From Platanthera guangdongensis (lineage: Eukaryota > Streptophyta > Magnoliopsida > Asparagales > Orchidaceae): DNA of 64,000 bases. The position numbers were made by a program, and so were the translations under genes. This document shows positions 1 through 64,000 of this stretch, in pieces. The first letter of the stretch is position 1. Each line of letters opens with the position of its first letter. Under the pieces are notes generated by a model. It saw only the letters and a program-made list of their open reading frames with translations. It had not been told where the DNA came from and searched no databases. The stretch lies in assembly GCA_039583875.1 (NCBI GenBank), contig CM077159.1, forward strand, positions 105,673,295 through 105,737,294, written 5' to 3'.

Positions 1-1389
1 AATTATGGTTTTAACCCTATACCTTAGATCATGATTTCAAACTCTAAGACCACCCAGCTGATCAAAATGGGGGAGTAATTTAATTAGGTCACATAAGTGA
101 TTTATTAAATTTTTCTAAAAACTATAGAAAAATGTTCTCCAAAAATTCTAAATTTTAGACAGGTTCTAGATATGTAAGTAAACTCACTGCCCAAATTTAC
201 TTGTTTGGACAAGGAATGAAGTGTGGGCACCAAAAATAAGTTCTGTTTAGGTCTAGGTATAGGTCCTACCGAAAAAGGGTACCCTGTGTCTAACTTGGCC
301 CAAAAGGGTCCAAACTTTTGCTAGGACACCCTAAGCTACAATATTTATATGTTGAGCAGATTTCCATTCAGGGCCCCTAAGTATTTTTAAAATTAAATAC
401 ATTAAATACATGAAATGTGACAGAAATGAAATAATATTCATTTAAATCCTAAAGTATCTGATTGATGCCGCGCGAATCTTGGCGCAGATCAACGGCGCGG
501 GGTTATCGTCCCCGATGAGCCAACGTCCAGGATTGCTTCTTCCTGTGCCGAAAATAAAACGTCTGCCGCCGGCCACCCAGTCCCTTCCCCGGCCGGCCAC
601 CGCCACCATCACCTCCGTTGAGGTGGTGGCTATCGCCAGACGGCGGCACAGCCGCCGGAGGGGCGGATTCCGGCGATCCAACCAAGAAATTTCTCGGCCG
701 AAAGCCATGAATTTTAGGCTGAATTGGATCGGGCTCAATTGATGCCCGAACCTCGGCCCTAATGAAACCTAAGATTCTGCCCATGAGAAAAGAGGAGGAG
801 GAGGACCTTGTTGGCGGCCTGGATACGAGCGGATCTGCGGGTTGACATGGTGGTGGCGCCGCCGATCGGATTACCTCTGCAATCTCCCAGTATACATCGC
901 CGGATTTCTTCAGCTTAAGGATTGGGAAATTCTCCTCCAAGCATCACTGGTGGTGTTTAAATCACTGCAGAGGGGGATCGTGAAGAATGGAAGAAACTGC
1001 CATGGCCATCATGGCCATTAAAGGCTTGTTTCGGCCATGATGGTGGAGGCTGTAACTGCCCCTTGACAGCCAGGAAAACGAGTTCATTATTATGGAAACT
1101 CCTCCCCTTCACTGGAGGAGATGAATGCTGCCATCAATGGGGACCATTGGCCTTTCCTTGGCCAATCTCCTCCTTCAACTCTCTTTCCCCTTTTCTCTCT
1201 CCTCCATTAGTGTGGGATGAAGCTTTCTCTCTCTTTCCTAGTCACCAAAACTGACCATGCTGACTCCCCAGCCTATTGGCAGCCCTTTCCACCCATAATA
1301 TTTCATTATGTTGTGGTTAACTTGAAAGGAAAAAGGGGTTGAGCTTGGGTGGACTCATTTAGGCTAATTTGACCTAACACTAGAATAGA

Positions 1390-1800
1390 GTTGACCTTGG
1401 TCAACATGAACCGATTTGAGTTGACCCCAATGGCTCCTTGGTGACCTATTGGACTCCCTTAAGGTCTAGGAAGACTTGAGTAAGGTATGGTTGGGCATCT
1501 TGGGGGTCTACATGCCCCTTGGTAAGGGCACTTTGATCATGTTTAGGGCCAGAGTTGACTTGGGTCAACAAAACCATTCGGGTTGACCCCATTGGGTCCT
1601 TGGTGACCCATTGGCCTCCCCTAAGGTCTAGGAAGGGCATAGGTGGGGTCCTCTACTCTAGGAGTAGGTCAATTGACCCTAAGTAGGCTAGTTTGACCCA
1701 TTTAGGGCTAGGGTTGACCTTGGTCAATTGAGCCTCTTTGTTTGACCCCAATGGGTCCTTATGGCTCTAATGGGCCTCCCAAGGTATTAGGGGTGCTTGT
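1390..1800 (+). repeat. About 160-bp tandem repeat, three copies, rich in TTGAC (W-box) cores
   Basis: Three related units start at about 1390, 1554 and 1713 (spacing 164 and 159 bp). Each begins with an inverted W-box pair: GTTGACC-TT-GGTCAAC at 1390-1405, GTTGAC...GTCAAC at 1554-1569, and a decayed form at 1713. Each continues with a TTGACCCCA(A/T)TGG(G/C)TCC segment and a 'cctcccNtaaggt' segment. TTGAC is the known core site for WRKY transcription factors; any regulatory role here is inference. Confidence 0.6.
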
Positions 1801-2207
1801 GGTAGGGTCTTGGGGTCAAGGTGTAGCCCATGGTCATCCTAAACCATGGTTCAGAGTTCTACTATTTGCAGACCATGGTGATCCCCCACCTTTCTGTCCC
1901 CTATCTCTTGACTCATTACTGGCTTCCTAGGGTTTGTCATGACCTAGTCATGGCCAAAACCACTCTTAGGGGTCTAGTTGGAAATGGGATGTTACACAAA
2001 AGGTCTAACTGGTAGTGTGATACTGGTTTAGAGATGGGTGAGGCCCAACCCACCGCTTCCGTTTGCCACTACGGAGGTATCCTGGGAGGTTAGGCTCCAG
2101 AAAGGGGGAACTAAAGGTCTGTGTATATAGAGTGGAGTGGGTGTGTTGCACTTGCATGTTCACATCATGGCATACTTACATGAGATAGCATCATCATTGC
2201 ATATAAC

Positions 2208-2470
2208 CCCTGTCACCTATTGTATAAAGTGGTATGGGACGCTTTATACAATAGGCCTTGCAAAATTACCCTTTAGCTTATAAGCTCGTGTAGCATGCTT
2301 ATAAGTTATGGTTAATTTCCTTTAGATATTTACCACTTGCTTATAACCGACACCCCATCGTATAAGTTGGTATGGGACTCTTTATACGATGGTAGCCTTG
2401 TATAAGACCCCTTGACTTATAAGTTTGTAAGGGCATTTATATAAGTTAAGGTTACTTGTTTCTTGTTTAG
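2208..2470 (+). repeat. Two tandem units each with paired hairpins
   Basis: Two units of about 130 bp start near 2203 and 2341. Unit 1 has a perfect 14-bp stem (2216-2229 with 2242-2255). Unit 2 has an 11-bp stem (2355-2365 with 2382-2392). Both loops contain TGGTATGGGAC. The stems differ (CCTATTG versus CCATCG) but both arms changed together, so pairing is kept. A second, weaker inverted repeat built on CTTATAAG follows in each unit (about 2274-2314 and 2408-2453). Confidence 0.7.
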
Positions 2471-3103
2471 TTTTTGCATACATACAGCTTTACTCTACCT
2501 ATTTATATATAACTGTTAGACTAGTTCTGCCATCACCTGCTTACTTTGTTACTCTCCACCTTCATTACCTTCCCTTTCCTCCTCCCCACTCAGTGCCTAG
2601 GAGCCATTGGGGGATGTGTGGGGGATGATAGGACTTAGTCTTTTTAGACTAACGGTCATTGACCAAAATATTTTAGGGGATCGTGGAGCCGTACCAGGAG
2701 ACGCAGCCCTAGAGGTCGGTGCATATGGAGACGGGGAAGTCTAGCACTGGAGTCCAGCCAGTAGGGACCGTGTGTCCCGATCCTTTGTAGTTATTATAGA
2801 TTTGCTTCCGCATTGAGTGACTTGTAGTGAGGATCTTGATGTATCGGGCAGGAGCCCTTTTTAGCACCTTGTTTATTCTTTTATGTGGACTCTCCCTTCG
2901 TGGAGATTTATATTATATATGTGATTCTGGGGACTAGTTTGATTGTATTCTTTATACTTATTCTACTTTTTGCAATCGGTATGGCCTGCAGGATCAGCAT
3001 TTTGTAGTGACGACCTTCTCGGGTGCGTTGGTGTCACCGCAAAGCGGTGGTTCTGGGCATAAGACTCCAGTGGTCTAAAAGAAAAAAAGGGGTCTTACAT
3101 ACT

Positions 3104-3222
3104 TAGCATTGTAAAATTGCAAGTACAAAACTACAAATACAATATCAAATACAATCATAATTAATCTTAGCTTGACTGGACCCTTCTTCAAATCAGGCTT
3201 ATTGTGGATACAATACCCAACA
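3104..3222 (-). repeat. copia-X 3' LTR stub
   Basis: On the minus strand the sequence after the polypurine tract begins TGTTGGGTATTG at 3222, resembling the TGTTGGAACACC start of the copia-B/C LTRs. Only about 119 bp remain before the LTR-like block ending at 3103, so the LTR was cut by that insertion or by deletion. Confidence 0.5.
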
Positions 3223-3236
3223 ATCTCTCACTCTTT
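3223..3236 (-). other. copia-X polypurine tract
   Basis: Minus strand AAAGAGTGAGAGAT lies directly before the TGTTGGG LTR start. Purine richness and abutment to the LTR fit a plus-strand priming site. Confidence 0.5.
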
Positions 3237-3479
3237 GAAAAAGTCAGAATCCTATAAGCTAAGGTGGATTGAACATAACAAATAATAATAAGATATGAAA
3301 TTAACAAGATGAATAAATTAAAGAAAATAACAAATAGCTCACATTCTAGCCAAACATTTAAATCATATATATAACAATAAGAGTTCAAAGTTTTTTGGGC
3401 AACCACAACCACATCTTAATCAAACAAAAACGTGAACATCAGGCCTTCCCGCCTTAATTCTTCTGACGCAGCCTAACAA

Positions 3480-4774
3480 AATAAGCCCTTGGCTTAGGAT
3501 AATACTTTTAAGGGGCTGGAGGTGTAGACTCGTCATCCTTGTGATTTCTGAAATGCATTCTTCTCTTTGCAGAGGCCAATTCATACTTATGTGATTCTTC
3601 TTGATCATAATGGTTCCATCTGTTCTCATTTCCAAGATCAACCAGTGTGAAGGTGTCTAGAATGATTCCTCTTGAAGTAGGACTCCACACTTCACCACTT
3701 TCTCTGTCTCTGGCTAGTTGGTATCTGGAAGGTTCTGATCTTGTAGCAGAAGGACCTTCACCATACTTTCGTCTCTTATAGACTGGAGCATGGGGAATAG
3801 CTTCACCAGGTTTAACTTTTGATACATCATCAACAGCAGCAGCAGCAGTGTCCTGAAAGACTTCCAGTGTGTCTGTACAAAGTTGAGTGTAATCCTCAGT
3901 AGGATGAACTCCAACCTGAGCAGGCACAACAGGTGCTTGAGAGTTAAACATTTTACCATGCAGCAACATAAAATTGTTATTGCAATAGTCATTTGTTTTT
4001 TTTTGAAATTTTCTACTGAAGCAACTTCAACTACAACAATCTTAGCTTTCATAGCCTCCTCCCCTTTTCTGACTTAATCAATGATTGCATTTGAATAAGC
4101 AGGAGTAGTGTTGTCAAAGTGAGCCATCTATCTTTTGTGGGCATCAATCATTGTCTTTGTGTTTGTATCAACATTATCAAGAATTTCTGAAGCATACTTG
4201 AGTCCTTGCATGTTAAGCGCGATAGCTTTTCCACCCTCGGAATACAATGCATCAAGCTTGGTATCAAGCCTGTCAATCTGAATTTTAACTTCGGCAAGGC
4301 CATTGTTAACATCTTGCTCAGTTTCAGTAGAGAACCAGTCTTGCATAACAACACCTTTTTGATGGTATCTGATAGTAGCATGCCTTCTTTGTTCATTCCT
4401 TTCCTTTTTATGGCTTTTGTACCTCTGTGCAAACCAAAGAATAACATAGCCCTTATGAAGTCCTCCTCCTCGAGGTGATCTGCTTCTCTATAAGCTAGGA
4501 GCCTCAAGAGCTGGGTGAGATTAGAGGCCTTCACCTTAATGGCAGTTCCACAAACTTTGCTTTTGATTACCGTATCTTCATGTTGAAGCTTTGCATTCTG
4601 AAAGAATTCAAGGACATCTTTGTCCAACACCTTGTAAGGGTGTTCTAGGACAAAGGATAGTCTGGCTGTCTCAAGAATCAGGATCACATTTCTAAACTCA
4701 TCAGAAGCAGAAGCAAAACCTATTCGAACTAATTCTCCTCCCCCTAGCAATCCACTGGTGCTTCTAGGATCCAT
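3480..4774 (-). pseudogene. copia-X extra ORF after pol (ORF2/envelope-like position), decayed
   Basis: Open segments at 4774-4148, 4346-4128 and 3969-3508 read as successive pieces of one protein, broken by frameshifts and stops near 4350 and 4000-4130. The first piece starts MDPRSTSGLL and has a globular part containing KVCGTAIKVKASNLTQLL. It resembles in style the N-terminal part of the extra ORFs in copia-B and copia-C (short 'ISGTQV..LTEVFQLKSG' type segments). The middle piece (KIQIDRLDTKLDALY) looks like a coiled coil. The last is charged, with KRRMHFRNHKDDES near its end. An extra frame between pol and the 3' LTR is known in Sireviruses and has been called envelope-like. Its function is unknown and this copy is not translatable as one product. 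Confidence 0.5.
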
Positions 4775-5069
4775 GAAGAATCAGAGAATATACAGAAATC
4801 TAGATTGAACTGCCAGCTGGAATGAATGACTACCACTATCGGAATAATGATAACAGGCCGTTGGAAATGCTGAAGGAAACCAAATATCTGGGGGAAATGC
4901 TTCTGAAAATCGGAAAGTCTTGCAGGAACTGCTTGCAACGACCTAATCGAGGAGAACAGGAGCAAGGCCACATGATGGAGACGACAAAACTTACTCTAGA
5001 GCCGAATGGTCAGGTGGTCAATTTGGTGAATATCGCTGTTTTGGTTTGACGAAATATGTCGTGGTTGCC
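4775..5069 (-). other. copia-X spacer between pol and extra ORF (left part)
   Basis: No coding signal is seen. It lies between the extra-ORF start (4774) and the Athila-like LTR (5070). Without the insertion it joins the spacer now at 6524-6807 and 30374-30660. Confidence 0.5.
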
Positions 5070-5352
5070 TGATGAGTCCGATTTATATTGGGTTTTTCGA
5101 ACTCATCTGGGCTAGTTTTCACACGTTTGCACTTCACGTTTAGTTCGTTATCATATATATGTCATCTTATCTTTATTTCCATAGCAAGTGCACACTTACG
5201 CCTGTGGTTATGTATTTTTGTACTTTTATTGTTTGTACTCCCTTTTTGTGATTGTCTGGAATGTCTGCACATATCAGTGCTGGGTTTAGGGGTTATGTGC
5301 ATGTTCCGGGGACGTTTGGAAGCAGGAATACTGCGCACGCTCATTAAATATA

Positions 5353-5590
5353 GTGCGCACGACCACTGGTCGTGCGCCACTGCTCGTGCGCAATGTTCCC
5401 TGATTTCCAGAATCTGCCTGGGGTATGCGCACTATCACTGGACACAGTGCGCACGACCACTGGTCATGCGCCACAGATCGTGTGCATTGATTCCATTTTC
5501 TTCCAAATTCTGGCTGGGGAAAACGCACTACCACTGGACATAGTGCGCACGACCACTGGTCGTGCGCCACTGGTCCTGTGCATTATAATT
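5353..5590 (+). repeat. About 95-bp tandem repeats with a perfect palindromic core in U3
   Basis: Units start at 5353, 5447 and 5543 (spacing 94 and 96 bp). Each opens with GCGCACGACC-ACT-GGTCGTGCGC or a near form, giving 10-bp arms around a 3-nt loop, and continues into a 'ctggggNatgcgcact' segment. The array ends about 10-20 bp before the TATA box at 5600, so it lies in the U3 promoter. Confidence 0.85.
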
Positions 5591-5599
5591 TCTGCAATC

Positions 5600-5606
5600 T
5601 ATAAAT
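5600..5606 (+). promoter_or_regulatory. TATA box of the Athila-like LTR
   Basis: TATAAAT directly downstream of the palindromic repeats; the counterpart in the 3' LTR is at 29469-29475. Confidence 0.6.
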
Positions 5607-6523
5607 TCGCAGGTTCCACCCTAATTCAGCATCGCTCGACATTTCTCCGCCGTTTTCCGCCTTCTCCGCCGTTTTTCTTCATCTTCCACCCTAGGGAGGT
5701 GCTCCGGGCAAGCGTTCACCTCCAAATCCAAGCCGGAGATTCCTCTCGGCCTTCTCCTTCATCCGTGAGCTTCAACTAGGGTTTGACTCCATCGCCAACA
5801 AGCAAAGGAAAGCTTGCAACTTTCTTCTGCAATCATGACATGAAGAAGACGGGCCATTGGAAGGTGGTGACAGCCCTTCTCTACCCCGGACGCAGTTGAG
5901 GACCGAGCTTGGACCCAGATTGACAACCCGACGATTCCAACCATGAATCCTCAGCAAGACTTCGGATTCGGTCGATCTTTTGACTTGTTCTTGTTTTATT
6001 GTTGAATATTGGTGTTTAAATCTATTTATATTGATGATGTGCACTTTGGTTGTATATGTTATGTGGTTCATGTCTATGTGATTCCTATTTCATTTTACTG
6101 CTTAAGTTGCTTGAGTTGCGCCCGCGTATCCATCCATCCACCCTTGCCGCACTAGCAATTGCTAGTGGCGTGCATAGTGAAGAGGTGCTCACGACCCTCA
6201 TTCCGCCATTCTCACCACCTCATCCGCAAGCCTACTCGTCCATCCGCCCAACGATTCGGTGGATAGCGGCCCGACTAGTCTTCCATCCCGCCTGGCGAAG
6301 TATCGCATAGCGGCGTTGCATAGGAGTAGTTGATAGTGTTTTATTTTCTTTGTCCACAATATCAAAACCCCCATCGTTACCTCCGACCTTGAGGACTTCA
6401 ATCTCCAGTCCTCCTTGAAATTAACTCCACCTTACTGTGTTTCTTGAGAGATCGATACTTGGGAAAACTCGCCCTTTTTATATTACTTGTGCGACCGGTT
6501 CACTGCCGTGATCTTACGCATCA

Positions 6524-6807
6524 TTACCCGACTCTTGATGTATATATATATTTTTTAAATTTGACCTAGAAAGGCGCATACCTGATATTCGACGGCTCTA
6601 CGGATCCAATATAGAGATATAAATTTTGACCTAACTAAAAATCGGCGAGTTTCGGCGGTTGCACAGTCAATTCGACGAGTTTTGGTGTGAATATTCGTGA
6701 ATATGCGACGAATCGACAACTAGGGCTGACCGAAACTCAACGAATTTGCATTGGAAAAATTTCTTTCTTGATGAATTTCCTAAGTGATTTCCTCTTGTTG
6801 GCCTTCT
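6524..6807 (-). other. copia-X spacer, duplicated copy
   Basis: Non-coding; matches 30374-30660. Contains several CGACGA/TCGTCG-like words (6574-6745), looser than the palindrome arrays of copia-B/C. Confidence 0.5.
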
Positions 6808-7996
6808 TCATAAATCCTTGTTCAGCATGCCCAATTCTGTTTTGAAGAGCGAGAACTTGGCCTCGTCCAGCGGCTTCGTAAAAATATCTTCGGTCTGCTT
6901 ATCCATCGGGACATAGCTGTGGGTTATATCCTTGTTCTCCACATGCTCTCGGATGAAGTGATCAGATTTTAATGTGTTTTGTCCGGCTGTGAGAGACTAG
7001 ATTATGCGTGATTGCGATTGCGCTGGATGTGTCGCAATACATTGGAATTTTTATGAACTTTAGGGTGTAGTTTTCGAGTTTATTCCTGATCCATAGAAGC
7101 TGTGCACAATAACTATCGATAGAGATATACTCTAACTCGACAGTAGAGGTTGTCATACAATTCTGCCTCTCACTGCTCCATGAAATAAGCCGTCTTCCGA
7201 GGAATTGGCACGTCCCGAAAGTGCTTTTCCTATCATCCCTACTTCCTACAAAGTCTACATCTGAAAAACCAATTAGCTCGACATCATTATTTCTCGGGTA
7301 CCATAGGCCAAGGTTTGGTGTACCCTTAAGTTATCTTAAAATCCACTTTGCGGCGACGTAACGAGACTCCTTTGAGTTTACTTGAAATTTAGCGTAGATG
7401 CATGTTGAGAACATTATGTCTGGTCTACTTGCAGTAAGGCAGAGCAAGGATGCACTTATACTTATGTACTTGGTTTCATCAAATGGTTTCCCTTTCTCAT
7501 CCTTGTCCAGAGACATAGTTGAACCCATTGGAGTCCTTATGTTGGTTGCGTTCTCCATTCCGAATTTCTTTAGTAACTCCTTGGTGAACTCTGTCTGAGA
7601 GATGAAAATTTGATCTTCAGATTGCTTCACTTGAAGTCCTAAGAAATACTTCAGCTCTCTCATACTGCTCATTTCAAACTTCCCTTGCATAAGATTGGAA
7701 AACTTCTTGCAAAGGTTGTCTTCCATAGAGCCAAATATAATGTCGTCGACATAGATTTGCACTAGCAGAATCTTGTCTTTTACTTCCCTAAGAAATAATG
7801 TCTTGACTAACTTTCCTCTTGTGAACTTGTTCTCAAGAAGAAATCTAGACAACATCTCATATCAAGCTCGTGGATCTTGCTTTAAGCTATAAAGAGCTTT
7901 ATTTAAAAACAAAACATGTTCAGGGAAAGTAGAATTTACAAAACCTGGGGGTTGCACTACGTATACTTCCTCTTTCAGATTCCTGTTGAGGAATGC
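6808..7996 (-). pseudogene. copia-X RT C-terminal part and RNase H, duplicated fragment
   Basis: Near-identical to 30661-31849. Read on the minus strand it contains [11 protein letters not shown] (RT catalytic YVDD), [25 protein letters not shown], then RNase H text SRTKHIKI and the copia end signature EDIFTKPLDEAKF, ending at a TGA at 6808-6810. In-frame stops and a frameshift separate the 7855-7331 and 7156-6962 open parts. It stops at 7994-7996, where the sequence jumps into the middle of the Athila-like LTR through a shared TGC. It is a by-product of a segmental duplication and not a functional gene. Confidence 0.85.
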
Positions 7997-8701
7997 AACT
8001 TTCTTCCGCAATCGTGACACGAAGAAGACGGGCCATTGGAAGGTGGTGACATCCCTTCTCTATCCCAGACGTAGTTGAGGACCGAGCTTGGACCCGGATT
8101 GACAACCCGACGATTCCAACCGTGAATCCTCAGCAAGACTTCGGATTCGGTCAATCTCTTGACTTGTTCTTGTTTTCTTGTTGAATATTGGTGTTTAAAT
8201 CTATTTATATTAATGATGTGCACTTTGGTTGTATATGTTATGTGGTTCATGTCTATGTGATTCCTATTTCATTTTACTGCTTAAGTTGCTTGAGTTGCGC
8301 CGGCGTATCCATCCATCCACCCTTGCCGCACTAGCAATTGCTAGTGGCATGCGTAGTGAAGAGGTACTCACGACCCTCATTCCGCCATTCTCACCACCTC
8401 ATCCGCAAGCCTACTCGTCCATCCGTCCAACGATTCGGTGCATAGCTGCCCGACTAGTCTTCCATCCCGCCTGGCGAAGCATCGCATAACGGCGTTGCAT
8501 AGGAGTAGTTGATAGTGTTTTATTTTCTTTGTCCGCAATATCAAAACCCCCATCTTTACCTCCAACCTTGAGGACTTCAATCTCCAGTCCTCCTCGAAAT
8601 TAACTCCACCTTACTGTGTTCCTTGAGAGATCGATACTCTGGAAAACTCGCCCATTTATATTACTTGTGCGACCGGTTCACTGCCGTGATCTTACGCATC
8701 A
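7994..8701 (+). repeat. Athila-like 5' LTR, 3' half only
   Basis: Matches about 5816-6523 and 29666-30373, ending CTTACGCATCA at 8701. Its left end is the breakpoint with copia-X DNA. Being followed by a PBS shows it is the 5' LTR of the element. Confidence 0.85.
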
Positions 8702-8707
8702 AGTTTT

Positions 8708-8725
8708 TAGCACCGTTGCCGGGGA
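8708..8725 (+). other. Primer binding site, tRNA-Asp type
   Basis: TAGCACCGTTGCCGGGGA, six bases after the LTR end. It differs from the perfect complement of plant tRNA-Asp 3' ends (TGGCGCCGTTGCCGGGGA) at two positions, both G to A. Confidence 0.8.
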
Positions 8726-8910
8726 ACACAGTCGTGTGAGTTTCTGGAAAGGGAGACGTGAGATTGCTTTCCTTTTCCTTTGTAAATCGCTTTTGTTTTG
8801 TTCTATTTCTGTTTTGCCTTCCTTTCTATTGTTTGTTTAGGCAATTGTAGTAATATATTGTTGGATTTAGTAATTTGCACAATTTATTTTGAATCTGCTG
8901 TTTCGACACC

Positions 8911-9944
8911 ATGTGGGGATATTCATATGCCCAATGTCGTTGGTGTGGGAAGTCTTCCCACGCTAGTCATTAATGCCTTACGAGAGATATTGAGCATAAG
9001 CCTCAGCGCACAATGCATGAGATGCTGTATTCGTACATCAATTCAAACACTGTGCCCCGAGCTTATGGTCAATCGTCCTCGCCACATACACTGTTCTCTT
9101 ATTCCTCTCTGTCCCCACAAGGACCGTAGAGTCATGGGAGAAAGTGTTTGTATTGTCGTAGAACAGATCATGTCCTGAAGGATTGTGCCGAGTACCTCCA
9201 TGTTATGGAAGAGGATGATGAGCCGGACATCCGGATCATCCCGACTCCTACCCTTGGTGGCACACCTTCATCTTCTGGTTATGTATCCCTGTCCCCTTCA
9301 TTTGTTGAAGGGAATGATGTGGACACAACTGCCAGATGTGTGGCTGATCTAGGCTTCGACGTGGCTGAGCCTATCTCTCCTGTGCATACATCTCCAACCG
9401 TGGAGCCAATTCTTTGTGAGGAACCTGCGCTTGACTTTTATCCAAGCAAAGTTCTTCCGCATTTTGTGCATTCTACTTCAGTCACCTCTGGCGACATTTT
9501 CGACGATGCAACACAAGTTGAGTCTTATGATACATGGGTTGTTTCCACTCCCATGGAGGATGACAACCTTCTTGGTTTCGAGGATTCTCCCTTGATACCA
9601 AAGGAGGAAGTCCAAGTCTTGGTGGAGGCCTCTATGGATCCGGCCGAGCCTTGTAGCATTGTCGACATTGCTGACGATATTTTTCTACCTCAGCCTTTGG
9701 GGAGTGAAACCGGGATCACTTCCCCGATTATTTCTTTATGTTCTTCGTCTCTTTTATTTCTTGATCCCCCTTCCTTATCTGAGCCTGTGCAAGTTGAATC
9801 TCCAGGGGTAAGTTGGGTTGATGTTGAGCCTTGCGCTCAGGCTGTCGACGAGTGCATCCTCTTGTGTGAGGAGGTTCCTACCTCCTTCACAGTGGAAGCC
9901 CCTGCCGTCACCTTCGCCCCCAGTGAACTTTTGGTGGATGAAAT
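8911..9944 (+). pseudogene. Zinc-knuckle (gag-like) ORF of the Athila-like element, 5' part
   Basis: An ATG at 8911 opens a frame with two CCHC zinc knuckles (C-x2-C-x4-H-x4-C). The first is CRWCGKSSHASH-stop-C at 8935-8976 with a TAA (8971-8973) inside; the second is CLYCRRTDHVLKDC at 9145-9186. A TAG sits at 9127-9129. After the second knuckle come about 250 acidic, Ser/Pro/Val-rich residues of unknown function. The frame runs to 9944, where copia-B inserted; the flanking DNA at 20922 continues in the same frame. Zinc knuckles are typical of gag nucleocapsids and bind nucleic acid. No capsid-like region is recognised upstream, so this may be a reduced gag or an accessory protein. Confidence 0.6.
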
Positions 9945-11468
9945 TGAAAGAGCAGGTTAGACCTGATATACTCTAGAGGGGGGTGAATAGAGTATGGTGC
10001 TTGCTAAAAATGTTTTACAACAGTTGTTGTATTCCTAAGTGAACATGGAAGCAAATGAAATAAAGTAAACACAACAACTATCTAAACAAAAAGCAATCAC
10101 AAACCACAGCCAGAAAACAAAAAAAAGTAAGCAACCAGATGACACAAGGAGCTATAGTGGTTCCCCAATCAATCTGGGTACATCCACTCTTCTACTACCC
10201 TAGGTAGGAATCCACTGTAGGATAAGTTGATCAGGTGTCCTGGGCACCAATGAGCTTTTGATAAGGTGCTCAAAAACCAAACCAGATTTTTTGATCAGGT
10301 GTCTTGCCACCACAGAGTTTTGACAAGGTATTAGAAACCAACACAAACTTTTGAAGGGAGTTTGATAAACCCTTTACATCAGAGATAGAGAGAGGGGAAT
10401 GAGATGAACTTCTCTGTCAACAATCAGAGAGAAGATAGTGGATGTTGTCAAAGCTCCCCCTGAGATCTTGAGTTGTTCAGGAAGTGAAGCTTTGCACTAG
10501 GGTGATAGGCCTTCAGAAAATTTGATCTCCAGCAAAAGATGATTTCAGAAGCAGCTGAAATGTGTGTTCTCTGGAGTCTTGAATGATGATGGTCTTTGAA
10601 CACTGGAATCAAAAGAGATCTGAAAATTTCAGTATGTTGATCTCCTTTTGTGATGTGTGTTCTTGTATGAGTTCTAAGACTGTGAATATCTGCAGCTCTT
10701 TTTCTTGTTGTTATTCACTTGTTGATGATGTTCTTCTGTGTTATTCTATTTCAACAGAATATGAATATCTCTTTTATTCCTTAGATCTGAATGAATATTT
10801 CTCTGTCCAAGATAGCCGTTAGCCTGTCATAAATGACTTCCTTAACTGCATTTTGTCTTCTAGAGGAAAGTCCAATAAATACATTCCTTTGGAAATCCCT
10901 TAAAACTTGCTCCAGATTAATTGAAACAGCTACAAGATCCTTGACATAAATGCTGAGAATAATTCCATAACTGTCTGAATTTGAATCTTGAAAAATGTCT
11001 ATCTCTCCAGAAAAACGTCGAACTGAGCTCCACTATCATTGAACTGAGCTCAGAGACTGGACTTAGACTGAAACAGAGATCGTCGATCTGAGATCAACTA
11101 TCGTCGAACTGAGCTTAGAGATAGAGAAACAAACTGGAGACAAGAACGTCGATCTGAGCTTGAAGATCGTCGAATGGAGTTCGACGACTTGTTGAATTTG
11201 AGCTCAGAGATCGTCGAAGGAAGTTCGGCGATTTGTCGAAGTGAGCTCAGCGATCGTCGAATGGAGTTCGACGATTCGTCATACTGAGCTCGACGAAATG
11301 ACTTGGTCTCCTGAACTGAAATATCTGGTCTTGAGGGCAGCTTTCAACCTAAATACTAACCCTTAGACTCAATTCTAATTGACCTTTAGATCTATACAAG
11401 GAGGTCAAAACAGATTTCCTAAAAGACATAGTGATCCTTGCCCAAATCAGTAATAAGGTGTTCTAATA
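9945..11468 (-). repeat. copia-B LTR (left copy)
   Basis: On the plus strand it starts TGAAAGAGCAGG and ends GTTCTAATA; on the element strand TGTTGG-like start and ...CTCTTTCA end. Matches 19393-20921 and, more distantly, 56204-57825. It is followed by Athila-like DNA where copia internal DNA is expected. Confidence 0.85.
11005..11300 (-). repeat. TCGTCGAA/TTCGACGA palindrome array in copia-B U3 (left LTR)
   Basis: Tight cluster of 'gtcgaNNtgagctc' words and palindromes. The best is ATCGTCGAA-TGGAG-TTCGACGAT at 11253-11275 (9-bp perfect arms). In the right LTR the array is at 20456-20752 with perfect examples at 20662-20684 and 20705-20727. Confidence 0.85.
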
Positions 11469-11966
11469 GAAACCTTGCTAGGCAAGGATTTATTTTGTGG
11501 TGAGATGAGTGAGGACCAGGCCTCCTCCTCCTCCTACTTCCTATTTCCTCTGCCTGCGAGGAGCAGGTATGATTATTTAGGTAGAGGGATAATTGCTCTA
11601 TCTCCGTATCGGTACTTGCTACCGCAACGGATATTAGGCCAGTTACCTGTGCACTTTTTATTTCATAGGCCCATTAGCTAGAACTGTTTAGAATTTAATA
11701 AGTTGTGCTGGGATGACAATAACCTCAGTACTTATCTTTCATTTTCTGCATTTTGTATTTCATGTCTAGTTAGTTTTAGCATTTCGTTTTGTATATTTTT
11801 CTTTTGTTTTTGCGGAGCTCAACCCTGCAGGTATTCTTGGCAAATTGCATTGGCGGGGTTGTGATTCTTCGTATGGCGGGCCTGCTTCAGGTTTCCACGC
11901 GCCTTCTAGTATGCTCACTAGCTGAGCATTGGGTAACCTCTTCCCTTAGCTCTTTTTGAGTTTAAT
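11469..11966 (+). repeat. Duplicated Athila-like flank
   Basis: Near-copy of 20922-21420, starting GAAACCTTGCTAGG and including the same C-terminal ORF piece (11475-11681, ending HFLFHRPIS). Ends inside 'gtttaat', where the sequence jumps to copia-B internal DNA. Confidence 0.85.
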
Positions 11967-12132
11967 GTATATAAGAGCTTATCAAGCTGTGGTCACATCT
12001 GGAAATAGGCACAATGGCCTTAGTAATATCTTCAGAATGCTGGACTGGAAGGTAGTTGAAGTACAATGAATCAAAAACTGACAACAGTGACCTGAGGTCC
12101 ACTGTGATGAATGCAACAGATGCAACTGGAGC

Positions 12133-13636
12133 TTAAAATGAAGATACTACATCAGGCAATATTTCAACTTCATAAGGCATCTCCCCCTGCCTGGCTTTAG
12201 TGAGAACTGGATCAAGGCACCCATAAGAAGGGATTGCCTGAGAAGGAAGAAAAGAAGAAAGCCTGGCAGACAGTTCCTGAACTATTTTTAGAAGGGGAGC
12301 CAAAGAGGTCTCCAGCAAGAGGGGTAGCCTTGGAGCTATCAGCGCATATAACCTGTCTGCAAGGGCTGGAAGATCTACTTGCTCAAGAGGGACTTGAGTA
12401 GAGGTAGGGATGGATGAGGTAGAAATGAAGGTTGGAGTAGCAGGAGATGTTGGTGGAGAACCTGTGGATTGTGGAAATGATGGTTGGGAAATTGGAATTG
12501 TGGAGATGGAAGAGAGTGGAATGGAAATGGATGGTGTGAAGGATGGTTGAGCAATTATGTCCTGAATGAGTTGTTGATAAGAGGTGGATGAGGATGGTGG
12601 CTCAGGAGGGGATGAAGGAGAATCATCCATATAGGAATCATCTATAAGAGTGAAAGATGGAATATGAGAGGATGAGTCAATATCTAGGTGTGGGTAGTGA
12701 TGTAGAGGATGAAAGATTTCTTCAGTGAGTGGTGGAGTTGGAGAAGGAATTGAAGTTGGAGATGAGGTGGAAATTATGATGGTGGATGTGACTGTGGTAG
12801 ATGAAATAGGAGGTGGAGGAGGAGGAGGAGAAGAAGCAGGCAAGTCTTCTGCAGGTGCAGAAACCTGAGAGGAAGAGACTGAAGTAGTCCTTATGCCTGA
12901 AGTAGAAATTGCAGAGGGCCTGCTGGGCTTGACAATCTGCCTATCCTATTTTCCAAATCGGGCACAAGCAGTGCAGGGCAGGGCATCTGGAAACAAGCAG
13001 TGCAGGGCATCTGTGGTGAAGGAACAACCCTAAAATTCTTCCAAAATTAGCAAAGTTCTTGTTAATATTTTTCTTAAGCAAATCAAAGAAAACTTCTCCG
13101 CAGTTGAGTTGTTTCTTGTCCACTAGGGCACCCATCAGACAGAGCTGGTACCTAGATATGGTGTCATGAGCTGAGTGTTTTGCCAACAACACTTTTCCAA
13201 CAACATCAGCCAGAAATATGTACTCAACAGACAGATTTTTCTTAAGCAATTTGGTAGGGTTTGCTTCTGAGTGTCCCATCCTTTCAAGCATATTAGAAAA
13301 TTCCTCTCCAGAAAGCTCAACAGAATCTTCTCCAGATTTTAATTGAAAAACCTCTGTCAAGGCAGCAGGTGTTGGAGATACCTGGGTTCCTGAGATGCTT
13401 CCAACCACTATATTCTGATCCAGGTTATGAGAAGTATACACCCATTCCTTTATCTCATCTGCAGCTAATTTGATCCTTATAGTCATGATGGTAACTAGCT
13501 GTTGTTCTTTGAAAAGTTCCACAATGCCCTTAAAGATTTGATCGCTGTTGTTGAAGGAATCCATGTCGATATCAAATCCATCATCAAATTTCATTGCGGC
13601 CAAGATGGCGACTGAAACTGCCATTGATTCCTGCAA
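12133..13636 (-). pseudogene. copia-B extra ORF after pol (envelope-like position)
   Basis: Two open pieces, 13636-12941 and 12843-12133, separated by a frameshift within a short duplication near 12950-13010. The N-terminal piece begins near MAVSVAILAAMKFDDGFD and includes ALTEVFQLKSGEDSVELSG and ISRYQLCLMGALVDK, closely matching the copia-C ORF. The second piece is a mucin-like stretch of Pro/Ser/Thr/Ile, then a leucine-rich amphipathic segment (ALADRLYALIAPRLPLLLET). This order (globular, proline-rich, helical) is like the extra ORF reported downstream of pol in Sireviruses, but no fusion function can be claimed. No clear signal peptide or transmembrane segment was seen. The C-terminal part present in copia-C (58111-59268) is lost here at the 11966 break. 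Confidence 0.6.
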
Positions 13637-13639
13637 AAA

Positions 13640-14085
13640 TGAACAAACAAACGACCAAGTGTAGAGAAGTTTGGAGGGAAAGAGAAAATTTGCAGAGATT
13701 ATGATAGCGCAAAGGGAGAATGACGGCCGAAAAAAATGATTTTTATATTAGGGTTTGACGCAGAAAAGGAAAGATCGTTGAACTCTGTTCGATGATCTGG
13801 GCTTCTAAAGGAAACTGAAAGGTCATCAACATCATCGATCTCCGTTCGACGATATTGGAGAGCGTCGAGTTCCGTTCGACGATCGCTGACCTGAAGAAAG
13901 ATAGTTTAGCACTATCTGAGAAGCGCTCAACTCTGGTCGACGATTTCGGAAGTCGTCGATATCCGTTCGACGATCTGGGGGAAAATCGTCGAGCGTAGTT
14001 CAGAGACCAGAAACACTCTATACACTAGAAAAACACTTTTATTTGCCTAGTCTTGGTCATTTTTATAATTTTAAAATCTTGGATC
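13640..14085 (-). repeat. copia-B spacer between pol and extra ORF, with palindrome array
   Basis: Non-coding. From 13761 to 14005 it carries several TCGTCGAAC-GGA-like palindromes, for example around 13860-13885 (minus strand TCGTCGAACGGAACTCGACG). These are the same words as in U3 and in gag. Confidence 0.75.
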
Positions 14086-17000
14086 TTATTTTAGACTTCC
14101 TCCATCTAAAAGTCCTAACTGATTCAGGAAGAATGTATGTTTCTTTTCATCCAAGGGTTTGGTGAAAATATCTCCCCTTTGCAAATCAGTTGGGATATAT
14201 TTAAGTTCAATTTTATTTTTCTCAACATTATCCCTTAGAAAGTGATGCCTGATTTCTATGTGTTTTGTCCTACTATGGAGGACTGGATTTTGTGCTATGG
14301 AAATAACACTAGTATTATCACAAAATATTTTAGACTTTTCTAAGTTGTAGCCATAGTGTAGGAGTTGGTTTTGAATCCACAAGATTTGTGAACAACAACT
14401 ACCTGCAGCCATATATTCAGCTTCAGCAGTTGAAGTTGACACAGATGTTTGTTTCTTGCAAAACCAGGAGACAAGTTTATCACCAAGAAACTGACAAGTT
14501 CCACTGGTGCTTTTCCTGTCTATTCTGCATCCAGCATAATCAGCATCTGAAAATCCAGTTAAGTCAAATGCTGAATCTTTTGGATACCAGAGAGCTAGAT
14601 TTGGATAACTTTTTATATACCTAAGAATCCTTTTTACTAAGGTTAGGTGTGACTCTCTAGGGCTCACTTGGAATCTAGCACATATGCATGTAGCAAATAT
14701 TATGTCAGGTCTACTAGCTGTAAGGTACAATAAAGAGCCAATCATTGCTCTATATGTTGTCAGATCAACAGGTTTCCCATGTTCATCATCATCTAATACA
14801 GTTTTGGTAGGCATAGGTGTTTTCATACATGATGCTTCAAACATACCAAATATCTTAACCAATTCTTTTGCATACTTGGTTTGAGAAATAAATATGTCTT
14901 CAGCATGTTGTTTGATTTGCAATCCTAGAAAGAAGGATAGCTCACACATGCTACTCATTTCAAATTTAGAATGCATTAGGTTGGAAAACCTTCTGCACAA
15001 ATTTGAATCAGTAAAACCAAATATAATATCATCTACATAGATTTATACTAGTAGGGTATGGGACTTATGAGTTCTAATAAAAAGAGTTTGGTATACTCTA
15101 CCCCTTATAAACTCATTTTTCAGAAGAAAGCATGCTAGGGTCTCATACCATGCTCTAGGAGCTTGCTTTAGACCATATAATGCTTTATGCAATTTGAAAA
15201 CATAATTAGGATGAGTTGAAGAGATAAAACCTGGGGGTTGTCTGAAATAGACTTCTTCTTTGATATCTCCATTGAGAAAGGCACTCTTTACATCCATCTG
15301 GTATACTTTGAATCCTTTGTGTGCTGCATATGCTAAGAAGATTCTTATGGCCTCTAACCTTGCAAATGGTGAAAAGGTCTGGTCGTAATTTATCCATTCT
15401 TCTTGAGAGTAACCTTGAGCAACTAGCCTTGCCTTGTTCCTTATAATGACTCCTTGATCATCCAATTTATTTCTGAACACCCACTTTGTTCCAACAATGG
15501 AGTGATCCTTTGGCCTTGGTACTAGTTCACAATCTTTGTTCCTTTCAAATTGATGCAACTCTTCTTGCATTGCAATGATCCAGTGTGGATCTTGCTCTGC
15601 ATCTTGAATGGATTGAGGTTCAATTTGAGAAAGGAAGCAAGTGTGCATCAGGTTTTGGTTGACCTGATTTCTGGTTTGCACACCAGCTGAGATGTGTCCA
15701 ATCACTTGGAAGATTGGATGGTCTCTTGATGTTACTAAATCAACAGGAGATGTTGATTGTTCACCAACCTGTGTTGTTGTTTCCTCTGGTGGTACAACAA
15801 CTGGCTCTTCAAGAAGTTTCACTTCAAGATGTTGAATGTCTTCTTCATCTTCACTGCTTTCCTCTTTTTGAATAATTTGTAACCTGTCCAAGTCTTCAGC
15901 AAGAGAGTGTACCTGCAAAGGTTCTATGGTAGAAGTATTCTTCTCCTTGAAAGACATGTTAGATTCATCAAAAGATATATGAACAGATTCTTCAATTTTG
16001 AGAGTTTATTTATTATATACCATATAAGCTTTACTGATTATGGAGTATCCCAGAAACACTCCTTCATCAGCTTTAGCTCGAAATTTTGCTAAGAATTTTT
16101 GTCATTATTGTGAATGTAACAAATACAACCAAAAATTTTAAAGTAATCTACTTTAGGTTTCTTCCCTTTGAGTAATTCATAGGGAGTCTTGCCCTTCAGT
16201 TTATGTATTAAACTTCTATTCAACACATAGTTGGAGGTGTTCACTGCCTCTGCCCAAAAGGATAGAGGAAGGTGAGCATCTGACAATAATGTAGTGGCAG
16301 ATTCAATAAGGATTCTATTTTTCCTTTCAGCTACCGCATTTTGTTGAGGAGTTCTAGGAGCTGAGAAAGTGTGTCTGATCCTTTAACTCTGACAGAACTC
16401 TTGCATAAGAAGAGAAACAAACTCTGTCCCATGATCACTTCTGATCAGGGCAATGTGAGTATTGAACTCAATCTGTATGTATTTGAGAAACTCTGTCAAA
16501 CACTTAAAGTTATCAGACTTCTTCCTCAGAAAGAACACCCATGTGAATCTAGAGAAGTCATCTACAACCACTAAAGTATAAGTTTTCCCTCCTAAGCTTT
16601 GTACTGTAATGGGTCCAAAAAGATCCATGTATAACAGATACAAAATCCTAGGTGAATCATTCTTATTAAGTGACTTGAAACTATGTTTGGTTTGCTTGCC
16701 TAATTGACAAGCTCTGCAGAGTCCTTCCTTCTTGTAGGGGCCAGAAGGTAGCCCTTTAACAAGGTTGTGCTTGGATAACCTAGCAATGGTTCTAAGGTTT
16801 ATATGTCCTAATCTCTTATGCCACAATTCATTAGGTCTACTAATAGAGTTAAACAAGCAAATATCTACTTTAGTTGAAAGAAAGTCTACTAAATAGATGT
16901 TACATTTCCTTTTACCTGTCAACACAGTTGTGTTGTCCTCTCATTTGATCTTGTATAAGGATTTGCTGAAAGTCACTTAGTAGCCTTCATCACATAGTTG

Positions 17001-17237
17001 ACTGATGCTGATCAAGTTGTGCTTCAGTCCTTCCACATAGGCTACTTTCTTGAATGTGACTGTGTCAATCTGAACTGCACCATATCCTTTTATTAGTCCA
17101 AAGTTTGAATCACCAAATATTACTTTGGGTCCAAGCTTGGCTTTGAAGGATGTGAATTTATCCTTGTTTCCTGTCATGTGCTTTGAGCACCCACTATCCA
17201 GATACCATTGCTGGTTTGATGTTGGATAGGTCTTCAC
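14086..17237 (-). pseudogene. copia-B pol: protease, integrase, RT, RNase H
   Basis: Order on the minus strand: protease WYLDSGCSKHMTG (17237-16977); zinc-binding and integrase part with HKRLGH, CRACQLGKQTKHSF, MDLFGPITVQ and IRSDHGTEF (16925-16383); integrase end LPLSFWAEAVNTSNYVLNRS (16286-16089); linker and RT start [29 protein letters not shown] (15957-15043); RT end, RNase H and EDIFTKPLDEKK (15000-14086). Breaks: stop at 16383-16385 (GAA to TAA), one-base deletion near 16088, stop near 16005-16008 (TCA to TAA), and stop at 15043-15045 (CAA to TAA) just before YVDD. Compared with copia-C, most changes are single substitutions. Confidence 0.9.
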
Positions 17238-17369
17238 CTACACATAAAACAATTTATTTATTTTTGACCCAGTTCACCTTGGGCCTAGGTTGATAACCTT
17301 TGAATTCAGAAATAAAAGACATCCCTGGTTGACTCTTATAACCTTCAGGATGATATCTCCTTGGAGGTA

Positions 17370-19259
17370 TTATCCACTCAGTATAAGGGTTAAATCTTTG
17401 GGATGAAGGCCCCTAGTTTTGGAATTTGATTTACCTTTGAAAAAGTTTTCAAATCTCTGATCTCTGCTCGACGATCGCTGAGCTGAGTTCGACGATCTTG
17501 GGTCAGCTCGTCGAGCTCCGTTCGGAGATCGACTGTGGCAGAGTTCAAGGTTTATAGATCGTCGACCTGAGTTCGACGATTTAGCCTGAGATCGTTGATA
17601 TGCATTCGACGATCGTCTAGCTCCGTTCGACGATTTCTGTTGAACTCTTATTTTCTTGGGTAAGTCAGAATTCTTCCTAACTACCTCTACAACTCTCTTA
17701 CCTTTATCAGAGATAAATTTAATTGGGGTTGTTAGTACTATAGGTTGGCTGGATGAAGCACCCAAGCCCAGTGTACTATTGAATCTTGAGTTCACTGTGC
17801 TTGTGATGTCCATTAGCTTGATACTTCTCCCATTGAGGGATTCTTCAAGCTTCTTGGCCTCTGATAGTTCATTTTTCAGTGAAGCTATCTGCTCCCTAAA
17901 GCATTCCAACTCCTCAGAGAGTTTGAGGTTTTCTGATTTTAAAGTACTGTATTCAGATAATTGATTTCTGAGAGAAATGATTTCCTTCTCAGATTTTAAT
18001 AAATCTAAACATAGTGCTTTAAACTCACACTTGAAGTCCTCAGAATTAAAATCAAAAGAACTTATTACCTGGTCCTCTTCAGATTATGTCTCTGATTTTG
18101 ACTCTTCTGCATCAGAATTTTGTTGTGAGGCATTGAAAGCCATCATGCAAAATTCTTTTTCTTCAGCATCATCTTCATCATCACTTGAGCTGGATGAAGC
18201 TTCTAATTCTTCTTCTGTCTCACTCCAAGTTTCAGCAACAAATCCCTTCCTTGTATGCTTGTTCTTGCTGGAGGAGGGTTTGCCATTGTTGTTCTTCTTG
18301 AAGTCCTTTTCTTTTCTACTTTCTTTCCTGGCCTTTTTGTCCTTGTTTTTATTTTCTGGACAGTCAGGCATAATGTGGCCTAGTTTCCTGCAACCAAAGC
18401 AAATAATTTCTTTGTTATTTGATTTGCCATACCTTGGCTTGTCATGCTCTCTGCATGATCTTTTCCTGAAATCCTTCCTGGCCATTTTGTAAAACCTTTT
18501 GGCCAGAAGGCTTAGCAGCTCTTCATTGGGGACCTTGTCTTCAGGCTGATCTTCAGTGGCTTTGAAAGCTATTGATTTCTCCTTTCTTATAGCTGGTGAG
18601 GCAGCCTTCTGCTCTTCTTCTCTATTCTTGATGAGCAGCTCATAAGACTTGAGCTTGCCCAAGAGAGCTTCAGTTATGATCTCATTTAGGCTTCTGGTAT
18701 CCTTGATTGGCCAGATCCTTGAGTTCCAAGTGCTTGGGAAGCACATTAGGATTTTATCATTGAGCTCAGTCAATGAGATCTCCTTATCCAAAGTTTTCAG
18801 CTCATTGACTATGAGACTGAGTCTATTATACATGTCTGCTACTGACTCAGCTTCTCCTTTCTTGAAATTCTCATACTGGGTTATGAGATGAGATCTTCTA
18901 TCTTTTCTTTCATCAGCAGATCCTGAGACTATCTCAGATAACTTGTCCTAGATGTCCTTTGCTGAGTTGCATTCAGCTACCTTTTGGAATATCTCATCAG
19001 ACATAGTCTGTGCTAGAATGTTCATAGCTTTTGCATCAGCCAATTTCCATTTCTTTATTTCTGTATCTATTCCTGAAGGAGGTGGAACGGTACTTGTGCT
19101 TGTATTCTCTGGAGGTCTTGGATACAATGTCAAAACAGAATTGAAAATGTCCTCATCAATAGAGTTCATGTACAGTCTAATCCTTGCCTTCCAAAGTGCA
19201 AACTTAGATAGATTGCACACTGGAGGTCTGGTGCTAGCATAATCTTTGTTTTGGGCCAT
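17370..19259 (-). pseudogene. copia-B gag
   Basis: ATG at 19259 (MAQNKDYASTRPPVCNLSKF). The retrotransposon gag domain runs through DERKDRRSHL and a zinc knuckle CFGCRKLGHIMPDC (about 18400-18360). An acidic Ser/Glu tract (18240-18130), a coiled coil (18050-17830, with SLKNELSEAKKLEESL) and a basic tail with repeated SSN-x-x-RR motifs follow. Stops: TAG at 18948-18950 (a Trp codon in the copia-Z relative) and another near 18084. The tail is encoded by the palindrome array at 17450-17660. Gag forms the capsid and packages element RNA. Confidence 0.85.
17450..17660 (-). repeat. Palindrome array inside gag coding sequence
   Basis: At least six TCGTCGAAC/TCGACGA-type words in 210 bp. In the gag frame they encode repeats such as SSNGARR, SSNSGRR and SPNGARR. 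The unit near 17615-17635 differs from the U3 palindrome at only about three positions. Confidence 0.8.
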
Positions 19260-19378
19260 GTTTTGTGAAGAAATAATTCTAATAACAAAATCAAAATAAG
19301 CAGATCTAACTAGAGGGATCTTTGGGTTCAGGTGTTAGCTTGTACAACCACTAAGATGTGGTATTTTTAACCAACCTC

Positions 19379-19390
19379 GCTCTAATACCA
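19379..19390 (-). other. copia-B primer binding site
   Basis: Minus strand TGGTATTAGAGC, two bases after the LTR end. One mismatch to the initiator-Met tRNA type TGGTATCAGAGC. Confidence 0.85.
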
Positions 19391-19392
19391 AT

Positions 19393-20921
19393 TGAAAGAG
19401 CAGGTTAGATCTGATATACTCTAAAGGGTGGGGGGTGAATAGAGTGTGGTGCTTGCTAAAAACTTTTTACAACAGTTGTTGTATTCTTAAGTGAATAGGG
19501 AAGCAAATGAAATAAAGTAAACACAGCAACTATTTAAACAAAAAGCAATCACAAATCACAGCCAGAAAACAAAAGAAAGTAAGCAACCAGATGACACAAA
19601 GAGCTATAGTGGTTCCCCAATCAATCTGGTGACATCCACTCTTCTACCACCCTAGGTAGGAATCCACTGCAGGATGAGTTGATCAGGTGTCCTGGGAACC
19701 AATGAGGTTTTGATAAGGTGCTCAAAAACTAAACTAGATTTTTTGATCTGGTGTCTTGCCATCACTGAGTTTTGACAAGGCCTCAGAAACTAACACAAAC
19801 GTTTGAAGGGAGTTTGATAAACCCTTTACAATAGAGATAGAGAGAGAGGGATGAGATGATCTTCTCTGTCAACAATCAGAGAGAAGAGAGTGGATGTTGT
19901 CAAACCTCCCCCTGAGATCTTGAGTTGTTCAAGAAGTGAAGCTTTGCAGTAGGGTGATAGGCCTTCAGAAAATTTGATCTCCAGCAAAAGATGATTTCAG
20001 CAGCAGCTGAAATGTGTGTTGTCTAGAGTCTTGAATGATGATGGCCTTTGAACACTAGAATCAAATGGGATCTGAAAATTTCATTATGTTGATCTCCTTT
20101 TGTGATGTGTGTTCTTGTATGAGTTCTAAGACCGTGAATATCTGCAGCTCTTTTTCTTGTTGTTATTCACTTGTTGATGATGTTCTTCTGTGTTATTCTA
20201 TTCAAGCAGAATATGAATATCACTTTTATTCCTTAGATCTGAAAGAATATTTCTCTGTCCAAGATAGCTGTTAGCCTGTCATAAATGACTTCCTTAACTG
20301 CATTTTGTCTTCTGAAGGAAAGTTCAATAAAAACATTCCTTTGAAAATCACTTGAAACTTTCTCCAGATTAATTGAAATAGCTACAAGATCCTTGACATA
20401 AATGCTGAGAATAATTCCATAACTGTCTGGATTTGAATCTTGAAAAATGTCTATCTCTCCAGAAAAATGTCAAACTGAGCTCCACTATCGTTGAACTGAG
20501 CTCAGAGACTGGACTTAGACTGAAACAGAGATCGTTGATCTGAGCTCAACTATCGTCGAACTGAGCTCAGAGATAGAGAAACAAAGTGGAGACAAGAACG
20601 TCGATCTGAGCTCGAAGATCGTCGAATGGAGTTCGACGACTTATTGAAGTTGAGATCAGAGATCGTCGAATGGAGTTCGACGATTCGTCGAAGTGAGCTC
20701 AGCGATCGTCGAATGGAGTTCGACGATTCATCGTACTGAGCTCGACGAAATGACTTGGTCTCCTGAACTGAAATATCTGGTCTTGAGGGCAGCTTTCAAA
20801 CCTAAATACTAACCCTTAGACTCAATTCTAATTGACCTTTAGATCTATACAAGGAGGTCAAAACAGATTTCCTAAAAGACATAGTGATCCTTTCCCAAAT
20901 CAGTAATAGGGTATTCCAACA
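19393..20921 (-). repeat. copia-B 5' LTR
   Basis: 1529 bp, next to the PBS. U3 palindrome array at 20456-20752. Its right flank GAAAC is the target duplication. Confidence 0.9.
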
Positions 20922-21134
20922 GAAACCTTGCTAGGCAAGGATTTATTTTGTGGTGAGATGAGTGACGACCAGGCCTCCTCCTCATCGTACTTCCTATTTC
21001 CTTTGTCTGCGAGGAGCGGGTATGATTATTTAGGTAGAGGGATAATTGCTCTATCTCTGTATCGGTACTTGCTACCGCAACGGATATTAAGCCAGTTAGC
21101 TGTGCACTTTTTATTTCATAGGCCCATTAGCTAG
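20922..21134 (+). pseudogene. Zinc-knuckle ORF of the Athila-like element, 3' part
   Basis: Continues the 8911-9944 frame across copia-B. It runs LLGKDLFCGEMSDDQ, a Ser/aromatic stretch and ends HFLFHRPIS-stop. No known domain. A second copy lies at 11475-11681 in the duplicated flank. Confidence 0.6.
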
Positions 21135-21693
21135 AACTGTTTAGAATTTAATAAGTCGTGCTGGGATGACAATAACCCCAGTACTTATCTTTCATTTTCT
21201 GCATTTTGTTTTTCATGTCTAGTTAGTTTTAGCATTTCTTTTTGTATATTTTTCTTTTGTTTTTGCAGAGCTCACCCGTGTAGGTATTCTTGGCAAATTG
21301 CATTGGCGGGGTTGTGATTCTTCGTATGGCGGGCCTGCTTCAGGTTTCCACGCGCCTTCTGGTATGCTCACTAGCTGAGCATTGGGTAACCTCTTCCCTT
21401 AGCTCTTTTTTAGTTTAATTTCTATATCATCTGCTGTGTAGTTTAGTTTAAGTCTGGGGGAGAGATTTGTTACCTTTTGCACGCACACATTTCTTGTACA
21501 TACTGGAAGCCTTTATTGTTTTATTTTGATTAGTTCATTACATCAGACACCACTGCACCCATATGAGCGTGTGCTTAGCTTTTTGCGTGCTGCGAGTTAA
21601 ACTCGTTTCTTTTGTATGATTTGGGAAAATTATGGTGCTGACATAGGATTGTGAAATGTTGACCTTGCTGTGCTCCTAGTCAAGTGCTCTCGT
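21135..21693 (+). other. Athila-like non-coding 3' region, first part
   Basis: No coding signal. A polypurine-like 'gtttaagtctgggggagag' lies at 21446-21464, matching the element's true PPT. Interrupted at 21693 by copia-M. Confidence 0.6.
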
Positions 21694-23549
21694 TGTTGAA
21701 TTCTGTGAAGTGAAAGTGGGTGAATCGAAGGCTTGGGAAACCTATCCGCGCGGACTACGCGGACTGGGTTGGCGGACTGCTAGGTCGGCAGGGATGTTGC
21801 AGGCGGTTTGCTCTGTGGCGGCCTGGGCGGTCCGTTCGCGCGGACTACGTGGACAGCAGCGGCGGTCTGACAGGCCAGTGTATGCTCAGCAGGCGGTTGA
21901 CTCCCAGGAGGTAACCGGGCGGATAGGAATGTTATCCGCGGAGTCCGGCATGAAGCGGACTGAAGAACTGGAGCTCGGCAGACCGGTTTGGCAGTTGCCT
22001 TGGTCTTGCTCTGGTGCAGCGGGAAGCCGCGGAGACCGCCGGTTAGCGCGGACAGGAACTGGAGGTCGCCCGGTATGGCGGGCTAGATCCAGTGTCCGCC
22101 AGTAAGTGCGGACTGGCCCTTGTGGCCAGCGGACTGGACTTGGTGGGAATTGAACCAAGTCCAGGTTGGCTCAGTCCGGGGAGATCGCGCAGTGGAGCGC
22201 GGGCTGGTTTCTCAGTCCGTCAAGCGTAGTAGAAGTGCTTTGCCTTGTTTGCTAGCTTGGGAAATGCGGACTGGAGAATTTCTTGTGCAGGAGCGTGCGG
22301 ACTGGAGCCGGAGTCCGCTGAGTCCGGTTTAGCCTTGTGATGAGGTTATGGACTCAGGAGTTGCGGATTGGAGTCTGTTGTTAGCGGACTGGATCGACGT
22401 GTCCGCTAAGTCCGGAGGTGCCTTGGAGATGAGGTAATGGACTTGGGATATGCAGACGAAAGCCGGGTGTCCGCTGAGTCCGGCAGGTGCCTAGATGGCG
22501 AGGCTGCGGGCTCGGGTTTTGCGGGCTGATGCCTTGTCCGCAGAATGGCGGACACGGCTGTTGTGGAGTCCGGCTGTGGTGGTCCTGGCTTGGTCTCTGG
22601 CGGCAAGGCGGGCTGGATATTGGAGTCCGGCCTTGGAGAAGCTGGGGCGGACTGGATATCTGCACAGGAGCGGCGAACTGGAATGTGTGTCCGCGGGCTG
22701 GCGGACACACTTGTTCTAGCTGCGGGTTGTGGCGGTGATCCTATCGGCTAGGGCGGTGACCATACTCATCGTCGTGCCTATAAATAAGACCCATGTCACA
22801 TCAGGAACAAGGAACCTAGACCGAAGTAAGTGAACAGTAATTGAGCTCGCGTAAGTTGCTGCGGTCTGGACTTTGTGTCCGCGCGGATTGAGAGTTGACC
22901 CGGTTGTGCTGTGCAGGTTGTGCGGATAGCGCTGGAAAGTCAGGACTTGGCTCTGATTGCGGTCAGGGACAGTGCGTACTCTGCGGTTAAGCAACAGGCG
23001 GTAAACAGCAGGTCGCGGATAGCGACCAGGCGGTCTTCTCTTTGGTGACTTGGTTCGGGGTTCAGGAAGTCGCCTGCTTCAGGCGGACTGTTCCATTCGG
23101 TGACGCAGCTTGTGCGGTCTGGAGGCGTGCAGACCGGCGGTGAAGATCTAAGCATTGGAATAAGGATGAGTCCGCGCGGCTTGGGTTGCGGTCTTGCGAC
23201 CTGGCGGACTGAGCGGACTCCACAGCATTAGGTCGACGGCTTGTTGATTGAGTCCGCGCGGCTTGTTTTTTGTTCTTGTCTTTGTAACTGTCTCTGCTCT
23301 CCCGGTGTTGGGTTTTGGTGAAGCATGTCTCGCCATGTATGTCTCACCTTGTAAATAAGTTTGCTCTTGATCAATAAAGAAGCTTGTGTTGCATGTGTTG
23401 CTGGTTGTTACTGCTTTGTTGAGATAACCCCTGCTAACTCCACGATCCAGGAAAACTTTCAACATTATAAGTGGGCGTATTCTCCTTCGGTTTGTTGAGT
23501 TGTCAACAGGGTATCCAAGGGGGCGTCTGCGGTTTGTTGAATTTTAACA
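21694..23549 (+). repeat. copia-M 5' LTR
   Basis: TGTTGAATTCTG...TTTTAACA. Much richer in GC than its surroundings, with dozens of GCGGACT/AGTCCGC words in both orientations. Poly(A) signal AATAAA at 23373-23378. GC richness leaves several long chance ORFs. Confidence 0.95.
22297..22786 (+). promoter_or_regulatory. copia-M U3 hairpins and TATA box
   Basis: GCGGACT...AGTCCGC hairpin at 22297-22318 (7-bp arms). A perfect 10-bp hairpin GTGTGTCCGC-gggctg-GCGGACACAC lies at 22685-22710 (26870-26895 in the 3' LTR). TATA box CTATAAATA is at 22778-22786 (26963-26971 in the 3' LTR), about 70 bp downstream. Confidence 0.75.
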
Positions 23550-23560
23550 TGGTATCAGAG
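23550..23560 (+). other. copia-M primer binding site
   Basis: TGGTATCAGAG immediately after the 5' LTR end, initiator-Met tRNA type. Confidence 0.9.
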
Positions 23561-23635
23561 GGAGGTTGTTGGAGTGGTCAAGTAGTGCTCAATAGAAGTA
23601 GTTGCTCGTATGAAGAGGAAACCAGTGGTAGAACC

Positions 23636-25828
23636 ATGGCAGTGGAGAATGCAAGTTGTCTTGGTATTGATCTTCTTACAGAGGCGAACTGTGAACGGTG
23701 GAAGTCCTGTATGAAGAGCTTTATTCTTGGCGAGGACCTTTGGGAGGTTGTATGCGGAGCAGGAAGACAAGAGGATACTGCTGGCAATGCTGAGGCGATG
23801 AGAGCTTGGAAGGAGGCAAATGCGAAAGCGAAGTCTATTCTCAAGCAGGTGATCTCATCGGAGCTCTTGGACCACATCAGTGGATGTCGGTCAGCTGCGG
23901 AGGTCTGGACTTCCCTTGATGGGTTGTTAAGGAAGGAGGTGAAGGTTGCTGCGGAAGATGGTCCCTCTACTTCATATCAGGAAGAAAGGAGTGTTTCTCC
24001 TAGGCGTGATAGGAAGAGGAAGGAAGGACCAAGGTGCTATAAATGCAAGCAGCAAGGTCATCTTCGGAAGGAGTGCAAGGTTGTCTTGCTCTCGGCGAAC
24101 GTTGCTCAGGTAGGGAGGAAGGAGAAGAACGTAGTTGGGATTTCAACTAGTTCTGGAGTTGATCGGAGGAATGCCAGTGATAGTGCAGCTATCTGGCATG
24201 AAAGACTGGGGCATGTAGGGATGGACAAGCTGAAAGCAATGGCGGAAAGAAGACTCGTAAGAGGCTTGCCTAGGTTGTCATCCTATGGCGATGGTCGGGG
24301 GTGTGCGGGATGTCAGGAAAGTGGAGCCTATCGCTTCATGGTCGACAAAGCACAATCCAGATGTAATGCACCATTGGCGGTTGTCCATTGTGCTCTGGTG
24401 GGACCGACCGTCACTGCCAGTCTTGGAGGCAGCAGGTTCATGCTGATATTGGTTGATGACTATTCTGGGTATACTTGGGTATACTTTATGAAGAAGAAGT
24501 CCAACATGGTACGCTTGTTTGTGGAGTTCAAGAAGCTTGTGGAAGGCCAGCTTGGCCGGAGGATCAAGGTGTTGAGGACAAGTTTCGGTGGTGAGTTTGG
24601 CTCAACCGAGTTCTCACACTTTTGCAGGAAGCAAGGGATCCGGATGGAGCTTTCTTGTGGACATACTTCACAACAGGGTAGTATTGCAGCTCGGATGATC
24701 CGTTGGTTAACGGAGACCTGCAAGTGTTGGCTTGAGAGTAAAGGCGTTCCGAAGGCTCTTTGGGCGGAGGGAATAGCCTGTGCTGCTCATGTCATCAACC
24801 GGATGCCTCTTAGTCCGATCATAATGAAGACTCCTTATGAGCTGATGTTCGGAGTGAAGCCCTCAGTGAAGCACCTTCGGGTGTTTGGATCTACCTGCTA
24901 TATACACTCTCCGGGTGCTCTCAAGACAAAGCTAGTCTTTGTTGGGTATGATGAGCAGAGAAGAAGATGGAGGTGTATGGATCCTGCGACGAAGAAACTC
25001 ATAGTATCGAGAGACATTGTTTTCGATGAGTTGACGCCGTATTGGGGTAGCTCTTATGTGGAGCTAGAGATAAGCAGGTCAGATGGTGGGCTGAAGGAGG
25101 CTGCTGCTAAGGAAGTGGAGTTGCCTGAGTCACCAGGTGCTCCAGGTTGTTCTAGCTCCAGGGCAAAGGCGTCAGAGTCGGGAAGAAGGGGGAGCGATGC
25201 TCCAGGACCTTCTTGCTCGAAGGCGGAGGCTTCCGGTTCAGGAAGCATGGGGAGCGATGTTCCAGGCAGTTCTTGTTCAAGAGAGGAGTCTTCTGGTTCA
25301 GGTAGCAGGGGGAGCATTGCTCCAGATGCTTTTGGTTCCAGTAAGGAGGCGTCTTGTTCAGGGAGCAAAGGGAGCATTGTTCCGGTTTTGCCCGGGAACG
25401 GAGTTGGTTCAAAAGCAGCGGAGGTGGTTAGCCATGATCAGGTTATTCGGAGATCGAAGAGGATCAGTAAGCCACCAGCTCGATATTGTGAAGGGAACAC
25501 GGCGGACTTGGTCCCGTGTTTCCTTGTTAGCCCTCAGGTCGTGCAAGGGACTTCTGGCTGTGATGACCCCACTAGAATCAAGGAGGTGGTTGACACCAAG
25601 TCTGAAGAGGTGACTTCTCTCAGAGGTAACGAGGCTTGGACTTCAGTATCCAAGGAAGTTGGTGATACTCCTGTGATGCAAGAGTGGAGGTTGAAGCTGA
25701 AGAAGGCAGAGGGAAGCATGACTCCTTCTTGGAGATGCTGGAGGGCTCCCTCATGGTCCATGATATGCGGGGCGAGGACTTTGTCTTGGACATCTCTTCG
25801 TAGATGCTATCGGAAGGACCAGGTGTAA
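23636..25828 (+). CDS. copia-M gag-integrase-like protein, intact frame lacking protease and RT
   Basis: The frame is open from 23471; the first ATG in good context after the PBS is 23636 (MAVENASCLG), giving about 730 residues. Domains: gag-like region; zinc knuckle CYKCKQQGHLRKEC (24034-24075); no aspartic protease; pre-integrase WHERLGHVGMDKL with CAGCQ (24194-24320); integrase core with LVDDYSGYTWVYF, GGEF, WAEG, VINRMPLSP and TPYELMFG. The three catalytic acids are all changed: the first Asp reads Ala (VHCALVGP), the second Ser (LRTSFGGEF) and the Glu Ala (SIAARMIRWL). After a Ser/Gly repeat (25141-25380) and a RRSKRISKPPARY linker, the RT is missing and the frame ends at 25828, 41 bp before the PPT. 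It probably supplies a gag-like or nucleic-acid-binding function; catalytic integration is unlikely. Confidence 0.8.
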   Translation: MAVENASCLGIDLLTEANCERWKSCMKSFILGEDLWEVVCGAGRQEDTAGNAEAMRAWKEANAKAKSILKQVISSELLDHISGCRSAAEVWTSLDGLLRKEVKVAAEDGPSTSYQEERSVSPRRDRKRKEGPRCYKCKQQGHLRKECKVVLLSANVAQVGRKEKNVVGISTSSGVDRRNASDSAAIWHERLGHVGMDKLKAMAERRLVRGLPRLSSYGDGRGCAGCQESGAYRFMVDKAQSRCNAPLAVVHCALVGPTVTASLGGSRFMLILVDDYSGYTWVYFMKKKSNMVRLFVEFKKLVEGQLGRRIKVLRTSFGGEFGSTEFSHFCRKQGIRMELSCGHTSQQGSIAARMIRWLTETCKCWLESKGVPKALWAEGIACAAHVINRMPLSPIIMKTPYELMFGVKPSVKHLRVFGSTCYIHSPGALKTKLVFVGYDEQRRRWRCMDPATKKLIVSRDIVFDELTPYWGSSYVELEISRSDGGLKEAAAKEVELPESPGAPGCSSSRAKASESGRRGSDAPGPSCSKAEASGSGSMGSDVPGSSCSREESSGSGSRGSIAPDAFGSSKEASCSGSKGSIVPVLPGNGVGSKAAEVVSHDQVIRRSKRISKPPARYCEGNTADLVPCFLVSPQVVQGTSGCDDPTRIKEVVDTKSEEVTSLRGNEAWTSVSKEVGDTPVMQEWRLKLKKAEGSMTPSWRCWRAPSWSMICGARTLSWTSLRRCYRKDQV
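25141..25380 (+). repeat. 60-bp (20-residue) tandem repeat in the copia-M ORF
   Basis: Four units with exact 60-bp spacing (GGAGC(G/A)(A/T)TG at 25191, 25251, 25311, 25371). They encode G-S-(D/I)-x-P...S-C-S-x-x-x-x-S-G-S-G-S type sequence. Frame is preserved across all units. Confidence 0.8.
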
Positions 25829-25869
25829 GGTTACGGGAGCTGCTGGAGTTATTCACCACTTCTCACTTC

Positions 25870-25878
25870 AAGGGGGAG
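25870..25878 (+). other. copia-M polypurine tract
   Basis: AAGGGGGAG directly before the 3' LTR. Confidence 0.9.
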
Positions 25879-27734
25879 TGTTGAATTCTGTGAAGTGAAA
25901 GTTGGTGAATGGAAGGCTTGGGAAACCTATCCGCGCGGACTACGCGGACTGGGTTGGCGGACTGCTAGGTCGGCAGGGATGTTGCAGGCGGTTTGCTCTG
26001 TGGCGGCCTGGGCGGTCTGTTCGCGCGGACTACGAGGACAGCAGCGGCGGTCTGACAGGCCAGTGTATGCTCAGCATGCGGTTGACTCCCAGGAAGTAAC
26101 CGGGCGGATAGGAATGTTATCCGCGGAGTCCGGCATGAAGCGGACTGAAGAACTGGAGCTCGGCAGACCGGTTTGGCAGTTTCCTTGGTCTTGCTCTGGT
26201 GCAGCGGGAAGCCGCGGAGACCGCCGGTCAGCGCGGACAGGAACTGGAGGTCGCCCGGTATGGCGGGCTAGATCCAGTGTCCGCCAGTAAGTGCGGACTG
26301 GCCCTTGTGGCCAGCGGACTGGACTTGGTGGGAATTGAACCAAGTCCAGGTTGGCTCAGTCCGGGGAGATCGCGCAGTGGAGCGCGGGCTGGTTTCTCAG
26401 TCCGTCAAGCGTAGTAGAAGTGCTTTGCCTTGTTTGCTAGCTTGGGAAATGCGGACTGGAGAATTGCTTGTGTAGGAGCGTGCGGACTGGAGCCGGAGTC
26501 CGCTGAGTCCGGTTTAGCCTTGTGATGAGGTTATGGACTCAGGAGTTGCGGACTGGAGTCTGCTGTTAGCGGACTGGATCGACGTGTCCTCTAAGTCCGG
26601 AGGTGTCTTGGAGATGAGGTAATGGACTTGGGATATGCGGACGGAAGCCGGGTGTCCGCTGAGTCCGGCAGGTGTCTTGATGGCGAGGCTGCGGGCTCGG
26701 GTTTTGCGGGCTGATGCCTTGTCCGCAGAATGGCGGACACGGCTGTTGTGGAGTCCGGCTGTGGTGGTCCTGGCTTGGTCTCTGGCGGCAAGGCGGGCTG
26801 GATATTGGAGTCCGGCCTTGGAGAAGCTGGGGCGGACTGGCTATCTGCACAGGAGCGGCGAACTGGAATGTGTGTCCGCGGGCTGGCGGACACACTTGTT
26901 CTAGCTGCGGGTTGTGGCAGTGATCCTATCGGCTAGGGCGGTGACCATACTCATCGTCGGGCCTATAAATAGGACCCATGTCACATCAGGAACAAGGAAC
27001 CTAGACCGAAGTAAGTGAACAGTAATTGAGCTCGCGTAAGTTGCTGCGGTCTGGACTTTGTGTCCGCGCGGATTGAGAGTTGACCCGGTTGTGTTGTGCA
27101 GGTTGTGCGGATAGCGCTGGAAAGCCAGGACTTGGCTCTGATTGCGGTCAGGGACAGTGCGGACTCTGCGGTTAAGCAACAGGCGGTAAACAGCAGGTCG
27201 CGGATAGCGACCAGGCGGTCTTCTCTTTGGCGACTTGGTTCGGGGTTCAGTAAGTCGCCTGCTTCAGGCGGACTGTTCCATTCGGTGACGCAGCTTGTGC
27301 GGTCTGGCGGCGTGCAGACCGGCGGTGAAGAGCTAAGCATTGGAATAAGGATGAGTCTGCGCGGCTTGGGTTGCGGTCTGGCGACCTGGCGGACTGAGCG
27401 GACTCCACAGCAGTAGGTCGGCGGCTTGTTGATTGAGTCCGCGCGGCTTGTTTTTTGTTCTTGTCTTTGTAACTGTCTCTGCTCTCCCGGTGTTGGGTTT
27501 TGGTGAAGCATGTCTCGCCATGTATGTCTCGCCTTGTAAAGAAGTTTGCTCTTGATCAATAAAGAAGCTTGTGCTGCATGTGTTGCTGGTTGTTACTGCT
27601 TTGTTGAGATAACCCCTGCTAACTCCACGATCCGGGAAAACTTTCAACATTATAAGTGGGCGTATTGTCCTTCGGTTTGTTAAGTTGTCAACAGGGTATC
27701 CAAGGTGGCGTCTGCGGTTTGTTGAATTTTAACA
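25879..27734 (+). repeat. copia-M 3' LTR
   Basis: Same length as the 5' LTR, collinear without gaps. AATAAA at 27558-27563. Confidence 0.95.
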
Positions 27735-28938
27735 CTCGTCTCGTGTAGAAATTGGAGTAGATTTAATTTTTTTGTATGCTTATAGTTTTATATTTTTCTA
27801 ATTCTGTAAATACTTTTTATTCTACTCAAAAATTGGTGAATCAGGTGTGAATCCTACGATAGCTTAGGGATGTGTGTAGACGGCTGTTAGGTTCGTATTG
27901 CTCAAGTCGGGAGGATGGATAGTATTTCTCGTTGGCTAAGAACTTGCCCCAAGCTATTCTTGAAGCATGGGTATAGGTTAGTTCACTCGCATGAGTGTGA
28001 TGTAGGCCATCATTTTGGCCCGGTTGAGCTTTGTACCATTCCTAACGTCTTATTCTCGCTAACCCCATTGTGCCTACCCCTCCTTTTGATTCAGCTCCAC
28101 CATGATTTCACCAAAGCCACATAGCTAATCCTAGTCGCACACCCAAGTTGAGCTTTAGAGTTTTACATTTTCATTTTGGGATGTGATGTGGTGATATTAC
28201 ATGTGAATATGTGGATGTGCTCCAAAGTTTTATTTGTTTAAATTGTTAAAGCAAAATAGGATTCAAAAAAAAATATATACAAAAAAAAAAATTTGATTGT
28301 GAAAAAGAAAAGTGAAAAGAAGAAAAAGTTTGATTGAAAATTCTTTTTGCGAAGAAATTGTATTTGGATTAGGCGGTGCACACACCCATATGTTAAAAGT
28401 TAAGTCTGGGGGTGTGATGTACCCGCATATATTTTAGTTAGCTGATGGATTCTTTCTTTGATAGCTCATTTGGGTTAGGTGCATAGCCTTATTATTTATC
28501 CTTGTTTACCTCACCGAAACCCAAGCCCCATCTCTTCACCTAAATTCCTACTGATTCGTGTATGAACCCAACTAGTGCCGTGGAGACAATGCGAAAGGGC
28601 AAGCATATGGTCACCGACATTGGTGGATTCCTTTGGAGGTTATCTGGAGCCCCAATCTTTGGCAATGCTCGCCTAGCGATTAGTCTACTTTCTCCCTATG
28701 CGTGACCGAATGATTCACCGTGATTCCATTTTTGAGTAATAATAAAATGTTGATACGCATTGTGAAAAGTATAAACTATTTTGTATACTTAGAAATTTCT
28801 TCTATTATATTTTTATGCGTGCGAGCATGCAACTTCGCATGTTACTCCGTATCGCAATTTCCTTGTTAGCTAAATCATTTTCCTTATCTGCTTAGATTTT
28901 GTTTGCTCGGGACCCGCAAACAGTTAAGTCTGGGGGTG
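27735..28938 (+). other. Athila-like non-coding 3' region, second part
   Basis: Starts with the CTCGT target duplication. No coding signal. A-rich at 28265-28330. Contains 'gttaagtctgggggtgtgatg' at 28399-28419, an internal copy of the PPT plus LTR start, about 520 bp before the real one. Confidence 0.65.
28923..28938 (+). other. Athila-like polypurine tract
   Basis: GTTAAGTCTGGGGGTG directly before the 3' LTR start TGATGAGTCC. Confidence 0.8.
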
Positions 28939-30373
28939 TGATGAGTCCGATTTATATAGGGTTTTTCGAACTTATATGGTCTAGTTTTCACACGTTTGCA
29001 CTTCACTTGTAATTCGTTATCGTATATATTTCATCTTATCTTTATTTCCATAGGAAGTGCACACTTACGCCTATGGTTATGTATTTTTGTACTTTTATTG
29101 TTTGTACTCCCTTTTTGTGATTGCCTGGAATGTCTGCACATATCAGTGCTGGGTTTAGGGGTTGTGTGCATGTTTCGGGGACGTTTGGAAGCAGGAATAC
29201 TACGCATGCTCATTAGATATAGTGCACACGACCACTGGTCGTGCGCCACTGCTCGTGCGCAATGTTCCCTGATTTCCAGAATCTGCTTGGGGTATGCGCA
29301 CTATCACTGGACACAGTGCGCACGACCACTGGTCATGCGCCACTGATTGTGTGCATTGATTCCATTTTCTTCCAAATTCTGGCTGGGGAAAACGCACTAC
29401 CACTGGATATAGTGCGCACGACCACTGGTCGTGCACTACTGGTCGTGTGCGTTATAATTTCTGCAATCTATAAATTCGCAGGTTCCGCCCAAATTCAGCA
29501 TCACTCGACATTTCTCCGCCGTTTTTCTTCATCTTCCACCCTAGGGAGGTGCTCCGGCCAAGCGTTCACCGCCAAATCCAAGCCGGAGCTTTCTCTCGGC
29601 CTTCTCCTTCATCCGTGAGCTTCAACTAGGGTTTGACTCCATCGCCAACAAGCAAAGGAAAGCTTGCAACTTTCTTCCGTAATCGTGACATGAAGAAGAC
29701 GGGCCATTGGAAGGTGGTGACAGCCCTTCTCTACCCCGGACGCAGTTGAGGACCGAGCTTGGACCCGGATTGACAACCCGACGATTCCAACCATGAATCC
29801 TCAGCAAGACTTCGGATTCGGTCGATCTTTTGACTTGTTCTTGTTTTCTTGTTGAATATTGGTGTTTGAATCTATTTATATTGATGATGTGCACTTTGGT
29901 TGTATATGTTATGTGGTTCATGTCTATGTGATTCCTATTTCATTTTACTGCTTAAGTTGCTTGAGTTGCGCCCGCGTATCCATCCATCCACCCTTGCCAC
30001 ACTAGTAATTGCTAGTGGCGTGCGTAGTGAAGAGGTGCTTACGACCCTCATTCCGCCATTCTCACCACCTCATCCGCAAGCCTACTCGTCCATCCGCCCA
30101 ACGATTCGGTGGATAATGGCCCGACTAGTCTTCCATCCCGCATGGCGAAGCATCGCATAACGGCGTTGCATAGAAGTAGTTGATAGTGTTTTATTTTCTT
30201 TGTCCGCAATATCAAAACCCCCATCGTTACCTCCGACCTTGAGGACTTCAATCTCAAGTCCTCCTAGAAATTAACTTCACCTTACTGTGTTCCTTGAGAG
30301 ATCAATACTTGAGAAAACTCGCCCTTTTTATATTACTTATGCGACCGGTTCACTACCGTGATCTTACGCATCA
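28939..30373 (+). repeat. Athila-like 3' LTR
   Basis: 1435 bp, TGATGAGTCC...CTTACGCATCA, right flank TTACC. Includes the 95-bp palindromic repeats (units at 29222, 29316, 29412) and TATAAAT at 29469-29475. Confidence 0.9.
29222..29460 (+). repeat. 95-bp palindromic repeats in U3, 3' LTR copy
   Basis: Same spacing (94 and 96 bp) and core as 5353-5590. The first unit has CACAC in place of CGCAC and the third has a few changes that weaken the outer pairs. Confidence 0.85.
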
Positions 30374-30660
30374 TTACCCGACTCTTGATTTATATATATA
30401 TATATATTTTAAATTTGACCTAGAAAGGCGCGTACCTGATATTCGACGGCTCTTCGATCCAATATAGAGATATAAATTTTGACCTAACTAAAATTCGGCG
30501 AGTTTCGGCGGTTGCATAGTCAATTCGACGAGTTTTGGTGTGAATATTCGTGAATATGCGACGAATCGACAACTAGGGCTGACCGAAACTCAACGAATTT
30601 GCATTGGAAAAATTTCTTTCTTGATGAATTTCCTAAGTGATTTCCTCTTGTTGGCCTTCT
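30374..30660 (-). other. copia-X spacer after pol
   Basis: Non-coding, matches 6524-6807. Has a (TA)n run near 30390 and loose CGACGA words. Confidence 0.55.
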
Positions 30661-32058
30661 TCATGAATCCTTGTTCAGCATGCCCAATTATGTTTTGAAG
30701 AGCGAGAACTTGGCCTCGTCCAGCGGCTTCGTAAAAATATCTTCGGCCTGCTTATCCATCGGGACATAGCTGTGGGTTATATCCTTGTTCTCCACATGCT
30801 CTCGGATGAAGTGATCAGATTTTAATGTGTTTTGTCCGGCTGTGAGAGACTAGATTATGCGCGATTGCGATTGCGCTGGATGTGTCGCAATACATTGGAA
30901 TTTTTCTGAACTTTAGGTTGTAGTTTTCGAGTTTATTCCTGATCCATAGAAGCTGTGCACAATAACTATCGACAGAGATATACTCTGACTCGACAGTAGA
31001 GGTTGTCATACAATTCTGCCTCTTACTGCTCCATGAAATAAGCCATCTTCGGAGGAATTGGCACGTCCCGAAAGTGCTTTTCCTATCATCCCTACTTCCT
31101 ACAAAGTCTACATCTGAAAAACCAATTAGCTCGACATCATTATTTCTCGGGTACCATAGGCCAAGGTTTGGTGTACCCTTAAGTTATCTTAAAATCCGCT
31201 TTGCGGCGACGTAACGAGACTCCTTTGAGTTTACTTGAAATTTAGCGTAGATGCATGTTGAGAACATTATGTCTGGTCTACTTGCAGTAAGGTAGAGCAA
31301 GGATGCAATTATACTTATGTACTTGGTTTCATCAAATGGTTTCCCTTTCTCATCCTTATCCAGAGACATAGTTGAACCCATTGGAGTCCTTATGTTGGTT
31401 GCGTTCTCCATTCCGAATTTCTTTAGTAACTCCTTGGTGAACTCTGTCTGAGAGATGAAAATTTGATCTTCAGATTGCTTCACCTGAATTCCTAAGAAAT
31501 ACTTTAGCTCTCCCATACTGCTCATTTCAAACTTCCCTTGCATAAGATTGGAAAACTTCTTGCAAAGGTTGTCTTCCATAGAGCCAAATATAATGTCGTC
31601 GACATAGATTTGCACTAGCAGAATCTTGTCTTTTACTTCCCTAAGAAATAATGTCTTGCCTATCTTTCCTCTTGTGAACTTGTTCTCAAGAAGAAATCTA
31701 GACAACATCTCATATCAAGCTCGTGGAGCTTGCTTTAAGCTGTAAAGAGCTTTATTTAAAAACTAAACATGTTCAGGGAAAGTAGAATTTACAAAACCTG
31801 GGGGTTGCACTACGTATACTTCCTCTTTCAGATTCCTGTTGAGGAATGCTGACTTTATGTCCATTTGATAGACCGCGAAAACTTTGAGGAAAGCATACAC
31901 AAGAAACAACCTGATCTCCTTGAGCCTAGCCAGTGGAGCAAAGGTCTGGTTGAAGTCGATTCCTTCTTCTTGTCTATAGCCTTGAGCTGCAAGCCAGACT
32001 TTGTTCTTTATGATTACGCCATTCTTGTTCAACTTGTTTCTGAAAACCAACTTGGTGC
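30661..32058 (-). pseudogene. copia-X RT and RNase H
   Basis: Minus strand from the gypsy-G junction: RT start [35 protein letters not shown], then [13 protein letters not shown] (YVDD at about 31606-31595), [13 protein letters not shown], RNase H with MTTSTVESEY and SRTKHIKI, and EDIFTKPLDEAKF before a TGA at 30661-30663. In-frame stops break it near 31763, 31708 and 31184. The gypsy-G insertion falls in a G-T-K codon run upstream of VFRNKL; the other side of the same run is at 42716. Confidence 0.85.
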
Positions 32059-34666
32059 TGTCACAACCCGCATTTCCTCAACAAGTACATCGTATCAGAG
32101 CAAGAGGAACTACGGGTTATGATGCCACGTCGTGCAGGGGATAACTGCACATGCTCAGGCAACCCTTGACGCTTACTTTATGAGTTGAAATCCAGTAGTT
32201 AAATGCAAGAAAACCTTTTAGTTGAATGGCCGTATCTCTCGGCCTTAGGCATCAAAATGTGTGTTTGTACGCGGCCGAAACACTTTGTTTACTTATGACG
32301 ATCTCCTATATGCAGTCTATATTGATACTACTATAAGAAATCATCTTTGTTTACGTCCTCTGGAAAATATGTATTCGGTGACCAAAACATGTTATGCATG
32401 GATAGACTAATAGTTTTGTTTAGCTTAAAAATACCTAATGCAACCTACCATAAAGTCTTCCCAAGAGCAAGTAGACATCATCTTAGCCAAATGAGTCACA
32501 TTAGCAGTCTAGCATTCATATATATATCACAAGTAAGGAAAGCCACCAATGGGCGCCAACAAGCTGACACGAACCCATTGGGGCACATGTATGTCTGTAC
32601 AACAAAGAAAAGAACTACATCGCTAAGTAAGCTCGGCTAGCTCCAAATACACTCGATCCAAGCACTAGCCGCTCAACCGGCTACAACCTGCACCTGAGGC
32701 ATTCAAGAAAGAACACCTCAGCAATCATCAAAGCTACACAATATAGTAGGAAGTTCAGAAAATATGACGAAGGGGCTTACCGACCCCGTAGCAATGCTTC
32801 ATGTAAGTATAATGAGTGAACAAAAACAGGTGGAAAACAAGTGGTAAACACTGTCAAGTCAAAGTGCCAAACGCACCAAGTGCGTGCAATTTTCATCAAG
32901 TCCTGCTCTATCCGCAGGAGCAAAAAAGCAAAACGCATGCTCATTCCATCATCCTTAGTACAAGAAACCACTATACGAATGAAACATAAGAAGCGGTTAA
33001 ATGCGATTCAGCAAGGGTCTTTTGGTGGCAGCCCTAAAGTGGAACGCACCAATAAAAGCCAGCTCAAATCGGGCCAAAATGGTGCTCTACACCACAAATC
33101 CAAACCCAGTGGCCACAAAGGCTTACACCACACCACCCCTTACCGACTCCTCACACAAACGCTCCTGTCATGGTTCACAATTCGCCTCGCAAAACTCACC
33201 ATAAACGAACCTATGCTTAACACCATAAGCAAATCGCACCACAACCCAAGTACACACGTTCCCTTCCTTCATCCTCACACATGACTACAAATTTCCAATG
33301 TTATGTCAAACTTGATAGAGTTTGATTAACTTAATTACATGAAAAGAATCACATGCTTTTGATCAAGGAAGAATCACATGACTAAGAAAGGCTACATGAA
33401 CATGAATCAACTTAGCTACATGAATCACATGAACAAGATAAACTACATGAATCAACCTAGAATAGAATTGATAACTAAACAAAAAGAAGCATGGAAAATC
33501 GAATTCATTGAGCATAGGGAAATTCAAAAGCATCATAAGGCTAGTGAGGGATAACACAAAACAAGAAGAACAAACTAGGAACATTGAAAGAGGAAAACTA
33601 GCTATTTTGCACAATCAAAGAACAAGAAATAAGATTGGCAAGGGTGAAGAACATCGCTTGCCTGAACCGAGACGACGCCGCGACGGCTGCTCCTCTCTTT
33701 CCTTGCCTTGCTTTAGCCTTGCTCCCTTGAGTTCCTTTTGGAATGAGGAAGAAGATGAAGAAGAAGGTGAAATGAGGAGGATACATCTCTGTTTTCGGCC
33801 TTATTTCCTCCAGAACAGAGCTGGACCGTTAGATGCAGAATCAGGGAAATGAACGGCACAAAAAAATTGGAAACAATCGATTTTCGGCCCTATCACGCCC
33901 TGTATCACGCCCGTGTCACAGGGCGTGTACCTTAAGCGGCGTAGAAAGTCGGCAAATCCAAGTTTATCCACACGGTACACGGCCGGGTACACGGCCGTGA
34001 CGGGTCGGTCACGCCCGTGACATAGGGCGTGTAACCCGTGTCTCGACACCTTGTCGACCAAAAGTGTCGACACTCGACAAAGCTTGACACGCCCTGTAAC
34101 ACGCCCGTGTGACAAGCCGTGTCCCCTCTCTCGACACCCGACCCTCGACACTCGACACTCGACACTCGACACTCGACACTCGACACTACGGGACACGGCC
34201 CGTGACACGCCCGTGTCACGGGGCGTGTACCCCATTCGTCGAGCTCAACTCGACGCAAGAAAAATTCGTCGAGTCAAGGAGGTCACGCCCAGGTCACGCC
34301 CTGGGTCACGCCCCGACATGCCCGTGTCGGGGGGCCTGTCACGCACAAAAACGACCATTTTCCCCTGTTTTGAAAAGTGTTTTTGTGTCGTCCTAGACCG
34401 TTTTTGCCTTAAGAACTTTTTACCCTTTTTTTGTTTTCTGTACAAGCAACCCATTTTGAGCAACATTACCCGGGCGCGAAAAAGTGCAAACATTCCCTAA
34501 GAGGCCTCACCGAGTCCCCATTTTGCACTCCGGTTTGGTGGGGAATCGTGCAACTCGGATACCAAAACAGCCACTTGCAAGCCTGCAGGAAAACCATGCT
34601 CGAACAACGGTCAAAGCCAACGTAACGCCCATCAAGCGTACGCAATCCAAAATCCGGGGTGTTACA
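32059..34666 (-). repeat. gypsy-G 3' LTR
   Basis: Plus strand TGTCACAACCC...GGGGTGTTACA. The ORFs inside it are chance frames. Contains the palindrome-rich block at 33890-34330. Confidence 0.95.
33890..34330 (-). repeat. Palindromes and (TCGACAC)n in gypsy-G U3
   Basis: Many GTCACGCCC/GGGCGTGT inverted words, for example CACGCCC-gtgtcaca-GGGCGTG at 33906-33927. A 7-bp microsatellite TCGACAC of about seven units lies at about 34137-34190. ATTCGTCGAG-CTCAA-CTCGACG is at about 34236-34257. The counterpart in the 5' LTR is 41940-42380. Confidence 0.8.
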
Positions 34667-34680
34667 GTCACTCCCCCTAA
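34667..34680 (-). other. gypsy-G polypurine tract
   Basis: Minus strand TTAGGGGGAGTGAC, directly before the 3' LTR. Confidence 0.85.
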
Positions 34681-34787
34681 CAAAAAGTTTCGCCTCGAAA
34701 CTTTTCAATCATTTAGCTCTCAAGCAAATGCAAACAAAAAAAAACACTAATGCAACAAAAAAAACACCAATTCATATACCAGCTTAT

Positions 34788-37700
34788 TTACGGGAATAAA
34801 TGAGGGTGAGCCACCCTCATCGCTGACTCGAGCTCCCACGTCGCGCTTTCCACATTCTGATTTTTCCATAGCATCTTGACCATAAGAATTTCTTTTTCCG
34901 CAACACGCGATCTTGGGAGTCCAATATCCGGATGGGCATCTCCACATAAGAAAGGTTTGGCGCCAATTGCGGCACCACGTCCAACACTTGTGTGTTATGT
35001 CGCACACACTTGCGAAGTTGGCTGACATGAAACACGTCGTGAACACCAGGAAAGTTCACGGGTAATTCTACTTTGTAAGCGGATGCACCAACTCGAGCAA
35101 GAATCTTGAAGGGACCCACAAACCTTGGGTCTAATTTGCGCTCTTTTCCAAACCTTTTAATTCCCACCATTGGAGAGACTTTCAGGAAAACAAAATCCCC
35201 TACAACAAACTCTAACTCCGACCTTCGTCGGTTGACGTACTTTTCATATCGCTCTTGGGCGATCCGAAGCTTCTCCCGAATATGTCGGACGGCAACTTCC
35301 ATGTCCTCGAGCGCCTCTGGGCCGAACAAAGGCCGCTCGCCAACCTCAGCCCAAAAGAGGGGAGTCCGACATCGACGTCCATATAACACTTCGAACGGAG
35401 CCATTTGCAAGCTTTCTTGATAGCTGTTATTATATGCGAATTCCATAAACCGCAAACATTCATCCCATGCTCCGCCATACTCAAGAATATAGCATCGAAT
35501 CATATCTTCCACGATTTGATTTACTCGTTCTATTTGGCCATTCGTCTGAGGGTGGTAAGCAGTGGAATACTGCAAATCCGTCCCCAAACCCTCTTGTAGA
35601 CACTTCCAGAAACGAGAAGTAAATCGGGAATCCCTGTCTGATATGATATTGACTGGCACACCATGCAGTCGGATGATCTCGTTCAAATATAGCTCCGCTA
35701 TTGTCTTCATCGGATAGTTGACCTTAAATGGTATGAAATGAGCACACTTGGTCAATCTATCCACGATCACCCACACGGAGTCATGTCCTCGTGGAGATCT
35801 TGGTAGGCCTGTAATAAAATCCATTGAGATGCTTTCCCACTTCCATGTTGGAATCTCCAATGGTGTCAACTTGCCACCAGGTCTCCCATGATCAGCTTTC
35901 ACCTGCTTGCAGGTATGACATGCAGATACAAACTGCGCTATATCTCTTTTCATTCCATACCACCAGACAATTTGTTTCAGATCACGGTATATTTTTGTTG
36001 AGCCTGGATGGTAGGCCATACTTGAGCCATGTGCTTCCCGACACACCATCGCGCGAATATCTCCAACTGCGGGAATACAAAATCGATCACGATACTTTAA
36101 CGTACCCCCATTATCAATAGAAAAATCCGGTAATTCACCCTTTTCCGTTCGAAGAAATAAATGTAAAAGATCAGGATCATCCTTTTGATGTTGTCTTGCA
36201 AGCACCAGCCATGAAGGTTCTTCTATCATCGAATGACTTTGCGGGTCATATTTTCCCACGGAAATATCCATCAATAGAAATTCCTCCACAAGACGGTCGA
36301 CTGAAAGATGAAATAATTTCCCCGTCTTCTGACTCAACGCATCAGCCACAACATTAGCTTTCCTGGGATGATACTGAATCTCCACATCATAATCAGCTCC
36401 ATATTCAAGCCATCGCCGTTGGCGCAGATTCAGTTCTTTTTGCGTGAAGACATACTTTAAACTTTTATGATCTGTAAAGATTTTACACTGTGCACCATAA
36501 AGTAAGTGTCTCCACAACTTCAATGCAAATATCACTGCTGCGAACTCCAAATCATGCGTTGGGTAGTTCTTTTCATGACTTTTCAACTGCCGAGACCCAT
36601 ACGCAATCACATTTTTGTCTTGCATTAATACACATCCAAGTCCAACGTGCGACGCATCCACAAAAACGTCATAATCTATCCCTTCTGTCGGCAAGATCAA
36701 CACAGGAGCGGTACATAACCTGTTCTTGAGTTCAAGGAATGAGGCCTCACACTTGTCATTCCACTCAAATGCCACATTATTCTGGGTTAAGTGAGTCAAA
36801 GGTGCGGCCAACGTAGCAAAACCTTCGACCAATCTGCGATAATAACCGGCCAATCACAAGAAGCTCCGAATCTCCTTGGGTGTCTCCGGTCTCCTCCACT
36901 CCATGACTGCAGCAATCTTTTCGGGATCCACTGAAATTTCATGTTGATTAATGACATGACCCAAGAATGCAACTTGCGGTAACCAAAACTCGCATTTTCT
37001 TAGCTTGGCGAATAACCGTTGGTCTCGCAATGTGGCCAATACTAAGCGCAGATGATGTTCATGCTCCTCAGCACTGCGGGAGTAGACAAGAACGTCATCA
37101 ATAAAAACCACCACAAACTTATCCAAGTAGTCCTTGAACACCTGGTTCATCATATCCATGAAGGCTGATGGTGCGTTGGTCAAACCAAACGACATCACCA
37201 GAAATTCAAAATGGCCATGTCTTGATCGAAATGCAGTCCGCAGAATATCAGACTCCCGGACCTTGAGCTGATGATAGCCCGAGCGGAGATCAATCTTTGA
37301 GAATACGAAACTGCCACGCAGTTAATCAAACAAATCATCAATTCTTGGCAGTGGGTATTTGTTTTTAATCGTCACCTTGTTCAACTGCCGGTAATCGATG
37401 CAAAGCCGCATCGACCCATCTTTCTTCTTCACAAATAACACCGGTGCACCCCAAGGTGATGAACTCGGCCTGATAAACCCTTTTGCCAATAAGTCATCCA
37501 GCTGGGTACGCAACTCTGCTAGCTCACGCGGGGCCATTCTATACGGCGCTTTCACAATAGGCCGTGTACCCGGCTCCAAATCAATAACGAACTCGACATC
37601 ACGATCAGGGGGAAGACCAGGAAGATCAGTAGGAAAAACACCTGGAAATTCATGCACAACAGGAATCTCCTCCAAACGCGGCAAAACAACACTAGTCCCC

Positions 37701-38158
37701 ACAACTGAGACTAGACAAGCAAAACAGTCGGAAACAAACAACGTCCGAACACATACCGCCGAAATCCCTGGAGAATCCTGGCATGAATCACCATAAACAC
37801 TTCCCGGCTGACCATTGTCCTTGATAAAATCCAAGCGCTTCCCTTTGCACTGGATGACGGCATCATAGCGGGATAACCAGTCCATGCCCAGAATGACGTC
37901 AAGATCCTCCAAATTGATCACCTTGAAATCAGCATTCGCTAAAAAATCGCCCAACAAAATGGGACAATCAAGAAGACCCCATTCTGCCACCACAGAAGCA
38001 CCGGAAGGGAACTTCACCAAAAAGGCATTCCCCACTCGATCTGGTGTCAAATGATACCGATCCAGAAAGGTTCGAGCCACAAATGAATGGGTCGCACCAG
38101 AATCGAAGAGAACACGCACCCAACAGTTCTTTACCTTAAAGTTTCCTAGAGGGTACAT
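34788..38158 (-). pseudogene. gypsy-G pol: protease, RT, RNase H, integrase, chromodomain remnant
   Basis: Protease motif FDSGATHSF (about 38125-38098). [22 protein letters not shown], then [13 protein letters not shown] (FIDD catalytic). RNase [23 protein letters not shown]. Integrase: zinc part [47 protein letters not shown]-like module [10 protein letters not shown]. Breaks: stop at 37322-37324 (a CAA-type position), TGA at 36854-36856, and a one-base loss in an A-run at about 34893-34897. That last loss puts the chromodomain-like end (LYSYVEMP... to the stop at 34788-34790) out of frame. All catalytic residues seen are intact, so decay is light and recent. Confidence 0.92.
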
Positions 38159-38171
38159 ATATAGCTAAGAA

Positions 38172-39365
38172 CTACACGTAAGAGGCATAAACAAAACGTG
38201 AACCAGAGGAATGAATCGAACCTGAGATAACCTGGGGTGACATCTGAGCTTCCTCTGAGGAAATCACATTTAACTTCCCTTTTCCTTTGTCCAAATGCGG
38301 AGGTGGAGGCAAAGCCTGGAGTGGCCTTGGCTGCAGCACGAGCTGGTTTTGAGGGCACCTTGCCTTGAGATGTCCCTGTTTGCCACACTGGAAGCACACC
38401 TTGTCCTTGACACAACAGCGGCTCATATCATGACCTCTTCCCCCACAAGCTATACACTCCAAGTCTCTGGTTGGCGCACTCTGAATGGCGTGCACCTGCT
38501 CCTTCTTCTGCAGCCCCAACCGCTTGAAACATTTCTCAAATGGGTGGCCTGACCGGCCACAGAAGCTATACGTCTCCTTGTTCTTCTTCCTTACGTATGA
38601 GTCTTGGGAGCTTTTCCCTCCCACCAGCTTCCTCTTATCCTTCCCCATCAGTTGTCCTCTTTGTTTCGCATTTTCTATCGCTTCAACCTTCAAAGCATCC
38701 TCAACCACAGTAGTGTAACTCGTCGCTCCATAAGCACTTGCGAACTGCTGCATGTCGCTGCGGAGTCCGCCAAGAAATCTCTTTTCTCGGTCAGCTTCCG
38801 TAGTCACCAAGCTCGGAGCGAACCGACTTAACTTGCTAAACTCAATTTCATACTCACTAACTGTGAGTTTCCTCTGCTTCAGGTACAAGAAGTCATTCAT
38901 CAAGCGGTCCCTTTCTACTAACGGCAGAAACTTGAGCCGTAACAGTTCTTTTAAGGCTTCCCACGAACATCCTGCCCCTAGGCTTTACTTTTCTCGCAAC
39001 CACCAACCTTTAGACAACCCTTTGAGTTGATAGGCGGCAAGCATCACCTTCTGGTCCTCGGTAACGCCAGAATAAACAAACATTTCTTTCAACGTGATCA
39101 CCCAATCATCCAAGATCACAATGTCCGCTTTTCCATCATAAGTCGGTGGTCCAAGTCGCTGAAACTGCGAGATAAAGGTCATCGCAGGAGGAACCATAAC
39201 TGGGGGTATCACTGCCACGAAAGGAGTAGAAATGGTGGGGCCTCTGACAGTCTCTTGCCCTCTTGGTTCCAGTCCAGACATCGCTGATGACATAGCTTGG
39301 AGCTGGGACTGCACTTCCTGCACCTGCCTCGTCAAAGCCTCATTACTTTGGCGTAGACTATCCAT
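38172..39365 (-). pseudogene. gypsy-G gag
   Basis: ATG at 39365 (MDSLRQSNEALTRQVQEVQ, coiled-coil start). Ty3 gag core with FQRLGPPTYDGKAD and LKGLSKGWW. A stop at 38985-38987 interrupts it; the frame resumes with DFLYLKQRKLTVSEYEIEF. Three zinc-knuckle-like motifs follow: a degenerate SFCGRSGHPFEKC, CIACGGRGHDMSRC and CFQCGKQGHLKARC. The frame ends at 38172; pol starts in another frame 14 bp later, so fusion may need a shift or an indel has occurred. Confidence 0.88.
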
Positions 39366-40093
39366 CAGGGTATTATTCTACGTGCCCGAAGACTCGCCCT
39401 CGGATTGGGGAGTTTGCCTTGTCACTGGACGCTTCGACATCCTATTAACACGTTCACTCTTGTCAAGCTCAAACCCAACAAAACACACAACGGCTATGTA
39501 CAGACCATACATATATAAATATGAACATCAACTGCTAACTTGCTCTGGGAGTTTGAGAATGATGGTATGCCTAGCCTACAGATGACTCACTGTCATCCCA
39601 TTAACTTGTGCCTAACCGATGAATGCATGACTTTATTTGACCCAAAACCATGAGTGTACAGGTGTCATCATGTATATCTTTAGCTTGGCACGTTGTGCTC
39701 ATGCAATGTTATGTTATGCGTACTGTGCGATGTAGTCTAGAAAAGGCCTTAATGCATGCCATGAGCGGTCGTACGCATCACAATGCTATGCATCCCATAC
39801 TACATAACATTGCATGCAATGAAGAAAAGAAAATGTGCTAGTCGCATCCATGTGGTAAGGTTATGCATCCCATACTACATAAACCGCACATGTTGCCCCT
39901 ATGGTGGATCCATATACAACCACATATTATGCATCCCATACTATATAATATGCCCCGTATACTTCTTGTCATGCCATGAGTGTAGTGTGCGTGCTTCGGC
40001 CAAGACATACTGATGGCACCTCGGTGTGTGTATGATATGCTGCTTACAACCAAAAAAGAAAGTTTGCCCGACCAATTGTCACGCGAAACCTGG
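39366..40093 (-). other. gypsy-G 5' leader with three 21-bp repeats
   Basis: Non-coding region between PBS and gag. A repeat beginning TATGCATCCCATACTA recurs at 39787-39807, 39862-39882 and 39928-39948 (spacing 75 and 66 bp), with 0-2 differences. Leaders of LTR elements hold RNA packaging signals; whether these repeats do so is unknown. Confidence 0.6.
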
Positions 40094-40105
40094 CCTCTGA
40101 TACCA
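40094..40105 (-). other. gypsy-G primer binding site
   Basis: Minus strand TGGTATCAGAGG, two bases after the 5' LTR; initiator-Met tRNA type. Confidence 0.9.
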
Positions 40106-40107
40106 AC

Positions 40108-42715
40108 TGTCACAACCCGCATTTCCTCAACGAGTACATCGTATCAGAGTAAGAGGAACTACGGGTTATGATGCCACGTCGTGCAGGGGATAACTGCACA
40201 CGCTCAGGCAACCCTTGACGCTTACTTTATGCGTTGAAATCCAGCAGTTAAATGCAAGAAAACCTTTTAGTTGAATGGCCGTATCCCTCGGCCTTAGGCA
40301 TCAAAATGTGTATTTGTACGCGGCGGAAACACTTTGTTTACTTATGACAATCTCCTATATGCAGTCTATATTGATACTACTATAAGAAATCATCTTTGTT
40401 TACGTCCTCTGGAAAATACGTGTTCGGTGACCAAAACATGTTATGCATGGATACACTAATAGTTTTGTTTAGCTTAAAAATACCTAATGCAACCTACCAT
40501 AAAGTCTTCCCAAGAGCAAGTAGACATCATCTTAGCCAAATGAGTCACATTAGCAGTCTAGCATTCATATATATAGCACAAGTAAGGAAAGCCACCAATG
40601 GGTGCCAACAAGCTGACACGAACCCATTGGGGCACATGTATGTCTGTACAACAAAGAAAAGAACTACCTCGCTAAGTAAGCTCGGGTAGCTCCAAATACA
40701 CTCGATCCAAGCACTAGCCGCTCAACCGGCTACAACCTGCACCTGAGGCATTCAAGAAAGAACACCTCAGCAATCATCAAAGCTACACAATATAGTAGGA
40801 AGTTCAGAAAATATGACGAAGGGGCTTTCCTACCCCGTAGCAATGCTTCATGTATGTATAATGAGTGAACAAAAACAGGTGGAAAACAAGTGGTAAACAC
40901 TGTCAAGCCAAAGTGCCAAACGCACCAAGTGCGTACAATTTTCATCAAGTCCTGCTCAATACGCAGGAGCAAAAAGGCAAAACGCATGCCCATTCCATCA
41001 TCCTTAGTACAAGAAACCACTATACGAATGAAACATAAGCAGCAGTTAAATGAGATTCAGCAAGGGTCTTTTGGTGGCAGCCCTAAAGTGGAACGCACTA
41101 ATAAAAGCCAGCTCAAATCGGGCCAAAATGGTGCTCTACACCACAAATCCAAACCTGGTGGCAACAAAGGCTTACACCACACCACCCCTTACCGACTCCT
41201 CACACAAATGCTCCTGCCATGGTTCACAATTCGCCTCGCAAAACTCACCATAAACGAACCTAAGCTTAACACCATAAGCAAATCGCACCACAACCCAAGT
41301 ACACACGTTCCCTTCCTTCATCCTCACACATGACTACAAATTGCCAACGTTATGTCAAACTTGATAGAGTTTGATTAACTTAATTACATGAAAATAATCA
41401 CATGCTTTTGATCAAGGAAGAATCACATGACAAAGAAAGGCTACATGAACATGAATCAACTTAGCTACATGAATCACATGAACAAGATAAACTACATGAA
41501 TCAACCTAGCATAGACTTGATAACTAAACAAAACGAAGCATGGAAAATCGAATTCATTGAGCATAGGGAAATTCAAAAGCATCATAAGGCTAGTGAGGGA
41601 TAACACAAAACAAGAAGAACAAACTAGGAACATTGAAAGAGGAAAACTAGCTATTTTGCACAATCAAAGAACAAGAAATAAGATTGGCAAGGGTGAAGAA
41701 CACCGCTTGCCTGAACCGAGACGACGCCGCGACGGCTGCTCCTCTCTTTCCTTGCCTTGCTTTAGCCTTGCTCCCTTGAGTTACTTTTGGAATGAGGAAG
41801 AAGATGAAGAAGAAGGTGAAATGAGGATGATACATCTCTGTTTTCGGCCTTATTTCCTCCAGAACAGAGCTGGACCGTTAGATGTAGAATCAGGGAAATG
41901 AACGGCACAAAAAAACAGGAAAAAATCGATTTTCGGCCCTGTCATGCCCTGTATCACGCCCGTGTCACAGGGCGTGTAAATTAAGCGGCGCAGAAAGTCG
42001 GCAAATCCAAGTTTATCCACACGGTACACGGCCGGGTACACGCCCGTGACGGGTCGGTCACGCCCGTGACCTAGGGCGTGTAGCCCGTGTCTCGACACCT
42101 CGTCGACCAAAAGTGTCGACACTCGACAAAGCTTGACACGCCCTGTGACACGCCCGTGTCACAGGCCGTGTCCCCTCTCTCGACACCCGACACTCGACAC
42201 TCGACACTCAACACTCGACACTCGACACTCGACACTGAGGGACACAGCCCGTGACACGCCCGTGTCACGGGGTGTGTACCCCATTCGTCGAGCTCAACTC
42301 GACGCAAGAAAAATTCGTCGAGTCAAGGAGGTCACGCCCAGGTCACGCCCTGGGTCACGCCCCGACACGCCCGTGTCGGGGGGCGTGTCACGCACAAAAC
42401 CGACCATTTTTCCCTATTTTGAAAAGTGTTTCTATGTCATCCTAGACCATTTTTTCCTTAAGAACTTTTTACCCTTTTTTTGTTTTCTGTACAAGCAACC
42501 CATTTTGAGCAACATTACCCGGGCGCGAAAAAGTGCAAACATTCCCTAAGAGGCCTCACCGAGTCCCCATTTTGGACTCCGGTTTGCTGGGGAATCGTGC
42601 AACTCGCCTACCAAAATAGCCACTCGCAAGCCCGCGGGAAAACCATGCTCGAACAACGGTCAAAGCTAACGTAACGCCCATCAAGCGTACGCAATCAAAA
42701 ATCCGGGGTGTTACA
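40108..42715 (-). repeat. gypsy-G 5' LTR
   Basis: 2608 bp, collinear with the 3' LTR. Palindrome-rich U3 block at 41940-42380. Confidence 0.95.
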
Positions 42716-43956
42716 TGCCGATCATAATCTATCCCTTGGGTCTGGGCACCAACTCCCAGACTTTACATCGTTCAACCTGGTTGAGCTCCTCTTGTATTGT
42801 CATGATCCAAGAGGCATCCTTTTTTGCTTCTTCAAACTTCTTTTGCTCAGCCTGAGACAAAAAACTAAGATGCAATAACTCTATAGCTGTAACTCCTCTG
42901 GTTATAACTCCATCGCCTGGGTATCCAATTATTTGATCAGCTGGTTGATCTCTTAGGTATCTGAACACTAGATTTCTTCCTTTTCCTTCAGCGGGTTCTG
43001 CGACATCAGGAGCTTCCTTTAGGGTTGGTTCATCTAGATGTTTTTCATCCACCATATCTGGATCGAGGACCTTGACTGAGCTTAAATCATCTTCTTTGAC
43101 TGCTTCATCCAAGCTTAGTTCCTTGAACCTGGTACCTATATCTACACCAATAACACTAGATGAGCTGCTATGGTGCATACTTATCTCATCAAATACAACA
43201 TTGATAGACTCTTCTACCACCAGGGTTTTCTTGTTAAAAATCATATATGTCTTACTATGACTACTATACCCTATGAAAATACCTTCTAAACAATTTTCAC
43301 TAAACTTTGTGCGGTAATACTTACCATTACTAAGTACGAAGCATTTACTTCCAAAGATTCTAAAGTAGGACATAGTCGGTTTTCTGCCCTTCAGTAGTTC
43401 ATAGGGAGTCATACGATGGTTCTTGTTGAATAGAGCTTTGTTTTGCACGTGGCAAGCTGTGTTGACTGCTTCAGCCTAGAAGTACTCCGGAAGTGAAGCA
43501 TCGTTCAACATAGTTATACATGCTTCAATAAGGGTTCTATTCCTTCTCTCAACAACGCCATTTTGTTGTGGAGTATGCAGGGTGGAAACTCATGAAAGAT
43601 ACCTTGACTTTCACAGAATTTTGTCATGACACTAGACTCAAATTTTATTCTGTGGTCACTTTTGATTTTTACCACCGAGCAGTTCAATTCGTTCTGAATT
43701 TGTCGGATAAAATTAGTGAAAGAATCAAAGGTGTCTGGCTTGTGTTTCAGAAAGAACACCCAAGGAAAATGAGAGTAGTCATCAATAATTACTAACGTAT
43801 ATACTTTACCTCCTAAATAATGAATTGACATGGGACTGAATAAGTCCATATGAAGTAAATATAAACTTTTTGAAGAATCTGTTGGGTCTATTGATCCCAA
43901 TGTCCCATATTTATAAGAAGTCAAACTAGTCAATGGCATACACACATACTTGTATT
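42716..43956 (-). pseudogene. copia-X integrase and linker
   Basis: Minus strand: SLYLLHMDLFSPMSIHYLGG, VIIDDYSHFPWVFFLK, KIKSDHRIKFES (the conserved GTE is altered) and QGIFHEF (43945-43514). Then MTPYELLKGRKPTMSYFRIFG, an acidic linker and WELVPRPKG up to the gypsy-G junction (43448-42729). A stop and frame loss separate the two parts near 43450-43514. Upstream of about 43935 the similarity fades, which marks the copia-Y junction only approximately. Confidence 0.8.
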
Positions 43957-44156
43957 TGATGCGGGTTTAAGTTCATGCATGCAGGTTGTCCTTGACTGGA
44001 CAGATGAACAAAAAGAATAAGTTAGAAGTCAGATAATTTGACTAAGGCAAAAGCATTGAGACCGCTGAGACACTTGAGATTGCTGAGAAAAATGTTTTAG
44101 CATAACCATTGAGATAGCTGAGAAGCTCAATGCAAAGTGTTGAGAGAACTGTTGGT

Positions 44157-44365
44157 CTCAGCAAAATTGCTGAGCAGGAAATAGTCTAAGCTGTGAAGAT
44201 GGAAGTGTTGAGACAGTTGAGAAGAAACCACTGAGATAGGAGATAGTCTCAGCTGTGAAGAAGAAACCACTGAGATAACTGAGAAGAAACTGCTGAGACA
44301 GAAGATAGTCTCAGCTGTGAAGAAGAAACCGCTGAGATAGTTGAGAAGGAACTGCTGAGACAAAG
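44157..44365 (+). repeat. 62-bp tandem repeats with CTCAGC/GCTGAG stems in copia-Y U3
   Basis: Units begin at 44180, 44242 and 44304, exactly 62 bp apart. GTCTCAGC pairs with GCTGAGAC in the last two (44246-44253 with 44292-44299; 44308-44315 with 44354-44361). A compact hairpin CTCAGC-aaaatt-GCTGAG lies just before, at 44157-44174. Confidence 0.8.
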
Positions 44366-44510
44366 CCAACAAAAATTATTTAAGTCCAGAAGCGTTGAGT
44401 GAAGCAGGTTCACTCAATGCTTCTAATGAAAAGCCAAGTCACCGTGCGTTGAGTGACTTAACATCACTAACCACTTAATGAGTTCTAGAATTTTTCTAAG
44501 TTTAGAAAGT

Positions 44511-44666
44511 GATGACCACTGCTGACATCACCAGAAGTCAACAAGTCAAAGTATTTCATGTTGTTGCGGGAAAGCTACAGCAGCACCGGATGACCACTGC
44601 TGACGTCACTATAAGTCAAAAAATTCAAAGTAGTTCATGCCGTTGCGGGAAAGCTGCAGTAGCGCT
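44511..44666 (+). repeat. 78-bp duplication carrying a bZIP-type TGACGTCA site
   Basis: Units 44511-44588 and 44589-44666. The second has the perfect palindrome TGACGTCA at 44601-44608; the first has TGACATCA at 44523-44530. TGACGTCA is a known bZIP (CRE/as-1-like) core. It sits about 155 bp upstream of the TATA box. Confidence 0.75.
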
Positions 44667-44760
44667 GAAAGCTACTATTTGTCCTCTTCTGAGGGAGGTG
44701 GAGCTCACCATCCTTGGCTGGGCCCACACTCAAATTGTGCCATTGTTTCAAATCAATAGA

Positions 44761-44769
44761 TATAAAAAG
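44761..44769 (+). promoter_or_regulatory. copia-Y TATA box
   Basis: TATAAAAAG. Places the U3/R border at about 44790, so everything to the right is transcribed leader. Confidence 0.65.
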
Positions 44770-45192
44770 CAGAGATAAAAGGGGATTAGGGTTACGAAAG
44801 AAAATACGAAAAATAGAGGCGGTTGGACTTCATCTTCTACAACGAGCTTGAAAGCCAAGTCCAACAGTGCAAGCCAGCAAGGTAGAGAAAGATAGCTGAA
44901 GCTTTTCCAGTTCAGCAAGTTTATTCTTTGCAAAACAAGGTGGCTGATTCATCTAATCAGCAAGGAGAGATAGCAATGTGAAGGATCGTCAGCCTTCAAC
45001 AACAATAGTAATTCTTCAGTGCTACAGAGAAGTAGTTAGCTGTAGAAGATGACTAATTCCTTCTACAGCAAGAGAGATGGACTGATATCTGCTCAGTCCA
45101 GCAAGATAGACTCAGAGAATTATCTCAAAGTCATTGTTTTAAATTTATTTCAACTTCTTGATTAAATTCCTATAGGATTCGGGTTGTCTGAA

Positions 45193-45697
45193 TCTGAGCT
45201 GCATGTAGGGCCTTTTGTGCCTGAGTTATAGGTGAGTAATTAGTTACTGAGGTAGGTGCCCTGCTGGGGTACTAAGGTAGGAACCAAGTATGGATCTGAG
45301 AGTAGGGCTGTCCTCCCAGCCTGAGTAGTAGGGCTTAGTTCCTGAGGTATGTGACTGTTGAGTCATTGAGCTATAGGTTACAAGTGTCACTGAGTTGTAG
45401 GCCTTGTAGGAGACTGAGCTATAGGTGCCTGGAAGGGCACTGAGGTAGGTACCTGGAAGGGTACTGAGCTGTAGGAGTGTTGCAGCACTCTGAGAGTAGG
45501 GCCTTATGCCTGAAGTTGTAGGGCTGAAAAGCCTGAGCTGTAGGCCTTAGATATAAGGCTAAGGTAGGTGGTCTGTGGACCACTTAGATATAGGAGCACT
45601 GCAGGGCTCTGATGTAGGAACCTTTGTGGTTCTGAGGTAGGGTTCTAAAGAGAACCTGAGTGTAAGGCTGAAGGCCTGAGGTGTAAGCTCTGAGCAG
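45193..45697 (+). repeat. Tandem array of about 20 mini-hairpins with constant linker in the copia-Y leader
   Basis: Each unit of about 25 bp is a short stem-loop followed by a linker close to CTGAG-n-TGTAGG. Clear stems: GGCTG/CAGCC (45306-45321), TGACT/AGTCA (45352-45365), GTGCC/GGCAC (45425-45440), GTACC/GGTAC (45449-45464), GAGTG/CACTC (45475-45490), GGCT/AGCC (45522-45533), GCCTTA/TAAGGC (45544-45559), GTGGTC/GACCAC (45568-45583), GAACC/GGTTC (45618-45632), GGTTCT/AGAACC (45641-45656). Stems differ from one another but each pairs with itself. Weaker or decayed stems fill the remaining units. It lies in R/U5, between the TATA box and PBS. Confidence 0.9.
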
Positions 45698-45949
45698 CAT
45701 TTTGGAGGAGTTTGTGCCTTGTATAACATAAGTTAGAAAGGTGGGAGGAAAAGTGGATGTACCTAGTTGGGGAATCACTATAAATATCTGTGTGCTTTAC
45801 AGTGTTGCTTGTTCTTCTCTTATATTGCAGGTACTAAGGACAAGCTCTAAATCACTTTGTAAGAAAACAACAAAAAGACATAAGATATTTTAAATAACTA
45901 TTCACCCCCCTCTAGGTGATTAGCTAACCTTAAGTTAATAAATTTCAAG

Positions 45950-45961
45950 TGGTATTAGAAG
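45950..45961 (+). other. copia-Y primer binding site
   Basis: TGGTATTAGAAG; initiator-Met tRNA type with mismatches. Confidence 0.75.
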
Positions 45962-46025
45962 GAGGTTGCTTAAAAAGGATTTAACAATCTGAGTATACCT
46001 ATAATGTTAGCTATAAGACATAAGA

Positions 46026-48530
46026 TTGAGGTCTGGTGTACACTGTAAGGAACTGGGGGCCATAAAGCTTCCAATCTGTAGAAAGGAAGGCTTTGGCCTC
46101 TGGAAGGAAAGGGTTAGACTATTCATGGAAGCTGCTGACCCTAGGATATACATCACAGTTAAAGATGGACCCTTCATCCCTATGAAGACCTCAGTTCTGG
46201 ATGCCAACATCTAGACACCTAAATCTTATGATGAAATGAACAAAGATGAGCTCCTACTTGCCTCCATGGACAATAGAGCTCAAAAAATTATTATTAGTGC
46301 AATAGATGATTCAACCTTCTAAAATATGGTGCACTGCAAGACCTCTAAGGAGATATGGGACACCCTAGTTGTGTTCATGGAGGGTTCAGAGGAGGTGAGG
46401 GATGACAGAAAATCCATCCTCAACCAGCAATATGAGACCTTTAGACAAGGAAAGTTTGATGGCATTACTGAGAGCTTTGAAAGATTTTTCAGAATAGTGA
46501 ATGAATAGAGAACATATGGAAGGGTCTTCAGCACCTATAAGCTGAATGATAAATTTCTCAGGTCCCACACAAAGGATTGGGACACAATGATTTATGTCAT
46601 TAGGGAAATGGGCAAGTTAGATGTTGTCATATGAGATGCTGTCATATGAGATGCAGCTTGTTGCAAGAAAGAAAGAAGAGAAGAGCAGTAAGTCATAGGC
46701 CAAGGAGAATTCTGTGGCCTTCAAAGCTGATGCCCCAACCAGGAGTAGAAGGAAGAACTCTCCACTTAGGAAAATTGCTGAGTCAGATACTGAGAGCTCA
46801 AAGACCAGCACCTCAAACAGCCATATGTCTGATGAGGACTTTGCTGCCTTATCCAGGCAATTTCAGAAATTTATGAAGAAGGAGTATTGGAAGAACAGTA
46901 GGCCTTCCTCTTCCTAACAACATAGAAGGAAATCCTCTAAGGAGAACAATTATGCTCCTAACTCTAACAAATAAACTTCTTCTAATGTTATTTATTTCTG
47001 CTGCAGCAAACCTGGGCATATAGCTGCTGACTGCCCAACGAAGAGGAAAGAAGAAGGAGTGAAGAAGCACCACAAGAGGAAGAAGAAAGAGAATTCCCTT
47101 GTGGCCAAGAAGAAAAAGACTCGGTCTGACTCTTCCTTTGGGTCAGACAGTGAAGAAAAAGAAGCCTACATTGGGCTAATGGTTGTTGCTGAACGAGAAC
47201 CTGAAGATCCTGCTGCTAGGATAGGCGTCAGGGCCCTCTATCACATTCAGATAGTGACTCAAAGGTGGATAAAGATGAAAAAGAAGATGTTCAGTGCTAT
47301 GGATTGATGACAACAACTAATGAAGAGAGCAACCAGGATCAGCCTGGATAAGCTCAGGTAAATTCTAAATCTCAGCCTTCTATTTAAAGTCATGAGGCTA
47401 GCTCAGATTCTGAAGCTCAATCAACAAGATATGAAGGGGATTCATATTCTGAGGATGATGTTAACACTATAATTGACAAGTATGGAGAACGTCTTGAAGC
47501 ATTCAAGAAGTGCAAGCTCCTTACCAAGAGACAGGAAAAAGAGCTTCTCAGTCTTAGGAGCAAGTGTGAAGTCGAAGAAAAGGCTCTCAATGATATGGCT
47601 GCACAATCATCCAAGCTTAAGGAGATCATTGATATGCATTCTGTGGTAAGATTCTAAAATGAGAAACTTATCCAGAAACTTGAAGATGATCTCCTAAATG
47701 AGAAATTACTGGTGAACAAGTTTTCTAAGCCAAGCACTGTGCTTCCCTTAATTGACACCCTCCTTACCCAAGTAGGTAAGAAAGGGTTAGGATTTATGGG
47801 ACCTGCTAGACCTCCCAATCCAAAATGAAAGGTAAAGGGGAATGCACCAGTAGTGTCTCTAGACTTATTGCCTCAAATTTCTTTTCAGAAAGTCTTGTTG
47901 CCTTCTAACTGGTATGACCATGAAAGTTGTTATGGTCACTGGAAGAATGACAGATCCACTGGTATGGACCAATGTGGCCATAACTAAGGTGGAAGATACA
48001 ACCATGTGAGGGCCCTTAAGGCTGCCCATGAGGAAATTCAAGTGGCCAATCCTGGACCATTTGTTTTTGGTGCCATAGCCCCAAAACTCAAGGATAATGC
48101 TTCTGCAGAAAATCTGAGTCATCTAGCAAAAGAAGTGACTCAAGATGAGTCTACTTGCAAGGCTGGAATGGCAGTTTTTGATGCTATCAGATGCATGTTA
48201 GCTTAAAAAAGACATGCAACTGGTGGCTCTCAGAAAAGACCAAAACAATCAGCTGAAATACTTACTTCAGTCAAAGGGCTGCTGAAAGAAATCAGAAATA
48301 TACTGCAGAACGTCTTCCCACTATTCAGGGAGCAGTTAAGCCAAATGTTGCTCCTAAATAGAAAAGCAGGTATAATGTCCATGAGTACTGGTGTTGCGGT
48401 AAAGTGGGCCACTATGCTGCAGATTGCTAGCAAAATCCTTCAATGTCTAGAGGTAGCCAACCTATCAGGAATACTGCAGGAAGGCAAGCTTATTTTCAGA
48501 CTAATGTAAACCTAGGACCCAATAGAAATT
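46026..48530 (+). pseudogene. copia-Y gag
   Basis: Gag core with FGLWKERVRLFMEAADPRIY (46026-46214), SKEIWDTLVVFMEGSEEVRDDRKS (46326-46508) and lysine-rich segments. Two zinc-knuckle-like motifs, YFCCSKPGHIAADC (about 46990-47032) and YWCCGKVGHYAADC (about 48390-48431), both have Tyr where the first Cys is expected. A coiled-coil-like stretch lies between (47400-47720). Many stops and shifts (46214, 46322, 46508, 46632 and others) make it untranslatable as one protein. Confidence 0.8.
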
Positions 48531-50992
48531 GGGGTCCAAAGGTGAGATGAATTGTGCTTTTCAGGTTAGTTCAAGTACAAATTCCCCTAAATGGTACTTG
48601 GATAGTGGATTTTCCCGGCACATTACTCGAACAAAGGAGTTGTTGAAAGAGTTCACTCCAATAAAGAGTGGACCTAAGGTCATCTTTGGAGGCTCTGACA
48701 AGGGAATAACTAGAGAATATGGTAGGATCTCAAATGGCATAATAACCATAACAAAGGTAGCTTATGTGGAGGGGTTGCAACACAACCTCATAAGCATAAG
48801 CAAACTATGTGACCTTAGTTATGACATTTCCTTCCACAAGGATAAGTGTCACATCAAGAGGTTAATTGACCAAAGTGTCATCTTAACAAGCACTAGGAGT
48901 GGGAATGTTTATTATTTAAACTTTTCTTACTTAGATAGTAGTCCCCCTATATGCCTAGTTGCAAATGATTAATCTCATATTGTGTCCAATGACACAAGAG
49001 ACTGTTTCATTTGAATTATAAGACCACTGGTCAGCTCTTCAGTGATGAGCTAGTTAGAAATGGTCCCAAAATAAAATGCTCCAAGGTGGGTATCTGTGCT
49101 GCTTGCCAAAAGGGTAAGCAGACTAAGACCTCCTTCAAGAGCTTTAGGACCAAGTACTCAGTGAGATGCTTATATCTCCTGCATATGGACTAGTTTGGTC
49201 CTATGCCCGTTCATAGTCTAGGTAGGAAGGTCTACACCTTTGTGATTTTTGATGACTATTCTAGTTTTGCTTGGGTGTTCATCCTTAGAAGAAAGGATGA
49301 AACACATGATGTATTCATGAGCCTTGTCAGGAAGATTCAGAATGATCTTGCATGCTCAGTGGTCAAAATAAGAAGTGGTCATGGAACTGAATTTTAGTCT
49401 GCTGCCATGACTACTTTCTGTGAAGAGCAAGGGATTCATTAATAATTCTCCTCTCCAAGAACACCCCAGCAAAATGGGTTAGCAGAGAGGGAAAAAACGA
49501 CTCTCATAGAAGCTGGGAGAACATTGTTGAGTGACACTTCTCTCCCTGAATATTTCTGGGCTGAGGCTATTAACACTACATGTCATGTTCTCAATAGGGC
49601 TGCTATCACCAAAGGCCATAAGAAGACTCCCTATGAGATCTTGAAGGGCAGAAAACCAAACATATAATATTTCAGGATCTTTGCTTGTAAGTGTTTCATC
49701 TTGAACAATGGTAAGTCAAAAGTGACTAAGTTAGCGGTCAAATCCCATGAGGGGATCTTTGTTGGGTACAACAATAATAGTAAGGCATATAGAGTCTATA
49801 ACTTGACTAATCAAGTTGTAGAAAAATCTGTCCATGTAGTGTTTGATGAGTCATGCATGATTGATAGTGAGCTGTTAAGCTCTTTGCCTAGTTCTGTAGG
49901 TACTGAAGTCATGATGGAAATGCTCTCCATCAAAAATAAATACCCAGCTGTACATGAAGAATGTGGAGAGGGATGCTGTCTAGAGGAAGCATGGGACAGT
50001 CTAGCTGGAGATGAAGACCAACCAGCTAAAGGAAATAGTGCTCAGCAAGAAACAGTCAGGCTGCCCCAGCAGTCAGATATCTGAGAGATCATCCTCCAAA
50101 TCAGATAATACGTGAGGGCAGCGAAGGTGTACAGACCAGAAGCAGGAGTTTCAACATAGCTCTTTATTCCAGCTTCCTGTCACAAGAAGAGTTCAAGAAA
50201 TTTGAAGAGGCAAATCAAGACCAATTCTAGATTGGTGCAATACAAGAAGAACTGAAACATTTCAAAAGGTGCAAGGTCTTGAAGCTGGATCCCAGACCAA
50301 ATGGACATAATGTCATTGGAGTCAAGTGGATTTTCAGAAACAAACTTGATGAAAATGGCATTATAATAAAGAATAAAGCTAGACTGGTGGCAAAGGGGTA
50401 CAAACAGGAAGAGAGGATTGATTATGATCAGACTTTTCCCCAGTTGTAAGGTTGGAAGACATCAGATTGTTCCTTACATTTGCTGCCTGCCGGGGATTCA
50501 AAGTCTTCCAGATGGATGTGAAGTCAACCTTACTTAATGGAGACTTGAAAGAAGAGGTCTATGTAGAGCAGCCTCCAGGTTTTGTAGATTCTAACTCTGC
50601 TACTACTATGTATAGACTTAGGAAAGCTCTATATGTGCTCAAGCAAGCCCCTAGAACATGGTATGAGATATTGTCTACCTTCCTCATTTATAAAAAATTC
50701 TCAAGGTGGAAGATAGACAAGACCCTATTCTTAAGGGAATCTTAGGGCAAGATCATCCTAGTCCAGATTTTTGTTGATGACATAATATTTAGCTATACTG
50801 ATGACAACCTCTGCAGGAAGTTTGCAAAACTTATGAGGGGAAGTTTGAGATGAGCATTATGGGTGAACTGAAGTTCTTCTTGGGACTCCAAGTAAGACAG
50901 ACTGATGATGGTCTATCCATATCCCAGTCAAAGTTCACCAGGGAGTTAGTCAAAAAATATGGTATGTAGAATGCTTCCACCATAAGAACTAC
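48529..50992 (+). pseudogene. copia-Y protease, integrase and RT start
   Basis: Protease KWYLDSGFSRHITRT (about 48590). Integrase zinc part CAACQKGKQTKTSF (49095-49140). Core: LLHMD with a stop after it (49191), VIFDDYSSFAWVF, KIRSGHGTEF where the second catalytic Asp is Gly, and TPQQNGLAERE with Glu kept (49460-49495). RT: GVKWIFRNKLDENG, VFQMDVKSTLLNGDLKEEVY (50507-50566) and IFVDDIIF (about 50770-50793). It is cut at 50992 by the copia-Z LTR. Stops and a frameshift near 50445. Confidence 0.85.
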
Positions 50993-51180
50993 TGTTGGAT
51001 CCCTAGTTGGATTTGGGCTAGGTTAACTAATTAGGATGACTGACCCACAATGTATAGCCAGGGTCATGTGTTTGTGTCCTATAGTCTAGAATAAGTCATA
51101 AGGTTAAACTTACATGGACCAGCCAGCAAAATACTTCAGGAGACTCAATACTTAGAAGACATTCAAAGTTCAGTATATGA

Positions 51181-51545
51181 GTTCAACGTTCTTCGAACTC
51201 AGCTCGACGATCTTCGATCTATGATCGACAAACTCAGAGTTAATTCTCTGAGTTGAGGTCGATAATATTCGAGCTCAGGTCGACGAAGTCTGGATTTCAA
51301 CTTCAACACATTCTTTCCAGAATTTTTTCTCTGAACTCAACTCGACGAAAACAAAATCTGTGATCGACAAACTTAGACCACCGAATTCATAAGTTATTCA
51401 CAGAATGCAGTTCGCTGTGCTAGGGTAGACGAACTTGGATCTCAGGTTGACGAACAAGTTTTCTCAGGTCGATGAACAGGATTTCTCAGCTCGACGAACT
51501 TGGATCTCAAGTCGACGAAATCTGTTCTATGGTCGACGATTTCTG
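51181..51545 (+). repeat. GTCGA palindrome array in copia-Z U3
   Basis: Cluster of TCGACGAA/TTCGTCGA-type words at 51190-51540, plus a perfect 9-bp hairpin AACTCAGAG-ttaatt-CTCTGAGTT at 51231-51254. Lies upstream of the TATA box. Confidence 0.8.
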
Positions 51546-51819
51546 TTGCAGTTCCAGACTTAGAATTTTCCTTATTTTCTGTCCTTATTCCATATTACTT
51601 AGCAGTAATTTCCTGAAGTAATTAATGCTCATATTCTCTGAATAAAGCCGTTATTGGCAGCATTGATTATGGTTTTCATCAGGTTAATTACTTGCTTAAT
51701 TTATTGGGACAGTTGGGGAAACACATTAAAGAAAATATTCTCCAGCCGATTTTCATTCTCCAGGTAATCAGCAATCAATACAAGGAATTCAAAATTCAAA
51801 GAAGAATTTCGACAGAGGA

Positions 51820-51828
51820 TATATAAAA
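51820..51828 (+). promoter_or_regulatory. copia-Z TATA box
   Basis: TATATAAAA, about 275 bp downstream of the palindrome array. Confidence 0.65.
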
Positions 51829-52595
51829 GAGATTTTCTCTTTCAAAGAAAGAGAGGACAGAAACACACAAGTAAGAAAGATAACCAGAGAATACAAAAAC
51901 AACATTTAGAAATTCTCTATGCAGAAAACACTTTGTTTTCTCCTTGATATTACTGAAGAAGAAGAAGACCAACAATCACTATAAAGAGTCTTCTTCAACT
52001 TCAACTCTAGGAGCTTTCAAGGACAACAATCTCTGAATCAGTCAGAAGTTCCGGGATCATTTCAAGTCGAGGCTGAAGACCTACACCATGTGCAAGGCTC
52101 CAAGTGATTCTGAAGGAGTCTTGACAACAGCAATCCGCTAAGTCATCTCAGTTGTTTGAGAAAGAGAAGATATCATCAAATCTCTTCCACCTCCTATATA
52201 AAGGGTTTATTAACTCCCTTTAAAAGTTTATTTGGTTTTTGGGCACCTGATCAAAAGCTCAAAGGGTTATGAGATCTCCCTGGAAATAGATCTTGTGGTG
52301 GTAGTCACCTGATCAAAAACCTGCTAGTGGATTCCTACCAGGGTGGTAGAAGAGTGGATGTACCCAGGTTGGGGAACCATTATAAAATTCTTGTGTCGTC
52401 TGGTTGCCTCTTTTCTTTGTGCTGTGATATATTTCTGTATTGTGTTAGAGTAGATTAACTTAGACTATTTTTCCTTTCTGTCAATATTGGTATCACTTAT
52501 TCATTACTCTGATAAAAATCTAAAAACAGCCAAAAAGATTTGAACTACTTTATTCACCCCCTAGAGTAAATCAGATCTAACCCCTATCTTTCAAT

Positions 52596-52607
52596 TGGTA
52601 TCAGAGC
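52596..52607 (+). other. copia-Z primer binding site
   Basis: TGGTATCAGAGC, perfect initiator-Met tRNA type, two bases after the LTR. Confidence 0.92.
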
Positions 52608-52690
52608 AGGTTATTTTGGTTGTACAAGCTAACACTTGAACCAAAAGATCCTTGTTAGATCTTTCCCTTAGTTTTTGATTATTTCACAGC

Positions 52691-54834
52691 ATGGCATAGA
52701 ACAAAGACTATGCAAGCACCAGACCTCCAGTCTGCAACTTGAATAAATTTGCAATCTAGAAGGCAAGAATTAGGCTGTATATGAATTCTATTGATGAGGA
52801 CATATATAATTATATTTTGACAGGTCCTCCTCAACCTACAGCTTCTACATCTACCTCTACTTTAAGCACTCATGTTGTTCTACCACCTGAATGGACAGAT
52901 GCTCAGAAAAAGGCAAAGATTGTAGATGCAAAGGCCATGAATATATTGGCTCAGACTATGTCAGATGACATATTTCAGAAAGTGGCTGAATGCACATCTG
53001 CAAAAGCCATCTGGGACTCTATAAACCAGATGGTTGTTGGATCAACTGATGAGAGGAAAGACAGAAGATCAACTCTCATCTCCGAGTATGAGAACTTAAA
53101 GAAGGAAGAATCAGAATCTATTATTGACATGTACAACAAATTAAGTTCAATTATCAGTGAGCTGAAGACCTTGGACAAAGACATCTCTCTCACTGAGGTC
53201 AATGACAAGATCCTCATGTACTTCCCAAGCTCATGGGATTCCATGATATGGCCAATTTAGGAGGCCAGAAGCTTGAATGAGATTTCCATAGAATCTCTCC
53301 TGGGAAAGCTCAAATCATATAAGCAACTGATAAAGTCCAGGGAAGCTGTAGAACAGAAGACTCCTACAACATCAAGAAAGGAGTAGAACATAGCTTTTAA
53401 AGCTGCAGAAGAAACAGAAACTCCAACTGCCAGTGAAAAACTCCTGAGTCTCTTAGCAAAGAGATTCTACAAGATGACAAGGAAGGACTTCAGGAGAAAG
53501 TCATCCAGGCATGATGACAAACCCAGGTATGACAAAACACCCACTAAATAAATTGTTTGTTTTGGGTGCAGGAAGACAGGGCACTTTATCTCAGAGTGTC
53601 CTGAGAATCAAAAGAAGGAAAGAAGAAGAGAGAAGGACTCTAGAAAACAACATTACAGCAAGCCTTCCTCCAGCAAGCACAAGAGAAAAGAAAAGGGCTT
53701 TATTTCTGAAACCTGGAGTGACACTGAAGATGAATCCTCATCCTCTATCTCCAGTGAAGAGGAAGAAGAAGCTAAGGCAAGGGAAGTTTTCCTTATGGCT
53801 ATCAATGCCTCCTGCAGCCCATTTGATGCTGAGGAACCAGTAGAACAATCAGATAATGAAGAATCTTTAGAATCTGAAGCTGATCGGGTATTATCATCTT
53901 TTGATTATAATTCAGATAGTTTCAAAACTGAATTTAAGTCTTTATGCATAGATTTAATAATTCTGAAAAAGAAATTAAAATACTTAGGGAAAAATTTAAA
54001 GATCATGAAAACTTTGTTTCTGAAAATATTAAGTTAAAAGATGAATTAACTTTGGCTCAAGAACATATAATATCACTAAAATCTGAGTTAGCTGAGGCCA
54101 GGCAACTTGAAGAATCCCTTAATGGGAGAAGAATCAAGTTGATGGACATCACAAGCACAGTGAATGTCAGGCTAAATGGCAAGCTGGGCTTAGGTGTTTC
54201 ATTAAGCCAACCCCCACTAATCGAGAAGAATATATTGTCAACACCAATTAATTTTGTCTCAGAAAAGGGATAAGAGAAGATAAAAAATGATAATAATGAT
54301 AGACCAACTGAATTAAAACCAAAGAATAAGAATAGGAAACAGAATAAGAAAAATCCTAACTACAACAATGTTCAACAGATTTCATCGAACTCCGATCGAC
54401 GAAATGTGTACAGTTCGTCGAACTTCAGTTGATGAACTCCGAACACAAACTTTCACTATAACCATTCGTTAAACTACGATCGACGAAACCAATATGGTTC
54501 GTCGAGCAGAGATCGATGATTTTGGGGCCCAGAGAATGACTACTTTCATTCTTTGAGTGGAGTTCGACGAACTCATCCCCATTTATCAAACTCAGATCGA
54601 CGAACTCACATGAATTCATCGAACCAAGTTCAAGTCAACAAAAACTTTAAGTCTTCTAAAACTTATAATCAACCAAGATATTCTTTTAATCAATTTAATC
54701 AATGGATTATACCACCTAGAAGATATCACCCTTTAGGTTATAAATGTCAACCTGAATATTCTTATATCTCTAGTTTTAGTTATGTGAAGAAAGAAGGACC
54801 CAAGGTAACCTGGGTTAAGAATAGCTAATCTGTT
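52691..54834 (+). pseudogene. copia-Z gag
   Basis: ATG at 52691, but the third codon is TAG (52697-52699). Gag core with YMNSIDEDIYNYIL, AKAMNILAQTMSDDIFQKV and DERKDRRSTL (52781-53260). Zinc knuckle CFGCRKTGHFISEC (53550-53591). Acidic tract and coiled coil (53795-54110), NGRRIKLMDITSTVN (54122-54166), then a basic tail with SSNSDRRN and LSNSDRRT repeats encoded by palindromes (54373-54632). Several stops (53259, 53386, 54271, 54432 and others). Overall it is the collinear homologue of copia-B gag. Confidence 0.85.
54373..54632 (+). repeat. Palindrome array inside copia-Z gag coding sequence
   Basis: TCGAACTCCGATCGACGAA-type words at least six times, encoding S-S-N-S-D-R-R and variants. This is the copia-Z version of the copia-B gag array at 17450-17660. 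Confidence 0.75.
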
Positions 54835-54843
54835 TCTTTATAT

Positions 54844-56203
54844 GTGAAAGACTATCCCACCACAGAGCAACAGTGGTATCTGGATAGTGGCTGTTCTAAA
54901 TACATGAATGGAAACAAGGACAATCTAATCAACTTCAAGTCAAAGTTAGGACCAAAAGTAATATTTGGTGACTCCAATTATGGCAAGACCGAAGGCTATA
55001 GAAAGGTCAAGATTGGGGCAGTCACCTTCAGGAAGGTAGCATATGTAAATGGACTGAAGTATAACCTTATCTCCATAAGTCAGTTATGTGATGAAAGGTT
55101 TCAGGTATCCTTTAATAAAATCTCATGTATTATTACTTCCTTAGATAACCATGTAGTATTGATTGGCACTAGAGTAGGAAACACTTACATAGTTAACTTC
55201 CAGTCAGCTAAATCTGAAATTTGTTTGTTCAATCAAACTAGTAACAATAATGACCTTTGGCATAGGAGATTAGGTCATGTTAATCTGAAAAACATTGCTA
55301 GACTATCTAGGGACAACCTTGTTAGAGGATTGTCTTATTTCCCCTACAAGAAGGAAAGCCTTTGCAAGGCTTGCCAATTAGGCAAGCAAACTGAAAGTAG
55401 TTTTAAATCAGTAAATAAAAGTGACTCACCTAGAATATTGTACATGCTACATATGTACCTTTTGGCCCTATTTTTGTACAAAGTCTAGGAGGGAAATCTT
55501 ATACTTTAGTGATTGTAGGTGGCTTCTCTAGATTCACTTGGGTATTCTTTCTGAGATCTAAGTCTGATAACTTCATTGTTCTTACAGATTTTCTCAAGAA
55601 CATACAGATTGAGTACTCTACTCCAGTTGCATTGATCAGAAGTGATCATGGTACTGAGTTTGAGTCTCTTCTTATGCAAGAGTTATGTGAGAAGAAAGGT
55701 ATCAGGCACTGCTTCTCAGCTCCTAGAACACCTCAACAGAATGGGGTTGCTGAAAGGAAGAATAGAACCCTAATTGAATCTGCAGGAACATTATTTGTAG
55801 ATGCTCATTTACCCCTATCCTTTTGGGCAGAGGCTGTGAGCACAACAAATTATGTACTGAATAGAAGTCTTATACACAAACTTAAGAATAAGACTCCTTA
55901 TGAGCTACTTAAAGGAAAGAAACCTAAAGTAGACTAATTTAAAATTTTTGGTTGCTTATGTTACATTCACAACAACAATAAGAAACACATTAGAAAATTT
56001 GGAGCCAAGGCTAAAATGGGAATTTTTCTTGGATATTCCCAAGTAAGCAAGACTTATAGGGTCTTTAATAAATCTATCATGAAAATTGAAGAATCTGTAC
56101 ATATTTCATTTGATGAAACTACATGTTTTATAAGGAGAAAGAAGTTTCTACTAGTAACTCTTTGCAGGAACCAAATTTATGTGAGAAGTTAAAAGAACTG
56201 ACC
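54844..56203 (+). pseudogene. copia-Z protease and integrase
   Basis: Protease WYLDSGCSKYMNG and FGDSNYGKTEGY (54844-55110). Integrase zinc part HRRLGHVNLKNI and CKACQLGKQTESSF (55260-55400). The first catalytic Asp is Tyr (LHMYLLALF, about 55450), followed by a frameshift. The second part RFTWVFFLRSKSDNF, IRSDHGTEFESLL and TPQQNGVAERKNRTLIE has the remaining Asp and Glu (55509-55937). A stop at 55935-55937 follows KKPKVD, then decayed integrase tail sequence to the copia-C junction. RT would lie beyond copia-C. Confidence 0.85.
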
Positions 56204-57825
56204 TGAATGTGCAAGTTAGAACTGATATACTCTAGAGGGGGGAGGGTGAATAGAGTATGGTGCTTGCTAAAAACTTTTTACAACAGTTGTTGTATTCCTA
56301 AGTGAACAGGGAAGCAAATAATATAAAGTAAATCTAAACACAGAGCAGTCACAGATCAAACACAAAGCAATCACAAATCAAACACAAAGCAATCACAAAT
56401 CAAACACAAAGCAATCACAAACCACAGCCAGAAATAAGAGAAAGACAAGCAACCAGATGACACAAGGAGCTATAGTGGTTCCCCAATCAATCTGGGTACA
56501 TCCACTCTTCTACCGCCCTAGGTAGGAATCCACTGCAGGATGAGTTGATCAGGTGTCCTGGGCACCAATGAGCTTTTGATAAGGTGCTCAAAAACTAAAC
56601 CAGATTTTTTGATCAAGTGTCTTGCCACCACTGAGTTTTGATAAGGTCTCAGAAAACAATCACAAACTTTTGAAGGGAGTTTGAAAAACCCTTTACAGCA
56701 GAGAGAGAGAGAGAGAGAGAGAGGGATGAGATGATCTTCTCTGTCAACAATCAGAGATAAGATAGTGGATGTTGTCAAAGCTACCCCTGGGATCTATAGT
56801 TATTCAGGAAGTGAAGCTTTGCAGTAGGGTGATAGGCCTTCAGATAATTTGATCTCCAGCAAAAGATGATTTCAGCAACAGCTGAAATGTGAGGTGTCTA
56901 GAGTCTTGAATGATGATGTCCTTTGAATACTTGAATCAAGAGAGATCTGAAAATTTCAGTTAGTTGATCTCCTTTGGTGATGTGTTCTTGTCTGAATTCT
57001 TGAGACTGAGAATGTCTGCAACTCACTTTCTTTCTCTTGTGTAATTGTTATTGTAAGAGCTGTAATTCTTGTTGTTGCAGAGAATTGTTATTCTTGAAGA
57101 TATTGTTGTTGAATAATAATAATTCTTTTATTCCTTTGATCTGAATAGAATTGATCCACTGTCCAAGATAGCCGTTAGCTTGTCAATAAATGACTTCCTT
57201 AATTGCAATTTGTCTTCTGGAGGAAAGTCCAATAAAACATTCCTTGAAAATTCCTTGAAACTTTCTCCAGATTAATTAAAAACGGCTACAAGATCTCTGA
57301 ATTAAATGCTGACAATAATTCCACAGCTGTCTAAATTTGAATCTTGAAAAACGTTGAACTCTTCAGAGAAACGTCGAACTGAGCTCCACTATCGTTGAAC
57401 TGAGCTCAGAGATTGGACTTAGACAGAAACAGAGATCGTCGATCTGAGCTCAACTATTGTCGAACTGAGATCAGAGATAGAGAATCAAACTGGAGTCAAG
57501 AACATCGATCTGAGCTCGAAGATCATCGAATGGAGTTCGACGACTTGTTGAAGTTGAGCTCAGACATCGTCGAATGGAGTTCAACGATCCGTCGAAGTGA
57601 GCTCAACGATCGTCGAATGGAGTTCGACGATTCGTCGTACTGAGCTCGACGAAATAACTTAGTGTCCAAAACTGAAAAACCTGGTCTTGAGGGCAGCTTC
57701 CAAACCTAACTACTAACCCTTACACTCAATTCTAATTGACCTTTAGATCTATACAATGAGGTCAAGACAGGTTTCCTAAGAGACTTAGTGATCCTTGCCC
57801 AAATCAGTAATAGGGTGTTCCAACA
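56204..57825 (-). repeat. copia-C 3' LTR
   Basis: 1622 bp. Plus strand TGAATGTGCAAG...GGTGTTCCAACA; a CACAAA-rich minisatellite ('acaaagcaatcacaaatcaa') expands at 56339-56420 relative to copia-B. (GA)n at 56701-56724. Confidence 0.88.
57349..57652 (-). repeat. Palindrome array in copia-C U3
   Basis: Same words and order as in the copia-B LTRs; perfect ATCGTCGAA-TGGAG-TTCGACGAT at 57609-57631. Confidence 0.85.
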
Positions 57826-57840
57826 ATCTCCCCCTATTTG
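57826..57840 (-). other. copia-C polypurine tract
   Basis: Minus strand CAAATAGGGGGAGAT directly before the LTR start TGTTGGAACACC. Confidence 0.9.
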
Positions 57841-58110
57841 GGTTAGGATTACTATTTACAAATATTGAAAAAAATAAAAACATTCAAAGCAGAAATGCAA
57901 CAAACAAAACATTGCAGAATCACAGACATTGTCACAGATAGTTCAGAAATCAAAATAACTGTCACCTTACAGAATTACTCTTTTCCTTGCTCTTTATAAG
58001 GACTATTTCTCTGTTTGGATTGAGAGCTTCCTTCTTAGATCTTCTATCATCAGCTGCACCTAAAGAAGTTTGTTGCTTTGGCCTGGGCACTACAGCTTCA
58101 GGGTGCAGCT

Positions 58111-60965
58111 TCATGTAGCTTTCTGAATCAAAAACTTGCTGGATGAATATCTTTCAAGTTCCTTTTTACTTTGATTTGATAAGGTAGTGATACTGGAAGT
58201 GTCTTTGCCTTGTTCTCTAGCTTTCTTGATCTGATCCAAAGCAGCCAATTCTTTCATCCTAGCTATCCATGAAGTATGTTTGTTTTCTGGATCCTCAAAA
58301 GGAACTGGAGGCTCATATCTATTTGAAGGATTGTCTGGAGGAGCTCTGGAGGAGACTAGTTCTTTCAGCTTGTAAGGAAAGGGACCTGAAGTAGTATCAG
58401 TGGAAGCTTGTCCTTCCCTTAAATATGGATGTTGCCTCGAATGTCCTTTGTAATAAACTTGAAATTCTCTTTGATTTCCTCTATAATTTCCTCTCCTTGA
58501 CTGATAGCCTCTAGATTGACTGCCTCTGTATTGGGATCTTCCCTGAGGTTGATAGGAGGATTGGCTACTGGCAGAAGGTTGAGATGCAGAACTACCACTT
58601 GCACCTGCATCAGGTGAAGGAGGAGGAGGAGGATGATTGAACTGGGATGATCCTTTATCATACTTTCTCTTTTTCTTCATAGCCTTCAGTTGATTTTTGG
58701 AGTATTGCATCCAATGTTCTATGATAGGACAGTTATGCAGAATGTAGTAAGAAATATCATTTGTGTCTTTCACTTTTGCTGGAGGAACTCTCTTCATTGC
58801 TTTACTTCTGGCCTTCCTTTTCCTTGCAATTGTAGAAGAGGAATCATCTGAGTTAGTCCTATACTGATCACTTTCTGAGCTTTGATCATCATATAATGCA
58901 TTAATCCTTTTAAGGTATTATTTTTGTTGTTGTGATTGAGCAGGAGAAACATCAGAAATAGCAACAGTAGTAGCAGCAACAGTAGTAGCAGCAACAGCAT
59001 GAAGAGGAGTAGAAGTAACCATGGCAGAAGAGGTTATGACAGCAGATTCAAATACAAAACTTTCAGAAACAACACTTTCTGAAACAGAAGGTACAGCAGC
59101 AGTAACATCAGGCTCAAGGATAAGTGCCTCTGTCATATGCATGCCCTCAGATACTAAAACAGCAACAACATCAGAACTATCAGAAACAGCAACATTATCA
59201 GTAGGAACAACAACAGTAAGATCAACAAAAACAGAAAGCTCAGCATTATATAGGGAATTTATATAGGAGCTTATTAAGTTGATATCACAGCTAGAGATGG
59301 GCACAATGGCCTTAGACAGATCTTCAGATTGCTGGTCTGGCAGGCAGTTGAAATAAACAGAATCAAAAATTGGTAACAGTGACCTGAGGTCCACTGTGAT
59401 AACATCAACTGGAGGTACTGGAGCTTGAGCTTGGACTGAAGTAACAGCAGCAGCAACAGGCAATCTATCCACTTCATGAGGCATCTCCCCCTGCCTAGAT
59501 TCAGTCAGTACTGGATCAAGGCACCAAGATGAAGGGCTTGCCTAAGGAGGAAGGAGAGAGGAGAGCCTGACAGACAGTTCTTGAACTGTTTTTATAAGTG
59601 GAGCCAAAGAGGTCTCCAGTAAGAGAGATAGCCTGGGAGCTATCAGCTCATATAATCTGTCTACAAGGGCTGGAAGATCTACATGCTCAAGAGGGGCTTG
59701 AGCAGAGGTAGGAATTGAAGGTGGAGCAGCAGGAGATGTTGGTGGAGAACTTGTGGATGGTGGAAATGAAGGTTGAGAGATGGGAATTGTGGAAATGGAA
59801 GATAATGGAATGGAAATAGAGGGTGTAAAGGAAGGTTGAGCAATAATGTCTTGAAGAAGTTGTTGGTATGAGGTGGATGAGGATGGTGGCTCAGTAGGGG
59901 ATGAGGGAGAATCATCCATAAAGGAATCATCTATAAGGTTGAAGGATGGAATGTGAGAGGATGTGTCAATATCTAGATGTGGGTATTGATGTAGAGGATG
60001 GAAGATTTCTTCTATTATTGGAGGAATTGGAGATGGAATTGAAGTAGGAGAGGGAAGTGAAGTTGGAGATGGTGTGGAAATAATGATGGTGGATGTGACT
60101 GGTGTAGATGAAAAAAGAAGTGGAGGAGGAGGAGAAGAAACAGGCAAGTTTCTGTAGGGGCAGAAACTTGAGGGGAAGTGACTGCAACAGTCCTTGTGCC
60201 TGAAGTAGTAGATGCAGAGGGCCTACTGGGCTTCACAATTTGCCTGTCCCATTTTCCAAACAGGGCACAGGTGAGCCCCTTGGAGGCATTGATGTGCATC
60301 CCATTTGAAACTAGCAAAGCAGGGCATCTGTTCTGAAGAAACAGCCCTAATATTCTCCCAAAATTAACAAAGTTTTTGTTGATTTTCTTCTTGATTAGGT
60401 CAAAGAAGATTTCACCCCAATTCAGTTGTTTCCTGTCCACAAGAGCACCCATCAAGCAGAGCTGATACCTGGAGATGGTATCATGAGCTGAGTGTTTGGC
60501 CAACAACACCTTCCCAACAATATCAGCTAGGAATTTGTACTCAACAGACAGATTTTTCTTCAGCAACTTGCTAGGGTTTGCTTCTGAGTGACCCATCCTT
60601 CCAAGCATAGCAGAAAATTCCTCTCCAGAAAGTTCAACAAACTCTTGTCCAGATTTCAATTGAAAAATCTCTGTCAGGGCAGCAGGTGTTAGAAATACCT
60701 GGGTTCCTGAGATTGTGCCAGCCACTGTATTCTGATCCTGATTATGGGCAGTATATACTCATTCCTTAATCTCATCTGCAGCTAATTTTATCCTGGTAGT
60801 CATTATTATAACTAGCTGTTGTTCCTTGAAAATGTTCAGAATGTCCTGGAAAATTTGATCACTGTTGTTGAACGAATCCATGTCGATGTCAAATCCCGCA
60901 TCAAATTTCATTGCGGCCAAGATGGCGACTGAGACGGCCATTGATTCCTGCAAAAAAATAAACAA
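58111..60965 (-). pseudogene. copia-C extra ORF after pol (envelope-like position), nearly full length
   Basis: Starts near MAVSVAILAAMKFDAGFD (60950). N-terminal globular part with GTISGTQV, ALTEIFQLKSG, ISRYQLCLMGALVD and FVNFGRILGLFL; Pro/Ser/Thr-rich part (60147-59700); helical segment VDRLYELIAPRLSLLLET; Val/Ser-rich part (59484-58918); then an Arg/Gly/Ser/Tyr-rich stretch SQYRGSQSRGYQSRRGNYRG (about 58530-58470) and a charged C-terminus ending at 58111. Breaks: TGA at 60759-60761 (Trp in copia-B), a frameshift near 60140, a stop at 59542-59544, and a frame change near 58800-58920. About 950 codons in all, longer than most copia accessory ORFs. Function unknown; the RG-rich part suggests nucleic-acid binding. 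Confidence 0.6.
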
Positions 60966-61442
60966 TCAAACGACCAAGTGTAGAGAAGTTTGGAGGGAAA
61001 GAGAAAATTTGCAGAGAGAATGAAAGCGCAAAGGGAGAACGACGGCCGAAAAATGAATTTTATATTATGGTTCAAAGCAGGAAAGGAAAGATCGTTGAAC
61101 TCAGTTTGACGATCGGGCCTTCTAAAGGAAACTGAAAGGTCATCAATAGCATCGATCTCCGTTCAACGATATTGGAGAGCGTCGAGCTCCGTTCGACGAT
61201 AGTTCAGAAGACAAAATCGTCGAACTCAGCACGACGATCGCTGACCTGAAAGAGATAGTTGAGCACTATCTGAGAAGCGCTGAACTCTGGTCGACGATTT
61301 CGGAAAGCATCGATCTCCATTCGACTATCTGGGGGAAAATCGTCGAGCGCAGTTCAAAGATCAGAAACACTCTTATACATTAGAAAAATCAAGAAGTTTG
61401 CCTAGTCTTGGTCAATTTTTAGAGTTTTTAAAATCTAGGATC
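60966..61442 (-). repeat. copia-C spacer between pol and extra ORF, with palindrome array
   Basis: Non-coding, collinear with 13640-14085. GTCGA palindromes at 61089-61351, including GCGTCGAGCTCCGTTCGACG at about 61179-61198. Confidence 0.75.
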
Positions 61443-64000
61443 TTATTTTAGCCTTCCTCCATCTAACATTCCTAACTGATTCTGGAAGAAGGTGTGTTTC
61501 TTTTCATCCAAGGGTTTAGTGAAAATATCTCTCCTTTGCAAATCAGTTGGGATATATTGAAGTTCAATTTTATTTTTCTCAACATTATCCCTTAGAAAGT
61601 GATGACTAATTTCTATGTGTTTTGTCCTACTATGGAGGACTGGATTTTGTGCTATAGAAATAACACTGGTATTATCACAAAATATTTTTGACTACTCTAA
61701 GTTGTTGCCATAATCTATGAGTTGGTTTTGAATCCACAATATTTGTGAACAACAACTACCTGCAGCCATATATTCAGCTTCAGCAGTTGAAGTTAACACA
61801 GATGTTTGTTTCTTGCAAAACCAGGAGACAAGTCTGTCGCCAAGAAACTGACAAGTTCCACTGGTGCTTTTCCTGTCAATTCTGCATCCAACATAATCAG
61901 CATTAGAAAATCCAGTCAAGTCAAATGTTGAATCTTTTGGATACCAGATACCTAGATTTGGACAACTTTTTACATACCTGAGAATCCTTTTTACTAAGGT
62001 TAGGTGTGACTCTCTAGGGCTCACTTGGAATCTAGCACATATGCATGTAGCAAACATTATGTCAGGTCTACTAGCTGTAAGGTACAATAAAGAGCCAATC
62101 ATTGCTCTATATGTTGTCTGATCAACAGGTTTCCCATGTTCATCAGCATCTAATACAACATTAGTAGGCATAGGTGTTTTCATGCATGATGCTTCAGACA
62201 TACCAAATTTCTTAACCAATTCTTTTGTATACTTGGTTTGAGAAATAAATATGCCTTCAGCATGTTGCTTGATTTGCAATCCTAGAAAGAAGGATAGCTC
62301 ACCCATGCTACTCATTTCAAATTTAGAATGCATTTGATTGGAGAACCTTCTGCACAAATTTGAATCAGTAGAACCAAAGATAATATCATCTACATAGATT
62401 TGTACTAGTAGGGTATGAGACTTATGGGTTCTAATAAAAAGAGTTTGGTCTACTCCACCCCTTATAAACTCATTTTTCAGAAACAAGCATGCTATGGTCT
62501 CATACCATACTATAGGAGCTTGCTTTAGGCCATATAATGTTTTACGCAATTTGAAAACATAATCAGGATGAGTTGAAGAGATAAAACCTGGAGGTTGTCT
62601 GACATAGACTTCTTCTTTGATATCTCCATTGAGAAAATCACTCTTTACATCCATCTGGTATACTTTGAAACCTTTGTGTGCTGCATATGCTAAGAAGATT
62701 CTTATGGCCTCTAACCTTGCAACTAGTGCAAAAGTCTGGTCATAATCTATCACTTCTTCTTGAGAATAACCTTGAGCAACTAGCCTTGCCTTATTCCTTA
62801 CAATTACTCCTTGATCATCCAATTTGTTTCTGAACACCCACTTTGTTCCAACAATGGAGTGATCCTTAGGCCTTGGTACTAGTTCCCAAACTTTGCTCCT
62901 TTTAAATTGATGCAACTCTTCTTGCATTGCAATGATCCAATGTGGATCTTGCTCAGCATCTTGAATGGATTGAGGTTCAATTTGAGAAAGAAACCAAGTG
63001 TGCTTCAGGTTTTGGTTGACCTGATTTCTGGTTTACACACCATCTGAGATGTCTCCAATCACTTGGGAAATTGGATGGTCTCTTGATGTTACTAAATCAA
63101 TAGAAGGTGTTGATTGTTCACCAAACTGTGTTGTTGTTTCCTCTGGTGGTACAACAACTGGCTCTTCAAGAAGTTTCTCTTCATGATGTTGAATGTCTTC
63201 TTCATATTCACTGCTTTCCAATTTTTGAATGATTTGTAACCTGTCCAAGTCTTCTGCAAGAGAGTGTACCTGCAAAGGTTCTATGGTAGAAGTATTCTTC
63301 TCCTTGAAAGACATGTTAGATTCATCAAAAGATATATGAACAGATTCTTCAATTTTATGAGTTGATTTATTATATACCTTATAAGCCTTACTGATCATGG
63401 AGTATCCCAGAAACACTCCTTCATCAGCTTTAGATTGAAATTTTGCTAAATATTTCTTGTCATTATTGTGAATGTAACAGATACAACCAAAAATTCTAAT
63501 ATAATCTACTTTAGGTTTCTTCCCTTTGAGTAATTCATAGGGAGTCTTGCCCTTCAGTTTATGTATTAAACTTTTATTCAGCACATAGTTGGAGGTGTTC
63601 ACTGCCTCTGCCCAAAAAGATAGAGGAAGGTGAGCATCTGACAATAATGTAGTGGCAGATTCAATAAGGGTTCTATTTTTCCTTTCAGCTACCCTATTTT
63701 GTTGAGGAGTTCTAGGAGCTGAGAAAGTGTGTCTGATCCTTTCACTCTGACAGAACTCTTGCATAAGAAGAGAATCAAACTCTGTCCCATGATCACTTCT
63801 GATCAGGGCAATGTGAGTATTGAACTCAGTCTGTATGCATTTGAGAAACTCTGTCAAACACTTAAAGTTATCAGACTTCTTCCTCAGAAAGAACACCCAT
63901 GTGAATCTAGAGAAGTCATCTACAACCACTAAAGTATAAGATTTCCCTCCTAATATTTGTACTGTAATGGGTCCAAAAATATCCATGTGTAACAGATACA
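61443..64000 (-). pseudogene. copia-C pol: integrase (partial), RT, RNase H
   Basis: Minus strand from the window end. Integrase MDIFGPITVQ, VDDFSRFTWVFFL, IRSDHGTEFDSLL and TPQQNRVAERKNRTLIE keeps all catalytic acids (63986-63033). Linker ending at a TAA (63033-63035, CAA in copia-B). RT/RNase H from 62927: [63 protein letters not shown]-like [17 protein letters not shown]; a stop at 61692-61694, then RNase H end and EDIFTKPLDEKK-type sequence to TAA at 61443-61445. Only two in-frame stops in about 2.5 kb make this the best-preserved copia pol in the window. Confidence 0.9.

Follow-up and report, generated by a model that had tools for sequence, protein, structure and literature searches.

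Palindromic motifs are known from the LTRs of Sireviruses. Within an element they are alike (66–100% identity), nearly all have a CGG–CCG core, and they occupy the upper half of the LTR, on the upstream side of the TATA box; regulatory roles have been proposed for them (PMC2829016). In maize, more small RNAs are reported to map to Sirevirus palindromes (PMC10760457, citing Bousios et al. 2016). The ENE triple-helix element of Arabidopsis Copia93/Evade is located in the 3′ UTR and acts with the poly(A) tail (PMC12501189). For satellite tobacco necrosis virus 1, degenerate stem-loops have been proposed to serve in packaging (PMC6475782).

We analyzed a window of 64,000 nucleotides from the orchid Platanthera guangdongensis that contains an array of small hairpins at 45176–45676, downstream of the TATA box of an LTR at 44761. 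Like the Sirevirus motifs and the maize palindromes, these are LTR palindromes that are present in many copies and are able to form hairpins (PMC2829016; PMC10760457). Unlike the motifs described for Sireviruses (PMC2829016), each of the 11 clear stems in this array is different, they lie on the other side of the TATA box, and it is the linker that stays constant. The array resembles the ENE as an RNA structure that would serve a plant copia element, but the ENE is described as a single structure in the 3′ UTR rather than in the 5′ leader (PMC12501189). Sire and other LTR models share conserved Sirevirus LTR features and the TATA box with this locus, and the passages that present those models describe no hairpin array (PMC3601003). 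With the satellite virus, the likeness is to several short degenerate signals whose joint action in RNA packaging has been proposed (PMC6475782). A packaging role is putative for the array, which is regular and has a constant motif between its hairpins. The viral stem-loops, in contrast, are reportedly dispersed and recognized through the loop. A search of titles and abstracts, which covered the subscription literature thinly, found no published account of such an array. Judging from the sequence, we place at roughly three in four the probability that this is a sense-strand RNA structure array, under selection, in the transcribed leader of a Sirevirus-like Ty1/copia element.

Layout of the array and its LTR

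Each parsed unit consists of a linker, mostly TGAG-N(0–2)-GTAGG or GTAAG, followed by an insert of 11–19 nt whose ends tend to pair. The array on the forward strand comprises 21 such units, where about 20 mini-hairpins had been predicted. The near-constant linker of that prediction is likewise present, although its constancy is partly built in because the units were found by the linker. When pairs are counted from the linker, 11 of the 21 units have at least four Watson–Crick pairs, and 15 do so if G·U pairs are allowed. A control in which 3′ arms were exchanged among units gave a mean of 1.15 and a maximum of 6 in 300 shuffles. At least ten perfect, all-different stems had been claimed, and no two of the 11 clear stems are identical. 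The predicted example of compensatory change also has the letters claimed for it: GTGCC-tggaag-GGCAC (45425–45440) and GTACC-tggaag-GGTAC (45449–45464) have their loop in common, and they are neighbors rather than orthologous units.

Hairpins are not confined to the parsed units or to the region downstream of 45193, where the original prediction placed the start of the array. Upstream of it, between 44943 and 45100, are different hairpins with an AGCAAG-type linker. These are GCTGATT-catct-AATCAGC (44943–44961), which is followed by AGCAAG, TGAAGG-loop-CCTTCA (44979–44998) and TGGACTGA-loop-TCAGTCCA (45078–45100). The last of these stems has other letters in three diverged relatives (L009, L016 and L040) and mostly still pairs. 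Beyond the parsed array, an additional hairpin, GCTC-t-GAGC, was spotted by eye at 45687–45695. Further downstream, a hairpin-like element of the form AGTGG..(C)CACT occupies 45752–45783.

In the stretch that contains the array, hairpins with stems of 5 bp or more account for 48 paired positions per 500 bases (20 shuffles: mean 16.1, maximum 32). Eight other stretches of the 64 kb equal or exceed this one in the count of such hairpins, so the array ranks in the top nine and not first. The highest hairpin density belongs to 2.6-kb direct repeats at 32058–34666 and 40107–42715, which are 96.7% identical, start 8 kb apart and carry an array of eight CTCGACA copies. Other palindromic repeats are also present. 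Tandem repeats of the type TCGTCGAA..TTCGACGA at 11148–11291, 20475–20743 and 57511–57652 are three copies of another repeat family (84–95% alike), and 96-bp repeats with the palindrome GCACGACCACTGGTCGTGC form two related copies at 5350–5584 and 29216–29450.

The array lies between the TATA box (TATAAAAAG, 44761–44769) and the PBS (about 45953–45961), as had been predicted. Among the relatives described below, TATAWAW is found 340–419 bp upstream of the array in one family (42 hits in 53 copies of c0) and 380–419 bp upstream in another (20 hits in 34 copies of c1). Upstream of the TATA box, at 44164–44362, 3.2 copies of a 62-bp unit (82% matches) are arranged in tandem, each with a palindrome of the type GCTGAGAC..GTCTCAGC, in a position that matches that of the Sirevirus repeated motifs (PMC2829016).

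The end of the LTR looks to be of the Sirevirus type, which points to a Sirevirus-like Ty1/copia element. In Sireviruses the 5′ LTR ends in CA followed by ATTGG, or by AGTGG in six elements, the PBS is TATCAGAGC, and a poly-C integrase signal is located on average 21 bp from the 3′ end of the LTR (PMC2829016). The window reads CA-AGTGG at 45946–45952, and TATTAGAAG follows at the place of the Sirevirus PBS, where six of nine letters match (45946–45961 overall). Its poly-C stretch, TTCACCCCCCTCTAGGTGA (45901–45919), is 28 bp from the LTR end, as for a Sirevirus-type integrase signal. The sequence TGGTAT[CT]AGAGC, with at most two substitutions, follows the array at 42 of the 94 loci and was not found at the other 52; 3′ LTR copies and short loci would be expected to lack it. 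Other Sirevirus characteristics are a TATA box about midway along the LTR, AGGGGGAG polypurine tracts adjoining the 3′ LTR, and a copia-type pol. Two protein fragments match Pfam Pol_BBD and SH3_retrovirus. A BLAST search of 44000–47000 against the window found no second LTR copy within the 64 kb, and a search of 44000–46500 against Rfam gave four matches at E ≤ 1, every one below the gathering score of its family. Since a very short R region is described for Sire (PMC3601003), the array is probably located in U5.

Pairing across an abundant family

The array characterizes a very abundant family and is not peculiar to one copy. Searching the 4.25-Gb genome for two linkers in succession, with the inserts left free, gave 33,106 matches (16,556 + 16,550), several of which may fall in one array; the reversed pattern gave 2 + 0. 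A BLAST search with the window array gave at least 41 matches among those listed, the best 40 of 5303 candidates being scored. In IMG/VR the only match to the linker pattern, on a viral contig, is a simple tandem repeat in which no hairpin units were parsed.

Our sample consisted of the window and 98 loci, of which 8 and 20 were chosen by similarity to the window array and 30 and 40 at places of the pattern at the start of one chromosome. Thus, 70 of the 98 came from the linker-only pattern with stems left free, while the places of c1 and c3 came partly by similarity. Dropping five duplicates from the 99 left 94 arrays: 53 in c0, 34 in c1 (the window type) and 7 in five small clusters. A further family, c3, consists of the locus L061 and 20 loci of its family that were added later; 20 of these 21 arrays were used, L104 being a near duplicate of L102. 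The number of parsed units per array ranges from 6 to 21. Eleven pairs of c0 arrays were taken as LTR pairs; the members of each share a strand, are separated by about 11 kb (6.8 kb in one case) and are 93–98% identical.

Stems occur far above chance, and the hairpin array is real. At least four Watson–Crick pairs are present in 672 of the 1100 units of all 94 arrays, compared with 57.2 in the arm-swap control. Relatives that lacked the array, or had stems broken as in shuffled sequence, had been named in advance as evidence against the original prediction, and these counts show neither. When arms were swapped within arrays, the same threshold was reached by 313 of 478 units in c0 (control 50.6), 322 of 556 in c1 (38.0) and 37 of 66 in the seven arrays of the small clusters (7.7); in c3, with a pooled swap, it was reached by 113 of 173 (21.5). 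Tandem Repeats Finder calls part of the array a 24-bp repeat, and dead copies do decay, as would be the case if this were an ordinary tandem repeat whose hairpins arise by chance or are decaying. The arm-swap controls for the window, the 94 arrays and c3 contradict this explanation, which we regard as extremely improbable.

Inheritance and decay of stem changes

Inner branches were compared with terminal ones on trees built without the stem columns. In c1, changes that keep or restore pairing stand to those that break it as 34:7 on inner branches and 148:180 on terminal branches (P = 4e-6). The corresponding ratios in c0 are 25:15 and 31:44 (P = 0.03). Clean double Watson–Crick changes number 9 on inner and 12 on terminal branches of c1, and 13 and 1 in c0, where some may represent unit turnover in the alignment; six double changes are shared in c3. 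Compensated changes are legible in GTCTTGTTGAAGAC / GCCTTGTTGAAGGC in c0 and in the unit with the UCCUCC loop. The latter is GGCTG-tcctcc-CAGCC in the window (45306–45321) and in c1, versus GGCTA-tcctcc-TAGCC in many copies of c3, with the loop unchanged and the last pair altered on both sides. Among distinct inserts that are two letters apart, 52 pairs differ at partner positions versus 49.3 expected, which is no excess overall; for inherited inserts the figures are 9 and 4.5.

On DNA, departures from Watson–Crick pairing of the G·U type and of the A·C type should arise equally, whereas RNA of the sense strand tolerates G·U. Changes in c1 towards G·U and towards A·C stand at 22:2 on inner branches and 117:71 on terminal ones (P = 0.003). 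Neither c0 (inner 5:2, terminal 28:16; P = 1.0) nor c3 (shared 14:7, private 15:10; P = 0.76) shows a significant contrast. With c1 and c3 pooled, the ratio is 38:37 for private and 42:14 for shared departures (P = 0.006). Inserts present in at least two elements have 19 G·U, 1 A·C and 32 other mismatches, and inserts of single elements have 114, 49 and 135. The lean towards G·U is thus already seen in single-element inserts (114:49), as it is on the terminal branches of c1. For one unit, genome-wide counts are 5209 C-G, 612 T·G and 400 C·A (T·G versus C·A, binomial P = 3e-11). Strand-biased mutation was considered as the source of the G·U excess and was rejected. Stem transitions on the inner branches of c1 are 40 towards G·U and 7 towards A·C, compared with a weaker lean of 31:21 in the flanks (P = 0.007) and of 62:39 at all non-stem sites.

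In the window family, inherited departures favor G·U on one strand, which speaks against the possibility that the stems act as DNA palindromes, for example as sites for dimeric transcription factors. Such sites would be analogous to the palindromic repeats of Sirevirus LTRs, for which regulatory roles are proposed (PMC2829016). Those motifs are alike and upstream of the TATA box, whereas the array stems differ, are downstream of it and have no shared core. We therefore consider action at the DNA level very unlikely.

We examined 27 window-type copies as a dead-copy control, leaving out 7 diverged copies of the 34. Letters that differ from the commonest one make up 4.77% of stems, 4.57% of loops and 4.66% of linkers. 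Because stems diverge as much as loops and linkers do, nothing seems to maintain them in copies already in the genome. The window copy is itself decayed: 9 of its 111 designated pairs are off the commonest state among relatives, and 6 of those 9 are unpaired. Among the 27 copies, single departures from Watson–Crick pairing that are private to one copy include 23 G·U, 27 A·C and 49 others, while those found in two or more copies include 28, 7 and 12 (G·U/A·C against private, Fisher P = 0.002). Twelve double departures were found, six of which are clean Watson–Crick changes, all private and none shared. The 11 assumed LTR pairs have 26 stem-pair differences: Watson–Crick against G·U in 9, against A·C in 6 and against another mismatch in 9, with one double change and one difference between G·U and a mismatch. 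Upkeep at the DNA level after insertion was rejected on these grounds, since dead-copy stems diverge like loops and linkers and the changes between LTR pairs are mostly one-sided.

The original prediction had offered, besides an RNA structure array for packaging, dimerization, translation or shielding, a mutational process that rewrites stems. Reverse transcriptase is able to switch templates, and template switching or quasi-palindrome correction during reverse transcription could rewrite one arm as an inverted copy of the other, with no function involved. The arms do change together, and there are clean double changes in the assumed LTR pair L010/L011 (in one stem, 1 of the 26 differences) and in the six cases private to single copies. 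Such a process would act before insertion and hence beyond the reach of the LTR-pair control. It does not predict the inherited excess of G·U over A·C (28:7 among departures and 19:1 among inserts), the concentration of C in stems or the depletion of ATG. We consider it unlikely. Pairing far above arm swaps, the inherited excess of pairing-preserving changes, the G·U lean in the window family and the ATG depletion support the RNA structure array, whereas stem rewriting is disfavored. Selection on the sense-strand RNA is preferred to a mutational process because of the neutral decay, the inherited G·U over A·C, the C in stems and the lack of ATG.

Composition, folding and possible use of the leader

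C lies mainly in the stems. Among units that have three pairs or more, it accounts for 28–31% of stem letters, 2–4% of linker letters and 4–11% of loop letters, and the stems hold 1197 of the 1353 C residues in c0 and 1390 of the 1800 in c1. Across families, 79–90% of linkers start with TGAG and 88–96% finish with GTAGG or GTAAG, figures that are partly built into the way units were found. The ratio of inner to terminal change per column is 0.31 for loops, 0.19 for stems, 0.14 for linkers and 0.16 for flanks in c1, and 1.43, 0.65, 0.63 and 0.75, respectively, in c0. The ratios of stems and linkers are lower than those of loops, yet not clearly below those of flanks, and so these rates do not demonstrate selection on the linker.

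Downstream of the TATA box, ATG is scarce. In c0 it occurs 26 times in the array (195 expected) and 38 times in the leader before the array (246 expected). The counts in c1 are 86 (194 expected) and 47 (141 expected), and the c3 array has 45 (134 expected). On the promoter side of the TATA box there is no depletion (686 with 655 expected in c0; 167 with 181 expected in c1). The same word on the other strand, CAT, is not depleted in c0 (26 in the array with 13 expected, 233 in the leader with 258 expected), and is below expectation in c1 (31 of 50 expected and 97 of 174 expected) and in the c3 array (14 of 34 expected). The window copy has nine ATGs in its leader stretch. The ATG at 45757, within the downstream hairpin-like element, is the sole ATG column of the aligned stretch that is found in more than half of the copies (50 of 53 in c0, 29 of 34 in c1). 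In the window it opens a reading frame of eight codons. We interpret the depletion as a sign that upstream start codons are selected against because the leader is scanned.

When 87 arrays were folded thermodynamically, the designated pairs had a mean probability of 0.46 in c0 and 0.61 in c1, with linkers about half paired. Natural arrays folded slightly better than arm-swapped arrays (−108.3 versus −104.6), and the natural array was lower in 27 of 40. For 45171–45697 in the window, the energy z is −3.5 (antisense, −3.3). Equilibrium folding does not clearly favor the local hairpins, which would depend on co-transcriptional folding or on proteins.

Contacts between loops were also considered. 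The UCCUCC loop of the unit at 45306–45321 looks able to pair with the GGAGG that another unit carries (relatives have GCCTTGGAGGAGGC), and several families possess both. Complementary loop pairs of 6 nt were absent from 114 arrays, with a loop parser that lets G·U pairs shorten loops. When stems were restricted to Watson–Crick pairs, 5-nt loop pairs were found in 14 of 34 c1 arrays (shuffle mean 1.9, maximum 4), mostly involving other sequences (TGCAG in 6 and CCTCC in 5 of 16). Elsewhere they were found in 0 of 53 c0 arrays, 1 of 7 in the small clusters and 2 of 20 in c3. Kissing loops were set aside and are a weak lead.

Many small hairpins would suit a leader RNA that ribosomes scan from the cap, as this one may be. 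Each hairpin is probably kept for its pairing and not its sequence, and successive hairpins would be joined by a linker of about 9–11 nt that may itself be selected. Units would be duplicated and lost, and their stems would then drift by compensated changes. One possible use, for which we have tentative preference, is that linkers held apart by hairpins form a multivalent site for a protein, most likely Gag choosing genomic RNA. A selected array could instead serve translation or RNA stability by pacing scanning, hiding starts or protecting the RNA, a reading that is plausible yet short of an even chance. A scanned leader is suggested by the scarcity of ATG beyond the TATA box, and a structure of the stability type is described in the 3′ UTR of Arabidopsis Copia93 (PMC12501189), but translation or stability alone leaves the similar linkers and the variable number of units unexplained.

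A multivalent platform for linker binding could, with due doubt, also represent a new class of retroelement cis-acting RNA. Such an element would be a modular array subject to birth and death, in which interchangeable hairpin spacers display a constant single-stranded linker, C is reserved for stems, ATG is excluded, and the stems are free to change beneath a multivalent recognition surface. If selection on the RNA is the correct explanation, then a family with this many linker-pattern matches would constitute a natural experiment on selected RNA structure, with dead copies as the neutral control. It would also offer a striking example of evolution that preserves pairing while sequence changes, and it may help to reveal how the genomic RNA of these plant copia elements is marked.
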